This document shows, one piece after another, positions 1 through 64,000 of a stretch of DNA of 64,000 nt. This stretch comes from an uncultured Methylophaga sp. Lineage in GTDB: Bacteria > Pseudomonadota > Gammaproteobacteria > Nitrosococcales > Methylophagaceae. A model generated the notes under the pieces. It had not been told where the DNA came from, did not search any database, and saw nothing but the letters and a program-made list of their open reading frames with translations. Position numbers and translations under genes: made by a program. The stretch spans positions 186,001-250,000 of the forward strand of contig CAJXKF010000003.1 of NCBI GenBank assembly GCA_913055695.1, given 5' to 3'. Each line of letters begins with the position of its first letter. Within the stretch, counting starts at the first letter, position 1.

Positions 1-1779
1 CTGGGTAAAGCCAAAGATGACAGCCGTAAGCTCGATCTGCTGGCAGATTTACTGCCTGTCTACGAGCAGTGTCTGCTGACGCTGGCAGAAGCGGGGGCTG
101 ACTGGGTGCAGATTGATGAACCGGTACTGTCGACCGAGCTGGATCAGGACTGGCAACATGCATTGACCCAGGCCTACTTTGCCCTCAACAAAACCCCGGT
201 ACGTTTACTTCTGACGAGTTATTTTGCGCCGCTGCGTGAAAACCTGAATCTGGCCTGTGAACTGCCTGCAGCAGGCTTGCATATCGATGCCGTCAATGCC
301 CGCGAAGAAGTCATTAAAGTGATTGACTGGCTGCCCGCGCACAAGACGCTGTCCCTGGGCGTTATTAACGGCCGCAATATCTGGAAAAGCGATCTGAACA
401 GTCTGCTGGACTGGCTGGAACCGCTGCATCAGCGTCTCGGCGATAGGCTGTGGCTGGCGCCATCCTGCTCATTGTTACATGTGCCGGTCGATCTGGAGCA
501 GGAAAAGGAACTCGATAGCGATATCAAAAACTGGCTGGCTTTTGCGGTGCAGAAACTGGATGAACTGAACTGTCTCGCACTGGCGCTGAATCACGGTCGT
601 GATAGCGTTAAAGCTGAACTGGCTCAGAATGCCGATGCGATTCAAAGCCGTCGTGCGTCGGAAAAAGTGCATAACCCCCAGGTACGCGATCGCCTTCAAA
701 CCGTCACTGAAGACTGGGGTCAACGCCGCAGTGCCTATGCCGAGCGCAGCAAGATCCAGCGCGCCAGGCATGCTTTGCCGCTATTTCCTACCACCACGAT
801 CGGCTCTTTCCCGCAAACGACGGCTATCCGCCAGAGCCGCTTGCAATACCGCCGTGGTGAGCTTGATGAACAGAGCTACCAGCGCGATATGCAGCAGCAG
901 ATCGAATATGCCATTGCCGAACAGGAAAAAGTCGGTCTTGATGTGCTGGTCCATGGCGAAGCCGAACGCAATGACATGGTCGAGTACTTCGGTGAGCAGC
1001 TGGAAGGTTATGCTTTCACCCGTTTCGGCTGGGTGCAGTCCTATGGCTCTCGCTGCGTCAAACCGCCCGTGATTTTCGGTGATGTTGAGCGCCCCAAAGC
1101 GATGACCGTGGAGTGGATTGCTTACGCCCAGTCACTGACTGACAAACCGGTCAAAGGTATGCTGACCGGTCCGGTAACCATGCTTAACTGGTCTTTTGTG
1201 CGTGATGATCAGCCACGTTCACAAACCTGTCTGCAACTGGCACTGGCCATCCGTGATGAAGTGCAGAATCTGGAGCAGCAGGGCGTCAGCATCATTCAGA
1301 TTGATGAGGCCGCTTTGCGTGAAGGCCTGCCATTACGGCGTGCTGACTGGCAGCATTATCTCGACTGGGCGGTGAATTGTTTCCGGATCAGCGCCAATGG
1401 GGTTAAGGATGAAACACAGATCCATACCCATATGTGCTATTCCGAGTTTAATGACATTATCGAGTCGATTGCAGCGATGGATGCGGATGTCATTACTATC
1501 GAAACCTCGCGCTCGGATATGGAACTGCTGGATGTGTTCAATGCCTTTGACTACCCCAATGAGATCGGGCCCGGTGTTTATGATATTCACAGTCCCAATA
1601 TCCCTGACGTTAATCAGATTCGCTATTTGATGGAAAGGGCGGCTGAACGGATTCCACCCGAACGTCTGTGGGTCAACCCGGACTGCGGTCTGAAAACGCG
1701 GCAGTGGAACGAAGTCAAACCGGCGCTGGCCGCCATGGTTCAGGCTGCCGGAGAACTCAGGCAGGATGCCGCCGCCTGA
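1..1779 (+). CDS. metE: Cobalamin-independent methionine synthase, 5' end missing
   Basis: Transfers the methyl group of 5-methyltetrahydropteroyl-polyglutamate to homocysteine, the last step of methionine synthesis in the cytosol. The frame is open from base 1, reading [14 protein letters not shown], so the gene begins outside the window; 592 residues remain of about 760. The C-terminal catalytic barrel is complete: [27 protein letters not shown], the zinc-ligand segment [11 protein letters not shown] (His and Cys) and NPDCGLKTR with the second zinc cysteine. It ends convergently with the LysR gene. That regulator does not look like MetR, so it should not be assumed to control metE. Confidence 0.97.
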
Positions 1780-1799
1780 AGCCGTTTTCCTCTCAGCAA

Positions 1800-1819
1800 G
1801 CCGGGCAGGGAAGCCCGGC
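1800..1819. terminator. GC-rich hairpin between metE and the LysR gene
   Basis: A perfect 7-bp stem GCCGGGC/GCCCGGC with a 6-nt loop lies in the 48-bp gap between convergent genes. There is no clear T-run on either side, so it is at best a weak or Rho-assisted bidirectional terminator. Position is the main argument. Confidence 0.35.
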
Positions 1820-1827
1820 CACTGCTG

Positions 1828-2745
1828 TTACTGTCGCCAAACCGCAGGCAGATGGGTAGACAGATAATCATAAAGGGCAGTGACTTTCGGGGTGCGTGCA
1901 TAGCGGTCGGTGACACAGAAATAAAACTCCAGCGGTTCTGCCTCAACCTCGACCTGCGGCCCCTGCTCAAACAGCGGTATCAGCTCCCCTTTCTGCAGAT
2001 AGGGTATCGCGACAAACTCCGCCAGCCTGGCAATACCACCGCCACTGACAGCCATCCTTGCAAGGGCATCAATATCGTCGCTGATCATGGCCACCTTGAC
2101 CTCCGGCTCATAACGCCTGCCATCGCGGATAAAAGCCCAGCGGAACAGCCGGCCATCCACCGGCACCCGGAACATCAGACAGTCATGATGCAGCAAAGCC
2201 TGTGGTGAAATCGGATAACCGGCTTGAGCCAGGTAGTCCGGTGAAGCACAGAACAACAAGGGCACCGTCGCCAGTTTTCTGGCCACCAAATGGTCTTCCA
2301 GCTGCTGACGAATACGGATGCTGACATCCACCGCTTCAGCGATATGATCCGTCCGCCGGTCGGTAGCAATCAGCTCCAGGCTGATTTGCGGATAAGCCTG
2401 TTGAAAGCCGGATAGCAGCGGCGCCAGTACATGACGGGCAAACGCCGCAGAACAGGCTATCTTCAGCTTGCCACCGACTTCACCTTTGAGCGCCGTCACG
2501 GCCTGCTCAGCCAGCTCAAGTTCCTGCATCAAACCCTTCACCCGCTGATAATAAACCTCGCCGGCATCGGTCAATGCCAGTTTGCGGGTAGTCCGCGTCA
2601 GCAAACGCGCACCCAGCTGCGCTTCCAGACGGGCGATATTCTGACTGGTTGCGGCCGGACTTACCGCCAGCGCCCGGGCTGCGGCAGCAATACTACCGAG
2701 CTCGACGGCCCTGACAAAACTTTCAATACCGCGCAGATTTTCCAT
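1828..2745 (-). CDS. LysR-family transcriptional regulator (CrgA/DsdC-like group)
   Basis: DNA-binding regulator of 305 residues, the usual LysR length. The N-terminal winged helix-turn-helix is clear (residues about 1-60: ESFVRAVELGSIAAAARALAVSPAATSQNIARLE), followed by a periplasmic-binding-protein-like effector domain from about residue 90. It is divergent from the small DUF2798 membrane-protein gene, the usual arrangement for a LysR regulator and its target. The intergenic region holds a perfect 17-bp palindrome that could be the operator. The effector cannot be deduced from sequence. Confidence 0.9.
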   Translation of the reverse strand: MENLRGIESFVRAVELGSIAAAARALAVSPAATSQNIARLEAQLGARLLTRTTRKLALTDAGEVYYQRVKGLMQELELAEQAVTALKGEVGGKLKIACSAAFARHVLAPLLSGFQQAYPQISLELIATDRRTDHIAEAVDVSIRIRQQLEDHLVARKLATVPLLFCASPDYLAQAGYPISPQALLHHDCLMFRVPVDGRLFRWAFIRDGRRYEPEVKVAMISDDIDALARMAVSGGGIARLAEFVAIPYLQKGELIPLFEQGPQVEVEAEPLEFYFCVTDRYARTPKVTALYDYLSTHLPAVWRQ

Positions 2746-2775
2746 AATTTATATTCAATGATTAAACATCAATTC

Positions 2776-2792
2776 ATTAAGTTTAACTTAAT
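2776..2792. promoter_or_regulatory. Perfect palindrome, candidate LysR operator
   Basis: ATTAAGTT-T-AACTTAAT has two perfect 8-bp arms around one base. It lies 31 bp upstream of the LysR start and about 80 bp upstream of the divergent DUF2798 start. Location and symmetry fit an autoregulatory LysR box, although it lacks the classical T-N11-A spacing. Function is inferred. Confidence 0.5.
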
Positions 2793-2874
2793 AGTCTAGA
2801 TAGTTTCAGCCAGCTAGTCTGGTTCCGCTCAGCGCATTACACTGACAGCCATGAAAATGTCAGGAGAAAACCAG

Positions 2875-3132
2875 ATGAGCAAAGCATTGCTGCTGCGTAG
2901 AAGAAAGTTACCGGCCAGACTGACGCCGGTGGTGTTCGCTTTTTATATGTCTGCGATTATGGCCGCGCTGATGTCGCTGATTATCACGGCGGTGAACCAG
3001 GGCTTTGATGATCTTTATCTGTTAAATGCACTGCATGCCTATGAAGTCGCGATGCCCTCGGCATTTCTGTGCGTGATGATGGTTCGGCCTTTGGTGATGA
3101 AACTGGTCGCAGGAACGGTGGCAGAGCTTTAA
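2875..3132 (+). CDS. DUF2798 small membrane protein
   Basis: An 85-residue protein with two predicted membrane helices (LTPVVFAFYMSAIMAALMSLI and a second around AMPSAFLCVMMVRPLVMKLV), matching the DUF2798 family pattern. The ATG at 2875 is preferred over the in-frame ATG at 2851 because an AGGAG lies just upstream of it. It is divergent from the LysR gene and probably controlled by it. Family function is unknown. Confidence 0.75.
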   Translation: MSKALLLRRRKLPARLTPVVFAFYMSAIMAALMSLIITAVNQGFDDLYLLNALHAYEVAMPSAFLCVMMVRPLVMKLVAGTVAEL

Positions 3133-3135
3133 TTC

Positions 3136-3831
3136 TTAACTGGCAAGGCCATAACGCTGCAAACGTTGCTGAATCGCCAATGCACGCTCCGCCTGCAGGG
3201 TCGCCGTTCGTTGACGACGCTCACAAAGGGCACTGCGAAAACCGAGATAATCCGCGCCCAGTGATTCCAGACTGTCGATATCTTCAATTGCTAACGCCCC
3301 CGCCATGCCGCAGAGCATGCCATGCTTGCGGGCCTCAGTGATGAAGCTGCTCAATTCAGCTTCAGACCAATGCTGCAGTAATCCCTGGCCGTTCTTGCTG
3401 GCGGTATCCACCATTACCCCGCTGAAACCGGCCTGCTTGATGCTACTGACCAGACAGATATCTTTAGTCTGATCGGCGAAAATGACGGCAATAACGGGTC
3501 TGTTCAGTTCCGACAGCGTCTGCTTTAAGCCGGACAGACAGGATTCAAGCGCAGGATCGGCAAACAGGCCGACCTTGACGTAATCAACGCCGGTGGCTGC
3601 CATCGCATTCACGGCGGGGCTGATGATTTCGGCTTTCATCAGCTGATCGCCAATGGTCGCACTGGTTTCACAACGTCCGTCAACCCAGGCTACGACCGAT
3701 TTGACCACTGACAGGGGCAGGGCGCCCAGAGCACCGCTGGCCGGATCTTTAAGGTCCAGAATATCCGGCAAAGTCTGTTCCAGTGTTTTTGCTTCATCGA
3801 GTGACTGCACACTCGCCAGCCATTTAGTCAT
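3136..3831 (-). CDS. mfnB: (5-formylfuran-3-yl)methyl phosphate synthase (MfnB, DUF556)
   Basis: Condenses two glyceraldehyde-3-phosphates to the furan building block of methanofuran-type cofactors. The 231-residue TIM-barrel protein keeps the residues known as catalytic in the archaeal enzyme: DLKDP at 26-30 (Lys28), YVKVG (Lys86) and DTASKNGQG (Asp142, Lys146). The ATG at 3831 overlaps the end of the DUF447 gene by 8 bp (GAACATGACTAA), so the two are translationally coupled; a longer in-frame start at 3843 is less likely. It is the last gene of the cofactor operon. The product would supply the carrier used by the Fhc complex encoded at 28.6-33.3 kb. Confidence 0.9.
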   Translation of the reverse strand: MTKWLASVQSLDEAKTLEQTLPDILDLKDPASGALGALPLSVVKSVVAWVDGRCETSATIGDQLMKAEIISPAVNAMAATGVDYVKVGLFADPALESCLSGLKQTLSELNRPVIAVIFADQTKDICLVSSIKQAGFSGVMVDTASKNGQGLLQHWSEAELSSFITEARKHGMLCGMAGALAIEDIDSLESLGADYLGFRSALCERRQRTATLQAERALAIQQRLQRYGLAS

Positions 3832-4408
3832 GTTCAATCTCAATGCCTGCTTGTTTGATTTTGTCCATCAGCCAGCCCCAGGCTTCCAGTTCGCGGTCAC
3901 CGGCAGTTTTATCAATGCCAATTTGTAAATAGCCTATTTCTTCACGAATTTTATTTTCCGGCAGCATGCCCAGCCGACTGACCAGGATAGCGGCTTCGAT
4001 GACGGCATGCTGGGCCCGGTTAAAACCCCGAAACGGCGCATGAATCTGTTCTTCCACAAGCTCACCATAGAAACAGGCTCTGGGATCATCATCTTCAAAG
4101 CGGGTCATCTGCAGTTCGCTATGGGTCAGCGCCTGCTCAAGATAAGCGCCTTCAATCCGTTTACAGGGCAGGGTGGGCCAGTTGCGTCTGCCGGTCAAGG
4201 CGCCGGCAAACACCCTGACGTCGTCGATGTAATTAATCGTGCATTGCCGGTGACGTTTCAAATTGTCATAGGTTGCTGAGGGTTTAAATGGCTTAACAAG
4301 AAAGTAACCATTTACTTCACTAATTCCCATCGGCGCTGAATGCGGGGTTCCCGCTGCATCCAGGCTTGTCACGATGACTTCATGAATCCGACTTGTCAGC
4401 CGTGCCAC
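3824..4408 (-). CDS. DUF447 family protein, H4MPT-cluster associated
   Basis: A 194-residue protein related to the DUF447 family (flavin-reductase-like split barrel) found in methanogens and in the H4MPT clusters of methylotrophs. Exact reaction unknown. The conserved start region RIHEVIVTSLD begins near the upstream stop codon. The chosen start is a GTG at 4408 with AAGGAG seven bases upstream (4416-4421). An ATG at 4492 would overlap the upstream gene by 113 bp and add a low-complexity segment that is merely the repeat tail of that gene read in another frame. The gene overlaps its upstream neighbour by 29 bp and mfnB by 8 bp. Confidence 0.8.
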   Translation of the reverse strand: MARLTSRIHEVIVTSLDAAGTPHSAPMGISEVNGYFLVKPFKPSATYDNLKRHRQCTINYIDDVRVFAGALTGRRNWPTLPCKRIEGAYLEQALTHSELQMTRFEDDDPRACFYGELVEEQIHAPFRGFNRAQHAVIEAAILVSRLGMLPENKIREEIGYLQIGIDKTAGDRELEAWGWLMDKIKQAGIEIEHD

Positions 4409-5897
4409 AGGCGCGCTCCTTGTTTTTCTTGGGCTTATCTGCCGTACCACAGGCTCGCTGCTTTTTCTGTGTCTTTTTGTCGGCACTGCCACAGGCGCGA
4501 TCTTTTTGCCGCGTCTTCATGGTCGTACCTTCCGCTTTCTGCTGCGTTAGATCCTCTTCTGCCTGCTCTACGGCACAGCCCCACTGCAAATCTTCATCCT
4601 GGGTATAGCGTTTACCCAGTTGCCAGGCGACTTCGGCCCGGGCCAGTTCGACGCCGAGATAAAAAGCATGTCCCGGATCGTTTTCCACCTGTAAATGCGG
4701 ATAAAACTCGAACGGGTCGATATCCTGCAGCAAACCGTCGCGATTGAACATAAAAATGCCTTCGCGGGCAATTTTGATCCGGTAATTGGGATCCTTAATG
4801 CTTTTGGCCAGTTCACGAATCTCATCAGCCGTATCGGTAAACGGCCGGCGCTCATGTGCAACCAGCAGATCCGAGGTGAAATCACGTGGCAGACTGTTAT
4901 CGTCCTTGGCTGCATACATCATGCGCCTTGCTACATCAGCTTCACGGATTGCCCGCCGTGCATGCGGACTGACCTCGGTGGCCAGCACGCAATTGACATT
5001 CAATTCTGAAATAATGCCGAACAGCATCGCATTGATACCGCTGGTATCAGCATCGGTCAGCTCGGTGAGATTACCTACCCCCATCATGATCGGGGCGTCC
5101 GGATATTTCTGTCGCAGTTCATGATAACGGACTATCGAGGCGGTCAGGCCGAAATGAATCGGATCCAGTATCGGATCAGCAATCCAGGGTTTACCGATTT
5201 TATCCATCGCTTCCATCGCGCGTTCCAGCGAGGCTAGCGAGCCAGGTTCTGCCGGCACCAGAATGGGGATGGCATCCGTCTCCTTGGCAAGCTCGATGGT
5301 TTCTTCGGTCAGGCTTAACAGATAATCGGCGTCGGCTTTGGCTGCACGCTGTAGATCAGGCAATGAAAGTGAGTCTACACTTACCTTGAAACCTTCTGAG
5401 TGCAGGGCCTCAATCGCTGCTTCCAGATGTGGAAAGTCCTCCTGCGGCAGACAGCCGATATCGATCACATCGGCGCCATTGCTGCGATAGTAATGCGCCC
5501 GTTGGATCAGGCTATCGATACTTCTTTCAGGGGCATCCACAATCTCAGCAAAGATAGTCACAGCATAGCGACTGAGATCGGGCTGTTTACGCGCCTTACC
5601 GAAATGCACGGGCAGATCCTTGATTTCTTCCGGGCCACGGGTGACTTTGATCCCGAGCTCCTGACTCAAGGCCGCCAAATCGCCCCGGCAGCGACCGGGA
5701 ACGATAATTTCATCATAGCCCTGATAATCTTCCGCTTTGAGGCGTCTGGCAATCATTTTGTCGGTCATCAGTGCGGCAACCGACAAGCCTAACTGATGCA
5801 CTTCATAGTCAAAGGGCAACGGCGCCATTTCTCGCAGCACCTTGTGCACGCTGGGCGCTGCCAGTTTACCGGTCAGAAACAGGATCCGGTTCGTCAT
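4380..5897 (-). CDS. Dihydropteroate-synthase-like H4MPT biosynthesis protein with repeat tail
   Basis: A 505-residue protein of the archaeal/methylotroph dihydropteroate-synthase-related family, expected to act in tetrahydromethanopterin synthesis. Residues about 1-105 form an N-terminal domain (NRILFLTGKLAAPSVHKVL). Residues about 110-370 form the pterin-binding barrel (ADVIDIGCLPQ, FKVSVDSLS, PIMMGVGNLTEL). After about residue 455 comes a lysine-rich tail of three 14-residue units with RACGSADK, RACGTADK and RACGTADK. The tail is not part of the core fold and its third copy carries the ribosome-binding site of the next gene. It lies 8 bp downstream of the flavoprotein gene in the same operon. 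Confidence 0.88.
   Translation of the reverse strand: MTNRILFLTGKLAAPSVHKVLREMAPLPFDYEVHQLGLSVAALMTDKMIARRLKAEDYQGYDEIIVPGRCRGDLAALSQELGIKVTRGPEEIKDLPVHFGKARKQPDLSRYAVTIFAEIVDAPERSIDSLIQRAHYYRSNGADVIDIGCLPQEDFPHLEAAIEALHSEGFKVSVDSLSLPDLQRAAKADADYLLSLTEETIELAKETDAIPILVPAEPGSLASLERAMEAMDKIGKPWIADPILDPIHFGLTASIVRYHELRQKYPDAPIMMGVGNLTELTDADTSGINAMLFGIISELNVNCVLATEVSPHARRAIREADVARRMMYAAKDDNSLPRDFTSDLLVAHERRPFTDTADEIRELAKSIKDPNYRIKIAREGIFMFNRDGLLQDIDPFEFYPHLQVENDPGHAFYLGVELARAEVAWQLGKRYTQDEDLQWGCAVEQAEEDLTQQKAEGTTMKTRQKDRACGSADKKTQKKQRACGTADKPKKNKERACGTADKSDS
4392..4499 (-). repeat. Three in-frame 42-bp tandem repeats (RACG[T/S]ADK units)
   Basis: The 24-bp cores lie at 4476-4499, 4434-4457 and 4392-4415, exactly 42 bp apart. 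Copies two and three encode the identical octapeptide RACGTADK but differ at four third codon positions (CGA/CGC, GGT/GGC, GCA/GCT, GAT/GAC). The first copy changes one residue, Thr to Ser. Silent divergence with an unchanged peptide suggests the repeat is old and kept at protein level. Confidence 0.9.
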
Positions 5898-5905
5898 TGC
5901 CGGAC

Positions 5906-6454
5906 TCAGCCCACCTCTGCCAGGCGCTTTCTGATCGCTTCAGACAGTTGTTCGGCCGTTTCCACTACCGTAGTCGCTTCAAAGGTTTTCAGTTTTTCGG
6001 TGTGTTCCAGATCAATCCTGCGCGGCCACAACCTGACCATGCGATCCGGGGCCGGGGTATCGACTTCAGGAATCGCGTCACAGGCCAGAACAATACTGGG
6101 AATGCGGCATTTACCGGCTTGTGCATAAATATTGGTGACCAGCGTATCCGACAACCCCATGACCATTTTCGCCACACTATTCGAGGTGGCCGGCGCCACG
6201 ACCAATGTGTGGTAATCACCACGATAGAACAGACCTACCGGCGGTGCACTGGCAGCACGATCGCGGTAAATGCGGCCTTCCGGCACGATTTCTTTGGGTT
6301 CGTGCCCGTACATGCGAATCACTTCCTCACCGGCGCGGCTGTAAAACAGGTCGACGTCATCCAGTTCACGGATAATCTCCAGACACTCTTCCAGATAATG
6401 TCCGGAACCGGTTACAGCCCAGGCCAGGCGTGGTTTTTCAGGCCTTGCTTGCAT
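5906..6454 (-). CDS. HFCD-type flavoprotein, dihydromethanopterin-reductase-like (AfpA/DmrB)
   Basis: A 182-residue flavoprotein of the HFCD/archaeoflavoprotein group. The segment VVAPATSNSVAKMVMGLSD is the PASANT-like FMN-binding motif and AWAVTGSGHYLEE the N-terminal phosphate-binding loop. Relatives in methylotrophs (AfpA, DmrB-type) are linked to reduction of dihydromethanopterin to H4MPT, which fits the first gene of this cofactor operon. The assignment rests on family and context; it could be an electron-transfer flavoprotein of another kind. An FNR-like site lies 16-29 bp upstream of its start. Confidence 0.78.
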   Translation of the reverse strand: MQARPEKPRLAWAVTGSGHYLEECLEIIRELDDVDLFYSRAGEEVIRMYGHEPKEIVPEGRIYRDRAASAPPVGLFYRGDYHTLVVAPATSNSVAKMVMGLSDTLVTNIYAQAGKCRIPSIVLACDAIPEVDTPAPDRMVRLWPRRIDLEHTEKLKTFEATTVVETAEQLSEAIRKRLAEVG

Positions 6455-6469
6455 TTGCGGTCTCTAAAA

Positions 6470-6483
6470 TTGATCAAGATCAT
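6470..6483. promoter_or_regulatory. FNR-type binding site, cofactor operon/ndh intergenic region
   Basis: TTGAT-CAAG-ATCAT matches the FNR consensus TTGAT-N4-ATCAA at 9 of 10 positions. It sits between the divergent cofactor operon (start 6454) and ndh (start 6689). The window encodes a full FNR protein at 16.3-17.1 kb. So close to the flavoprotein start, binding would most simply repress that operon; an effect on ndh 206 bp away is less direct. Confidence 0.5.
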
Positions 6484-6688
6484 TAATTTTGCCAGAGTCG
6501 GCCTCTGTAGTAAAAATAAGATAGTTTTTATAGGGTTTTTTACGTTAAAATCACGGTTTTACTTGATGGACTGCTGTTGTTTCCCGGGGTGATTTTGTCT
6601 TCGCTGACTGCGCTGCGCAAAATGACATGCCGACACGCTGATTAAACAGCCGTCCTCACATTTCTGCGTCGGATTGGAGCCATAGCGA

Positions 6689-8002
6689 ATGTCAAACCAC
6701 ATCCCCAAAATTGTCGTTGTTGGCGGCGGAGCAGGTGGCCTGGAACTGGTCACCAAGCTCGGCAAGAAACTGGGCAAAAAAGGAAAAGCCCAGGTCACAC
6801 TGGTGGACAGTACTCACACTCATATCTGGAAACCCCTGCTGCACGAAGTGGCTGCCGGCACGCTGGATTCGCATGAGGATGAAATTGAATACCTGGGTCA
6901 GGCGAATTACAGTGGCTTTCGCTTCCGTCTCGGACGTATGGACGGCCTCGATCGCAAAAATAAACAAATCTCGGTGGCACCGACCCTGAACAGCGAAGGG
7001 GTCGAGATCATTCCCCGCCGTAGTTTCGACTATGACTATCTGGTCATCTCGGTCGGCAGCATCAGCCATGACTTCGGTATTAAAGGTGTGCGTGAACACT
7101 GCCTGTTCCTGGATACAACGAAACAGGCTGAGGTTTTCCAGAGTAAACTGCTGCAGACCTATCTGCGTGCGCATACCCAAGGTAAGCCGCTTGATGCCGG
7201 TCAGCTTAATATCGCCATTGTCGGTGCCGGTGCAACCGGTGTTGAATTGAGTGCACAGTTGCACGAAGTATCACATCTTCTGACCGCTTACGGCCTGGAT
7301 GAAGTTAACCCGCAGGATGTGAAAATCACAATCATCGAAGCCGCTGATCGCATTCTGTCGGGCCTGCCCAAAAATATTTCCGATGCGACCCTGTCAGAGC
7401 TCAACAAGCTGGGCGTCAATGTCATGACCGGAGAGCGGGTTGTCGAGGTCACCGACAAGGAAATCATCACTGAAAGCGGCAATGTGATACCTGCCGCGAT
7501 CAAGGTTTGGGCTGCCGGGATCAAGGCACCCGAATTCCTTAAAGACATTGACGGACTCGAATCCAACTGGATGAATCAACTGGTCGTCAGACAAACCCTG
7601 CAAACCACGCTCGATGATGATATCTATGCCATCGGTGACTGCTGCGCCTGTAAATGGCAGGGACATGATGAGAACGTGCCGCCGCGCGCCCAGGCCGCAC
7701 ATCAGATGGCCTCACATGTATACAAGTCGATTCTTAACCGTTTGAAAGACAAACCACTGCCTGAATACGAATATCACGACTACGGCTCACTGGTCTCGCT
7801 TGGCCGTTACAGTACGGTCGGTAACCTGATGGGTAATCTGAGCCGAGGCAGTATGATGATTGAAGGTCTGATGGCACGGGTCATGTATCTGTCGCTCTAC
7901 AAAATGCATCAGATGGCTTTGTTCGGACCGTTCCGGGTAGCCATGCTGTCCCTGTCGCATCTGTTCAGACGCAGTGTACATCCCAAAATCAAACTGCACT
8001 GA
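6689..8002 (+). CDS. ndh: Type II NADH dehydrogenase (NDH-2)
   Basis: Single-subunit membrane-associated flavoenzyme that passes electrons from NADH to quinone without pumping protons. The 437 residues match the family length. The FAD-binding dinucleotide fold is at the N-terminus (KIVVVGGGAGGLEL), the NADH fold at about residues 172-190 (IAIVGAGATGVELSAQL), and the second FAD motif is YAIGDCCACKW. The C-terminal amphipathic region from about residue 390 is the expected membrane anchor. GGAG lies about ten bases before the ATG. The gene stands alone and ends at a strong terminator. Confidence 0.95.
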   Translation: MSNHIPKIVVVGGGAGGLELVTKLGKKLGKKGKAQVTLVDSTHTHIWKPLLHEVAAGTLDSHEDEIEYLGQANYSGFRFRLGRMDGLDRKNKQISVAPTLNSEGVEIIPRRSFDYDYLVISVGSISHDFGIKGVREHCLFLDTTKQAEVFQSKLLQTYLRAHTQGKPLDAGQLNIAIVGAGATGVELSAQLHEVSHLLTAYGLDEVNPQDVKITIIEAADRILSGLPKNISDATLSELNKLGVNVMTGERVVEVTDKEIITESGNVIPAAIKVWAAGIKAPEFLKDIDGLESNWMNQLVVRQTLQTTLDDDIYAIGDCCACKWQGHDENVPPRAQAAHQMASHVYKSILNRLKDKPLPEYEYHDYGSLVSLGRYSTVGNLMGNLSRGSMMIEGLMARVMYLSLYKMHQMALFGPFRVAMLSLSHLFRRSVHPKIKLH

Positions 8003-8024
8003 GTTAATCACTGCTCATTCAGAC

Positions 8025-8051
8025 AAAAAGGCCCTTTTCAGGGCCTTTTTT
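8025..8051 (+). terminator. Rho-independent terminator of ndh
   Basis: AAAAAGGCCC and GGGCCTTTTT form a perfect stem around TTTTCA, ending in a T-run, 23 bp after the ndh stop codon. Confidence 0.9.
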
Positions 8052-8196
8052 ATATCTGCCTTTATAGCCAGCATCACAATGTCATAAAAGCGCTCACAGG
8101 CAGCCTGAAGGTTTTCTATGGCGCGTGGCACTACTCTAGCTGTAAAGACCGCTATTTGCGACTGCCCTTTGCGCTTCCTCTTCTATACCGCAAAGA

Positions 8197-8227
8197 AAAG
8201 CCCTGACTGCGATACAGTCAAGGCTTT
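8197..8227 (-). terminator. Rho-independent terminator of gyrB
   Basis: On the minus strand AAAGCC-TTGACTG and CAGTCAG-GGCTTTT pair around TATCG with one mismatch and run into T residues. It lies just downstream of the gyrB stop. The 145 bp between this and the ndh terminator hold nothing recognisable. Confidence 0.85.
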
Positions 8228-8248
8228 ATTCCAATCAGTCTTTAACGC

Positions 8249-11816
<3,568 letters not shown>

Positions 11817-11888
11817 GATGAATTTTCTTTAGCTGCGGGGGTGCGTATCGGTGCATGATGAAGAATTGAAATAAAGAATCAGCCAGCA

Positions 11889-11921
11889 TGGTTTCTTTTC
11901 CAAGAAAATAACTGGCTGATA
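11889..11921. terminator. Possible hairpin downstream of rubredoxin
   Basis: CAGCCAG and CTGGCTG arms flank an AT-rich interior in the gap between the rubredoxin stop and the recF start. No strong T-run follows, so termination is uncertain. Confidence 0.3.
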
Positions 11922-11940
11922 TCCGGTAAACCATTAATAA

Positions 11941-12105
11941 TTAAATTTCGACCATTTCAAAATCTTCTTTTCCGACACCGCATTCAGGACATTCCCAATC
12001 TTCAGGAATCTCGTCCCATTTGGTACCCGGTGGAATACCTTCTTCCGGCAAACCGCGTGCTTCATCATAAATAAAACCGCAAACGATACACTGCCATTTT
12101 TTCAT
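11941..12105 (-). CDS. Rubredoxin
   Basis: A 54-residue iron protein read from ATG at 12105 to TAA at 11941, beginning [18 protein letters not shown]. The two cysteine pairs of the Fe(Cys)4 site are present, CIVCG at residues 6-10 and CPECG at 39-43, with the conserved aromatic and glycine residues between them. It is a one-electron carrier in the cytosol; partners may be a hydroxylase, rubredoxin reductase or peroxide-reducing system. It is divergent from oxyR across about 230 bp, which suggests but does not prove a role in oxidative stress. GGAGAG lies upstream of the start. Confidence 0.95.
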
Positions 12106-12296
12106 TCAAGCTCTCCTATAAAAAACTGATAAATCCGAGTCATTTGATTCTAACAAATATCCTGAATACTCACGCTGATTTGACGCCCACTGGCGAAAAC
12201 TAACCTGTGCTGTGATAGTCATAAGATGACAGGAACGAGAGGCCGAAGTTTTGAGGCTGAGCAGAATACAAAAGCCAACATTCATGATACTTTAAT

Positions 12297-12302
12297 TATA
12301 CT
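12297..12302 (+). promoter_or_regulatory. Candidate -10 element for oxyR
   Basis: TATACT lies 36 bp upstream of the oxyR ATG in an AT-rich stretch. The matching -35 region is weak, as expected if an activator or autoregulation is involved. A small palindrome GTCAT-AAG-ATGAC lies further upstream near 12219. Confidence 0.35.
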
Positions 12303-12337
12303 GATTAAATTTTGAATTTTAAGCGGAAAATTCGATT

Positions 12338-13264
12338 ATGAGATTACCCACCCTACGCCAGTTGCAATACCTCACCGCCGTGGTTGAAGAAAAACATTTT
12401 GGTCATGCTGCAGAGAAATGTTTTGTCACTCAATCAACACTCAGCGCAGGCATTCAGGACCTGGAAGAACTATTGGAAGTTTCATTACTGGAACGAACCA
12501 ACCGTAAGGTCTTGCCAACACCCATCGGTGAAGAAATCGCAGGCAGGGCACAGCAGATCCTGTCGCTCAGCGAGGACCTGGTTGACCTAGCACAATCAGA
12601 GAAAAATCCGCTCTCCGGCAGGATACAGGTGGGTGTAATCCCGACCATCAGTCCGTTTCTGTTACCCAAGGTCTTACCCACCGTGCGACAGCAGTTACCT
12701 GATCTTGAAATCCTGCTGATTGAAGATCAGTCAGAACGATTACTGGATCAACTGGAAGCGGGCAGTATTGATGTTGCGGTATTGGCATTTCCATTCAATA
12801 TACGCGGTCTGACCCATCGCGTCTTCGCTCAGGAACCGTTCTGGGTCGCACTGCCCAAACAGCACCGTCTGGCACAGAGAAAAACGCTCAAGGCCGATGA
12901 GTTGCCGACGAATGAACTGTTATTGCTCGCAGAAGGGCACTGCATGCGCGAACACGCGCTGAGTGCCTGTCAGTTACCGGCCTCAGCCCAGCGCAAAAGT
13001 GTTCAGGCCACCAGCCTCTACACTCTGATTGAGATGGTTGCCAGCGGCCTGGGCATTACACTGATTCCGGATATGGCTATCACCTCGGACATGGTCAGTC
13101 ATTCCGATATCAGTCTGGTGCCGCTTGAGAATAAGAACAATCAGGCTATGCGTGAAATCGGTCTGGTCTGGCGTCCGAGTTTCCGCCGCACTGCGACCCT
13201 GGAGCAACTGGCTCAGACCTTTTCTGACGCGCTGGAAGATACTGATTATTCGCTGCGCGCGTAA
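12338..13264 (+). CDS. oxyR: Hydrogen-peroxide sensor OxyR (LysR family)
   Basis: A 308-residue LysR regulator recognised as OxyR by its redox cysteines: EGHCMREHALSAC places Cys202 and Cys211 nine residues apart, as Cys199 and Cys208 in E. coli. The N-terminal helix-turn-helix begins MRLPTLRQLQYLTAVVEEKHFGHAAE. Peroxide forms a disulfide between the two cysteines and the protein then activates peroxide-defence genes. It is divergent from rubredoxin and its 3' end overlaps the convergent SCO-like gene by 19 bp. Confidence 0.95.
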   Translation: MRLPTLRQLQYLTAVVEEKHFGHAAEKCFVTQSTLSAGIQDLEELLEVSLLERTNRKVLPTPIGEEIAGRAQQILSLSEDLVDLAQSEKNPLSGRIQVGVIPTISPFLLPKVLPTVRQQLPDLEILLIEDQSERLLDQLEAGSIDVAVLAFPFNIRGLTHRVFAQEPFWVALPKQHRLAQRKTLKADELPTNELLLLAEGHCMREHALSACQLPASAQRKSVQATSLYTLIEMVASGLGITLIPDMAITSDMVSHSDISLVPLENKNNQAMREIGLVWRPSFRRTATLEQLAQTFSDALEDTDYSLRA

Positions 13265-13884
13265 AACTCGCGTACAGCGATAAACTGTTGCTGTATCAGC
13301 GGTGAAGAGAAGGGCGGCTCAAAGCGAGCATAGACGCGCGCCTTGGGATCAACCAGGAAAATACTGTGTTGTTGCTCCAGACTGTATCCTCTCTCCAACG
13401 CAGTTCTCAGATAGAGAAACTCGAAACGGTCAGATAACTCGCTGACGATTTTCCTGTCGCCACCATATAAAGGCAAAGTTGGCATATTTTGCAGCCACCA
13501 CTCGGGCCGCAGTGTTTGCTGTTCACTGTCGAAATTAATCAGTACGAACTGCGTTTCACTGGGCGCAGCCAGTTGCTGCAGGTTGTGCATTACTGACAAC
13601 ACCGCCTCACACTGAGGCAGACAGGCAGGATGAGTGAAATACACATAGCTCCATTTACCTCGTAGAGACTGCTCGGTCAGCACCGCGGCTGTGTCGGAAT
13701 AAAGCAGAAACTGAGGCAGCTCAGCCGGCGGTGAAATTAGCAGGGGCGCCAGTGAGGGCGGGATTTGACGATGATCAATCTGTTTCTGTTCAACCCGGAA
13801 CAGCCAGGCCAGCAGCAGACTCGTAAAGACAACGAGATATAACAGCAAAAAACCCTTAGAATTAAAGCTTTTGAATAACTTCAT
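13246..13884 (-). CDS. SCO1/SenC-like thioredoxin-fold membrane protein
   Basis: A 212-residue protein with one N-terminal membrane helix (residues about 11-30) and a periplasmic thioredoxin-fold domain. Cys88-x3-Cys92 (FTHPACLPQC) and His173 (QQHSIFLVDP) have the arrangement of the copper ligands of SCO proteins, which help assemble the CuA centre of cytochrome oxidase. No oxidase genes are nearby. It could instead be a periplasmic thiol or copper-handling protein. It is convergent with oxyR, overlapping by 19 bp, and divergent from murJ. Confidence 0.8.
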   Translation of the reverse strand: MKLFKSFNSKGFLLLYLVVFTSLLLAWLFRVEQKQIDHRQIPPSLAPLLISPPAELPQFLLYSDTAAVLTEQSLRGKWSYVYFTHPACLPQCEAVLSVMHNLQQLAAPSETQFVLINFDSEQQTLRPEWWLQNMPTLPLYGGDRKIVSELSDRFEFLYLRTALERGYSLEQQHSIFLVDPKARVYARFEPPFSSPLIQQQFIAVREFYARSE

Positions 13885-13924
13885 CCGGTTGATCCCGTTG
13901 TTGAGCTAATCCTATGAGAATCAA

Positions 13925-15466
13925 ATGAGCGAAAAACTGTTCAAGTCTACCGCAGTTGTCAGCATCATGACGTTTATTTCCCGAATTCTGGGTTTTTTAC
14001 GGGATATTGTGATCGCCAGAATGTTCGGTGCGGGGCTGGGCGCGGACGTGTTTTTTGTCGCTTTCAAAATCCCCAATTTCCTGCGTCGCCTGTTCGCCGA
14101 AGGGGCTTTCTCCCAGGCATTCATCCCGGTGCTCGCTGAATTCCGCGAGCGCGGCGACAAACCACTGAAAGAGCTGATAGCGCAGACCAGTGGCACGCTG
14201 GCAGTCATACTTATGCTGATTAGTGCGATCGGCATGCTGGCGGCACCGGTCATTATCATGATATTCGCGCCGGGTTTTATTGCAGACCCTTATAAACTCA
14301 GCCTGGCCGGTGACTTGCTGGCAATCACTTTTCCGTATCTGCTGTTTATTTCTTTGACTGCACTGGCGGGCTCGATCCTCAACAGTTTTGGCAAATTTGC
14401 GGTGCCGGCTTTCACCCCGGTGTTTCTGAACTTGTCTTTGATAGGCACCGCAATCTGGTTATCACCGCAGCTGGATGAGCCCGTCAGGGCACTGGCCTGG
14501 GGCGTATTTATCGGTGGCGTGGTACAGCTGCTGTTTCAACTGCCATTCCTGCTTCAGATTAAAGCTCTGCCAAGGCCACGCTGGGGCTGGCGCAGTGAGG
14601 GTGTACGGAAAATCACCCGTTTGATGATCCCGGCAATGTTCGGTGTTTCCGTGGCACAGATCAATTTGCTGCTGGATACCCTGTTGGCATCCTTTCTTGT
14701 CACCGGCAGTATCTCCTGGCTGTATTACTCTGATCGACTGGTCGAGTTTCCGCTGGGTGTATTTGGCATCGCTTTATCGACCGTGATTCTGCCCAGCCTG
14801 TCTAAGAAGCATGCCAGCCAATCCAGCGAAGGCTTTTCAGACACTATCGACTGGGCGCTGCGCTGGGTGTTTATTATCGGTACACCAGCCGCCATCGGGC
14901 TGGTTGCCCTGGCTCATCCATTATTAACGACCTTGTTCCAGTACGGGGAGTTTGGAGCAGGTGATGCCTACAAGGCCTCGCTGAGTCTCATGGCTTACGG
15001 CCTGGGCTTGCTGCCGTTTATCCTGATAAAAGTGCTGGCACCCGGCTATTATGCGCGCCAGGATACCAAAACACCGGTGAAGATTGGTGTGATTGCCATG
15101 GTTAGTAATATGGTGCTGAATGTGATTCTGATGATGTACCTGGCCCATGTCGGCCTGGCACTCGCCACATCTTTATCCGCCGTACTGAATGCCGGCCTGC
15201 TTTATCTCGGTCTGCGGCGTCGCGGCGTATATTCGCCCACCCCCGGCTGGATGCTGTTGAGCGGTAAACTTATCATTGCCAATGGGCTGATGCTGGCGCT
15301 GTTACTGTGGCTGACACCGGCCATCACGGTCTGGCAGGAGTGGACCGCCTGGCAGCGGTTCGGTCAACTGATGCTGCTGATTAGTGGTGCCGCTGTGGCT
15401 TATTTTGTCGTGCTGAGCGTGCTTGGTATCCGTATCAAGCAATTTATCAGGCCGAGACAAAGCTAA
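13925..15466 (+). CDS. murJ: Lipid II flippase MurJ
   Basis: Polytopic inner-membrane protein (513 residues, about 14 helices) that flips lipid II to the periplasm for peptidoglycan synthesis. Family signatures are clear: N-terminal TAVVSIMTFISRILGFLRD, the charged segment FFVAFKIPNFLRRLFAEGAFSQAFIPV, and SWLYYSDRLVEFPLGVFGIALSTVILP. The start has a short leader to the divergent SCO-like gene. Other gammaproteobacteria often have murJ next to ribF or rpsT; here it stands alone. Confidence 0.97.
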   Translation: MSEKLFKSTAVVSIMTFISRILGFLRDIVIARMFGAGLGADVFFVAFKIPNFLRRLFAEGAFSQAFIPVLAEFRERGDKPLKELIAQTSGTLAVILMLISAIGMLAAPVIIMIFAPGFIADPYKLSLAGDLLAITFPYLLFISLTALAGSILNSFGKFAVPAFTPVFLNLSLIGTAIWLSPQLDEPVRALAWGVFIGGVVQLLFQLPFLLQIKALPRPRWGWRSEGVRKITRLMIPAMFGVSVAQINLLLDTLLASFLVTGSISWLYYSDRLVEFPLGVFGIALSTVILPSLSKKHASQSSEGFSDTIDWALRWVFIIGTPAAIGLVALAHPLLTTLFQYGEFGAGDAYKASLSLMAYGLGLLPFILIKVLAPGYYARQDTKTPVKIGVIAMVSNMVLNVILMMYLAHVGLALATSLSAVLNAGLLYLGLRRRGVYSPTPGWMLLSGKLIIANGLMLALLLWLTPAITVWQEWTAWQRFGQLMLLISGAAVAYFVVLSVLGIRIKQFIRPRQS

Positions 15467-15490
15467 AAAAAGGCCCTCCAAAGGAGGGCC
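15465..15490 (-). terminator. Rho-independent terminator of ompW
   Basis: GGCCCTCC-TTT-GGAGGGCC read on the minus strand is followed by seven T residues. It overlaps the last bases of the convergent murJ gene and may stop both transcripts. Confidence 0.9.
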
Positions 15491-15554
15491 AAAGCACTAC
15501 GAGGACACAACCACAATGAGCGGATGCGCTGTTCTTCATCCGCACATCGAGGGG

Positions 15555-16244
15555 TTAGAAACGACGACCGATACCAATGCCCCAGACAAAAGGATCAATA
15601 TCTGCATTGATTCGGGCACGCTGATAGGCACCACCGGCAATGTTGTCGAAATGAGCTTCGGTATCGATGTCGATATATTTCACATCCAGGTTCACGAACC
15701 AGTCCTGGTTCAGGGCGACATCAACACCAGCCTGAGCTGCCAGCCCCCAGGAATCATCCAGTTCTACTTTAGATCCTGGCGTATCAATTACACCTGCAAC
15801 CTCTTCATCAAAGAAATGGGTGTAGTTGATACCGACACCGACATAGGGGCGAACATTAGCGTCAGGCAAAAAGTGATATTGCAGGGTTAATGTGGGTGGG
15901 AGCACTTTTGCATCAATCACATCACCCAATGCTGACCAGTTTTTTTCACCGGCCACTGTATGCTCTGAATATCCTAAAATCAGCTCAACACCCCAGTGGC
16001 GGGAAAGCATATAGGTGATGTCGAGTTCAGGTACAGTATCAGAATCGACCTTTACCCCGTCACCGGCAGCGAAATAACCGCTACCAACATCAGCATACAA
16101 CTGACCACTGTCATCATTAGGATCAATATTGATGACTCGCCCACGAACCAGCCAGTCGCCTGCTTCATAAGCCATGGCCGGTACTGCAGCTGCGCTTAAA
16201 CTCAAACCTGTCATCATGGCAGCAGCAAAAACGGTTTTTTTCAT
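15555..16244 (-). CDS. ompW: Outer membrane protein OmpW
   Basis: An eight-stranded outer-membrane beta-barrel of 229 residues with a signal peptide MKKTVFAAAMMTGLSLSA ending near AVPAMA. Family features are YEAGDWLVRGRVINIDP after the cleavage site, LPPTLTLQYHF, RPYVGVGINYTHF and the C-terminal GIGIGRRF ending in Phe, as expected for outer-membrane insertion. The ATG at 16244 is chosen for its GGAGGAAGAAG leader; an upstream in-frame start at 16316 would add a non-signal extension. An FNR-type site lies about 72 bp upstream. In E. coli ompW is FNR-controlled, so the regulation may be conserved. Confidence 0.93.
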   Translation of the reverse strand: MKKTVFAAAMMTGLSLSAAAVPAMAYEAGDWLVRGRVINIDPNDDSGQLYADVGSGYFAAGDGVKVDSDTVPELDITYMLSRHWGVELILGYSEHTVAGEKNWSALGDVIDAKVLPPTLTLQYHFLPDANVRPYVGVGINYTHFFDEEVAGVIDTPGSKVELDDSWGLAAQAGVDVALNQDWFVNLDVKYIDIDTEAHFDNIAGGAYQRARINADIDPFVWGIGIGRRF

Positions 16245-16315
16245 TCTTCTTCCTCCGGGACAAACCCTGTGCGTCAAACATGGGTTTATTGTCGGGGAGG
16301 GCGCCTGAAGGCGCA

Positions 16316-16329
16316 TTGACCTGGATCAA
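16316..16329. promoter_or_regulatory. FNR-type binding site upstream of ompW
   Basis: TTGAC-CTGG-ATCAA matches the FNR consensus TTGAT-N4-ATCAA at 9 of 10 positions. It is centred about 78 bp upstream of the ompW ATG and 20 bp beyond the fnr stop codon, a plausible activating position if transcription starts near 16281. Confidence 0.65.
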
Positions 16330-16348
16330 TTATCAGTGAGGTGGGTAT

Positions 16349-17098
16349 TCAGCCGCAAAGCTGTTTAAGCTTGTCGCTATCAACCAGGCTGATGGCTTTG
16401 CCCTGAATATTGATCAGGCCCTCATCCTGGAAGCGGGTAAACAGACGGCTCACGGTTTCCACCGCCAGACCGAGATGGTTGGCAATATCACCGCGTGACA
16501 TGGAGAGCTGGAATTCGCGTGCCGAAAAGCCGCGATCCTGAAACCGGCGTGATAAAGACAGTAAAAAAGTCGCCAGTTTTTCCTCCGCAGTCTTTTTACC
16601 CAGCAGGAACATCAGCGTTTTATCCCCGGACAGTTCCTTACTGAGACGCGACATCATCTGCACCTGAAGCTGCGGCATCGTCGCACCGAATTCCTGCAGT
16701 TTCTCGAACGGCAATTCGCAGACGCTACTGCTTTCCAGTGCCTTGGCAGTGGATTTGTAGGCTTGTTCATAAATCGCATCCATACCGATGAACTCGCCGG
16801 GAAAATAGAAGCCGGTGACCTGTTCCCGGCCGTCACTGGCCTGCACCGTGGTTTTGAAAGAGCCGGAGCGCACCACAAAAATCGATTTGAACGGCGTATC
16901 GGTCGCAAACAGTGGCTGACCGCGGGTATAACTCTGGCTGCGCTTGATGATTTTGTCCAGCTGCGCCAGGTCATTGCTGTGCAATCCCAGCGGCAAACAC
17001 AGGCGATAAAGAGAACATTCCTTGCAGGCGATATTGTGTTCGTGCTCGACTTTGGCGAGGTCTTTGAATAACGGGGTGACGTTGTTCAATTGAGCCAT
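16349..17098 (-). CDS. fnr: FNR-type oxygen-sensing regulator
   Basis: A 249-residue CRP/FNR protein that carries an oxygen-labile 4Fe-4S cluster and switches genes for low-oxygen growth. All four cluster cysteines are present: Cys25, Cys28 and Cys34 in CKECSLYRLC and Cys127 in SSSVCELPF. The recognition helix in MSRGDIANHLGLAVETVSRLF has the ETVSR residues that read TTGAT half-sites. The ATG at 17098 gives the usual length; an earlier in-frame codon at 17140 adds 14 unrelated residues. Two matching sites exist in this window, upstream of ompW and near ndh. Confidence 0.96.
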   Translation of the reverse strand: MAQLNNVTPLFKDLAKVEHEHNIACKECSLYRLCLPLGLHSNDLAQLDKIIKRSQSYTRGQPLFATDTPFKSIFVVRSGSFKTTVQASDGREQVTGFYFPGEFIGMDAIYEQAYKSTAKALESSSVCELPFEKLQEFGATMPQLQVQMMSRLSKELSGDKTLMFLLGKKTAEEKLATFLLSLSRRFQDRGFSAREFQLSMSRGDIANHLGLAVETVSRLFTRFQDEGLINIQGKAISLVDSDKLKQLCG

Positions 17099-17194
17099 TA
17101 CTGATCCTTGTGCATAACATCGCCTATAATAACCCTTCAAACCCTTGTCCGAAACAGTTATTATCTCGTTTTATTAATAAAATCAGGATTCACA

Positions 17195-17788
17195 ATGACC
17201 GCTCGTAGCGCGACAGTTGCGCGAAACACGTTGGAAACCCAGATCGAAGTTGCCATTAACCTTGATGGCAGCGGCACCTTCCAAGCCGAAACCGGCGTTC
17301 CCTTCCTCGACCATATGATGGATCAAATTGCCCGCCACGGCCTGTTTGACCTCAGCGTCAAAGCCAACGGTGATCTGCATATTGATGCGCACCACACTGT
17401 GGAAGATGTCGGTATCACTATCGGTCAGGCATTGAAAAAGGCACTGGGTGATAAAAAAGGGGTGGTCCGCTACGGTCATGCCTATGTGCCTCTGGATGAA
17501 GCCCTGTCACGTGTCGTACTGGATCTGTCCGGTCGTCCCGGCCTGGAATTCGATGTCACATTCACCCGCGACAAAATCGGTGAGTTTGATGTCGACCTGT
17601 TCTACGAGTTTTTCCAGGGCCTGGTCAACCATGCCGGCATCACGCTGCATATTGATAACCTGAAAGGTCGTAATGCCCATCATATCGCTGAGACCATTTT
17701 CAAAGCCTTCGGCCGTGCCCTGCGCATGGCGGTAGCGCTTGATCAGCGGGCGCTGGAGCAGCTACCGTCAACCAAAGGGGCATTGTAA
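17195..17788 (+). CDS. hisB: Imidazoleglycerol-phosphate dehydratase
   Basis: Monofunctional dehydratase of 197 residues, without the histidinol-phosphatase domain of enterobacterial HisB. Metal-binding histidine motifs are [37 protein letters not shown] and GRNAHHIAE. The ATG at 17195 has AGGA upstream; an earlier in-frame codon at 17108 would add 29 residues not typical of the family. A good -10 (TATAAT, 17125-17130) lies upstream. It heads the histidine block, 58 bp before hisH. Confidence 0.97.
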
Positions 17789-17846
17789 GCTCACGACTCA
17801 GGCTTCTCACGCCATTATCCAAAGATGATTTGCAAACAGGTATAAA

Positions 17847-18491
17847 ATGCGTCGCGTAGCAGTGATCGACTATGGCATGGGCAATCTCCGCTCTGTGTCC
17901 AAAGCACTGGAAACCGTCTCCGGGCAGTCCGCTCAGGTGCTTATCAGCTCGAGGCCGGAAGAGATTCTCTCAGCCAGCCATGTGTTGTTCCCCGGTGTGG
18001 GCGCAATCCGGGACTGTATTGATGAACTCAATCGACTCGGACTCGATGAAGTCGTCAAACAAGCCGCCCGCAGTAAGCCGTTTCTGGGGATCTGTCTGGG
18101 CATGCAGGCCATGCTCAGTCATAGTCAGGAAAATAACGGTATAGAAGCCCTCGACATTATCCCCGGCGAAGTCAAAGCCTTCGACAAACCTGTGTCAGAA
18201 CAGGGTGATAAGCTGAAAGTCCCGCATATGGGCTGGAATCAGGTGCACCAGACCTGTGAACACCCGTTGTGGAAGCATATTGAACAGGACGAGCGCTTTT
18301 ATTTTGTCCATGGCTATTATGTGAGTCCGGCCGATCCGGCAGTAGTGGCAGCCACGACCCATTACGGCGATGATTTTGCTTCGGCAATTTACCGCGATAA
18401 TGTGTTCGCTACCCAATTCCACCCGGAGAAAAGCCAGCGCGCCGGCCTGCAATTACTGGAAAATTTTGTAAACTGGGACGGACAAAGCTGA
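17847..18491 (+). CDS. hisH: Imidazole glycerol phosphate synthase, glutaminase subunit
   Basis: Class I glutamine amidotransferase of 214 residues that feeds ammonia to HisF. The nucleophile Cys is in PFLGICLGMQAML and the His-Glu pair in ATQFHPEKSQ. MRRVAVIDYGMGNLRSVSKAL is the usual N-terminus. It precedes hisA by 28 bp in the same operon. Confidence 0.97.
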   Translation: MRRVAVIDYGMGNLRSVSKALETVSGQSAQVLISSRPEEILSASHVLFPGVGAIRDCIDELNRLGLDEVVKQAARSKPFLGICLGMQAMLSHSQENNGIEALDIIPGEVKAFDKPVSEQGDKLKVPHMGWNQVHQTCEHPLWKHIEQDERFYFVHGYYVSPADPAVVAATTHYGDDFASAIYRDNVFATQFHPEKSQRAGLQLLENFVNWDGQS

Positions 18492-18519
18492 TGACCGCCC
18501 CACTAACGGAGAATGATTT

Positions 18520-19269
18520 ATGTTGTTGATCCCTGCCATTGATCTCAAACAAGGTCACTGCGTGCGTTTGCGTCAGGGGCGAATGGAAGACAATACCGTG
18601 TTTTCGGATGACCCAGTTGCGGTCGCGAGAAAATGGGTGGAAGCCGGGGCCAAACGGCTGCACATGGTCGACCTCGATGGCGCTTTTGCCGGCAACCCGG
18701 TCAATGCCGATGTCATTCACAAAGTCTGCGAAACCTTTCCCGAGCTCGATGTCCAGGTGGGTGGCGGCATTCGTGACGAAGAAACCATCGAAACCTACCT
18801 CCACGCCGGTGTCCGTTATGTCATTCTCGGTACCAAAGCCATTAATGCGCCACACTTTGTCGGTGATGTCTGCGCCGAATTTCCGGGTCACATCATCATC
18901 GGTCTCGATGCCAAAGACGGCAAAGTCGCGATTGACGGCTGGTCCAAACTGTCCAATCACGATGTCATTGATATTGCGCAGCAATTCGAGCAGGACGGCG
19001 TCGAAGCCATTATTTACACTGACATCAGCCGTGACGGCATGATGCAGGGTGTTAACCTGGAATCAACCCGTAAACTGGCCAGCGCGATCCAGATCCCGGT
19101 TATTGCCTCCGGCGGCGTCAGCAGCTACGAAGATATCGAAGCGCTGTGTGAAGCCGAAGCCGAGGGCGTAATGGGCGCGATCCTGGGTCGTTCTATCTAC
19201 GAAGGCAGCATTGATCTGAAAAAAGGTCAGGAGCTGGCCGACAAACTGAATCCGCCACTGGAGTTTTAA
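18520..19269 (+). CDS. hisA: ProFAR isomerase
   Basis: Isomerises N-(5'-phosphoribosylformimino)-AICAR ribonucleotide to the ribulose form, step 4 of histidine synthesis. A half-barrel-repeat TIM barrel of 249 residues with the first catalytic Asp in [16 protein letters not shown] and the second in [14 protein letters not shown]; phosphate loops are VGGGIRDEE and [10 protein letters not shown]. It is followed by hisF after 6 bp. Confidence 0.97.
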
Positions 19270-19275
19270 ACATAA

Positions 19276-20049
19276 ATGGGTCTCGCCAAACGCATCATTC
19301 CCTGTCTCGACGTCGATAACGGTCGCGTTGTCAAAGGCGTGCAGTTTGTTGATATCCGTGATGCCGGCGACCCCATCGAAGTCGCCAAGCGCTATGACGA
19401 GCAGGGCGCCGATGAAATCACTTTTCTCGATATCACCGCAACCCACCATGAGCGCGATACCATGGTGCATGTGGTCGAAGCCGTCGCCAGCCAGGTGTTT
19501 ATTCCATTGACGGTCGGCGGCGGTATCCGCAGCGTAGACGATATCCGCAGGATGCTGAATGCCGGTGCCGACAAGGTCGGGATTAACTCGGCTGCGGTCA
19601 AAAATCCGGACTTTGTACGTGAGGCTGCTGAGCGCTTCGGCTCGCAGTGTATTGTCGTTGCCATCGATGCCAAACGTGTCTCAGCAGAGGGTGAAACGCC
19701 GCGCTGGGAAATCTTCACTCATGGCGGCCGTAAACCCACCGGGATTGATGCCGTTGAATGGGCCAAAAAAATGGTCGCTAATGGTGCCGGTGAAATCCTG
19801 CTGACCAGTATGGACCGCGACGGCACCAAGTCCGGTTTTGATCTTGAGCTGACCCGTGCCGTCAGCGAAGCCGTGGATGTGCCGGTCATTGCCTCGGGCG
19901 GTGTCGGAAAACTGCAGGATCTCTGCGATGGCATTACCCAGGGGCAGGCCGATGCGGTACTGGCTGCCAGCATTTTCCACTTTGGTGAACACACGGTACA
20001 GGAAGCCAAACAGCAGATGGCCAGCCAGGGTATCGAGGTCAGGTTGTAA
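19276..20049 (+). CDS. hisF: Imidazole glycerol phosphate synthase, cyclase subunit
   Basis: Cyclase of 257 residues paired with HisH. Catalytic aspartates lie in [16 protein letters not shown] and [14 protein letters not shown]; phosphate-binding loops are [10 protein letters not shown] and [10 protein letters not shown]. The stop overlaps the hisI start by one base (TAATG), indicating translational coupling. Confidence 0.97.
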
Positions 20050-20429
20050 TGGATTTTCTGGATCAGGTGAAATGGAATGATGACGGGCTGGTTCCTGTTA
20101 TCACTCAGGAAGCTGAGACGAAGCAAGTACTCACTTTAGCCTGGATGAACCGGGAAGCCTTAAAGCTTACTGCAGAAAGCGGCCATGCCGTTTACTGGTC
20201 CCGTTCCAGACAGAAACTGTGGCACAAGGGCGAGCAGTCAGGCCATCAGCAAATCATCCAGTCCATCCGCCTTGACTGCGATAATGACGCAATATTGATA
20301 GAGGTGATTCAGAAAGGTGGTATTGCCTGCCACACCGGCCGCCATCACTGTTTTTACTGGCGTCTTCAGGATGGCCAGTGGCAAGCAGTGGAACCGATCC
20401 TCAAAAATCCTGACGAGATATACTCATGA
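20049..20429 (+). CDS. hisI: Phosphoribosyl-AMP cyclohydrolase
   Basis: A separate 126-residue HisI, not fused to HisE as it is in enterobacteria. Zinc and active-site motifs are present: [36 protein letters not shown] and [15 protein letters not shown]. The stop overlaps the hisE start (ATGA). Confidence 0.97.
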
Positions 20430-20746
20430 GCGATATTCTGAAAAAACTCCATCAGGTGCTCAATGAACGCAAACAGGCTGATCCGGACTCTTCTTATGTC
20501 GCCAGCCTCTATGCCGCCGGCACTGACAAGATTCTGAAAAAACTGGGTGAAGAAGCCACCGAAACGGTGATTGCAGGCAAAGGCGGCAAGCGCGAAGAAA
20601 TTATTTATGAAACCGCCGATCTGTGGTTTCACAGCCTGGTATTACTGGCGCATAATGATATTGATCCGCAATTGATTCTGGACGAACTGGACCGCCGTTT
20701 CGGTCTGTCCGGTCATGAAGAAAAAGCCAGCAGGAGCAAAACATGA
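20426..20746 (+). CDS. hisE: Phosphoribosyl-ATP pyrophosphatase
   Basis: A 106-residue all-helical MazG-like enzyme that removes pyrophosphate from phosphoribosyl-ATP. The conserved [17 protein letters not shown] and [14 protein letters not shown] carry the Mg-binding acidic residues. It overlaps hisI and the HIT gene by 4 bp each. Confidence 0.96.
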
Positions 20747-21081
20747 GTGATTGTCTGTTCTGTAAAATTCTTGACGGTGATATTCCCTCCACCAAGGTGT
20801 ACGAAGACGATCAGATCTATGTGTTCAAAGACATCTATCCGAAAGCCGATGTGCATTTGCTGGTGATCCCGAAAATTCACATCGCCCGTCTGGACGATGC
20901 CAAAGCTGAGCATGCTGAACTCTTGGCCCATATGATGTTATCGTTGCCTGCACTGGCCAGGGAACAAGGGCTCGACACGGGTTTTCGCAGTATTATCAAC
21001 ACCGGGCCGGGCGGCGGTCAGGAAGTCGATCATCTGCATATTCACATCCTCGGTGGCAAATCATTGCCCGGCTTTAAATAG
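20743..21081 (+). CDS. hinT: HIT-family purine nucleoside phosphoramidase (HinT)
   Basis: A 112-residue histidine-triad protein beginning [21 protein letters not shown], with the triad HLHIHILGG near the C-terminus. HinT-type enzymes hydrolyse adenosine phosphoramidates and aminoacyl-adenylates. It is co-transcribed between hisE and tatA, an arrangement shared with other beta- and gammaproteobacteria; no functional link to histidine synthesis is implied. Confidence 0.93.
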
Positions 21082-21090
21082 GAGCACTTT

Positions 21091-21339
21091 ATGGGTATCG
21101 GTGGAATCAGCATCTGGCAGTTACTGATTATTCTGGTCATTGTGGTGCTGTTGTTCGGCACCAAAAAAATACGCTCTCTGGGCGGTGATCTCGGCAGTGC
21201 CATCAAGAGCTTTAAAGACTCGATGCAGGAAGGTCGTAACGAGGCGGATAAAAAGGATGACGACACTATCATCGAACACGATGATAAACAGGCTCATCAT
21301 CAACAGCGACAAGAGGATAAGGATAAGTCCTCACGTTAA
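21091..21339 (+). CDS. tatA: Sec-independent translocase protein TatA
   Basis: An 82-residue pore-forming Tat subunit: one N-terminal membrane helix ([21 protein letters not shown]), the Phe-Gly hinge [21 protein letters not shown], then a charged tail. An AGGAG precedes the start. It is first of the tatABC set, 9 bp after hinT. Confidence 0.95.
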
Positions 21340-21362
21340 TCTAAGCGTCTTTCAGGTGCTTT

Positions 21363-21644
21363 ATGTTTGATATCGGTTTCTGGGAAATCCTGCTAATCGC
21401 CGTAGTCGCGCTGATTGTGGTGGGGCCAGAACGTTTGCCCAGGCTGGTGCGGGTTACCGGCCTGTGGATTGGCCGGGCTCAAGCCTCCTTGCAGAGTATC
21501 CGCTCTGAAATTTCCAAGGAACTGCGTGCGCAGGAACTGCGCGATGCGCTCAAAAAGCCCGACAATATGCCGGATTTGAATGAAGAGATCCGGCTTGATG
21601 AGCAGAAGCAGAATCAATCAGAGGACAAAAAGCAGGATGGATGA
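21363..21644 (+). CDS. tatB: Sec-independent translocase protein TatB
   Basis: A 93-residue protein starting [28 protein letters not shown], with the Glu in the membrane helix and the Gly-Pro hinge that separate TatB from TatA, followed by an amphipathic helix and an acidic tail. With TatC it forms the receptor for twin-arginine signal peptides. Its stop overlaps the tatC start by 8 bp. Confidence 0.95.
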
Positions 21645-22377
21645 ACAGCAGCAACCTCTGATATCGCATCTGGTTGAACTGCGTGACCGCCTGCTGCGTG
21701 CGGTGCTGGCGGTTTTACTGGTGGCGCTGTGTCTGTTCCCGTTTGCCAACGATTTATATCTGTTCCTGTCCGAGCCGCTGATGCGGCATCTGCCGGAAAC
21801 CAGCTCAATGATCGCGACCGAGGTCGCCTCACCCTTCCTGACGCCGTTCAAACTCACGTTGAGCACTGCCATAATGCTGGCCGTGCCTTATCTGCTGTAT
21901 CAACTGTGGGCCTTTGTGGCGCCGGGTCTCTATGATCATGAGCGCAAACTGGTATTTCCCCTGTTATTTGCCAGTACGCTGCTGTTTTTCTTAGGCATTG
22001 CCTTTGCGTTTTATGTCGTGTTCCCGCTGATTTTTGCCTTTCTAACCCAGGCGGCGCCGGAAGGGGTCGCGGTAATGACTGATATCAGCAGTTATCTGGA
22101 TTTTGTTCTCAAGCTGTTTTTTGCCTTTGGTCTGGCGTTTGAAGTGCCGATAGCGACTTTACTGTTGATCTGGACCGGCGCTTCATCGGTGGAGAGCCTG
22201 ACCGAAAAACGGCCTTATGTGATCGTCGGCGCTTTTGTTGTCGGCATGCTTTTGACCCCACCGGATGTCATCTCACAAACCCTGCTGGCCGTGCCGGTAT
22301 GGCTGCTATTCGAACTGGGCCTGCTCAGTGCCCGCTGGCTGCCGAAAAGACGCAGCAGGGAAGAGGAAGAGGCTTAA
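21637..22377 (+). CDS. tatC: Sec-independent translocase protein TatC
   Basis: A six-helix membrane protein of 246 residues. Diagnostic motifs: [44 protein letters not shown] with PGLYDHERK, and FGLAFEVPI. The ATG at 21637 is chosen because it begins [12 protein letters not shown] inside the last codons of tatB; earlier in-frame codons from 21580 lie wholly within tatB. It is convergent with the pentapeptide gene, overlapping by 4 bp. Confidence 0.96.
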
Positions 22378-22721
22378 ACGCTGTAACGCATCCGCGTGCC
22401 GTGCTGCAATGACAGTTCAATCTCTTCGGCACGGATTTGCTGGGGGAAATAAACCCCGGAGATTTTGGCCCCATGAATACTGGCGCCTTCCAGGCTCAGG
22501 CAGCCGCTGAAATCAATACCACGCAAGTCCGCCTGGCGAAAATAACTGTTGGAAAAATCCAGCCCCTGCGTATTGAGCCCCTGCAGGTTGAGATGTCTGA
22601 AATCACAACTGGTCAGATTGACCTGCTCACCGGCGGCCACCCGTTGATTAAATTCTTCTATCTTTCCCTCACGCAGCAGCTGATACAGCGGATCATCGGA
22701 AATAACCGGCGGCGTCGTCAT
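22374..22721 (-). CDS. Pentapeptide-repeat protein
   Basis: A 115-residue protein whose middle (residues about 38-90) follows the A(D/N)LxG five-residue pattern, for example [35 protein letters not shown]. This predicts a short right-handed beta-helix. The N-terminal 35 residues are helical and acidic. Function unknown. It is monocistronic and convergent with tatC. Confidence 0.8.
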
Positions 22722-22858
22722 TGCTCTCTCCTGTGATAGTTATAAAGCCAAGATTACCGCCCGCAGCAGGGCTTGTAAATGCAGATAAATAGCCCTTGGC
22801 AAGTACCGCAGTTATGCTATGTTGTGAGTGAGTCCACCCGCAAAGAGGCGCTAATTTT

Positions 22859-23092
22859 ATGACCATCAAACAAGCCCTGATTGATGAACTGGAAGTCCTG
22901 CTGCAGTTCCCGCTCGACAGCACCCAGGCCGGTATTAAAATTCATCACACCGCCAAGGAAGGACTGATTGAAGCCGCGCAGCAGCTTTATGATAAAGGGC
23001 TGATTACTCAGGAAGATGGTGGCTATCTCACCGATCTCGGCTATGAAGCCGCAGAACATCTGCAGCATGCCTTGAGGATCATCACTTCCTGA
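22859..23092 (+). CDS. TIGR02647 family small protein
   Basis: A 77-residue protein, the usual length of the TIGR02647 family of gammaproteobacteria. ELEVLLQFPLDSTQAGIKIHH and GLITQEDGGYLTDLGYEAAEHLQ match the family pattern as remembered. The second half resembles a winged-helix segment, so DNA binding is possible but unproven. Its 3' end overlaps convergent folA by 11 bp. Confidence 0.78.
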   Translation: MTIKQALIDELEVLLQFPLDSTQAGIKIHHTAKEGLIEAAQQLYDKGLITQEDGGYLTDLGYEAAEHLQHALRIITS

Positions 23093-23573
23093 CACGCTGA
23101 TACAGCATAAAGCTGTAGTCATAGTCGTTTTTTTCATCTGCCTGATGATCCTCACGGCTGATGCATTCCCAGTCTTCAGGGGACCAGGCAGGAAACCAGG
23201 TATCGCCCTCCAGCCTGGCGTGGACCAGTGTCAGGTAAAGCTTATCTGCCAGCGGCAGGGTCTGCTGATACAAAGAAGCGCCGCCCATAATCATCACTTC
23301 TTCCTGTTTATTGCACAAAGCCAGCGCCTCATTCAGCGAATGCACCACGTCGCAACCCGGCGCCTGAAAACCCTCGCGCGCAGTGATCACAATATTCTGT
23401 CTCCCCGGTAAAGGTCGACCGATAGACTCATGGGTACGGCGTCCCATGATAATCGGTTTGTCCATGGTCACCCGCTTGAAATGCTGAAGATCAGCCGACA
23501 AACGCCAGGGCAGATCATTATCTTTTCCTATCAGACCCTGCTCATCAGTAGCCACAATAATTGCTAATTTCAT
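23082..23573 (-). CDS. folA: Dihydrofolate reductase
   Basis: NADPH-dependent reduction of dihydrofolate to tetrahydrofolate. A 163-residue protein with the family sites in order: IVATDEQGLIGKDNDLPWRLSADLQHFK (Asp at the substrate site), PIIMGRRTHESIGRPLPGR, and MIMGGASLYQQTLPLADKLYLT. It is divergent from priA across 289 bp that hold the DnaA-box cluster. Confidence 0.97.
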   Translation of the reverse strand: MKLAIIVATDEQGLIGKDNDLPWRLSADLQHFKRVTMDKPIIMGRRTHESIGRPLPGRQNIVITAREGFQAPGCDVVHSLNEALALCNKQEEVMIMGGASLYQQTLPLADKLYLTLVHARLEGDTWFPAWSPEDWECISREDHQADEKNDYDYSFMLYQRVRK

Positions 23574-23664
23574 TCATCCATTCTCTTCAAAACGGGCACT
23601 AGCATAACGCTAAACAGGCCTCTCAATAAAAGCTGTATAACTACCCAATAAGATCGATCATATC

Positions 23665-23742
23665 TTGTGGATAACTTTTGCTGTGGATAAGTCGCCTTTT
23701 TGTCCACAGCTAATCCGCGTCGCGTTAGGACAGTTATCAACA
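23665..23742. promoter_or_regulatory. oriC: Cluster of DnaA boxes, possible replication origin
   Basis: Four DnaA boxes lie within 78 bp: perfect TGTGGATAA at 23666-23674 and 23682-23690, TTGTCCACA at 23700-23708 (one mismatch) and TTATCAACA at 23734-23742 (one mismatch). GATC sites flank the cluster (AGATCGATCA at 23651-23660, GGATCA near 23749) and AT-rich tracts lie on both sides, especially 23765-23862. It sits in the largest divergent gap of this region, between folA and priA, 12-13 kb from the parS-like sites. This is what an oriC looks like. A DnaA-titration or DnaA-regulated promoter is the alternative. Confidence 0.5.
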
Positions 23743-23862
23743 GTCTTGGATCAGGATAAGATGTTGGTTTTACTTCGATAAAAATAACTATCCAACAACT
23801 CACAGGCATAAAACATTAACATCATAAAAAATATCTTCTTCTTTCTTTCTGTTTATTAAGCA

Positions 23863-26049
23863 ATGACCAGCATCGTACATATTGCCGTCCCGAGTCCACT
23901 CAGACAGCTTTTCGATTATCTTTCAGAGAAAGACGTCAGTTTCTGGCAGACGGGGATGCGGGTTAAAGTCAATTTTGCCGGCCGTGACTGTATCGGGATC
24001 GTGATGAGTGCCAGTGAGAGAGAGACAGATAAGGACAGCCTGAAAAAACTGAAAGCTATCGATGCGATTATTGATGAAACAGCACTGATTCCGGAAGAAA
24101 TCATTCAGACGGTACTCTGGGTCAGCCGTTATTATCATCACCCCCTGGGCGAGGCTTTCCAGACGGCTTTACCCAAACTTATCCGAAACGGCGCTGAGGC
24201 TGTTTTAAGTCTTGAACCCTGGTGGTTCAAAACAGAATTTGTCACTGAAAAAAAACTGGGCAGTAAACAGCAGGCTTGTCTGGCAATGCTGGAAGATTAT
24301 CCGGAAGGACTCAGTCAAACCGCGTTAAGAAACACGCTGGGAAATGTATCGGCATCAATGAAAGCCCTGGAAAACCAGGGACTGGTCATACAGAAACAGC
24401 AAGCAAAACTGCCATTGGGACGCAATGAACTCACTTTTCCGATGCAGTTAAGTGAAGAACAGCAACAGGTCGTAGACGCGGTCTGGCAGGAGAGAGCGGC
24501 GTTCACCCCTTTTTTGCTGCAGGGCATTACCGGCAGCGGCAAAACGGAAGTCTATATCGAACTGACCGAGCGTATGCTCCGCGACGGGAAACAGGTGCTG
24601 ATCCTGATTCCGGAAATCGGTCTCACCGGGCAGTTTGTCGAACGTTTCCAGAAACGACTGGATGCCAGTATCGTGGTTCTGAACTCTGCGGTTTCAGACG
24701 GCGACAGAAAACAGGGCTGGTTACTGGCCAGAGCCGGCCTTGCTGACCTCATCATCGGTACCCGCTCAGCGGTATTTACGCCCTTGCCCAGTCCGGGGCT
24801 TGTCATCATTGATGAAGAGCACGACAGCTCCTATAAGCAGCAGGACGGACTTCGATATCATGCCCGCCATGTTGCTCTGGTACGTGCGCAGAAAATGGGC
24901 ATTCCGGTGTTAATGGGGAGTGCCACCCCGTCTCTGGACAGCCTGTATCAGGTGCAGCAGAACCGCTTTCAACTGTTGCAACTGAGTGAACGTGCCGGTG
25001 GCGCGCGTTTGCCCGCAGTTCATCTTGTCGACAGCCAGGCAGCTCATCCCGATCATGGTCTGAGCGAACAACTGCTCAAACGAATGCAGAGCCATTTAAG
25101 TGCGGGCAATCAGGTGATTCTTTTTATCAACCGCCGCGGTTATGCGCCGGTACTGATGTGTCATGACTGTGGCTGGCAGGCAAAGTGTCGCGATTGCGAT
25201 GCCAGAATGGTCGTGCATCGGCACCGACAGATCCTGTTCTGTCATCACTGTGGACTGATTCAGCGACTGCCTGACAGTTGCCCCGATTGCGAAAATATGC
25301 AGCTTAAAAGCTATGGCGCCGGCACCGAGAAAATCGAACAGCATCTGCAGGATTTGTTTCCTGAAACGCCGGTGATTCGGGTGGATCGGGATACCACGCA
25401 GCGGGTTAACGCCTTTAACGACATCGTCACGGAAGTCAGACAGGGGCAGGCCAGAATCCTGGTCGGCACCCAGATGCTGGCCAAAGGACATGATTTTCAT
25501 GACGTCACCCTGGTGGGGGTGCTTGATACCGATCAGGGGCTATACAGTGCCGATTTCCGCGCTACCGAAAATCTGGCTCAGATGATCACGCAGGTTACTG
25601 GCCGTGCCGGTCGCGGTGAAAAAGCCGGTGAGGTGCTGATTCAGACCGAGCAGACTTCGCATCCTTTCTGGCGTAGTCTGATAGGAGACGGCTATGCCAA
25701 AGCCGCACAGAGACTGCTCAGTGAACGTATCGAAATGGGCATGCCGCCAGTCAGTAACTGGGCCGTGATCCGCGCCGAAGCCAGAGATCGCAGCCTAGCC
25801 ATGGATTTTCTGCAGCAGGTGTCTCAGCTGTTACATCAGACTGAGCAGCAGGAAGTGATCATCCTGGGGCCGGTACCGACCATTATGGAAAAAAAAGGCG
25901 GCCGCTATCGGGCCCAGTTACTGTTGACTTCAGCCTCACGCAAACCCTTGCATCAGCTGCTGGACTGGCATACCGAGGCTATCAGCCGGCATAAACTGGC
26001 ACGCAAATGCCGCTGGTCGATTGATATCGATCCGATGGACCTGATTTAA
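23863..26049 (+). CDS. priA: Primosomal replication protein N' (PriA helicase)
   Basis: Restarts stalled replication forks. The 728 residues comprise an N-terminal fork-binding domain, a helicase domain with Walker A GITGSGKTEVYIEL (about 219-232) and DEEH box IIDEEHDSSYKQQDGLRYH, then a zinc insertion with four paired-cysteine sites (CHDCGWQAKCRDC and CHHCG...CPDC), and motif VI QVTGRAGRGEKAGEV. No strong ribosome-binding site precedes the ATG. It is followed by argS. Confidence 0.97.
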   Translation: MTSIVHIAVPSPLRQLFDYLSEKDVSFWQTGMRVKVNFAGRDCIGIVMSASERETDKDSLKKLKAIDAIIDETALIPEEIIQTVLWVSRYYHHPLGEAFQTALPKLIRNGAEAVLSLEPWWFKTEFVTEKKLGSKQQACLAMLEDYPEGLSQTALRNTLGNVSASMKALENQGLVIQKQQAKLPLGRNELTFPMQLSEEQQQVVDAVWQERAAFTPFLLQGITGSGKTEVYIELTERMLRDGKQVLILIPEIGLTGQFVERFQKRLDASIVVLNSAVSDGDRKQGWLLARAGLADLIIGTRSAVFTPLPSPGLVIIDEEHDSSYKQQDGLRYHARHVALVRAQKMGIPVLMGSATPSLDSLYQVQQNRFQLLQLSERAGGARLPAVHLVDSQAAHPDHGLSEQLLKRMQSHLSAGNQVILFINRRGYAPVLMCHDCGWQAKCRDCDARMVVHRHRQILFCHHCGLIQRLPDSCPDCENMQLKSYGAGTEKIEQHLQDLFPETPVIRVDRDTTQRVNAFNDIVTEVRQGQARILVGTQMLAKGHDFHDVTLVGVLDTDQGLYSADFRATENLAQMITQVTGRAGRGEKAGEVLIQTEQTSHPFWRSLIGDGYAKAAQRLLSERIEMGMPPVSNWAVIRAEARDRSLAMDFLQQVSQLLHQTEQQEVIILGPVPTIMEKKGGRYRAQLLLTSASRKPLHQLLDWHTEAISRHKLARKCRWSIDIDPMDLI

Positions 26050-26108
26050 ATCAATGTAAGTCAGCAGCGCTAAAACAAGGATGTCATGAGCCGGCCTGAT
26101 CGGTTAAA

Positions 26109-27908
26109 ATGCGCGACACACTTCAATTTGCATTTCAGGGCGTTAATACGTTGAAAGATCAACTGAAAAACCTGGTCAGCCAGGCTTTATCCATTTTTAG
26201 CCAAAAACATCAACTTGAGATCGATCTGCCCGAGATTCAGATCGAACGCACGAAAGACAAAAGTCATGGTGATTTTGCCTGCAACATCGCCATGATGCTG
26301 GCCAAACCGGCCAAAATGAATCCGCGCCAGATCGCGACTGAAATCACTGACGCTTTGCCCGAATCGACCGTTATCAGCAAGGTCGAGATTGCCGGCCCCG
26401 GTTTTATTAACTTTTTCCTCACTGCTGAAGCCAGTCAGCAGGTGGTCAAGGATATTCTGAATCAGGCTGAACGTTATGGCCGCAGCGAGATCGGTAAAGG
26501 CAAAAAAGTCCAGGTTGAGTTCGTATCGGCCAACCCGACCGGACCCTTGCATGTCGGTCATGGCCGTGGCGCGGCGTATGGTTCGGTGGTCAGCAGCCTG
26601 CTCAAAGCAGCCGGGTTTGATGTTCACCGCGAATATTACGTCAACGATGCCGGCCGGCAAATGGATATTCTGGGTACCAGTGTCTGGCTGCGTTACCTGC
26701 AGAACTGCGGCGAAAAATTCATTTTTCCCAGTAATGGCTATCAGGGCGATTATGTGCGTGACATCGCGGCAGAACTGAAACAGCAATACGGTGAACAGTT
26801 CCGTCATGCGGCCGATGCAGTGTTCAACGAAATTCCTGCCGATGAACCTGAAGGCGGCGACAAGGAAATGCATATTGATGCCTTGACCAACCGCGCCAAG
26901 AAACTGCTCGGTGAAGCGGATTACCGCGTGGTATTTGATAAAGGCCTCAATGCAATTCTGGATGATATCCGCGACGATCTGGCCGAATTCGGTACCGAAT
27001 ACGATGAATGGTTCTCCGAACGTTCACTGGTCGAATCCGGTGAAGTCGAAAAAGCCATTGAACAGCTGAAAGACGCCGGTCAGCTGTATCAGGACAAAGG
27101 CGCCTGGTGGTTCCGTTCCACCGACTATGGTGATGAAAAAGACCGGGTGGTAGTACGTGATAACGGGCAGGCGACCTATTTTGCGTCCGATATCGCCTAT
27201 CACCTGAATAAATACCAGCGCGGGTTTGAACAGATTATCGATATCTGGGGCGCCGATCACCATGGTTATATTCCGCGGGTGAAAGCGGCAGTCACAGCGA
27301 TGCAGCAGAATGTCGATCAGCTGAAAGTCCTGCTGGTGCAGTTCGCCGTGCTCTATCGCGGTGCCGAGAAAGTCGGTATGTCGACCCGTAGCGGTGAGTT
27401 TGTCACCTTGCGAGAGCTGCGTGATGAAGTCGGTAAGGATGCAGCACGGTTTTTTTACGTGATGCGCGGCGCCGACCAGCATATGGACTTTGATCTGGAA
27501 CTGGCCAAATCACAGAGCAATGATAATCCGGTGTATTACGTGCAATACGCCCATGCCCGTGTCTGCAGCGTGTTCCGGCAACTGGAGGAGCGCGGCATGC
27601 AATGGGACCAGACGCAGGGTGAAGCCAGTCTGTCTGCACTGAGCGCCGACCATGAAGACGCTTTGATGACAAGGCTGTCGACCTATCCGGAAGTGCTGGA
27701 AAATGCCGCGATTAATCACACACCGCATTTGCTGGCGCATTATCTGACGGATCTGGCGCGTGACTTCCATACCTACTACAACGCGCATCAGTTTATTGTC
27801 GATGATGAAGCCCTGTGTCAGGCCCGCCTGACCTTAATCGCAGCAGTACGTCAGGTGATTGCCAATGCGCTGGGTGTGATGGGCGTAACTGCGCCGGAAT
27901 CAATGTAA
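26109..27908 (+). CDS. argS: Arginyl-tRNA synthetase
   Basis: Class I synthetase of 599 residues. The HIGH motif is [20 protein letters not shown]; the family-typical altered KMSKS region is [15 protein letters not shown]; the DALR anticodon domain is at the C-terminus. The first about 15 residues ([14 protein letters not shown]) are unusual. A TTG at 26151 ([13 protein letters not shown]) would give a more family-like N-terminus, but neither start has a clear ribosome-binding site, so the start is uncertain. It precedes a SPOR gene, the usual argS neighbour. Confidence 0.95.
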
Positions 27909-27918
27909 GGGGTTAATT

Positions 27919-28497
27919 GTGGCTGCCAGAAGAAATACCCGGAATAACGAACAGGGCCGCAGTCTTCCCTGGGGGCCGATGCTGCTCAGCTTTGCGGTCG
28001 GTGCCTTTGTCATGTTTCTGCTGCACCTGAAAGACAATGTGCCGGAAGACAAGACCGGTGCGGCGGTGAAGCAGACTCAGAAGCAGGAGCAATCCCAGGG
28101 CGTGGAACCGACCTTTGATTTCTATACCCTGTTACCGGAAATGGAAACCGTGGTCGAAAACAAGAACAAAGGTGAACAACCGGTGGTCACTGCGCCGCCG
28201 GAGCCGCCGGCTGCAGAGACAGAAACCCGGACTGAGACTCAGGCTGAACCCGCTGAGCGTTATATGATTCAGGTCGGTTCATTCAAGAAACTGGCCGATG
28301 CTGACGGTTTTCGCGCCAAATTAGCCTTATTGGGTATTGAGTCTAAAGTTCAGACCGTTACCATAGATAACAAAGATACATGGCATCGCGTACAGATCGG
28401 TCCGATTGCCGGCCGTGACAAGGCTGATGCGCTGCAGCGGCAGTTACGTGAAAATCAGATTGATTCTTTGCTGCTGCGCACCCAGCAGAGCGGCTAG
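27919..28497 (+). CDS. SPOR-domain cell-division protein (FtsN-like)
   Basis: A 192-residue bitopic protein with a GTG start: short basic cytoplasmic tail, one membrane helix (residues about 22-38, MLLSFAVGAFVMFLL), a Pro/Glu/Thr-rich periplasmic linker, and a C-terminal SPOR domain (RYMIQVGSFKKLADADGFRAKL to the end) that binds denuded peptidoglycan at the septum. Position after priA-argS is where FtsN-like proteins usually lie. It is 10 bp from argS, so co-transcribed. Confidence 0.88.
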   Translation: MAARRNTRNNEQGRSLPWGPMLLSFAVGAFVMFLLHLKDNVPEDKTGAAVKQTQKQEQSQGVEPTFDFYTLLPEMETVVENKNKGEQPVVTAPPEPPAAETETRTETQAEPAERYMIQVGSFKKLADADGFRAKLALLGIESKVQTVTIDNKDTWHRVQIGPIAGRDKADALQRQLRENQIDSLLLRTQQSG

Positions 28498-28595
28498 TGA
28501 TGCCCCGGCCGAGGGCCGGATAGCAGTATTGCCGGTTTAAATAACGGCCTGCTGACCCCAGTTTAAAATTTGACAATTTGATTGAGGACACCGAC

Positions 28596-29870
28596 ATGAC
28601 GGACAAGCAAAGCGACGGCATTTATCATGATGTCGCCAGTCCCTTCTGCGGTATTGCATCCGATGACCTGGTGGTCGAGGTAAACGGCAATACGGTCACG
28701 GTGAAAGAAAACGGTGACCCTGTCACCCGGCACGGTTTTGAAACGCCGCTGACCGATCTTTCTCCGCGAATAAAGGGTCAGGAAGTCTCACTGGAGGAAG
28801 CGGTCAGCCATATCGTGGCTTTGCTGAAAAACAGCAAACAACCGTTGATTGGCGGCATGGGTACTGATCTGAACGGTGCCAGGGCGGCGATGGCTCTGGC
28901 CGATATCAGCCGCGCCACCATCGACAGCCAGTTTTCCGATGCGGCCTTCCGCAACATCCTGGTATTGCAGGACAGCGGTTACATGACGACGACGCTGACC
29001 GAAGTCCGCAATCGCGTTGATTTGCTGCTGGTGGTCGGTAGCGATATTGAGTCTGCCTACCCGCGATTCTATGAGCGCATTCTCTGGCCGCAAGAGAGCA
29101 TGTTCGGTCAGGAAATCGAAAGCCGCGAGATTATTTACCTCGGCAAAAAGCCCTCGGGGGATGCCTCCACTTCACCGGCAGGCCGCAAGGCGGAAGTCAT
29201 TGAATGTGATGATGCTGATCTGCCGGAAGTGATGTCGGTTTTGCGGGCGCTGGTCAACGGCAAAAAAGTACAGGCAGAGAGCGTCGGTGGTATTGCAGCA
29301 GCAGATCTCGCCGGTATTGCTGAAAAACTGAAAGCGGCCAGATACAGCGTCATTACCTGGTCCGGCTCCCAGCTTAATTACGATCATGCCGAAGTGACCA
29401 TCCAGAACATCTGCGAGATGATCAAGGAAATCAATCAGACAACCCGTTCCAATGGTCTGCCACTGGGCGGCAAGGAAGGCGATACCACGGTCAATGCGGT
29501 TTCGTCCTGGCAGTCAGGCTATCCCATGCGCACCAGCTTCAGCCGTAATATGCCGGACTACGACCCCTATATGAACCGCGGGCAGCGCATGCTGGATGAA
29601 GGCGAAGTCGATCTGCTGCTGTGGGTGTCCAGCTTCAACACCGATGGCACACCACCCAAAACCGATGCCACCACTATCGTGCTGGGTCGTTCCGGCATGA
29701 CCTTTGAGCAGGAACCGGAAGTATTTATCCCGGTCGGTGTCCCCGGTATTGATCATGTCGGCCGGACTTTCCGCTGCGACAGTGCGGTATCAGTGCCGTT
29801 GAAGAAATTACGTGACAGCGGCTTGCCCAGTACCTATGAGGTCCTGACTGCTGTTGAACAAGCCCTGTAA
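28596..29870 (+). CDS. fhcB: Formyltransferase/hydrolase complex subunit B
   Basis: Subunit B of the methylotroph Fhc complex, a relative of formylmethanofuran dehydrogenase subunit B that does not act as a dehydrogenase. The 424-residue protein starts MTDKQSDGIYHDVASPFCGIASDDL; the ATG at 28596 has GAGGA eight bases upstream and is preferred to a TTG at 28578. It heads the fhcBADC operon, 98 bp after the SPOR gene, so a promoter probably lies in that gap. Confidence 0.93.
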   Translation: MTDKQSDGIYHDVASPFCGIASDDLVVEVNGNTVTVKENGDPVTRHGFETPLTDLSPRIKGQEVSLEEAVSHIVALLKNSKQPLIGGMGTDLNGARAAMALADISRATIDSQFSDAAFRNILVLQDSGYMTTTLTEVRNRVDLLLVVGSDIESAYPRFYERILWPQESMFGQEIESREIIYLGKKPSGDASTSPAGRKAEVIECDDADLPEVMSVLRALVNGKKVQAESVGGIAAADLAGIAEKLKAARYSVITWSGSQLNYDHAEVTIQNICEMIKEINQTTRSNGLPLGGKEGDTTVNAVSSWQSGYPMRTSFSRNMPDYDPYMNRGQRMLDEGEVDLLLWVSSFNTDGTPPKTDATTIVLGRSGMTFEQEPEVFIPVGVPGIDHVGRTFRCDSAVSVPLKKLRDSGLPSTYEVLTAVEQAL

Positions 29871-29882
29871 ACGGAGACCAAG

Positions 29883-31550
29883 ATGCTTACTAAACTCACA
29901 GGCGGTCGCGTCATTGATCCAGAACACGGCATTAATGACGTAGTTCGCGATATCTATATCCGTGACGGTCGTATCGTTGATGCGCCCAGTGACGGCAAGA
30001 TTGATGAAGAAATCGATGTGCGTGGCAAGATCATCATGTCCGGCGCGATTGATATGCACACCCATATCGGGGGCGGTAAGGTCAATATCGCCCGCACCAT
30101 GCTGCCGGAAGATCATGCCGAGTCATTGCTCGAGCGTACCGAATTGATGCGTAGCGGCTGCGGTCATGCCGCGCCCAGTACACTGACTACCGGTTACCGT
30201 TATGCGGAAATGGGCTATACCGCGGGTTTTGAACCGGCCGTGCTGCCGATCAATGCGCGTCAGGCGCATATGGAAATGCATGACACGCCGATCATTGATA
30301 AAGGCGGTTACGCGATGCTGGGCAGTGACGACTTCCTGCTCAGAATGATGGCGGCCAATGAAGACCAGGAAGCCATCAACAACTACGTCGCCTGGACCCT
30401 GACCCACACCCAGGCGCTGGGTCTCAAAGTGGTGAACCCGGGCGGCATCAACGCCTTTAAATTCAATCAGCGCAAGCTGGATCTGGATGAAAAAAATACC
30501 TTCTACAATGTCTCGCCACGCGAGATTCTGCAGCGCCTGTCACGGGCGGTGACTGAACTGGGTGTGCCGCATCCGCTGCATGTGCATGGCTGTAACCTCG
30601 GCGTTCCCGGTAACAAGGACACGACGCTGGATACCATTCAGGGTATCGAAGGTCTGCCGATGCACCTGACCCATATCCAGTTCCACAGTTACGGGACCGA
30701 AGGCGACTTCAAGTTCTCTTCCGGTGCTGCCGAAATTGCCGAAGCGATTAACCGCAATAAAAATATTACCGTCGACGTCGGTCAGATCCTGTTCGGTCAG
30801 ACCGTCACCGCTTCCGGCGACAATATGCGGCAGTTCGCCGGTGCGCCGCATGCCCATCCCAACAAATGGGTGTGCATGGATATCGAATGTGAAGCCGGCT
30901 GCGGGGTGGTGCCGTTCAAATACAAGGACCAGAGCTTTGTAAACGCGCTGCAATGGATGATTGGCCTGGAAACCTTCCTGATGGTTGACGACCCCTGGCG
31001 GATCTTCCTGACCACGGACCACCCCAACGGCGCGCCATTCACCAGCTATCCGCATCTGATCAAGCTGCTGATGGATAAATCCTTCCGTAACGATATGCTG
31101 TCCACACTACATCCGGAAGCGCAGAAAGCGACCCATCTGGCAGCGATTGATCGCGAATACTCGCTCTACGATATTGCCACCATGACCCGTGCCGGTGCAG
31201 CTAGGCTGCTTGGCCTGTCAGACCGGGGGCATCTGGGCGTTGGTGCGGCTGCGGATATCACGGTTTACACCGACCATCCGGATCGCGAAAAAATGTTCAG
31301 CAGTCCGGACTATGTGTTCAAGGACGGTCAGATGGTGGTCAGAAACGGTCAGTTGATCAAGATCACCTGGGGAACCACCCATGTGGTCAAACCTCACTAT
31401 GACGCTTCGATTGAAAAACCGTTGCAGTCTTATTTCGATAAATATCACACCGTGAAAATGGGTAACTTCAAAATCAGTGATGATGAAATCGTCGATGACG
31501 GTCGCGGCAGTCTGACCGTTCAGCCGTTGAAACAAGGAGGCAAATTATGA
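29883..31550 (+). CDS. fhcA: Formyltransferase/hydrolase complex subunit A
   Basis: Amidohydrolase-fold subunit (555 residues) that hydrolyses the formyl group from the methanofuran-like carrier to formate. The metal-binding signature AIDMHTHIGGGKVN places His59 and His61; other conserved histidines lie in PHPLHVHGCNLG and MHLTHIQFHSYG, and the late Asp in FLTTDHPNGAPF. It overlaps fhcD by 4 bp (ATGA). Confidence 0.95.
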   Translation: MLTKLTGGRVIDPEHGINDVVRDIYIRDGRIVDAPSDGKIDEEIDVRGKIIMSGAIDMHTHIGGGKVNIARTMLPEDHAESLLERTELMRSGCGHAAPSTLTTGYRYAEMGYTAGFEPAVLPINARQAHMEMHDTPIIDKGGYAMLGSDDFLLRMMAANEDQEAINNYVAWTLTHTQALGLKVVNPGGINAFKFNQRKLDLDEKNTFYNVSPREILQRLSRAVTELGVPHPLHVHGCNLGVPGNKDTTLDTIQGIEGLPMHLTHIQFHSYGTEGDFKFSSGAAEIAEAINRNKNITVDVGQILFGQTVTASGDNMRQFAGAPHAHPNKWVCMDIECEAGCGVVPFKYKDQSFVNALQWMIGLETFLMVDDPWRIFLTTDHPNGAPFTSYPHLIKLLMDKSFRNDMLSTLHPEAQKATHLAAIDREYSLYDIATMTRAGAARLLGLSDRGHLGVGAAADITVYTDHPDREKMFSSPDYVFKDGQMVVRNGQLIKITWGTTHVVKPHYDASIEKPLQSYFDKYHTVKMGNFKISDDEIVDDGRGSLTVQPLKQGGKL

Positions 31551-32452
31551 TTATCAACGGCGTCACGATAGACGAGACTTTCGCTGAAGCCTTCCCGATG
31601 CGCGGCACCCGCGTCATCATTACCGCGCAGAACCTGGAGTGGGCGATGAATTCTGCCCAGGCTTTTACCGGCTTTGCCACTTCGGTGATTGCCTGTGGTT
31701 GTGAAGCGGGTATAGAGCGTACGCTGGAACCGCATGAAACACCGGACGGCCGCCCCGGTGTCGCCTGTCTGATCTTTGCGATGGGTGGTAAGGGCCTTGC
31801 CAAACAGGTCGAGACCCGCGCTGGTCAGTGTGTGCTTACTTCACCGACATCCGCTTTATTCTCAGGTTTGCCGATGGATCAGGAAGAGAAAGAAATCCCG
31901 CTGGGTAAAAACCTGCGCTTCTTTGGTGATGGCTACCAGATTTCCAAAATGATCGATGGCAAACGCTACTGGCGTATCCCGGTCATGGATGGAGAGTTTC
32001 TGGCAGAGGAAACTACCGGTATCCGTGCTTCAGTCGGTGGTGGTAACTTCCTGATCCTGGCTGAATCGCAACCGCAGGCTTTGGCTGCCTGTGAAGCCGC
32101 GATCCGCGAAATGCGCAAGCTGCCTAATGTGATTATGCCGTTCCCGGGCGGGGTGGTACGTAGTGGCTCCAAAGTAGGCTCCAAGTACAAGGCGCTGAAC
32201 GCATCGACCAATGATGCTTTCTGTCCGACCCTGAAAGGCCAGACTAAAACCGAATTATCACCGGAGGTGGAATCGGTGATGGAAATCGTGATTGACGGTT
32301 TGACGGAAGACGATATCAACAAGGCGATGCGCACCGGCATTCAGGCTGCCTGTGAACTGGGCGCTGAAAACGGTATCCGCCGCATCAGCGCCGGTAACTA
32401 CGGTGGCAAGCTGGGCCCATTCCACTTTCACCTGCAGGAGATCATGGCATGA
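31547..32452 (+). CDS. fhcD: Formylmethanofuran-H4MPT formyltransferase, Fhc subunit D
   Basis: Moves the formyl group between H4MPT and the methanofuran-type carrier. At 301 residues it matches the archaeal Ftr length, starting MIINGVTIDETFAEAFPMRGTRVIITA. A good ribosome-binding site (AAGGAGG) lies upstream within fhcA. It overlaps fhcC by 4 bp. Confidence 0.95.
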   Translation: MIINGVTIDETFAEAFPMRGTRVIITAQNLEWAMNSAQAFTGFATSVIACGCEAGIERTLEPHETPDGRPGVACLIFAMGGKGLAKQVETRAGQCVLTSPTSALFSGLPMDQEEKEIPLGKNLRFFGDGYQISKMIDGKRYWRIPVMDGEFLAEETTGIRASVGGGNFLILAESQPQALAACEAAIREMRKLPNVIMPFPGGVVRSGSKVGSKYKALNASTNDAFCPTLKGQTKTELSPEVESVMEIVIDGLTEDDINKAMRTGIQAACELGAENGIRRISAGNYGGKLGPFHFHLQEIMA

Positions 32453-33264
32453 GCGAATTGATTCTGACTCTCAAATCCGCCCCTGCGCAGCGGGTGGACT
32501 GTTCACCGCTGACGGTGGACAAACTGGAAGGCAAAAACATCAAGGATATCGCTGCGCTGACCCTGGTTGTAGGCAATCAGAAACTGCGGGTGGATGAGCT
32601 GTTTGATATCGACGGTGATGATCCGGCCGTGATGCGGTTTGAAAACGCCACTGACAAACTGGACCATATCGGTCACGGCATGACCACCGGCACCATTACC
32701 GTCAATGGTAACGCCGGTGCCTATCTGGGCCAGTTTATGATGGGCGGTGAAATCATTGTTAATGGCAACACCGGTATTTACACTGCCTGTGAAATGAAAA
32801 AAGGCTTTATCAAAGTCAACGGCAACGCCGGTGATTTTGTCGGTGCGGCCCGCATTGGCTATAAAAACGGCATGACCGGCGGCACTGTGGTCATCAGCGG
32901 CAATACCGGCGCCCGTACCGGCGATCATATGCGCCGCGGCATGATTCTGATTGAAGGTAACGCCGGCGATTACTGTGGTTCCCGTATGGTGTCCGGCACG
33001 ATTGCGGTACTGGGTCAGGTCGGGGCGCATCTCGGCTATGCGATGAAGCGGGGCACCTTGCTGCTGCAACAGCCCCCAAAAAATGGGATTTCCGCCAACT
33101 TCAATGATTGCGGTTCACATACCCTGGCCTTTCTGCCTCTGATGTTCGCTTCATTCAAAAAGCTCGATTCGAAGTTTGCCAAGCTAGAACCTTTTTCCCG
33201 GGTGCAGCGTTATGCCGGTGATTTATCCGGTATCGGCATGGGTGAAATCCTGGTTAAAATTTAA
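32449..33264 (+). CDS. fhcC: Formyltransferase/hydrolase complex subunit C
   Basis: A 271-residue beta-helix subunit with repeated G-x-I-x-V-x-G-N-x-G units (TGTITVNGNAGAYLG, GGEIIVNGNTGIYTA, KGFIKVNGNAGDFVG), as in FwdC and the GltS C-terminal domain. It scaffolds the Fhc complex. Last gene of the operon, 23 bp before a strong terminator. Confidence 0.95.
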   Translation: MSELILTLKSAPAQRVDCSPLTVDKLEGKNIKDIAALTLVVGNQKLRVDELFDIDGDDPAVMRFENATDKLDHIGHGMTTGTITVNGNAGAYLGQFMMGGEIIVNGNTGIYTACEMKKGFIKVNGNAGDFVGAARIGYKNGMTGGTVVISGNTGARTGDHMRRGMILIEGNAGDYCGSRMVSGTIAVLGQVGAHLGYAMKRGTLLLQQPPKNGISANFNDCGSHTLAFLPLMFASFKKLDSKFAKLEPFSRVQRYAGDLSGIGMGEILVKI

Positions 33265-33286
33265 TCAGGCTTCCCGCCAGACTGAT

Positions 33287-33315
33287 AAAAAGCCTGCTTT
33301 CGAGCAGGCTTTTTT
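33287..33315 (+). terminator. Rho-independent terminator of fhcBADC
   Basis: A perfect 8-bp stem AGCCTGCT/AGCAGGCT is closed by the very stable TTCG tetraloop, with A residues before and TTTTT after. Confidence 0.95.
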
Positions 33316-33421
33316 GACTGCGCTATTGTCTTTGGCAAAGCTGAAAAATTGGTTTAATCTCTAAGCTGTAAGCTGTTTTAAGCACAGTCTTTATCCGGAG
33401 CTGAAAAGAGAGGGATGGCCA

Positions 33422-34432
33422 ATGTCTGACAACGGCAAAACCGTTACCCAGTTTATTGTCGAGGAACAGCGGGCGCATCCCGCTGCGACCGGCGATTTAT
33501 CCGGCCTGCTCAGCGATATCACCAGCGCCTGCAAGACAATCTCTCATCTGGTCGGCCGTATAGGACTCGCGGGGCTTGGCGGTTATGCCGATTCTGAAAA
33601 TGTGCAGGGTGAGAGTCAGAAAAAGCTCGACGTGATCAGTAACGAAGTCATGATTGATCACCTGAAATGGACCGGCCACCTTGCCGCGATGGCTTCCGAG
33701 GAAAACGAGGAAATTATTCAAATTCCCGCGCGTTATCCCAAGGGAAAATACCTTATTTGCTTTGATCCGCTGGATGGTTCCGGCAACATTGATATCAACT
33801 TTTCGGTCGGTACCATTTTCTCGATTCTGCGCTGTCCGGAAAAAAGCAAAAACCCGTCGCTTAAGGACTTTATGCAGCCGGGCACGGAGCAGGTCTGTGC
33901 CGGTTTCTGCATTTACGGCCCGTCGACGATGCTGATTATGACCACCGGCCACGGTGTCAATGGCTTTACCCTCGACCGCGATGTCGGCGAGTTTATCCTC
34001 ACTCATCCCAAAATGAATATTCCCAGGGATACGGCGGAATTTGCCATTAATGTCTCCAACCATCGACTGTGGGAAGAGCCGGTACGTCGCTATATTGATG
34101 AATGTATCCAGGGGGTCGACGGCGGTCGCGAAAAAAACTTCAATATGCGCTGGAACGCCTCCATGGTCGCTGAAATCTTTCGTATCCTGACCCGGGGCGG
34201 CATTTTCATGTATCCGATGGACAGCCGCCTGGTGAAGCAGGGCGGCCATCTGCGGTTGATGTATGAAGCCAATCCAATGAGCTTTATCGTCGAGCAGGCC
34301 GGCGGACAGAGCTGGACCGGTTATCAGCGCATTATGGAAATCCAGCCGGAGGATATTCATCAGCGGGTGCCGGTCATTCTGGGCTCGAAAAATGAAGTCG
34401 AGCGCATAGTGAAATATCACCTGGAACAGTAA
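33422..34432 (+). CDS. fbp: Fructose-1,6-bisphosphatase class I
   Basis: Hydrolyses fructose-1,6-bisphosphate for gluconeogenesis and, in ribulose-monophosphate methylotrophs, sugar rearrangement. The 336 residues contain the metal site [21 protein letters not shown] and the substrate region [33 protein letters not shown]. It lies after the fhc terminator with its own 106-bp leader region. The next gene follows by 3 bp. Confidence 0.96.
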
Positions 34433-34435
34433 AAC

Positions 34436-34903
34436 ATGAAAGCGGCCTTACTGCTGATGGGTTTAATGCTGGTGCTCCCCGTCAGCGCGGATATTTATAA
34501 GTGTCGCATCAGTGGCAATACCAGCTTCAGTGATCAGCCTTGTGGTGAACACGCCGAAACCGTTGAGATTGACAGCCGCCAGCCCAATCAGCAGGCCGTG
34601 CAGGAGCAGCAGGCCATAACCCAGCGATTTCAGGAAGAGTCGCGGCTTAATCAGGTACATGATTTGAAACGCCGTAACGATGCGCTCTCTGCCAGAATCG
34701 ATCACCTGCAACAGGAGCGAGAGACCGAGCTTAATCAAATGAGGCAACGCACCTATATCACTGACGATGGCCGGATGGCCACCCGGGAACACGGTTTATT
34801 CGAGCAGATGGATCGGGTCGATGCTGAATATCAGACACGGATCCAGGATCTGAAACAGGAAATGCAAAACAATCAGCAAAAAATCCACCGGCTATATCAG
34901 TAA
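34436..34903 (+). CDS. DUF4124 secreted protein with coiled coil
   Basis: A 155-residue exported protein: signal peptide MKAALLLMGLMLVLPVSA, then DUF4124 motif DIYKCRISGNTSFSDQPCG (two cysteines), followed by a long charged coiled coil (residues about 55-155). It is translationally close to fbp (3 bp). Function unknown. Confidence 0.8.
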   Translation: MKAALLLMGLMLVLPVSADIYKCRISGNTSFSDQPCGEHAETVEIDSRQPNQQAVQEQQAITQRFQEESRLNQVHDLKRRNDALSARIDHLQQERETELNQMRQRTYITDDGRMATREHGLFEQMDRVDAEYQTRIQDLKQEMQNNQQKIHRLYQ

Positions 34904-34992
34904 GCCGATCAACGGCGTGTGAATCAGTGACAGCGCCGCTTGCAATCCTACCGGCAGCCCTTTATTCTGCGCCTCTCACAGCAGGTTGCCAG

Positions 34993-35874
34993 ATGTCTTC
35001 AAAATTTCCTTTTCTAAATGACCCGTCGGGTCACGACGCCTTTATCGCAGAACGTACCAGCCATATCAAACCCCAGTACGGAATAGTGCTGATTTATTTA
35101 TTGATGGGTATCGTCTGGGTGATGTTTTCTGATGCGCTTGTTTTCATCGTATCAGATCATTTCGCTGAAATAACGCTGGCACAGAATCTCAAAGGACTGT
35201 TTTTTGTGCTTGTCACCGGGGCTTTGCTGTATCTGTTGATCAGTCGCGCCTATCGTCAGGTGGTCTCTGCCAATCATCGCCTGCTTGCCAGCTATGAGCA
35301 GACTGTTCGCGGCTGGATCCGGGTGATGGATCAACGTCATCAGGAAACCCGTCATCATTCAGAGAGGGTGATGCAGATGTGCCTGGCGCTCGCAAGATTA
35401 TCGGGTCGTTTCAATGACAAAGAACTGACCTTGCTCAAATGCGGTGCTTTGTTACATGACATCGGCAAAATAGGGATTCCTGACGAGATTTTAATTAAAC
35501 CGGCTAAGCTCAATCCTGAGGAATGGGCGCTGATGCAGACACATCCTCTGGTTGCCCGCGATATTCTCAGCGATATTGAGTTTTTGCGTCCCTGTATCGA
35601 TATTCCCTATCAGCACCATGAAAAATGGGATGGCAGCGGTTATCCACAGGGCCTGAAAGGTGAGCAGATCGCCTATGCAGCGCGTTTATTCGCCATTGTC
35701 GATGTCTGGGATGCGATTTCACACCCCAGGGTGTATAAAGAAGCCTGGCCGGAACAGGATGTGCTTGATTATCTGCAGGCTGAATCCGGCAAGTCCTTCG
35801 ATCCGGCGGTAGTGCGCCTGTTTATCGATAATTTTTCCTATCTCAAACAACAGGTAGCGGCGCTGGAAGACTGA
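34993..35874 (+). CDS. Membrane HD-GYP phosphodiesterase
   Basis: A 293-residue protein with two N-terminal membrane helices (about residues 28-50 and 65-85) and a C-terminal HD-GYP domain predicted to degrade cyclic di-GMP. Key residues are kept: HDIGKIGIPDEILIKPAKL, THPLVARDIL, HHEKWDGSGYPQGLKGEQI and DVWDAISHPRVYKEAW. The ATG at 34993 starts just before a hydrophilic leader; an upstream GTG at 34927 has less support. It may act with the GGDEF/EAL protein at 46.3-49.3 kb. Confidence 0.87.
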   Translation: MSSKFPFLNDPSGHDAFIAERTSHIKPQYGIVLIYLLMGIVWVMFSDALVFIVSDHFAEITLAQNLKGLFFVLVTGALLYLLISRAYRQVVSANHRLLASYEQTVRGWIRVMDQRHQETRHHSERVMQMCLALARLSGRFNDKELTLLKCGALLHDIGKIGIPDEILIKPAKLNPEEWALMQTHPLVARDILSDIEFLRPCIDIPYQHHEKWDGSGYPQGLKGEQIAYAARLFAIVDVWDAISHPRVYKEAWPEQDVLDYLQAESGKSFDPAVVRLFIDNFSYLKQQVAALED

Positions 35875-35897
35875 TCAACAACAGAGAGGAAAAGCCA

Positions 35898-36365
35898 ATG
35901 AAAAAACTGTTGTTATTGCTCACTCATGGTTTATGTCTCGGTATCGGTTTTGCTGCAGGCATTTATTTACTGCCGATACTGACCCAGCCACCGGCACCGG
36001 ATGACAAACAGATCGGCGAAGTGGCGGCTGAGGCGCGTTTCACCGGCCATTTCCAACCCAATCTGGAAGGCAGTGATGCACTGCATTTCGGTGACGGCAC
36101 TTTTTATATCAGCGACAAAGCGGTTTCCTTTGCGGGCCGAATCGCGCCGGGACCGGATTACCGCTTGTATCTGTCACCGGTGTTTGTCGAGACCAAAGCC
36201 GCTTTTGAGGCCAATAAAGACAAAATGGTCCAGGCCGGAGAAGTCAGAACCTTTAATAACTTTATGGTCGACCTGCCGGCGGGAACAGATCCGGGCGATT
36301 ACAACAGCGTCATTATCTGGTGCGAGTCTTTCAGTATTTTTATTACTGCCGGTCGTTATCAATAA
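35898..36365 (+). CDS. DM13-domain membrane-anchored protein
   Basis: A 155-residue protein with an N-terminal hydrophobic anchor (LLLLTHGLCLGIGFAAGIYLL) and a DM13-like beta domain (TGHFQPNLEGSDALHFGDGTFYISD to the C-terminal VIIWCESFSIFITAGRYQ). The single Cys in WCESF is a DM13 hallmark linked to proposed redox roles. GAGAGGAA precedes the start. Confidence 0.8.
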   Translation: MKKLLLLLTHGLCLGIGFAAGIYLLPILTQPPAPDDKQIGEVAAEARFTGHFQPNLEGSDALHFGDGTFYISDKAVSFAGRIAPGPDYRLYLSPVFVETKAAFEANKDKMVQAGEVRTFNNFMVDLPAGTDPGDYNSVIIWCESFSIFITAGRYQ

Positions 36366-36433
36366 ATGGCCGGAGCCTGAGTTGTCGCTCCCTGTCTGAT
36401 GACTTATGCTTGCCGGACAGGGGAGGGATCGTG

Positions 36434-37162
36434 ATGAAGCGATTGTTAGCGATAGCTTTACTTCTGGTATCGGCCCAACTGTCAGCGCAGTCGGTCAGCT
36501 ATCAGTATCAGGGCCAGCCTTATCAAGGCTATTATCAGGCGAATAAGGGCGGGCAGCCGCTGATCCTGCTGCTGCATGACTGGAATGGCCTGACAGAATA
36601 CGAAATCAAACGCGCGCAGATGCTGGCAGAGCAGGGGTATGCCGTGTTTGCTGCGGATCTGTTCGGCGCCGGTATCCGCCCCAGCAAAGATGAAGACAAA
36701 CGCCAGCATACCGGTGAGCTGTATCAGGACCGGGCTAAAATGCGGGGGTTGATAAATGCCGCCTTGATCCAGGCCGGCAAGCTTGGCGCCGATAGCGACA
36801 ATGCGGTGCTGATGGGCTACTGCTTCGGTGGCGCCGGGGTGCTGGAGATGGCCCGCGCCGGCGCTGCTTTCAAAGGTTTTGTCAGTTTTCATGGTGGTCT
36901 TGCCACCCCTGCAGGCCAGGATTACAAAAAGGCGCAGGGTGCCTTACTGATCCTGCACGGCGCCGCTGATCGCCATATCAGCCTGGATGACTTCAGGCAG
37001 CTGGCCAAACAGCTGGAGCAGCAGCATGACAACTATGAAATGATTACCTATGGCGGTGCCCGCCATGCCTTTACGGAATGGAATGGCGATCGTTACCATG
37101 CTGAAGCGGATCGCCGTTCCTGGCAACGCTTTCTCAATTTTCTTGAATACAGTTTGCATTGA
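36434..37162 (+). CDS. Secreted dienelactone-hydrolase-family protein
   Basis: A 242-residue alpha/beta hydrolase with signal peptide MKRLLAIALLLVSAQLSAQS. The nucleophile elbow is GYCFGGAG (Cys, as in dienelactone hydrolase), followed by an Asp in HGAADRHISLDD and the catalytic His in GGARHAFTEWNGDRY. The ATG at 36434 has GGAGGG upstream; a far upstream codon at 36320 overlaps the DM13 gene and is rejected. Its substrate is unknown. It is one of two adjacent secreted hydrolases. Confidence 0.85.
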   Translation: MKRLLAIALLLVSAQLSAQSVSYQYQGQPYQGYYQANKGGQPLILLLHDWNGLTEYEIKRAQMLAEQGYAVFAADLFGAGIRPSKDEDKRQHTGELYQDRAKMRGLINAALIQAGKLGADSDNAVLMGYCFGGAGVLEMARAGAAFKGFVSFHGGLATPAGQDYKKAQGALLILHGAADRHISLDDFRQLAKQLEQQHDNYEMITYGGARHAFTEWNGDRYHAEADRRSWQRFLNFLEYSLH

Positions 37163-37240
37163 GGTTACAGACAAAGCGTTGTTTCAAACCATGGCGTCAA
37201 CAGAGCATGCCCGTCAACGGACCCTAGGGAGGGAAACACC

Positions 37241-38245
37241 ATTTTTCGCACTAAGCTCATTTTAATCTTAAGCCTGCTGATTTTCAGCACGGTGACTCAG
37301 GCGGATACCGGTTTTCGGCTGGAGAATTTTGATTATCCGTATCCGGTTAAGCGGTTTTTGCTGACGTCGCAGCAGCAGGAACTGGAGATGGCCTATATGG
37401 ATGTAGCGCCCCGCAACGAAGCCAATGGTAAAACTATCGTACTGTTTCACGGCAAGAATTTCTGCGCAGCGACCTGGCGGGATTCAATTGCCGCGCTCAG
37501 TGAAGCCGGTTATCGCGTTATCGCGGTCGATCAAATCGGTTTCTGTAAATCGTCCAAGCCCCTGAATTATCAGTTCAGTTTTCATCAGCTGGCAGCCAAT
37601 ACCCGGGCCTTACTGGCTGATTTGGGTATCGATCAGGTTTATATTCTGGCTCATTCCATGGGCGGTATGCTGGCCACCCGCTATGCCTTACTTTATCCGG
37701 ACAGGGTGAAGGGGCTGCTGATGGTCAATCCCATCGGACTCGAGGACTGGCTGCAAAAAGGTGTACCTTATATTGCTATCGATACCTGGTATCAACAGCA
37801 ATTAAAGCTCAATGCCGAAGCCATAAAACGCTATCAGCAAAGCACTTATTACGCCGGCCAATGGCGTGATGATTATGATATCTGGGTAGAGATGCTGGCA
37901 GGCCAGTTTGCCGCTGACCGTGACAAATCAGCCTGGCTGTCGGCCAGAATCTACGACATGATCCTGACCCAGCCGGTGGTGCATCAGTTCAAAGATCTAC
38001 AGGTACCGGCCTGGTTATTTATTGGCGCGCAGGACAACACTGCGGTCGGTAAAGGCTTTGCTGACGAAGCGGCCCGGGCTGAGCTGGGCAATTACCGGGA
38101 GTTGGCGGCAATCAGCGTCAGCACAATACCGGATGCGCGTTTACAGCTATTTCCTGAACTCGGCCATTCGCCCCACATCCAGTCACCGGAGCTGTTCAAT
38201 CAGGCGCTGCTGAAAGCGCTCAGACAACTCTCTTCCCGCCACTAA
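37241..38245 (+). CDS. Secreted alpha/beta hydrolase with an apparent ATT start
   Basis: A 334-residue alpha/beta hydrolase. Motifs: oxyanion HGKNFCAATW, nucleophile AHSMGGMLATRYA (Ser), late Asp in FIGAQDNTAVGK and His in PELGHSPHIQSP. The first in-frame GTG (37292) would cut away most of a signal peptide. Codons from ATT at 37241 read (M)FRTKLILILSLLIFSTVTQA, a full signal peptide, and GGAGG sits eight bases before the ATT. No ATG is in frame nearby. Start assignment is inference: either a true ATT start or a sequence difference at an ATG. Confidence 0.8.
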   Translation: MFRTKLILILSLLIFSTVTQADTGFRLENFDYPYPVKRFLLTSQQQELEMAYMDVAPRNEANGKTIVLFHGKNFCAATWRDSIAALSEAGYRVIAVDQIGFCKSSKPLNYQFSFHQLAANTRALLADLGIDQVYILAHSMGGMLATRYALLYPDRVKGLLMVNPIGLEDWLQKGVPYIAIDTWYQQQLKLNAEAIKRYQQSTYYAGQWRDDYDIWVEMLAGQFAADRDKSAWLSARIYDMILTQPVVHQFKDLQVPAWLFIGAQDNTAVGKGFADEAARAELGNYRELAAISVSTIPDARLQLFPELGHSPHIQSPELFNQALLKALRQLSSRH

Positions 38246-38255
38246 AGGACGTGTT

Positions 38256-38663
38256 ATGCCATTGCTGTTCGAAACCCTGTTTATTGTCTCATTATTACCG
38301 ATGCTGCTGGCGGTGCTGGGTGGCTATCTGCGTTATCGACAGTTCGGCCGCCTGGATAATCATCAACCCAGGCTGCAGCAGGCGCAGATGACCGGCCTTG
38401 CTGGCCGGGTACTGGCAGCGCAGAAAAATGCCTGGGAAGCACTGATTTTTTATACCGCAGTGTGTGTACTTGCTTTCGTCTCAGGTACCGATCTAAGCCA
38501 GTTCAGTTATGCGGCGGGTCTGTTTTTGCTGAGCCGTCTGGTGCACCCGCTATTTTATATGCTTGATATGGCGCCATACCGATCGCTGGTGTTTGTGATC
38601 GGCTGGCTGTCCAGTTTGTATATCGGCATCAAAGCCGTGGCTGACGTCAATTTTGGTGGCTGA
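38256..38663 (+). CDS. MAPEG-family membrane protein
   Basis: A 135-residue four-helix membrane protein of the MAPEG superfamily, with QMTGLAGRVLAAQKNAWEALIFYTAVCVLAF as the typical RxxxAxxNxxE segment and SRLVHPLFYMLDMAPYRSLVF near the end. Bacterial members are of mostly unknown function. It lies 10 bp after the hydrolase and directly abuts the DUF2157 gene. Confidence 0.82.
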   Translation: MPLLFETLFIVSLLPMLLAVLGGYLRYRQFGRLDNHQPRLQQAQMTGLAGRVLAAQKNAWEALIFYTAVCVLAFVSGTDLSQFSYAAGLFLLSRLVHPLFYMLDMAPYRSLVFVIGWLSSLYIGIKAVADVNFGG

Positions 38664-39692
38664 ATGAAAATCAGCAAACAGCAGCTTGATGCCGCGGTGA
38701 GCCGGCAGATCATCAGTCAGCAGCAGGCAGATGCGCTGTTTCAATTCTTCCGAGCGCAGCCGGCCAGCGCAGCGGTGTTTGATTTCACCCATGTGCTTTA
38801 CTACCTGGGTGGCTTGATAGCGATCGCTGCGATGACCCTGTTCATGACACTGGGCTGGGAAGCCTTCGGTGGCTGGGGGATTTTTTTCATAACGCTGCTT
38901 TACGCCGGTGTCGGCATGAAACTGAGTGATTTTTTTCAACGCCACGGTCATGCTGTGCCTGCCGGGCTTTGTGCGACCTTTGTGGTGGCGCTGACACCGC
39001 TTGCAGTCTATGGTCTGCAACAGGCGCTGGGTTGGTGGCCGGACAGCAGCGCTTATCGGGATTACCATCGTTATATTGAATGGCACTGGCTGTATCTGGA
39101 ACTGGCGACGTTGGCGGTAGGCACTGCGATGGCCTGGCGCTATAAATATCCTTTTCTGCTGATGCCGATTGCCGTGACCTTGTGGTATCTGTCGATGGAT
39201 CTGGCCGCCTGGCTCGCTTTTGACCGGCTAGACTATGAAATCCGGGCCTTGGTGTCGATGTATTTCGGTTTGCTGATGACTTTGCTGGCGTTCTGGGTCG
39301 ATATCCGCAGCCGTCAGAGCCGGGCTGATTATGCCTTCTGGCTTTATCTGTTCGGCGTACTGACCTTCTGGTGCGGTTTATCGATGCAGGACAGTGACAG
39401 CGAGCTGGCCAGATTCGGCTATTGTGTGATTAATCTGTTGATGATTGGTCTCGGGGTGATCCTGCTACGGCGGGTGTTTGTGGTATTCGGTGCGCTCGGC
39501 GTTGCGGCTTACCTGGGCTATCTGTCACATCAGGTGTTTGAAGACAGTCTCCTGTTTCCGCTGATGTTAACAGCACTGGGTTTATTGATTATCTATCTGG
39601 GCGTACTCTGGCAACACCATGAAAGTGACATCAGTCAGCGTTTGCGAAGTCGCCTGCCACTGGCTTTACAGCAGTTGCTGGAAAAGCGCTGA
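38664..39692 (+). CDS. DUF2157-like polytopic membrane protein
   Basis: A 342-residue protein with a short soluble head (KISKQQLDAAVSRQIISQQQADALFQFF, a DUF2157-type N-terminus) followed by about ten membrane helices. Function unknown. Its start immediately follows the MAPEG stop codon. Confidence 0.7.
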   Translation: MKISKQQLDAAVSRQIISQQQADALFQFFRAQPASAAVFDFTHVLYYLGGLIAIAAMTLFMTLGWEAFGGWGIFFITLLYAGVGMKLSDFFQRHGHAVPAGLCATFVVALTPLAVYGLQQALGWWPDSSAYRDYHRYIEWHWLYLELATLAVGTAMAWRYKYPFLLMPIAVTLWYLSMDLAAWLAFDRLDYEIRALVSMYFGLLMTLLAFWVDIRSRQSRADYAFWLYLFGVLTFWCGLSMQDSDSELARFGYCVINLLMIGLGVILLRRVFVVFGALGVAAYLGYLSHQVFEDSLLFPLMLTALGLLIIYLGVLWQHHESDISQRLRSRLPLALQQLLEKR

Positions 39693-39693
39693 G

Positions 39694-39966
39694 TCAACGG
39701 GGTTTATACTGGCTGGGACAATAGGCCCGAATGACAGCGGGGTGACGAAGCTGTTGATGTTTGGTTTTACGGCCGCTGACCCGCTGACGCCAGCGACGGA
39801 AGCTGCCGGGTTTGAGCGATGCCCGCATCAGGCGGATGACCTCGGTTTCATTGAGGCCATACACTGACTCGATGGCTTCAAACGGGGTTCGGTCTTCCCA
39901 GGCCATCTCGATAAGGCGGGAGCGATCGGCTTCGCTCAGCGCGGTGGTATTTTTCAACATAAGCAT
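39694..39966 (-). CDS. TIGR03643 family (DUF2805) protein
   Basis: A 90-residue basic protein. EADRSRLIEMAWEDRTPFEAIESVYGLNETEVIRLMR looks like a helix-turn-helix, followed by KPGSFRRWRQRVSGRKTKH, the family's conserved basic segment. Either of two in-frame ATGs (39966 or 39960) could be used. It is convergent with the DUF2157 gene and divergent from the lipocalin gene. Confidence 0.8.
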   Translation of the reverse strand: MLMLKNTTALSEADRSRLIEMAWEDRTPFEAIESVYGLNETEVIRLMRASLKPGSFRRWRQRVSGRKTKHQQLRHPAVIRAYCPSQYKPR

Positions 39967-39990
39967 AAGCTATCTGCGAAAGGGTGAAAT

Positions 39991-40515
39991 ATGCGTCTAA
40001 ATCTGGCGGCTTTTCTGCTGATAGTCAGCAGCGCCTGTACTTCGGTGCCGCAGGGCATTGAGCCGGTGCAGTCATTTGATATCGAGCGCTATCTGGGCAA
40101 ATGGTATGAAATCGCCCGGCTCGACCATGGTTTTGAGCGTGGACTGAGTCAGGTGACGGCAACATATCAGCCGCGCGATGATGGTGGCATAGGCGTGATT
40201 AATCGGGGCTATGATGCCGCTGAAAATAAGTGGGAACAGGTCGAAGGCAAAGCCTATTTTGTTGAGGATAAAAATACAGCCCATCTCAAGGTGTCGTTTT
40301 TCGGGCCTTTTTATGGCAGCTATATCGTTTTCGAACTGGGTGAGCAGTATCAGTATGCTTTTGTCTGCGGGCCCAGCCGTGATTATTTGTGGCTGCTGGC
40401 ACGAAAGCCCGAGATCCCGGATAAACTCAAAGCGCATTTTATTGATGTCGCCAAACAGAACGGTTTTGCCGTCGATGAACTGATTTTTGTTGAGCAGGAT
40501 TCCATTACAGAATAA
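39991..40515 (+). CDS. blc: Lipocalin-family outer-membrane lipoprotein
   Basis: A 174-residue lipoprotein: signal peptide with lipobox-like IVSSAC (Cys16), then the lipocalin fold with the signature YLGKWYEIARLDHGFERGL and the late motif YAFVCGPSRDYLWLLARKPEI. Blc-type proteins bind lysophospholipids or fatty acids at the inner face of the outer membrane. Confidence 0.92.
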   Translation: MRLNLAAFLLIVSSACTSVPQGIEPVQSFDIERYLGKWYEIARLDHGFERGLSQVTATYQPRDDGGIGVINRGYDAAENKWEQVEGKAYFVEDKNTAHLKVSFFGPFYGSYIVFELGEQYQYAFVCGPSRDYLWLLARKPEIPDKLKAHFIDVAKQNGFAVDELIFVEQDSITE

Positions 40516-40543
40516 AGCTTAATCACAGCAAGGAGAGCGCTTT

Positions 40544-40972
40544 ATGCCGGAAATTAATTTCGCACTGGTCTGGTTTAACCTCTACCAGATTGGCATTGCC
40601 TTTATTCTGGCGCTGCCTATCGCATTAAACCGCGAATACCTGGCCAGAGGGGCCGGGCTCAGAACCTACCCGCTGGTATCGATTGCCTGCTGCGCATTTA
40701 TGCTGGTGGCGATGGATATTTATGACAGTGGGGAGGCTGAAGCCCGGGTGATGTACGGCGTGATTACCGGCATGGGCTTTATCGGAGGCGGTGCCATCAT
40801 CAAGGAATCCGGCCGCACCATGGGCACGGCCAATGCTGCCGGTATCTGGCTGACCGGCGCCATTGGCATTTCAGTCGCTTACAGTCGCTACGAAGTGGCG
40901 CTGGTATTGTCTTTTATCGGCTATCTGATCTTCCAGTTCGCGCGCTTTCTCAAGCGTCAGGAAGAAGACTGA
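40544..40972 (+). CDS. Small MgtC/SapB-family membrane protein
   Basis: A 142-residue protein with about four helices carrying the MgtC N-terminal pattern ALNREYLARGAGLRTYPLVSIACCAFML and the GMGFIGGGAIIKESGRTMGTANAAGIW segment. It lacks the soluble C-terminal domain of full MgtC. Its stop is one base from the convergent RND permease stop. Confidence 0.85.
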   Translation: MPEINFALVWFNLYQIGIAFILALPIALNREYLARGAGLRTYPLVSIACCAFMLVAMDIYDSGEAEARVMYGVITGMGFIGGGAIIKESGRTMGTANAAGIWLTGAIGISVAYSRYEVALVLSFIGYLIFQFARFLKRQEED

Positions 40973-40973
40973 T

Positions 40974-43900
40974 TCAGCTCTGCTGAGGCTCAGCCCGCGC
41001 TTGCAGACGTTGCCGTCGCTTCTCAACCCAGGTCATCACACTGATCAGCAGACTGGGCAGAAAGGTCAGCGTAACTATCATTGAACAGAGAATACCGACC
41101 AGTACCACAATACCGACACCGCGATAGAGCTCGGTTCCGGCGCCCGGAATAAACACCAGCGGCGCCAGCCCGAAGACGGTAGTGGCGGTGGACATCAGAA
41201 TCGGCCGCAGCCGGGTCGCTACGGCCTGGTTCACTGCTGTGCGTACGGAAAGGCTTTTATCGCGCAGATTGGTGCGGGTCTGTTCGACGATCAAAATCGG
41301 ATTATTCACCACGGTGCCCAGCAGAATCACAAAACCGAGCATGGTAATCATATCGAAAGGCTGAATAATCGCCGGCAGTCCCACCAGATTGAGCAGAGGG
41401 CCGGCGTGGTTCACCGCCACCAGGCCGACAATACCACCGGCAATGCCCAGTGGTACGGTGGTCAGTATCAACAGTGGATAACCCCAGTGACTGAAGATCG
41501 CCACCAGCAGCAGATAGATGAGTATAAGCGCGATGACCAGGTTGTCGGACAGGGATTCACGGGTAGCATCAAGCTGATCAGCAGCGCCGGAGATACTGAT
41601 CGAGACACCCTTGGCGACTTCACCGGCGGCCTGCATTTCCGGCAGCATCCGGGTCCGGACCATATTGACCGCCGTTTCCAGCGCAATTTCCCGCGGCGGG
41701 ATAATCGACAGGGTCACCGTCCGGCGGCCATCGACGCGGCGCAGCTGATCACTGTCGACGGTTTCGGTGATATTTGCCAGCGCATCTAAAGGCAGTACGG
41801 TGCCTTCCGGTGTCATAATCGGCATGGTCGGCAGATCGGACAGTTTCTGGTTCTGGCCGGCGGTGCTGAAGATGAACATATCGATCTTGTCATCATCCAT
41901 AAAGAATTCACCGACATAGGCACCGTCACTCAATGCGGCCACGGTATAGCCGAAGTTATCCGCCGTCATGCCGACTTCGGCCAGGCGGTCCCAATGCGGA
42001 CGCACTTCCACCAGCGGCTGATCCAGTGACAATGCAGCGGGTTCGGATTCGATCTGTGGATCGCCGAACAGTGCTTCGGCACTGCGCAGAGCATTTTCAG
42101 CTGTACGGTAGAGGCTTTCCTGATCCGGACCGGAAATATCCAGATTCACGGCACGGGTGCCGCCCTGATTGCTGGCGATGATGGAACCGCGATGAGAAAA
42201 GCCGCGCATGCCGGGGTAGCTTTCGAACATCTCGGTCAGGGCGTTCATCATCGGTTCAATATCCTGATCGCGGGTGGGTTCACTCAGAACCCAGACCACG
42301 CCGGGCGCGATACGCTGGAAGTAATATTTAAGCGAGGGCAGTTGATGCTCACCATTGTCGAATTTGGCCGGATCGGCATCCAAGGCCGTCGCCAGATGAG
42401 CACGGATTTCCTCGCCGATTTCCTGCATTTCAGACAGGTTATAGCCGGGTGGGGCGGTCATCACACTGAAGGCCTTGGGTTCTTCACCCTCAGGCAGGTA
42501 TTCTGCCGGTGGCATCAGGTAGACTCCGGCGCCCATGGTGCCGGCAAATATCAGTACGATGCAGGCCAGACGGCGCAGTGGACCTGCATTGAGCCAGCTG
42601 ACTGATTTGAGAATCGGTCCCGGATGCGCCAAATCATCACCATGGTCGCGATCATCACCAAAACCGACCCGGGCACAGGCCGCCGGAACCACACCCACGG
42701 CAAACAGCATCGACGCCAGAATGGCGGTGGAGATAGCAATCGCGATATCGGAATACAGCTGACCGGCTTCTTCCTGCACAAACAGGACCGGGGCGAACAC
42801 CAGCACCGTGGTCATACTGGAGGCCAGTACCGCCGTCCAGACTTCACGCACCCCGGTAATCGCCGCCTGAACCCGGTCCAGGCCACGACGCCGGCATTGC
42901 TCGATGCTTTCCAGCACCACAATGGTGTTATCCACCGTCATACCGATGGCAAAAGCGATACCGGCCAGCGAAATCACGTTTAAAGTCCGGTCGAAAGCCA
43001 GCAGGCCCAGAAAGGCGGCAATGGTACAGACCGGCATACCCATCAGGCCAATCAGGGTGGCACGGCCCGAGCGCAGGAACAGAAACAATACCAAGGTGGC
43101 CAGTACCGCACCCAGTGCCAGGTTGGAGCTGACCTTGTCGACCGAGGCCTGTACATAGCGCACATCATCGCCGATAAGCTCGATGGTCATGCCGTTGGGA
43201 TGCAACTGATCCTGACGGATTTCTTCGACCACCTTCAGCATGTCCTGCTTGATGTTGATGACATTGGAGCCTGATTCGCGCTTGACTGCCATAGTCAGCG
43301 CTTCTTCATTGTTGACGATGGCGATATTGCGGACTTCGTAATGATCCAGTCGCACTTCGGCGACATCTTTGAGTTTGATATCGGTGTTGTTGCGATGGGC
43401 CAGGGTCAGATCCTGCAGGCTCTGAATATCCTGAAAGCGGCCAGTGGTGCGAATAAAATAACGGCGTTTGCCGTCATCAAGATCGCCGGCGGAGGTATCC
43501 TGGTTGCGTTCCCGAATCGCATCTCTTACTTCGGTGAGTGTCAGGCCGCGCTGAGCCAGTTTGGCAGGGTCGATGTGAATCTGAATCTGGCGCTCGGCAC
43601 CGCCGCGCAGTTGAACTTCAGAAACGCCGCTGACCCGTTCCATACGCGGCCGGATATCGTCATCGACAAAGTCGGTAACCATATCCATATCCAGATTGAG
43701 CGGATTACCGGGCAGCGGTTTGACCGCGAAATACATAAAGGCATTTTCGGAAAAGGAACTGCTGCGAATGGTCGGCTGGTCGACATTTTCCGGGTAACTG
43801 GACACCTGACTCAGTGCATTGGAGACTTCAATCAGGGTCTCGTTGATATCAACGCCGAAGGGGAATTCCATTTCAATCTGTGCCTGGCCGGTATCGGCCA

Positions 43901-44141
43901 GCGATTCCATCCGGGTCATGTTGGGGACACTGCGCAGGTAGCGTTCCTGTTCAATCAGGATTTCCTTTTCCACGTCCTGAGGGGTGGCGCCGGGCCAGCC
44001 GGTGACGACACTGATAGTGCGCACATCCAGATCGGGGATCATCTGCACCGGGATGCGGGTGGCGGCGGCAAGGCCCAGCACCACGATAATCAGCACGATG
44101 ACCGTCAGCAGTTTTCCGTTTCTGATAGGAGCTTCCAGCAT
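40974..44141 (-). CDS. RND efflux permease
   Basis: A 1055-residue inner-membrane proton-driven transporter of the AcrB superfamily with two repeats of membrane helices and large periplasmic loops. The intramembrane proton-relay segment reads GMTVDNTIVVLESIEQ, one Asp followed by Asn as in many non-HAE1 RND pumps. The second half has LLGTVVNNPILIVEQTR. It follows the membrane-fusion subunit by 13 bp; no outer-membrane channel gene is present, so a shared TolC is likely. Substrate cannot be told. Confidence 0.93.
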   Translation of the reverse strand: MLEAPIRNGKLLTVIVLIIVVLGLAAATRIPVQMIPDLDVRTISVVTGWPGATPQDVEKEILIEQERYLRSVPNMTRMESLADTGQAQIEMEFPFGVDINETLIEVSNALSQVSSYPENVDQPTIRSSSFSENAFMYFAVKPLPGNPLNLDMDMVTDFVDDDIRPRMERVSGVSEVQLRGGAERQIQIHIDPAKLAQRGLTLTEVRDAIRERNQDTSAGDLDDGKRRYFIRTTGRFQDIQSLQDLTLAHRNNTDIKLKDVAEVRLDHYEVRNIAIVNNEEALTMAVKRESGSNVINIKQDMLKVVEEIRQDQLHPNGMTIELIGDDVRYVQASVDKVSSNLALGAVLATLVLFLFLRSGRATLIGLMGMPVCTIAAFLGLLAFDRTLNVISLAGIAFAIGMTVDNTIVVLESIEQCRRRGLDRVQAAITGVREVWTAVLASSMTTVLVFAPVLFVQEEAGQLYSDIAIAISTAILASMLFAVGVVPAACARVGFGDDRDHGDDLAHPGPILKSVSWLNAGPLRRLACIVLIFAGTMGAGVYLMPPAEYLPEGEEPKAFSVMTAPPGYNLSEMQEIGEEIRAHLATALDADPAKFDNGEHQLPSLKYYFQRIAPGVVWVLSEPTRDQDIEPMMNALTEMFESYPGMRGFSHRGSIIASNQGGTRAVNLDISGPDQESLYRTAENALRSAEALFGDPQIESEPAALSLDQPLVEVRPHWDRLAEVGMTADNFGYTVAALSDGAYVGEFFMDDDKIDMFIFSTAGQNQKLSDLPTMPIMTPEGTVLPLDALANITETVDSDQLRRVDGRRTVTLSIIPPREIALETAVNMVRTRMLPEMQAAGEVAKGVSISISGAADQLDATRESLSDNLVIALILIYLLLVAIFSHWGYPLLILTTVPLGIAGGIVGLVAVNHAGPLLNLVGLPAIIQPFDMITMLGFVILLGTVVNNPILIVEQTRTNLRDKSLSVRTAVNQAVATRLRPILMSTATTVFGLAPLVFIPGAGTELYRGVGIVVLVGILCSMIVTLTFLPSLLISVMTWVEKRRQRLQARAEPQQS

Positions 44142-44154
44142 GATTCAAGCAGCC

Positions 44155-45201
44155 TTATGGGTTGACGACCGTGACAGACTGACCATCACGCAGGACTTCA
44201 TTACCGCGGACAACAACGCGGGCATCGGCTTCCAGACCGTCGAGGATGCTGACACCACTCTGGCTTTGCTGGCCAATCTTCACCTGACGCCTTTCAGCAA
44301 TACCGTCATTGACCACAAAAACACTATAGCCGCCATCAGGATGCAGCAGCAGCGCATCACGCGGAATCAAGAGTTTTTGCCCGCCGTCTCCGCTGAGGCC
44401 GATGACGGCAGTGGCGGAGGTGCCGGGTAACAGGTCAATGTCTGAGGCATCAACCACGACGCGGACCAGAAAAGCCCGGGCCTGTGGATCACTGACCGGG
44501 ACGATGGCATTGATTTTGCCCGGCAAGCGACGGTCAGGAAAGACATCGGGAATGACTTCCACCGGACTGCCTTCATTGACTGAGGAGAACTGTTCCTGCG
44601 GGACTTTGACATCAAGCCGGACTTTATCGGTCGCCACCAGCTCCAGCACCGCAGTGCCGCGGTTGATCCATTCACCGGCTTCGGTCATTTTGGCGCTGAT
44701 GACGCCGCCGAACGGGGCGGGTAAATCATGGCGGCGCAGATGTTCCAGCGCGGCTTTTTCCGCGGCTCTGGCTGCGACCAGAGCGGCTTCCGCCAGAGCC
44801 AGGTTGGATTGGCGGTTGGCCAGCTCGCTTTCGGAAATGTAGTTTTTCTTGCGCAGGCTTTCGGCCTCATTAACCAGTCGCTGGGCTTCGTTACGGGCGG
44901 CTTCGGCTTCGGCGGTGGCAGCCTGGGTCTGTGCATACTGCTGGCTGGCAATCGCCGGATCCAGTTTGATCAGCAGATCACCCTGTTTGACTTCATCACC
45001 GGCATCGACCAGTACCTGCTTGACCAGGCCATCCACCCGGGGTGACAGCATGGCCCGTTTTTCAGCAGTCAGCGAACCGGAGAGTGTTAAGGTTTCAGCA
45101 ATACTGGATTGTGTGGGGGAGGCAGTCGACACCGGTGTGGCATCATCAGCATGAACAGTCAGGCAGAAAAGGCTGAAGAGCAGCCAGCTTAGATGTCGCA
45201 T
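44155..45201 (-). CDS. RND membrane-fusion (adaptor) protein
   Basis: A 348-residue periplasmic adaptor: signal peptide MRHLSWLLFSLFCLTVHA, lipoyl-like domain (LSPRVDGLVKQVLVDAGDEVKQGDLLIKLD), alpha hairpin (residues about 90-150), second lipoyl half (APFGGVISAKMTEAGEWIN), beta-barrel and membrane-proximal domain. It is the first gene of the pump operon. Confidence 0.93.
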   Translation of the reverse strand: MRHLSWLLFSLFCLTVHADDATPVSTASPTQSSIAETLTLSGSLTAEKRAMLSPRVDGLVKQVLVDAGDEVKQGDLLIKLDPAIASQQYAQTQAATAEAEAARNEAQRLVNEAESLRKKNYISESELANRQSNLALAEAALVAARAAEKAALEHLRRHDLPAPFGGVISAKMTEAGEWINRGTAVLELVATDKVRLDVKVPQEQFSSVNEGSPVEVIPDVFPDRRLPGKINAIVPVSDPQARAFLVRVVVDASDIDLLPGTSATAVIGLSGDGGQKLLIPRDALLLHPDGGYSVFVVNDGIAERRQVKIGQQSQSGVSILDGLEADARVVVRGNEVLRDGQSVTVVNP

Positions 45202-45374
45202 GAAAAATCCTGTAGCAAAATGTCCGTGTGGTCTATCTATGACCGAATTATAGGGGTTTGAAAATCAGCATTAGTTCCCGGCAGGCTTTAGCCTTGCCCT
45301 GAAAAAGGCTAATTTAATGTCTTCAGTGACCTGAAAGGCAAGTATCAAGTGCCCATGTTTACACTTTTTTACAA

Positions 45375-46292
45375 ATGTTCAGCTTAACCCGACTGCTCCC
45401 TGTGTGGGCGCTGCTGATGTGTTTGCTGGCCTGGTGGCAGACCGGCTGGTTTGTCAGTTTAAAGTCCGCGATTATGCCATTACTGGCAGTCATCATGTTC
45501 ACGATGGGGATGACGCTGAAGCCGGCTGACTTCCGCCGCGTGCTGGCCATGCCTGCGCTGATAGGGCTTGGCGTCAGTCTGCAGTTTCTGCTGATGCCGC
45601 TGCTGGCCTGGCTTATCAGCCGCGGTCTGGCATTGGAAACACTGCTGGCGACGGGAATGATTCTGGTGGGCGCGAGTCCCGGCGGGACTGCCTCCAACGT
45701 GATGACTTACCTGGCCGGCGGTAATGTCGCCCTGTCGATCACGCTGACTGCCTTGTCGACGCTGCTGGCCGTGGTCTTCACGCCCTGGCTGAGCTGGCTT
45801 TATATTGATGCCGCGATTGCGGTGCCGCCGTGGTCCATGTTGCAGACGATTCTGATGCTGGTGATTATGCCGGTGGCCGGTGGCATGCTGCTGAGTCAGT
45901 GGCTACCCCGGGTGATATCACCGCTTCAGCGTTTTTGCCCGCCGGTGGCAACATTGGCGATCGTCATGATTATTGCCATCGTGTTCGCTTTGAATAAAGA
46001 CAGCATGGCGGTCTTATCCCTGGCCTTGTTGATAGCAGTGATGTTGCACAATGCGCTGGGTTTGGCGCTGGGCTATCTGGCCGGGCGCTGTTGTGGCTAT
46101 TCAGAGGCTATCTGCCGCACGCTGGCTATCGAGGTCGGCATGCAGAATTCAGGTCTGGCGGTGGCTTTGGCGTTTAAAAATTTCGCCGCGATGGCGGCTT
46201 TGCCGGGCGCACTGTTCAGTATCTGGCACAATATCAGTGGCTCCGTGCTGGCGGCATTCTGGCAGTGGCGGGACAAGCGCCGCAGAGTCTGA
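45375..46292 (+). CDS. Bile acid:sodium symporter (BASS) family transporter
   Basis: A 305-residue, nine- to ten-helix transporter. MFTMGMTLKPADFRRVL, GMILVGASPGGTASNVMTYLAGGNVALSIT and AIEVGMQNSGLAVALAFKNF are the characteristic sodium-site segments. The substrate could be an organic anion or a keto acid. Monocistronic. Confidence 0.9.
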   Translation: MFSLTRLLPVWALLMCLLAWWQTGWFVSLKSAIMPLLAVIMFTMGMTLKPADFRRVLAMPALIGLGVSLQFLLMPLLAWLISRGLALETLLATGMILVGASPGGTASNVMTYLAGGNVALSITLTALSTLLAVVFTPWLSWLYIDAAIAVPPWSMLQTILMLVIMPVAGGMLLSQWLPRVISPLQRFCPPVATLAIVMIIAIVFALNKDSMAVLSLALLIAVMLHNALGLALGYLAGRCCGYSEAICRTLAIEVGMQNSGLAVALAFKNFAAMAALPGALFSIWHNISGSVLAAFWQWRDKRRRV

Positions 46293-46313
46293 CTGCCTGT
46301 GTCAGACCTGGCG

Positions 46314-49300
46314 TTACGGCTTTTTCCAGACCACTGCGCAATGATCTGTAACCGCTTCTGCAGACATCGGTTTTGCAAACAGATAACCCTGAATCTCATC
46401 ACAACCCAGCGCCCGAAGCAGCGCCTGCTGCGCGCTGGTTTCAACGCCTTCGGCCAGTACCTTGAGACGTAGCTGACGGGCCATCACAATGGTGGTCTGA
46501 ACAATGGCGATATCGTCACTGTCATCAGGGATACCTTCGACAAATGACCGGTCAATTTTCATCCGGTCCAGCGGGAAGCGTTTGAGATAAGCCAGACTGG
46601 AGTAGCCGGTGCCGTAATCATCCAGCGCCAGTCCGATCCCCATTTCATGCAACGCATTTAACCTGATAATGGCCTGCTCCGGGTTGGTCATAGTGCTGGA
46701 TTCGGTAATTTCCAGTTCCAGCAGATGCGCCGGGCAGCCGGTTTCATGCAGGATCTGCCGTAAGCGGGCCGCTAATCCCGGCTGCTCAAGCTGACGTCGT
46801 GACAGGTTCACCGAAACCCGGAAATCATGCATGCCTGCTTGCTGCCACATTCGCGCCTGCAGACAGGCCTGGCTCAGCACCCATTCGCCGATAGCCAGGA
46901 TGAGACCGGTCTCTTCGGCGATGGGGATAAATTCATCGGGCGGTATCAGGCCATGTTCCGGATGCTGCCAGCGCAACAGGGCTTCGGCGCCGCTGCAACG
47001 ACCGGAATCGAGATCCATCAGCGGCTGATATTCCAGAAACAGCTGGTTTTTATCAATCGCTGAACGCAGATCATTTTCCAGCAGCAGCCGGGCGCGGACA
47101 GAACTATCAAGTTCGGGGCTGAAAAAACGGAAGGTGTTACGACCCTGTTCCTTGGCAAGATAGAGGGCCGTATCAGCATATTTGATCAAAGACTCGGCAT
47201 TATCCGCATCGCGGGGATAGAGACTGATGCCAATGCTGGCGCTGACATGCAGCTCATAATCCGCAATCTGAAACGGCACCGACAGGGCGTCGAGAATTTT
47301 CTCGGCAACATGGCCGACATCTTCCAGCATCGTCAATTCAGGCAGCAAAATCAGGAACTCATCACCGCCAACCCGACCGACGGTGTCTTCATCCCTCAGC
47401 GTCTGTTTCAGCCGTTTGGCTGTCTGTTGCAGCAACGAATCTCCGGCCGGATGACCCAGCGTATCGTTGATGGTTTTAAAGCGATCCAGATCCAGAAACA
47501 GCACGGCCAGAATCTCCTGATGCCGGTCAGCCTGGGCCGAGGCATGATCCAGCCGGTCCATGACCAGTGCCCGGTTTGGCAGCGCTGTCAGCGCATCGTG
47601 GTAGGCCAGATACTGGATGTGCGCTGCCTGTTCCTTGCGATCGCTGATATCCTGGGCGATACCGGCGATACGATACGGGTGACCGCCCTCATCGTGGATC
47701 GGGAAAGCGCGATCATGAATGTGACGCACAGCACCGTCAGGCCGGTGGATACGGTATTCGAGATCATAATTGCCACTGGCCTGGAGATGATGAGCGGCCC
47801 ACTGGACTCTATTCCGGTCATCCGGGTGAATACTTTCCAGCCATTGCTGCGGCGACTGATAAAGACTGTCTCTGCTCAGTCCCCAGATGGTTTCATAGGC
47901 AGGGCTTACATAAAGCACCTGCTGTTTGGATATATCTGTGAGCCAGAAAACCTCTTCAATATTTTCCGCCACTTGACGGAATCTTTCTTCCTGTTCACGC
48001 AGGGCGCTTTCAACCGCCTGCTGGGCCTGTTCAGCCCGCTTGCGTTCGCTGACATCACGGACCAGCGCCAGGTTGTAACCCTGGTTGTTGTATTCGAAAT
48101 AATTGGCATTGATCTCTACCGGAATCAGCTTGCCATTCTTACTGATATGGGTGCTTTCCAGTGTGATGGTCTGTTTCTGCTTCAGTTGTTGCCAATGCGT
48201 CTGCCAGCGTGACATCGGGCAGCTTGGATCGATATCCGGCACCTGCATCCGGTTCAGCAGCTCCTCCCGTGTGTACCCCAGCTGACGGCAGACTTCATCG
48301 TTGATATAACGAAAGCGGGCATCCTCACTCATTAGGTAGACACTCTCGCCGACGCGGTTGAGTGCAAAGCTGAGCAGGGCGACGTCATCTTCAGCACGTT
48401 TGCGCTGATCAATGTTTTCAATCTGCGATACAAAGTAGCTTGGCTGCTGCTTGTCATCACACACGATGCTGGTGGTGAGTTTTGTCCACAGATACTGGCC
48501 GTTACGCTGCCGATAGCGTTTTTCAATCTGCATAAAAGCAATCTCACCCTGCAGAAGACGTTGCAGATCATCGCGCCCTTTGAGTAGATCGTCGGGGTGA
48601 GTCAGTTCCTGAAACGTTAATTGCTGTAGCTGGCTTTCCTCATATCCCAGCATGTTGCAGATAACCTGATTGGCGCGGAGCCAGCGGCCTTCGATACTGA
48701 GTAAACCCATGCCGATACCGGCGAACTCAAAGGCGTGACGGAAGCGCTCTTCGCTGTCACGGAGATCGCGGGTGATAAGCAGGCTGTTAAGACCTTCTGA
48801 AACGCGGCAACCTATTTCACTGAACAGCTGCTTTTCAGCGTTGCTCCAGACACGGGGATGGCTGCATTGATGCAGACCAAACAACCAGGGTTTTCCGGTT
48901 TTGGGAAAGATGGCCTGACAGACAAGACTTTCTGCCTGATACAGCGTTGTAGCCGTGACGGGGTCGGCTGTCTCAATCGCGGCTCGCAGGGTAAACGGTT
49001 CCGTATTATCGAGACAATGCTGCATCATCTCGGCGATATACGGTTCCATCGGGTGTTCCATGCCTGCTGCCAGCGCACCGGGATAGTCTCGCTGCGTGCA
49101 CGCCATCGGAATTTGCCAGGTTTCAGCGGCCGGGTCACAGGGGTAGACCAGCCAGGCGCGATCGCAATCAAACATCGACAGCATCTCCTGCAGCAGAGAT
49201 TGCATCATCTGCTCAAGATTATCGGCGCGCTGTATGAGCAGATTGATCCGGTCCAGGTATTCGAGGAAGGGCAAAGATTGCTGTTCGGGTTCGCTTATAG

Positions 49301-49316
49301 GGTTCAGTTCTTTCAT
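46314..49316 (-). CDS. PAS/GGDEF/EAL cyclic-di-GMP signalling protein
   Basis: A 1000-residue cytosolic protein: GAF-like sensor (residues about 20-185), three PAS/PAC units (about 190-310, 315-430 and 445-565), GGDEF (about 575-735) and EAL (about 745-1000). The GGDEF site VGGDEFLILLP is intact with an inhibitory RxxD (RDED) upstream. The EAL residues are intact too (GAEALLRW, ELEITESS, LDDYGTGYSSL, KIDRSF, AEGVET). It may both make and break cyclic di-GMP. No membrane helices were seen. Confidence 0.93.
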   Translation of the reverse strand: MKELNPISEPEQQSLPFLEYLDRINLLIQRADNLEQMMQSLLQEMLSMFDCDRAWLVYPCDPAAETWQIPMACTQRDYPGALAAGMEHPMEPYIAEMMQHCLDNTEPFTLRAAIETADPVTATTLYQAESLVCQAIFPKTGKPWLFGLHQCSHPRVWSNAEKQLFSEIGCRVSEGLNSLLITRDLRDSEERFRHAFEFAGIGMGLLSIEGRWLRANQVICNMLGYEESQLQQLTFQELTHPDDLLKGRDDLQRLLQGEIAFMQIEKRYRQRNGQYLWTKLTTSIVCDDKQQPSYFVSQIENIDQRKRAEDDVALLSFALNRVGESVYLMSEDARFRYINDEVCRQLGYTREELLNRMQVPDIDPSCPMSRWQTHWQQLKQKQTITLESTHISKNGKLIPVEINANYFEYNNQGYNLALVRDVSERKRAEQAQQAVESALREQEERFRQVAENIEEVFWLTDISKQQVLYVSPAYETIWGLSRDSLYQSPQQWLESIHPDDRNRVQWAAHHLQASGNYDLEYRIHRPDGAVRHIHDRAFPIHDEGGHPYRIAGIAQDISDRKEQAAHIQYLAYHDALTALPNRALVMDRLDHASAQADRHQEILAVLFLDLDRFKTINDTLGHPAGDSLLQQTAKRLKQTLRDEDTVGRVGGDEFLILLPELTMLEDVGHVAEKILDALSVPFQIADYELHVSASIGISLYPRDADNAESLIKYADTALYLAKEQGRNTFRFFSPELDSSVRARLLLENDLRSAIDKNQLFLEYQPLMDLDSGRCSGAEALLRWQHPEHGLIPPDEFIPIAEETGLILAIGEWVLSQACLQARMWQQAGMHDFRVSVNLSRRQLEQPGLAARLRQILHETGCPAHLLELEITESSTMTNPEQAIIRLNALHEMGIGLALDDYGTGYSSLAYLKRFPLDRMKIDRSFVEGIPDDSDDIAIVQTTIVMARQLRLKVLAEGVETSAQQALLRALGCDEIQGYLFAKPMSAEAVTDHCAVVWKKP

Positions 49317-49650
49317 AAGCTGCGTTTCCAGTTATTGTTTGAACCAGCAGACCCTCCTTGCTTCTGGCATGGGTTCAGTACATCTGAATCCCGATATTAG
49401 TACACACACTGTTAGTGTTGTCATTTATTTATCGGCCGGTAAACGCCGGGGTTAAATTTTTATTATTAATCTGTCAATAAAATGCCTGATTCAAGCCAAT
49501 CGATGATCAGCTGTTCAGCTATGCTTATCTGCAGGTTACTTGATGCAAACTGTGTGTTCAGAAACAATCCTTGTGGATAAGCGCTGGGAGAGCAAATGCG
49601 CTATCTGGCACAATGAACCTATAGCAATGGTGACACAGGAGTGAACAGCC
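49317..49650. other. 334-bp intergenic region between divergent genes
   Basis: AT-rich gap. It holds one perfect DnaA box (TGTGGATAA at 49572-49580), a small palindrome ACACT-GTT-AGTGT near 49405, and a minus-strand TTGACA (49472-49477) that could be the -35 of the PAS/GGDEF/EAL gene. An ACACAGGAG ribosome-binding site precedes the ATG at 49651. No small gene or RNA was recognised. Confidence 0.5.
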
Positions 49651-50919
49651 ATGACGCCTGAGATAGAAAGCCTTTATTACCTGCTGGTAGCGCTGGCAAT
49701 CGGTCTGATGATCGGTATCGAGCGTGGCTGGCAGGAACGTGACAGTCAGGAAGGACAACGTATCGCCGGGCTGCGGACCTATGGTCTTATCGGGCTGCTG
49801 GGAGGCGTTTTTGGCCTGCTGGCAGAAAAGTTCGGGCCGCTGGTTCTGGGGCTTGGCTTTGTCGCGCTGAGTCTGGTTGTCGGCACTATTTTTGTCATCA
49901 AGCAGCGGGCAGAAGGCGAGTGGGGGATCACCAGTCTGATTGCCGCTCTGCTGGTGTTTGTACTGGGCGCACTGGCTACATCGGGAGCGGTGACCCAGGC
50001 TTCAGCGGCGGCGGTGGTGACGGTGTTATTGCTCAGTTACAAGCCTCAACTGCACGGTCTTCTCAGTCAATTGCGGCTGGATGAGCTGCACGCCGGCATT
50101 AAATTATTACTGATATCGGTGGTCATGCTGCCGGTTTTGCCTGATCAGGGCTATGGTCCCTGGGAAGCGCTGAATCCCTATCGCATCTGGATGATGGTGG
50201 TGGTGATTGCCACCATCTCTTTTGTTGGCTATTTCGCGATAAGAATCGGTGGTGCCCATCGCGGAATTCTGTTTACCGGTTTGTTCGGGGGCCTGGCTTC
50301 GTCAACCGCGGTGACACTGCATTTATCAAAGCTGGGAAAACAGAATAAGGAGGTGGTGCCGGTGGCTTCCAGCGGCATACTGATTGCCTGCGGCACCGCC
50401 TATGTGCGGATATTGATCGTGGTCGGCGTATTGTCTCCTTCCTTGCTGCAGAACGTGTGGCCGCCGATAGTGCTGATGGCAGTGGTGACATGTCTGCCGT
50501 TATTAGTCTACCGTCACACCAAAACATCGACTTCGCTTGGTACCTCTTCCTCCTTGCAGAACCCATTGGAATTAAAAACAGCATTGACTTTCGGTGCTAT
50601 TCTGACCGCAGTGATGTTGCTCAGCGTGGCACTGCGTAAAACCTACGGCGATGCCGGACTGATGATACTGGCAGCAGTATCCGGCATGGCGGATATTGAC
50701 GCGATGATGCTGTCTTTGATCAAAATGAGCGGTGATGATCTCTCGGCCAAATTGTTTGTGATGGCCCTGGTTATTACCGCCGGCGCCAATAGTCTGGTCA
50801 AGGCGATGATGAGCGGAATGATAGGGGGAAGGCAACTGGCAGTTAAAACGTCAATGCCGCTCTTGCTGGCAGGTGTGGCGGGCGTGCTGACCACCTGGCT
50901 GGGCTATTGGCAGGCCTGA
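49651..50919 (+). CDS. MgtC/SapB plus DUF4010 membrane protein
   Basis: A 422-residue polytopic protein. The N-terminal third is MgtC-like (LLVALAIGLMIGIERGWQERDSQEGQRIAGLRTYGLIGLLGG). The rest fits DUF4010 (GILFTGLFGGLASSTAVTLHLS, ILAAVSGMADIDAMMLSLIKM). Transport or magnesium-related roles are possible but unproven. It is followed by the signal-peptidase-like gene. Confidence 0.85.
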   Translation: MTPEIESLYYLLVALAIGLMIGIERGWQERDSQEGQRIAGLRTYGLIGLLGGVFGLLAEKFGPLVLGLGFVALSLVVGTIFVIKQRAEGEWGITSLIAALLVFVLGALATSGAVTQASAAAVVTVLLLSYKPQLHGLLSQLRLDELHAGIKLLLISVVMLPVLPDQGYGPWEALNPYRIWMMVVVIATISFVGYFAIRIGGAHRGILFTGLFGGLASSTAVTLHLSKLGKQNKEVVPVASSGILIACGTAYVRILIVVGVLSPSLLQNVWPPIVLMAVVTCLPLLVYRHTKTSTSLGTSSSLQNPLELKTALTFGAILTAVMLLSVALRKTYGDAGLMILAAVSGMADIDAMMLSLIKMSGDDLSAKLFVMALVITAGANSLVKAMMSGMIGGRQLAVKTSMPLLLAGVAGVLTTWLGYWQA

Positions 50920-50958
50920 GTTGAGCGGATTTGTATCGCGGCACAGGGAGAATCGCGA

Positions 50959-51816
50959 ATGCAGGATCTCAGTGTAAAACAGCGTTCTCCGGCCATCACG
51001 GCGGGGATGAATATTCTGGCACCGGGGCTGGGCTTTTATTACCTCGGGCAGGCGCGTGAGGCCTGGCTGTGGCTTATTCTGGTCATGCTGCCCTGGTTTG
51101 CGTTGTTTCTGTTTCCATGGCAGTTGAAAACGCCCTGGCCGGTGCTTGTTCTGCCGCTTCTGTCAGTGCTTGTCTGGCTGCTGGGCATGCTGCTGAGCTG
51201 GCAGCGGGCGCGGGCCCAGGGGCCAATGATTCAGCGTGACTCACAACGCTGGCAGCAATATATGCTGTTCTGGCTGGTTTTCAGTTGTCTGTGCCTGTTC
51301 TGGCTGGCACTGGCGGTGAACGTGAAATTCCAGTTGAGCCTGCATCAGGTCACTGATAACAGTATGGCCGGTAGCATCAACAAACACGACTGGGTTTTGA
51401 TTGCCACTGATAAGCGCCGGCCGCAGTCGTTTCAACGCGGCGATATCGTGCTGCTTATTCATCCTGAAACCAACCGCGAAGTGCTGCAGCGGGTGGTGGC
51501 ATTACCCGGCGAGCAAGTCACCGTGCACGGCGGCGGGCTGTTCATTAATGGTCAATGGCAGTCGGAATATTATGTCGACGATCTCCAAAACCAGCAGCGA
51601 ATCCCGGAGGGCGCGGTGGCAACCACGGTGCCTGAGAATCAGCTGTTTGTGCTCGCCGATAACCGCGACCATAGCCATGACAGCCGCTATTGGGGCGCTT
51701 TGCCAAGCGATAGGATTGTGGGTAAACAGGTCTATCGTTTGGGAGATAAGCTGTTGAGTCTTAAGGAACTGAATAGTTTTGTGCAGGGTCTGATCAGGGA
51801 ACTGACCGGAGACTAG
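50959..51816 (+). CDS. Signal peptidase I homologue lacking the catalytic lysine
   Basis: A 285-residue protein: three to four N-terminal membrane helices (residues about 12-120, with GLGFYYLGQAREAWLW at the start) and a C-terminal S26 peptidase fold. Box B keeps Ser135 (TDNSMAGSINKHDWVLI) and box E is DNRDHSHDSRYWG. In box D, normally ...KRVVGLPGD, the sequence reads VLQRVVALPGE, so the general-base lysine is Gln177. It is unlikely to be a normal signal peptidase; a non-catalytic or altered function is inferred. It lies 2 bp upstream of a small secreted protein gene. Confidence 0.8.
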   Translation: MQDLSVKQRSPAITAGMNILAPGLGFYYLGQAREAWLWLILVMLPWFALFLFPWQLKTPWPVLVLPLLSVLVWLLGMLLSWQRARAQGPMIQRDSQRWQQYMLFWLVFSCLCLFWLALAVNVKFQLSLHQVTDNSMAGSINKHDWVLIATDKRRPQSFQRGDIVLLIHPETNREVLQRVVALPGEQVTVHGGGLFINGQWQSEYYVDDLQNQQRIPEGAVATTVPENQLFVLADNRDHSHDSRYWGALPSDRIVGKQVYRLGDKLLSLKELNSFVQGLIRELTGD

Positions 51817-51818
51817 TA

Positions 51819-52172
51819 ATGCACAAAAAGCCTTTGTTTTTCAGCGTCCTGCTAATGAGCCTGCTAAGTGGGATCGCCTTTGCCGAACAGCAGGCTAATT
51901 ATCACAATTGCCTGTTCGATAAGGGTAATGAAGCCAAAGCCGAACAGGCGGGGCAAACCACTGCCATCTACTGTGCGTCACGCCATTTTGATACCGCGCC
52001 CACGGCCTTTCAGGCTCAGGTGCTGTTGCAGGATCTGGAGGGCATGAAGCAGCGTGACCCCAAGTTTCGCGAGTTTTATGAAACGGTCAGAAAAGACAGC
52101 GGCAATGATATCTACACTGATCGTCAGATCGTTCTGATGTATATCGACAAACGGGAAGTCAACAAAGACTGA
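51819..52172 (+). CDS. Small exported protein of unknown function
   Basis: A 117-residue protein with a signal peptide MHKKPLFFSVLLMSLLSGIAFA cut before EQQANYHN. The mature part has two cysteines (NCLFDKGNEA and AIYCASRHF), possibly a disulfide, and is otherwise helical and charged. Not recognised. It starts 2 bp after the signal-peptidase-like gene and is surely co-transcribed with it. Confidence 0.7.
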   Translation: MHKKPLFFSVLLMSLLSGIAFAEQQANYHNCLFDKGNEAKAEQAGQTTAIYCASRHFDTAPTAFQAQVLLQDLEGMKQRDPKFREFYETVRKDSGNDIYTDRQIVLMYIDKREVNKD

Positions 52173-52285
52173 AGCTTTGATCCGGCCTCAATAAAAAAAC
52201 TGTCCACACCAGCAATTCGCGCTATGATAAGCGTATGAAATGCTGAAGCTTTTCAGAAGTGCTGGGTTAATCAAAGGAGGCAGTT

Positions 52286-52960
52286 ATGACTTTAAGAATT
52301 AACGATACAGCGCCGGATTTCATTGCTCATACCACCCAGGGCAAAATTCAGTTTCATGACTGGCTGGGTGACAGCTGGGGCATTTTGTTTTCCCATCCCA
52401 AAGATTTCACCCCGGTCTGCACCACTGAGCTGGGATACATGGCCGGACTCAGCAAGGCCTTTGCCGAGCGTAACTGTAAGGTGATTGGCCTCAGTGTCGA
52501 CGCGGTGGAAGACCACAAACTGTGGCAGCAGGATATCGAGGAAACCCAGGGTCACAAGGTGACCTATCCCATCATTGCCGATAATGATCTGGCCGTCGCC
52601 AAACAGTACAACATGCTGCCGGCGGCCATACCGGGCAGTGCCCAGGGACGCACCGCACAGAATAATGCCACGGTGCGATCGGTATTCATTATTGCTCCGG
52701 ATAAAACCATCAGAATGATGCTGACCTATCCGATGGCCACCGGTCGCAATTTTGATGAAATTCTGCGGGTGCTGGACTCGATTCAGCTAAGCTCGGAATT
52801 CAAAGTGGCGACACCGGTCAACTGGAAGCCGGGCGAGGATGTGATTATCGTCCCCAGCGTCAGTGATGATGAAGCCAGCCAGCTATTTCCGGCCGGCTTC
52901 AAAACCATCAAGCCTTATCTTCGCACCACCCGTCAGCCGGGACGGACTAAACGGATTTAG
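52286..52960 (+). CDS. 1-Cys peroxiredoxin (Prx6 type)
   Basis: A 224-residue thiol peroxidase. The peroxidatic site is [19 protein letters not shown]. The C-terminal domain with [18 protein letters not shown] marks the Prx6/AhpC-1Cys group. AAAGGAGG precedes the ATG and a TATGAT -10 lies near 52223. Its 3' end overlaps the convergent helicase gene by 14 bp. Confidence 0.94.
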
Positions 52961-54260
52961 ACCGGCTGCGTCCGGAGCGGCGGCGTGCATTTGCTGCAGA
53001 AGGGCGGCGCCGTTTCTGGCTATGGGCGGTTTCACTGCGCTGGCCATCATGGTGCTCCGGCCGCGGCTTCTTGGGGCGACGACGACGGACCTGTGCGGTT
53101 GTGACCGGTTTTGATGCCGGCACTTCATGCACCGGCTCAAAGTCATCAATATATTCCCGCTGCAGGGTTTTGCCGATCAGGCGTTCAATCGCAAACAGCT
53201 GGTCGGCTTCATCGGCGCTGACCAGGGAAATCGCTTCGCCGCTTGCCCCGGCCCGACCGGTACGGCCGATACGGTGAACATAATCCTCGGCCACGTTGGG
53301 CAGATCGACATTGATCACATGCGGCAGTTGATCGATGTCCAGCCCGCGGGCTGCGATATCAGTGGCCACCAGCACCTGGATATCGCCGGCCTTGAATTCG
53401 GCCAGTGCGCGGGTGCGGGCCGCTTGGCTTTTATTGCCGTGAATCGCTGCAGCTTTGAGGCCTGCAGTTTCAAGTTGGCGGGTCAGTTTGTTGGCACCGT
53501 GTTTGGTCCGGGAAAACACCAGTACCTGGAACCAGTTATTGTCCTGGATAAGACGACTTAACAGGGCCGGCTTTTGTTTCTTGTCCACCGGCACCATCCA
53601 TTGTTTGACCGTCGCCGCCGTGCTGTTAGCCGGGGAAACCGATACTTCCACCGGGTTATTGACCAGGGTTTTAGCGAGATTGCGGATATCGCTGGAGAAG
53701 GTGGCTGAAAACAGCAGGTTCTGGCGTTTTTTCGGCAGCAGCGCAATGATCTTGCGGATGTCATGAATAAAGCCCATATCCAGCATGCGGTCGGCTTCAT
53801 CCAGCACCAGCACTTCCAGCTGATCAAAACGAATCGCGTTTTGCTGGTACAAATCAAGTAAACGGCCGGGGGTGGCCACCAACAGATCAGCCCCCTGCCG
53901 CAGTTTCATCATTTGCGGATTGATTTTGACACCGCCGAACACCACGGCTGAGCGCAGCCGCAGGTGTTTGCCGTAGGTCTGAATGCTGTCTGCCACCTGG
54001 GCGGCAAGTTCACGGGTTGGCGTTAAAATCAGTGTCCGCGCCTGATTGGCACCAGCCGGTTTGCCTGCTGCCAGTTTGTGCAGAATGGGCAATGTAAAAC
54101 CGGCCGTTTTGCCGGTGCCGGTCTGGGCGGCTGCCATCACATCCTGGCCGCTCATGATGGCGGGGATAGCCTGAGACTGAATCGGGGTAGGCTGGCTGTA
54201 GCCCTGTTCAGCAATGGCCTGCAGAATCGGATCGCTGAGGCCGAGAGAGGAAAATGTCAT
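52947..54260 (-). CDS. DEAD-box RNA helicase (RhlE type)
   Basis: A 437-residue helicase with the motifs in order: Q-motif [14 protein letters not shown], Walker [17 protein letters not shown] in [17 protein letters not shown] in LLFSATFSS, and [10 protein letters not shown]. The C-terminal tail of about 60 residues is very basic ([27 protein letters not shown]), fitting RNA binding. The ATG at 54260 is preferred over a TTG four codons upstream. Confidence 0.94.
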
Positions 54261-54427
54261 AAAAATACTCAAAAATAATCTTAATCCCGGCGCTGCTCAG
54301 CTGAAAGCCGGCGCGAGCCTGTCGAATTCAGGGCAGCTTGTTTGGCTGTCTGAGTCGAAGGGGATTGTTGTGTTGATAACTGTGGCGGAACGCCGGACAG
54401 GAACTGACAGTGGAAATTTGTCGTCTG

Positions 54428-54442
54428 TGTCATAGTATGACA
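54428..54442. promoter_or_regulatory. Perfect palindrome upstream of pseudoazurin
   Basis: TGTCATA-G-TATGACA has perfect 7-bp arms and is 90 bp before the pseudoazurin start and 168 bp before the helicase start. A -10-like TTATGAT lies downstream near 54497. It may bind a dimeric regulator; the protein is unknown. Confidence 0.45.
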
Positions 54443-54532
54443 GATAAAGCTGACAGAGTTTGATTTTATCTACACAAGCCCGTTACACAGTGATGTTATG
54501 ATGGATTTGTATTCTTTAATTCAGGAGGGATT

Positions 54533-55240
54533 ATGTATAAAAAAAACGCCATAACAGTTGCCGTAATTTTGGCGATAGTCGCGGCTTTAGTCGTTTTTCT
54601 TGTCACGTCGGTTTTTGTTGATGACAGCGAGGAACGCTATGGTCAGGTACCTGCACCGCAGTCTGAAACCATAACCGAACAAGAAACCGCAGCTGCGCCT
54701 GAAGCACCTGCTGCTGTTGAAGAAGACTCCGCTTCGGCCATGCCGGAAAATGATATGGCAGCACCGGCTGAACAAGCTGATGAGATGGAGACTGCCCCTG
54801 AGCCTGAGCCAACAGTGTCTGACGAGCAAATGGAGCAAGCCCAGCCTCAAGCTGAAGACCAGGCGTCAGCTGATGCCGAGGGTGGTGAAATTCATATCGT
54901 GAAAGCGGTTGGTCTGAAATATGATCCGCTGGTGGTCAAAATCCAGCCGGGTGATACCGTGGCCTGGGAAAATATGCCTACCCACGATACCAATTCGCTG
55001 GAAGGCCTGATCCCGGAAGGGGCGGAAGCCTGGCATTCTCCGCTGGGTGAAAACTATCAGCGCACTTTCACGGTTGAAGGTATCTATGTTTACAAATGCA
55101 CCCCGCATATCGGTGCCGGTATGGGCGGTGTGATTATTGTCGGCAATCCGGTCAATCTGGAAGCGATCAAAGCGAAAGATGTCAGCGGTGCTGAAGGCCG
55201 TCTGGTCAGAAAAGCGATTGCTGCCGCTGAAGAAATGTAA
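54533..55240 (+). CDS. Membrane-tethered pseudoazurin-like cupredoxin
   Basis: A 235-residue copper protein. One N-terminal membrane helix (residues about 7-28, not followed by a clear cleavage site) and an acidic Ala/Pro/Glu/Gln-rich spacer (about 30-120) precede a cupredoxin domain. Type 1 copper ligands are His151, Cys189, His192 and Met197 (KCTPHIGAGMGG, as in pseudoazurin). It should carry electrons in the periplasm on a flexible tether. Partner unknown: a nitrite reductase, a cytochrome oxidase or a methylotrophic dehydrogenase are options. CAGGAGGG precedes the start; a terminator follows. Confidence 0.85.
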   Translation: MYKKNAITVAVILAIVAALVVFLVTSVFVDDSEERYGQVPAPQSETITEQETAAAPEAPAAVEEDSASAMPENDMAAPAEQADEMETAPEPEPTVSDEQMEQAQPQAEDQASADAEGGEIHIVKAVGLKYDPLVVKIQPGDTVAWENMPTHDTNSLEGLIPEGAEAWHSPLGENYQRTFTVEGIYVYKCTPHIGAGMGGVIIVGNPVNLEAIKAKDVSGAEGRLVRKAIAAAEEM

Positions 55241-55262
55241 TTTTTATTGAATCACGATATAA

Positions 55263-55301
55263 GAACCCTCTGTCCGTTCGCCGGTCAGGGGGTTCTTTTT
55301 T
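55263..55301 (+). terminator. Rho-independent terminator of the pseudoazurin gene
   Basis: GAACCCTCTG and CAGGGGGTTC pair with one G-U, around a 13-nt loop, followed by six T residues. It ends ten bases before the ycaO start. Confidence 0.88.
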
Positions 55302-55310
55302 GGAATCACA

Positions 55311-57062
55311 ATGACAGAAAAAACCTTTATCAAAGGCAAAGACCGGGATCTGGAAACCAGTATTGCCACCATGCAGCAGACCCTGAAAGACTTCGGCTTT
55401 GATGTCGAAGAAGCTTCCTGGCTGAATCCGGTCAGTCATGTCTATTCAGTGCATATCCGTGACAAAAGCTGCCCGCTGATGTTTACCAATGGTAAAGGCA
55501 GCAGTGCCAAAGCCTGTCTGGCCAGTGCGCTGGGAGAATATTTCGAGCGCCTGAGCTGCAATTATTTCTTTGCCGACTTTTACCTGGGTGAGCAACACAG
55601 CCAGGCCGAGTTTGTGCATTACCCGGATGAGCGCTGGTTCAGGTCGGAAAATGGTGAGATGCCGGAAGGCCTGCTGGATGAAGGACTATGGGCCCATTTC
55701 GACCCTAACCAGGAGCTGACGCCAGAGCAGCTGGTGGATACCAACTCCGGTAATGCCGAGCGTGGTATCTGCGCAGTGCCCTACAACCGGGTCAGGGATG
55801 GTGCGGTGCGTTATTTTCCGGTCAATATTATCGGTAATATCTATGTCAGCAATGGCATGTCCGCCGGTAACACCCAGAATGAAGCGCGGGTGCAGGGCCT
55901 CTCAGAAGTATTCGAGCGCTACGTTAAAAACCGGATTATTGCTGAAGGCATCTGTCTGCCGGAAGTGCCGCAGTCAGTCATCGACCGTTTTCCCAAGATC
56001 AAGGCGGCGCTTGAGGAACTCGCCGGGCATGGCTATCAGCTGAAAGTGGCTGATGCCTCGCTGGGCGGACAGTTTCCGGTGATGAATGTGACCCTGATTA
56101 ATCCTCGTGACGGCTCGGTGTTTGCCTCTTTCGGTGCGCATCCCAGCTTTGAAGTGGCACTGGAACGCACCGTGACCGAGCTATTACAGGGACGGGGGCT
56201 GGATCAACTGGATGTGTTCCATCCGCCGACTTTTGATATGGAAGAGGTCGCCTCGCCGGCTAATCTGGAAATGCATTTTATTGATTCCAGTGGCTACATT
56301 TCCTACGACTTTTTCCGGGAAACGCCTGATTATGACTTCGTCGACTGGGACCATGATGCCAGCACAGGCGATGAGTTCAGCTGGCTTACCGGCATCATTC
56401 ATGAGCTGGGCTTTGATATTTATATCGCTGATTACCGCCATCTGGATGTCTATGCCTGCCGTATTCTGGTGCCGGGCATGTCAGATATTTACCCGGTCGA
56501 TGAATTGGTCTGGGAAAACAATAATGAAGGTGCCTTGTTCCGCGAAGCGTTGTTGTCACTGAAACAAGGCGATCGCGACAGCTGGCAGGAATTATTAATC
56601 GCGCTGGAAGAAGGCGGCTATAACGATCATGCACCGGTGGCGCAGTTTATTGGCCTGGCGCCGGATCCAGGCACTCTATGGGCCAGTGTCCGTCTGGGCG
56701 AAATCAAACTGATGCTGTGTCTGGCACTGGAAGATGAGCAGGCAATGGAATGGGTCGACTGGTGTTTGTCGCTGGGTCAGGGTGATGAAGCCCAGCAGCG
56801 TTTCTATCGCTGTCTGAGCGCTTTGCTCAATATCAAATGGCATACAGAGCGCGACTATGAGGACTATCGCCGCGGTCTGTCACAGATGTACGGCGAAGAG
56901 ACCGTGAATGAGGGCATTGAAATTGTCGAAGGCAGAACCGTGTTTCAGGGGCTGCATACGCCGGGCTTAAGTCTGCAAGGCTTTGATCGTCATCAGGCTT
57001 TACTGGCAGGCTATGAGAAACTGCAGCAAGCCAAAAAGCGCTTCTGGCAAAAGGCGGATTAA
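55311..57062 (+). CDS. ycaO: YcaO-domain protein (E. coli YcaO type)
   Basis: A 583-residue protein, almost the length of E. coli YcaO (586). YcaO proteins activate amide groups with ATP; E. coli YcaO is linked to beta-methylthiolation of ribosomal protein S12. YcaO-type segments include GKGSSAKACLASALGEYFERLS, the paired QGLSEVFERYVKN and a C-terminal helical region. No precursor peptide or partner dehydrogenase is nearby, so it is unlikely to be a thiazole/oxazole natural-product enzyme. Confidence 0.92.
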   Translation: MTEKTFIKGKDRDLETSIATMQQTLKDFGFDVEEASWLNPVSHVYSVHIRDKSCPLMFTNGKGSSAKACLASALGEYFERLSCNYFFADFYLGEQHSQAEFVHYPDERWFRSENGEMPEGLLDEGLWAHFDPNQELTPEQLVDTNSGNAERGICAVPYNRVRDGAVRYFPVNIIGNIYVSNGMSAGNTQNEARVQGLSEVFERYVKNRIIAEGICLPEVPQSVIDRFPKIKAALEELAGHGYQLKVADASLGGQFPVMNVTLINPRDGSVFASFGAHPSFEVALERTVTELLQGRGLDQLDVFHPPTFDMEEVASPANLEMHFIDSSGYISYDFFRETPDYDFVDWDHDASTGDEFSWLTGIIHELGFDIYIADYRHLDVYACRILVPGMSDIYPVDELVWENNNEGALFREALLSLKQGDRDSWQELLIALEEGGYNDHAPVAQFIGLAPDPGTLWASVRLGEIKLMLCLALEDEQAMEWVDWCLSLGQGDEAQQRFYRCLSALLNIKWHTERDYEDYRRGLSQMYGEETVNEGIEIVEGRTVFQGLHTPGLSLQGFDRHQALLAGYEKLQQAKKRFWQKAD

Positions 57063-57169
57063 AAATCTGAAATTTTTTTCAGGAAACACTAACACCTTTG
57101 AAAAATTTGCTGTATATTTGCACGCTTCTTCTCGCAACTGGCTTGTTTCAGCCGGTGAAAAGAAAACGT

Positions 57170-57246
57170 GGAGCGGTAGTTCAGTTGGTTAGAATACCGG
57201 CCTGTCACGCCGGGGGTCGCGGGTTCGAGTCCCGTCCGCTCCGCCA
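57170..57246 (+). tRNA. tRNA-Asp (GTC)
   Basis: A 77-nt cloverleaf: acceptor GGAGCGG/CCGCTCC, D-arm region AGTTCAGTTGGTTAGAAT, anticodon arm CCGGCCTGTCACGCCGG with anticodon GTC, T-arm CGGGTTCGAGTCCCG, discriminator G and encoded CCA. A T-rich stretch follows (CTTTTCTTTTT), which could serve as terminator. Confidence 0.98.
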
Positions 57247-57512
57247 CTTTTCTTTTTAATTCCCAAGTCCTATACAACAGCATTTCCCGTTTCGGGGATC
57301 ATGAGAATCCGCGACATCAAACAGTGGTTCGACAAAATGCCGGAAGCATTTTTGAACAGCTGCAGGCCGGCCTTGCGAAGCGAATAGGCTCTTATGCTTT
57401 GGCGCTTTTGTTTTAAAATCCCAGTCTGACGTTTCCTCTGATCTTTCATCTTCAGCCGTGAGCTCTGCTCTGTCAGCCGCTATAATCTGCCATTTTGTTT
57501 TATGCTTGTGGC

Positions 57513-60500
57513 ATGACGGCATCTTCAAAACACCAATGGCAATTCTGGATTGATCGCGGCGGCACCTTTACTGATATTGTCGCCCGTAAACCGGATGGCA
57601 CACTCAGCGCCCATAAACTCCTGTCAGACAATCCAGAGCAATATACCGACGCCGCGGTGGCCGGCATTCGTTATTTTCTTGGCTTAAGCGAAGCGGAGCT
57701 GATCCCGGCTGAGCAGGTCAGTGCCGTCAAAATGGGCACGACCGTGGCGACCAATGCGCTGCTCGAACGCAAGGGTGAGCGCACTGCGCTAGTCACCACC
57801 CGGGGCTTTCGAGACGCGTTGCAAATCGGCTATCAGAACCGTCCGCGACTGTTTGACCGCCATATCCGTCAGCCCGAGCTGCTGTATCAGGCGGTGATTG
57901 AAGCTGATGAGCGGGTGAGTCAGGACGGAGAAGTGCTGACGCCGCTGGATAAACCGTCTCTCAAGGCCCTACTTCAAGCCTGTTATCAACAGGGCTTTCG
58001 CAGCATCGCCATTGTTTTTCTGCATGGCTACCGTTTCCAGCAACATGAGCAGGAAGCCCGCGAACTGGCGGAAGCCATCGGTTTCAGCCAGATAAGCTGC
58101 TCGCATGAAGTCAGCCCGATGATTAAATTTGTCAGCCGCGGCGATACTGCCGTGGTTGATGCCTATCTGTCACCGATATTGCGGCGTTATGTGGATCAGG
58201 TATCGAGTCAGATGCCTGGGGTACCGCTCTATTTCATGCAGTCATCCGGTGGCCTCACCGATGCCGGACAGTTTCAGGGCAAGGACGCCATATTATCGGG
58301 CCCTGCCGGCGGCATTGTGGGCATGGCCCGGACCGCTGAACTGGCCGGTTTCAAGCAGGTTATTGGCTTTGATATGGGCGGCACCTCGACCGATGTTTCG
58401 CATTATGCCGGCGAGTTTGAGCGTGAATTTGAAACCCAGGTCGCCGGGGTGCGAATGCGGGCACCGATGATGCGTATTCACACCGTGGCGGCCGGTGGTG
58501 GTTCGATATTGCAATATGATGGCGCCCGTTTCCGGGTCGGGCCGGAAAGTGCCGGTGCCAATCCGGGACCTGCCTGTTATCGCCGTGGCGGCCCGCTCAC
58601 AGTGACCGACGCCAACCTGATGCTGGGCAAAATTCAGCCTGAGTTTTTTCCGCATGTGTTTGGACCCGATGCCGATCAGCCTGTGGATAAATCCGTTGTC
58701 GAACAGGCTTTCGCCGAGCTCGCGGAACAAACCGGGCTCGAAACTGAACAGGTGGCAGAAGGCTTTATCCGTATTGCGGTGCAGCAGATGGCCAATGCGA
58801 TTAAAAAGATCTCGGTGGCGCGCGGCTACGATGTGACCCGTTATCTGATGCAGTGTTTCGGCGGCGCCGGTGCCCAGCATGCCTGCCTGGTGGCTGAAGC
58901 TTTGGGGATGACACAAGTCCTGATTCATCCTTTTGCCGGCGTGCTCAGTGCCTATGGCATGGGGCTTGCCGATCAGAGTCTGATCCGGGAAAAAAGCCTC
59001 GATCTTGAGCTGAATCAGTCGAATCTGGCTGAGATTGAATCGGAATTAGCCGCATTGAGCCAACAGGCGCAGCAGGATTTGAGCAAGCAGTACGCCGATG
59101 CCGGTGAATCTGTCGTTAATCAGCGACTGCATGTGCGTTATCAAGGCAGTGATACCGCGATGATTGTGCCAGCCGGATCACTGAAATCCATTACAGAGGC
59201 ATTTAAACAGGCCTATCAGCAACGCTTTTCCTTTCTGCAGCCGGATAAAACACTGATACTGGAAGCGATTTCGGTAGAAGCTTTGTTGAAATCGACTGCA
59301 CCCGAGGAAAAGGTTTCGATGCTTCAGCAGGGAAGAGAGATTCCCGTGACTGACACGATACGCTTTTTCAGTCAGGATAAGTGGCATCAGGCGTGCCTGA
59401 TTAAACGTGATGCCTTGCAGGCCGGCGATATTATTCAGGGGCCGGCGATTCTGACCGAAGCGAACGCCACCACGGTGATAGAGCCTGGCTGGCAGGCCGA
59501 GGTCACAGAACGAGAACATCTTTTACTCAAGCAGAATCAGCAGCATAAAGAGCACGAAGAGATTGCCACACGGGCCGACCCGGTCATGCTGGAAGTGTTT
59601 AATAATCTGTTCATGAATATTGCCGAACAGATGGGCCTGCAACTGCAGAATACCGCTGTGTCGGTCAATATCAAGGAACGGCTGGATTTTTCCTGTGCCT
59701 TGTTTGATGCAAAAGGGAATCTGATAGCCAATGCACCACACGTGCCGGTGCATCTGGGCTCCATGGGCGAGAGTATTAAATCGGTGATCGATGCCAATCG
59801 CGACACGATCGAAGCCGGTGATATCTTTTTACTGAACGATCCCTATCATGGCGGTACCCACCTGCCGGATATGACTGTGATTACGCCGGTGTTTATTGAA
59901 GGCCACAATAAGCCGCTGTTTTACGTCGGCAGCCGCGGTCACCATGCCGATATCGGCGGGCTGACACCGGGCTCGATCCCGCCTTTTTCTGAACATATTG
60001 AAGAAGAAGGCATCTGTATCAGCAATTTTAAGCTGGTTTCAGGCGGCGAACTGCGAGAACAGGCGCTGGTCGCTTTGCTGCAGCAGGGACAATACCCGGC
60101 GCGTAATATCGAGCAGAATCTGGCCGATTTAAGGGCACAAATCGCGGCCAATGAAAAAGGCGTACAGGAACTGCAAAAGCTGAGCGCAGAGTATGGTCTG
60201 GAAGTGGTGCAGGCCTATATGCAGCATGTGCAGGACAATGCTGAACAGGCGGTGAGAAAGGTCATCGACCGGCTGCATGATGGTGAATTTACAGTTCACC
60301 TCGATAACGGCAGTCAGATTCAGGTTGCCATTCGTGTCGATAAACAACAGCGCAGCGCCGAGATCGATTTCAGTGGCTCCAGTGCACAGCAGAATAATAA
60401 TTTCAATGCGCCCAAAGCGGTCGCCATTGCTGCGGTATTGTATGTTTTCCGAACGCTGGTGGATGATGATATTCCGCTCAATGCCGGTTGCCTGAAACCC

Positions 60501-61142
60501 CTGAGTCTGATTATTCCCGAAGGCTCGATGCTGAACCCGGTCTATCCGGCCTCGGTGGTCGCCGGTAATGTCGAGACATCGACTTGTATAACCAATACGC
60601 TCTACGGCGCACTGGGCGTGATGGCGGCAGCGCAGCCGACCATGAATAACCTCACTTTCGGTAACGCCCGGCATCAGTATTACGAAACCCTGGCGGGCGG
60701 CAGCGGTGCCGGCGGCATCTTCGATGAAGCGGGCGAACTGGTGGACGGTTTTGAGGGCAGCCCGGTGGTACAGAGCCTGATGACCAATTCCAGGCTGACC
60801 GATCCCGAGGTGCTGGAAAGCCGTTATCCGGTTCGGGTGATCAAACATGAAATTCGTAAAGATTCCGGTGGCAAGGGCCGCTGGCGTGGTGGCGATGGTG
60901 CGATAAGACGCCTGGCTTTCCTCGAGCCGGTGACAGTCAGCATTCTCTCCAATGGCCGCGACTTTCCGGCTTTTGGCCTGAATGGTGGCGAAGACGGCCA
61001 GTGCGGTGTTAACCGGCTTATCCGCGCTGATGGAAGTGAACAGGCCCTGGCGGCCTGTGATCAGGTCGACCTCATGGCCGGCGATCAGATTGAAATCTGC
61101 ACGCCGGGCGGTGGGGGTTACGGCAAGCCCTACAAAGACTGA
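57513..61142 (+). CDS. 5-oxoprolinase (fused HyuA and HyuB)
   Basis: ATP-dependent cleavage of 5-oxoproline to glutamate, or a closely related hydantoinase activity. One 1209-residue chain joins the A half (residues about 10-690: [69 protein letters not shown]) and the B half (about 700-1200: [47 protein letters not shown]). The ATG at 57513 is preferred over an upstream TTG at 57495. It is convergent with the HAD gene, overlapping 13 bp. Confidence 0.92.
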
Positions 61143-61879
61143 ATATCGGCGAGGCTAATCGTTTTAATGCGTTTGATACTGGCTGCGCTGTCACGATCCA
61201 AGGCCGTGTTATAGCCCCAGTCAGCGAGGAACAGCCTGACCTTGTCGAGGCGGTCATCGGTGATGACATTAATCAGGGTAGGCAGCCGGTCTTCAATAAA
61301 CAGAATCTCGTCTTCAGGCCGTTCCAGACTCAGATCAGTCAGGATCTGCTGTTTGCTCAGATTACGGTCCAGGCCATAAATTCGCTCCAGCGGAAAGGTA
61401 ATCTGGTTGGCACTGAGGATATGATCGACAAAGCGTTCCTGTTTAGTGGTAATAATAAAGCTGTTATCAGTATCGATCTGCTTTAATTTGTCAGCAATAC
61501 CGTCGAAAAGCGGATTCATCTCAATCCAGCTATCAAAGTCTTCGGCTATCCATTCGTCACGAGTAGTTCCAAAGATTTCCTTGAGTTCATCGACGTTGAG
61601 CTGATCTCGCAGCAGCAGAGCTTCGATCTGATGGTGGAACGCATCCATCAGACTTGCTGATGACATACCTTCATACAGCAGACGCATGATGAGGCTGGCT
61701 TCATAGCCGGTTTCCATCACTGGTCTCACAGCGCGAAACTGTGACATTAATGACGCCGGCATTTGCTCCGGCATATCCGGCCACAGCTTGCGCGCCACCA
61801 GCCAGCCGGCTGTACCAGTCTCGATGGCGCTGTCGCAAATCACGCCATCAAAATCAAAAGCATAGATCTTATGAGTCAT
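61130..61879 (-). CDS. HAD-superfamily hydrolase
   Basis: A 249-residue hydrolase. Motif I is [11 protein letters not shown] (two catalytic aspartates), motif II Thr in IITTKQ, and motif III/IV is [11 protein letters not shown]. The ATG at 61879 lies inside the last codons of the upstream lipoprotein gene; earlier in-frame codons read back through that gene. Substrate unknown; phosphatase activity is likely. Confidence 0.87.
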
Positions 61880-62057
61880 CAGTTTTAAACAGGCAGTGTT
61901 TGGCGTAATCGGTCGCTTCGTTGGCGGTCCAGTCACCTTTCGGCTTGGCTTCCATATTCTGGCACCATTTGTCGCTGCCGACTTCAGGGCTGCAGGCGGT
62001 CACAAGCAGACTTGAGAGGGCAATTGCCAGGAGGCTCAGAAAGCGGGTTTTCAGCAT
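61869..62057 (-). CDS. DUF3012 small lipoprotein
   Basis: A 62-residue lipoprotein with signal MLKTRFLSLLAIALSSLLVTAC (lipobox LVTAC). The mature sequence SPEVGSDKWCQNMEAKPKGDWTANEATDYAKHC fits DUF3012. It overlaps the HAD gene start and follows the pyrC-like gene by 12 bp, so it is part of that operon. Function unknown. Confidence 0.85.
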   Translation of the reverse strand: MLKTRFLSLLAIALSSLLVTACSPEVGSDKWCQNMEAKPKGDWTANEATDYAKHCLFKTDDS

Positions 62058-62069
62058 CTCAGTGTCCTT

Positions 62070-63347
62070 TTAATCACGTTCATAAACCAGTCGGCCATGA
62101 AACAGCGTATGGCTGACCTGGTGGTTGAAAAGCCAACCGGCAAAGGGGCTGTTTTTACCCGCACTGACAAAGTTCAGTGGCTGGCATTCAAATTCCGAGT
62201 CCGGATCGACCAGACAGATATCGGCAATCGCGCCGGTTTTCAGCTGACCGGCATCAATACCGAGAATATCGGCCGGATTACAGGTCAGTGCGGCAATCGC
62301 CCGTTGCAGTTCGATTTCATCATCTTCCACCAGTTTCAAGGTCAGAGACAACAAGGTTTCAAGTCCGGAGATGCCGGGCTGGGTTTCAGCAAACGGGCCC
62401 AGCTTGTCATCGCGGTCCAACGGTTGATGATGGGATGAAATCGCAGCAATCACGCCTTCACGCACGCCCTGTTGCAGTTGCTCGCGGTCACGGATACTGC
62501 GCAGCGGCGGCAAAACATGACTCAAGGCATCGTAATTACCCAGATCATGTTCAGATAGATGCAGGTGATGGGCGCTGACATCAGCGGTCACCGGTAAACC
62601 GCGGTTCTGTGCGTCACGAATGAGTTTGACTGCTTTGCCGCTGGATAAATTATGAAAGTGAGCGCGTACTCCGGTTTGCTCAATCAGGATCAAATCACGA
62701 CTGACGCCGATAATTTCGGCACTCTCCGGAATACCGCCCAGACCCAGTCTTGAGCTGACCGCGCCTTCGTGCACGCAGCCCTGTTTCTGCAGCCAGGGAT
62801 CAGCGGCATTGAGAAACAGGGTCATATCCAGCGTCGCCGCATAGGCCATGGCCCGCTGCTGTATCACGCTGTTTTTAATCGCTGACAGGCCATTGCTGAT
62901 ACCGACGCAGCCGGCGGCTTTGAGACGGGCCATTTCCGCCAGCAACTCGCCGTCGAGATTCTGCGTCATTGCGCCCATACTCAATACCATGCTGCGGCCG
63001 GCCTTTTTAGCGCGGTCCTGAATCAGTTCCACCACGGCCGGGTTATCAATCACCGGATCGGTATCGGGTGGCACACACACCGTGGTGATACCACCGGCCG
63101 CAGCGGCCGCGGTTTCAGTCTGAATCGTGGCGGTATGTTCCTGGCCGGGTTCACGCAGTCTGACACTCAAGTCGACCAGTCCCGGGATCACCATCAGTCC
63201 GGTAGCATCGATAACACGATCGGCGCTGAAGTCATCAAGATAATCGCCGATGGCGACAATTTTGCCATCACTAATGAATACATCCTGGCGGGCATCAAGC
63301 TGACTGGCCGGATCGATGACACGGCCGTTTTTAATACGGATCTTCAT
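62070..63347 (-). CDS. pyrC': Dihydroorotase-like protein, catalytically inactive (PyrC')
   Basis: A 425-residue amidohydrolase-fold protein. The metal-binding DLHVHLREPG of true dihydroorotases reads [10 protein letters not shown] here (Ser61 and Arg63 replace both histidines). This is the pattern of the non-catalytic subunit that holds aspartate carbamoyltransferase together in pseudomonads. It overlaps pyrB by 4 bp. A separate active PyrC should be encoded elsewhere. Confidence 0.92.
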
Positions 63348-64000
63348 GCAGATATCTCATGTTGTTCTGACTGCGCGCCCAGTGCCATCGACATCACCGC
63401 CATGCGAATGGCAATGCCATGGGTGACCTGTTCCAGAATCACTGACTGCGGTCCGTCGGCAACGCTGGAAGCAATCTCGACCCCCCGGTTAATCGGGCCC
63501 GGATGCATCACAATCGCATCCGGTTTGGCCAGCTTCAGCTTGTCTTCAGTCAGGCCGAAGCAGTGAAAATATTCACGGGCACTGGGTAATAAGGCGCCCT
63601 GCATACGTTCCAGTTGCAGACGCAGCATGATAATGACATCGACGCCTTCCAGCCCCGCTTCCATATCGTGATAGACATGCACGCCCAGAGTCTGGCAGTC
63701 GGCAGGCAGTAGTGTTTTGGGGCCGATGACCCGGATTTCGCCGACGCCGAGGGTTGCCAGCGCCTGGATCTGCGAGCGGGCCACCCGCGAATGCAGAATA
63801 TCGCCGACAATCGCGACCCGAAGATGATGAAATTCCTGCTTGTGGCGCCGTATGGTAAACATATCAAGCATCGCCTGGGTGGGGTGGGCGTGGCAGCCGT
63901 CTCCGGCATTGATGACGCTGACATGGGGGGCGACATGCTGGGCGATAAACTCGGCGGCACCGCTCTGATTATGGCGTACCACAAACATATCGGTGTGCAT
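63344..64000 (-). CDS. pyrB: Aspartate carbamoyltransferase catalytic chain, N-terminus missing
   Basis: The 218 C-terminal residues (of about 330) of PyrB, cut by the window edge. The frame stays open to base 64000. [20 protein letters not shown] carries the HPTQ substrate motif, [18 protein letters not shown] begins the aspartate domain, and [17 protein letters not shown] the late active-site loop. It forms the first step of pyrimidine synthesis, with carbamoyl phosphate and aspartate. Confidence 0.96.

Follow-up and report, generated by a model that had tools for sequence, protein, structure and literature searches.

The intergenic region between folA and priA as the very probable chromosomal replication origin of Methylophagaceae

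Bacterial replication origins are usually sought at dnaA, and origins adjacent to this gene are the common state. The locus described here raises the question of whether the chromosome of an uncultured Methylophaga, which belongs to a family of methanol-eating marine bacteria and encodes formaldehyde/tetrahydromethanopterin-type genes, has its origin between folA and priA. An earlier note on the window, by which we mean the whole analyzed stretch of 64,000 nucleotides, had proposed such an oriC and had called a position at priA and not at dnaA unusual, which we judge to be right. The gap and its neighbors, with gene identities from Pfam and NCBIfam, comprise the following features:

23082–23573, minus strand: folA, dihydrofolate reductase
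23574–23862, unstranded: proposed oriC, the folA–priA intergenic region of 289 bp
23666–23674, minus strand: DnaA box 1, perfect TTATCCACA, position kept across the family
23682–23690, minus strand: DnaA box 2, perfect TTATCCACA, 16 bp from box 1, position kept across the family
23700–23708, plus strand: DnaA box 3, TTGTCCACA, one mismatch, 18 bp from box 2
23734–23742, plus strand: DnaA box 4, TTATCAACA, one mismatch, 34 bp from box 3, alignment position conserved
23796–23806, plus strand: degenerate fifth box position, CAACTCACA in this genome
23799–23858, unstranded: proposed DNA unwinding element, the 60 bp with the lowest helix stability in the intergenic region
23863–26049, plus strand: priA, primosomal helicase PriA

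Direct reading confirmed the two perfect and two near-perfect DnaA boxes that had been noted earlier, with a span of 77 bp instead of 78 bp. The layout is divergent, with two minus-strand boxes followed by two plus-strand boxes, and these four are the only good boxes. Most relatives have a perfect TTATCCACA at the position of box 3, and many have TTATCCACA or a one-mismatch form at the fifth position (e.g., L066, L068, L077, and L082), which is followed by a conserved CATTAACATCAT-like block; by eye, no clear run of DnaA-trios was seen. The clustering of the boxes clearly exceeds chance. The 2.6-Mb genome contains 31 perfect DnaA boxes (reversed control: 4), and boxes 1 and 2 are the sole pair of them that lies less than 400 bp apart. 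When 2 points were given per perfect box and 1 point per one-mismatch box in a 90-bp window, the array reached a cluster score of 6; when contig C3 (333 kb) was shuffled 40 times with an order-1 Markov model, the highest score was 3.

Adjacent to the boxes is DNA that is predicted to unwind easily. Based on nearest-neighbor helix stability computed in 60-bp windows, just 0.044% of the windows of the contig are less stable than the stretch between the array and priA, and the AT-rich tracts mentioned in the earlier note are thus real. The flanking GATC sites of that note are present as well (23652, 23656, and 23749), but they are not conserved, as their number varies from 0 to 6 per locus. The usual reader of GATC sites is SeqA, which we looked for and found to be absent, and these sites are therefore not SeqA sequestration sites. 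A SeqA/Dam-sequestered oriC of the E. coli type was rejected on the grounds that SeqA and a conserved GATC cluster are both missing. One weak IHF-like site with one mismatch is located at 23757.

The array is a family trait. It was found at all 32 Methylophagaceae priA loci with at most two mismatches at 27 fixed positions, the box order and the 16/18-bp spacing being kept in 32 of 32, and it is retained even where PriA identity has fallen to about 53%. PriA of this genome is 70–76% identical to its nearest relatives in Methylophaga, and this places the genome in Methylophaga together with the formaldehyde/tetrahydromethanopterin-type genes. As a null comparison, the best match to the array pattern inside priA had 10 mismatches. 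Among 45 priA loci of other gammaproteobacteria, none had a Methylophaga-type array (best: 8 mismatches), and a class-wide scan with the array pattern gave matches in 3 of 369 genomes, all of them Methylophagaceae. The distance from the array to the priA start is 189–214 bp in the family; in several genomes, an extra 1.7 kb is present between folA and the array, and even where folA is 2.4 kb away the array remains beside priA. At locus L050, the array occupies 1987919–1987995.

Two loci show additional peculiarities. L079 has two further perfect DnaA boxes, the first on the minus and the second on the plus strand, about 480–500 bp before priA, upstream of the conserved array. In G022, priA (C1:1438928–1441106) is split over three frames, possibly due to sequencing errors or a broken gene.

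A distant GC-skew minimum had been named beforehand as the observation that would speak against an origin at this position, and it was not seen. We computed the skew on one full contig (C3) and on sampled stretches of relatives' genomes, including the near-complete Methylophaga genomes G007, G010, and G022 with one or two contigs each; one 20-kb stretch of G010 was read as N and left out. On C3, the cumulative skew has its minimum at 203.4 kb and rises thereafter, corresponding to a minus-to-plus switch 6.3 kb from the array at 209.7 kb. The three other Methylophaga genomes likewise have their skew turn at this locus, with minima at 314.7 kb (G007), 1986.3 kb (G010), and 1426.2 kb (G022) and arrays at 305.6–305.7, 1987.9–1988.0, and 1438.7 kb, which gives separations of 9.0, 1.7, and 12.5 kb, respectively. 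Two-arm fits to whole-chromosome samples on a 20-kb grid placed the origin at 320, 2000, and 1440 kb in the same order. As the minima are 2–12 kb away from the array, the position of the origin is known to about 10 kb only. The offset is usually towards the recF side, and transcription of the his-murJ-recF block there runs in the direction of the array and may displace the local minimum. A dif-like terminus site lies roughly opposite the array in G007 (1989 kb, arms of 54/46%) and in G022 (2958 kb, arms of 49/51%), and the expected arrangement of origin and terminus is thus good in these two genomes. It appears unequal or lacks a dif match in two others: a dif-like site in the draft genome G014 is about 0.8 Mb from the array with arms that are not near-equal, and the arms of G010 appear unequal in sparse samples.

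The dnaA gene itself is far away. In this genome, dnaA–dnaN is on another contig (C9, L018 1–2700), and since even the shorter side of C3 extends 124 kb past the array, dnaA must be at least 124 kb from the array. The dnaA–array distance is about 146 kb in G007 (dnaA at 159.5 kb), 123 kb in G010 (1864.6 kb), and 216 kb in G022 (1655.1 kb). No perfect DnaA box was found at any of 19 Methylophagaceae dnaA loci, and the dnaA–rpmH region of this genome was without boxes on reading. In Methylophagaceae, dnaN remains beside dnaA, and recF and gyrB are apart from dnaA–dnaN, 12–15 kb from priA. In the window, this region contains:

8249–10669, minus strand: gyrB
10701–11816, minus strand: recF, separated from dnaA–dnaN
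10762–10777, unstranded: parS-like site with one mismatch, inside recF
11395–11410, unstranded: parS-like site, perfect TGTTCCACGTGGAACA, inside recF

The two parS sites that the earlier note had placed 12–13 kb away were hence recovered, 12.3–12.9 kb from the array. G010 and G022 also have parS sites at recF, and G007 has a weaker one. As side aspects, about 73 kb separates the array from the sole ParB match (G000:C3:282371–282898), in comparison to 12–13 kb for the parS sites, and dnaA–dnaN of Methylophagaceae is about 120–216 kb off, with recF–gyrB near the proposed origin.

DnaA-box clusters before priA also occur in other gammaproteobacteria. A cluster resembling the DARS core, TNATCCACA-N3-TTATCCACA-N5-TGTGGATAA, precedes priA at 13 of 45 non-Methylophagaceae loci (at most three mismatches), and DARS-like clusters are found 50–350 bp before priA at L083, L088, L093, L096, L101, L106, L118, L126, L130, L133, and others. 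An exact form of this pattern is present in 148 of 369 gammaproteobacterial genomes and absent from the reversed control. The E. coli sequence between bioD and uvrB, the place of DARS1, has the same layout on the opposite strand. A priA origin widespread in gammaproteobacteria (clusters L083, L088, L093, L096, L101, L102, L106, and L118) was rejected, as these clusters match the DARS core and no skew turn was found there in the genomes tested. As such look-alikes exist without a skew turn, a box cluster before priA does not by itself indicate an origin; Methylophagaceae differ from them in skew, layout, and the empty dnaA locus.

These look-alikes bear on the view that the Methylophaga array is an element regulating DnaA, either a DARS-like reactivation site or a titration site such as datA. 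A DARS-core-like cluster at the equivalent place before priA is what one would cite for it, but the Methylophaga array does not fit the box order of the DARS core, which E. coli DARS1 does, and the skew turns at priA in Methylophaga, whereas it turns at dnaA in G408 and keeps its direction at the priA clusters of G407 and G409. We therefore regard this explanation as extremely unlikely. It is very unlikely that the array serves solely as a DnaA-controlled promoter of priA, at which the level or nucleotide state of DnaA tunes the restart helicase, with the true origin elsewhere within about 15 kb. That the array keeps almost the same distance to the start of priA, even where folA is farther off, would suit such a promoter, and the AT-rich stretch could be part of it; however, no sigma-70-like site came up in the promoter scan, no further DnaA-box cluster was found in the stretches read near the skew minima, and the skew turns at the array in four genomes. 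In addition, as Methylophagaceae are without boxes at dnaA, some other site must be the origin. Both ideas had been raised as alternatives in the earlier note; they leave the skew turn unexplained but are conceivable as additional roles of the array.

The view that these bacteria follow most others in having their origin at dnaA, the local skew turn reflecting gene-strand bias or a rearrangement, is almost certainly wrong. Origins adjacent to dnaA are common and also occur in the neighboring family, but in G007, G010, and G022, dnaA is located 121–216 kb inside one skew arm with equal sign on both sides, and the missing perfect boxes at the dnaA loci are equally at odds with this explanation.

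In view of these data, we consider it very probable that the folA–priA gap is the chromosomal oriC of this Methylophaga and of the whole Methylophagaceae. This reading, which bears out the initial proposal, is well supported in silico. The sequence data show the array of boxes and its retention throughout the family, the turn of the skew, the unstable helix, the location of the parS sites, and the lack of boxes at dnaA. We infer that DnaA binding, unwinding, and initiation occur at the array: DnaA would bind the divergent boxes with their fixed spacing, a DnaA oligomer would open the strongly AT-rich DNA that separates the array from the start codon of priA, and the helicase would be loaded there, with two forks leaving. 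ParB bound to the parS sites in recF would segregate the new origins, and the dnaA gene, over 100 kb away, would carry no origin.

If this is correct, the whole family would be mis-rotated by origin finders and annotators that use dnaA as the default landmark, and replication-timing estimates for Methylophagaceae would shift by 100–200 kb. It would also be a case of a chromosome origin changing its address relative to dnaA that is bracketed by two neighboring families, with sister genomes in the other state available for comparison. Our literature search found nothing tying Methylophaga to oriC, or priA to oriC; DoriC may already list a Methylophaga prediction. One paper mentions priA solely as a marker near the Francisella oriC (PMC5859110).

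The neighboring family has its origin at dnaA. In G035 and G037–G040, 5–9 boxes with at most one mismatch each directly follow dnaA, and there was no array at the two priA loci examined in this family. These dnaA–dnaN origins resemble that of Methylophaga in having divergent arrays, minus then plus, of TTATCCACA-type boxes. They differ in that the array follows dnaA and priA is 12–25 kb away without an array, whereas in Methylophagaceae the array precedes priA and dnaA is boxless and distant. Either dnaA–dnaN moved away from the origin, or the origin itself shifted to priA over about 20 kb. In a more specific scenario, which we regard as rather unlikely, the ancestor of Methylophagaceae relocated its origin from dnaA to the promoter region of priA, perhaps by converting a DARS-like DnaA-box cluster that was already present at priA, and the relocated origin also serves today as a DnaA-controlled switch linking the expression of priA to initiation. 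In G036, another member of the neighboring family with a single 1.85-Mb contig, no DnaA match was found. This contig stops at the start codon of rpmH, and its other end is about 260 bp before dnaN (L282, L261); dnaA has thus been lost or else was cut off at the ends of the contig.

In comparison with other known systems, E. coli DARS1 and the DARS-like priA clusters share with the Methylophaga array that they are clusters of DnaA boxes, in many gammaproteobacteria just upstream of priA, but their boxes are arranged as plus, plus, minus with 12/14 spacing and not as minus, minus, plus, plus. The E. coli oriC is the mnmG–mioC region. It likewise has TTATCCACA-type boxes and adjacent unwinding-prone DNA, is intergenic, and lies at the skew minimum and away from dnaA. 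In contrast to E. coli, Methylophaga has no SeqA and hence no SeqA/Dam sequestration, its origin is flanked by folA and priA instead of mnmG and mioC, it has fewer boxes, and its unwinding-prone stretch is on the priA side. On this in silico evidence, the proposed Methylophagaceae origin is of the conventional DnaA type; what is unusual about it is its location.
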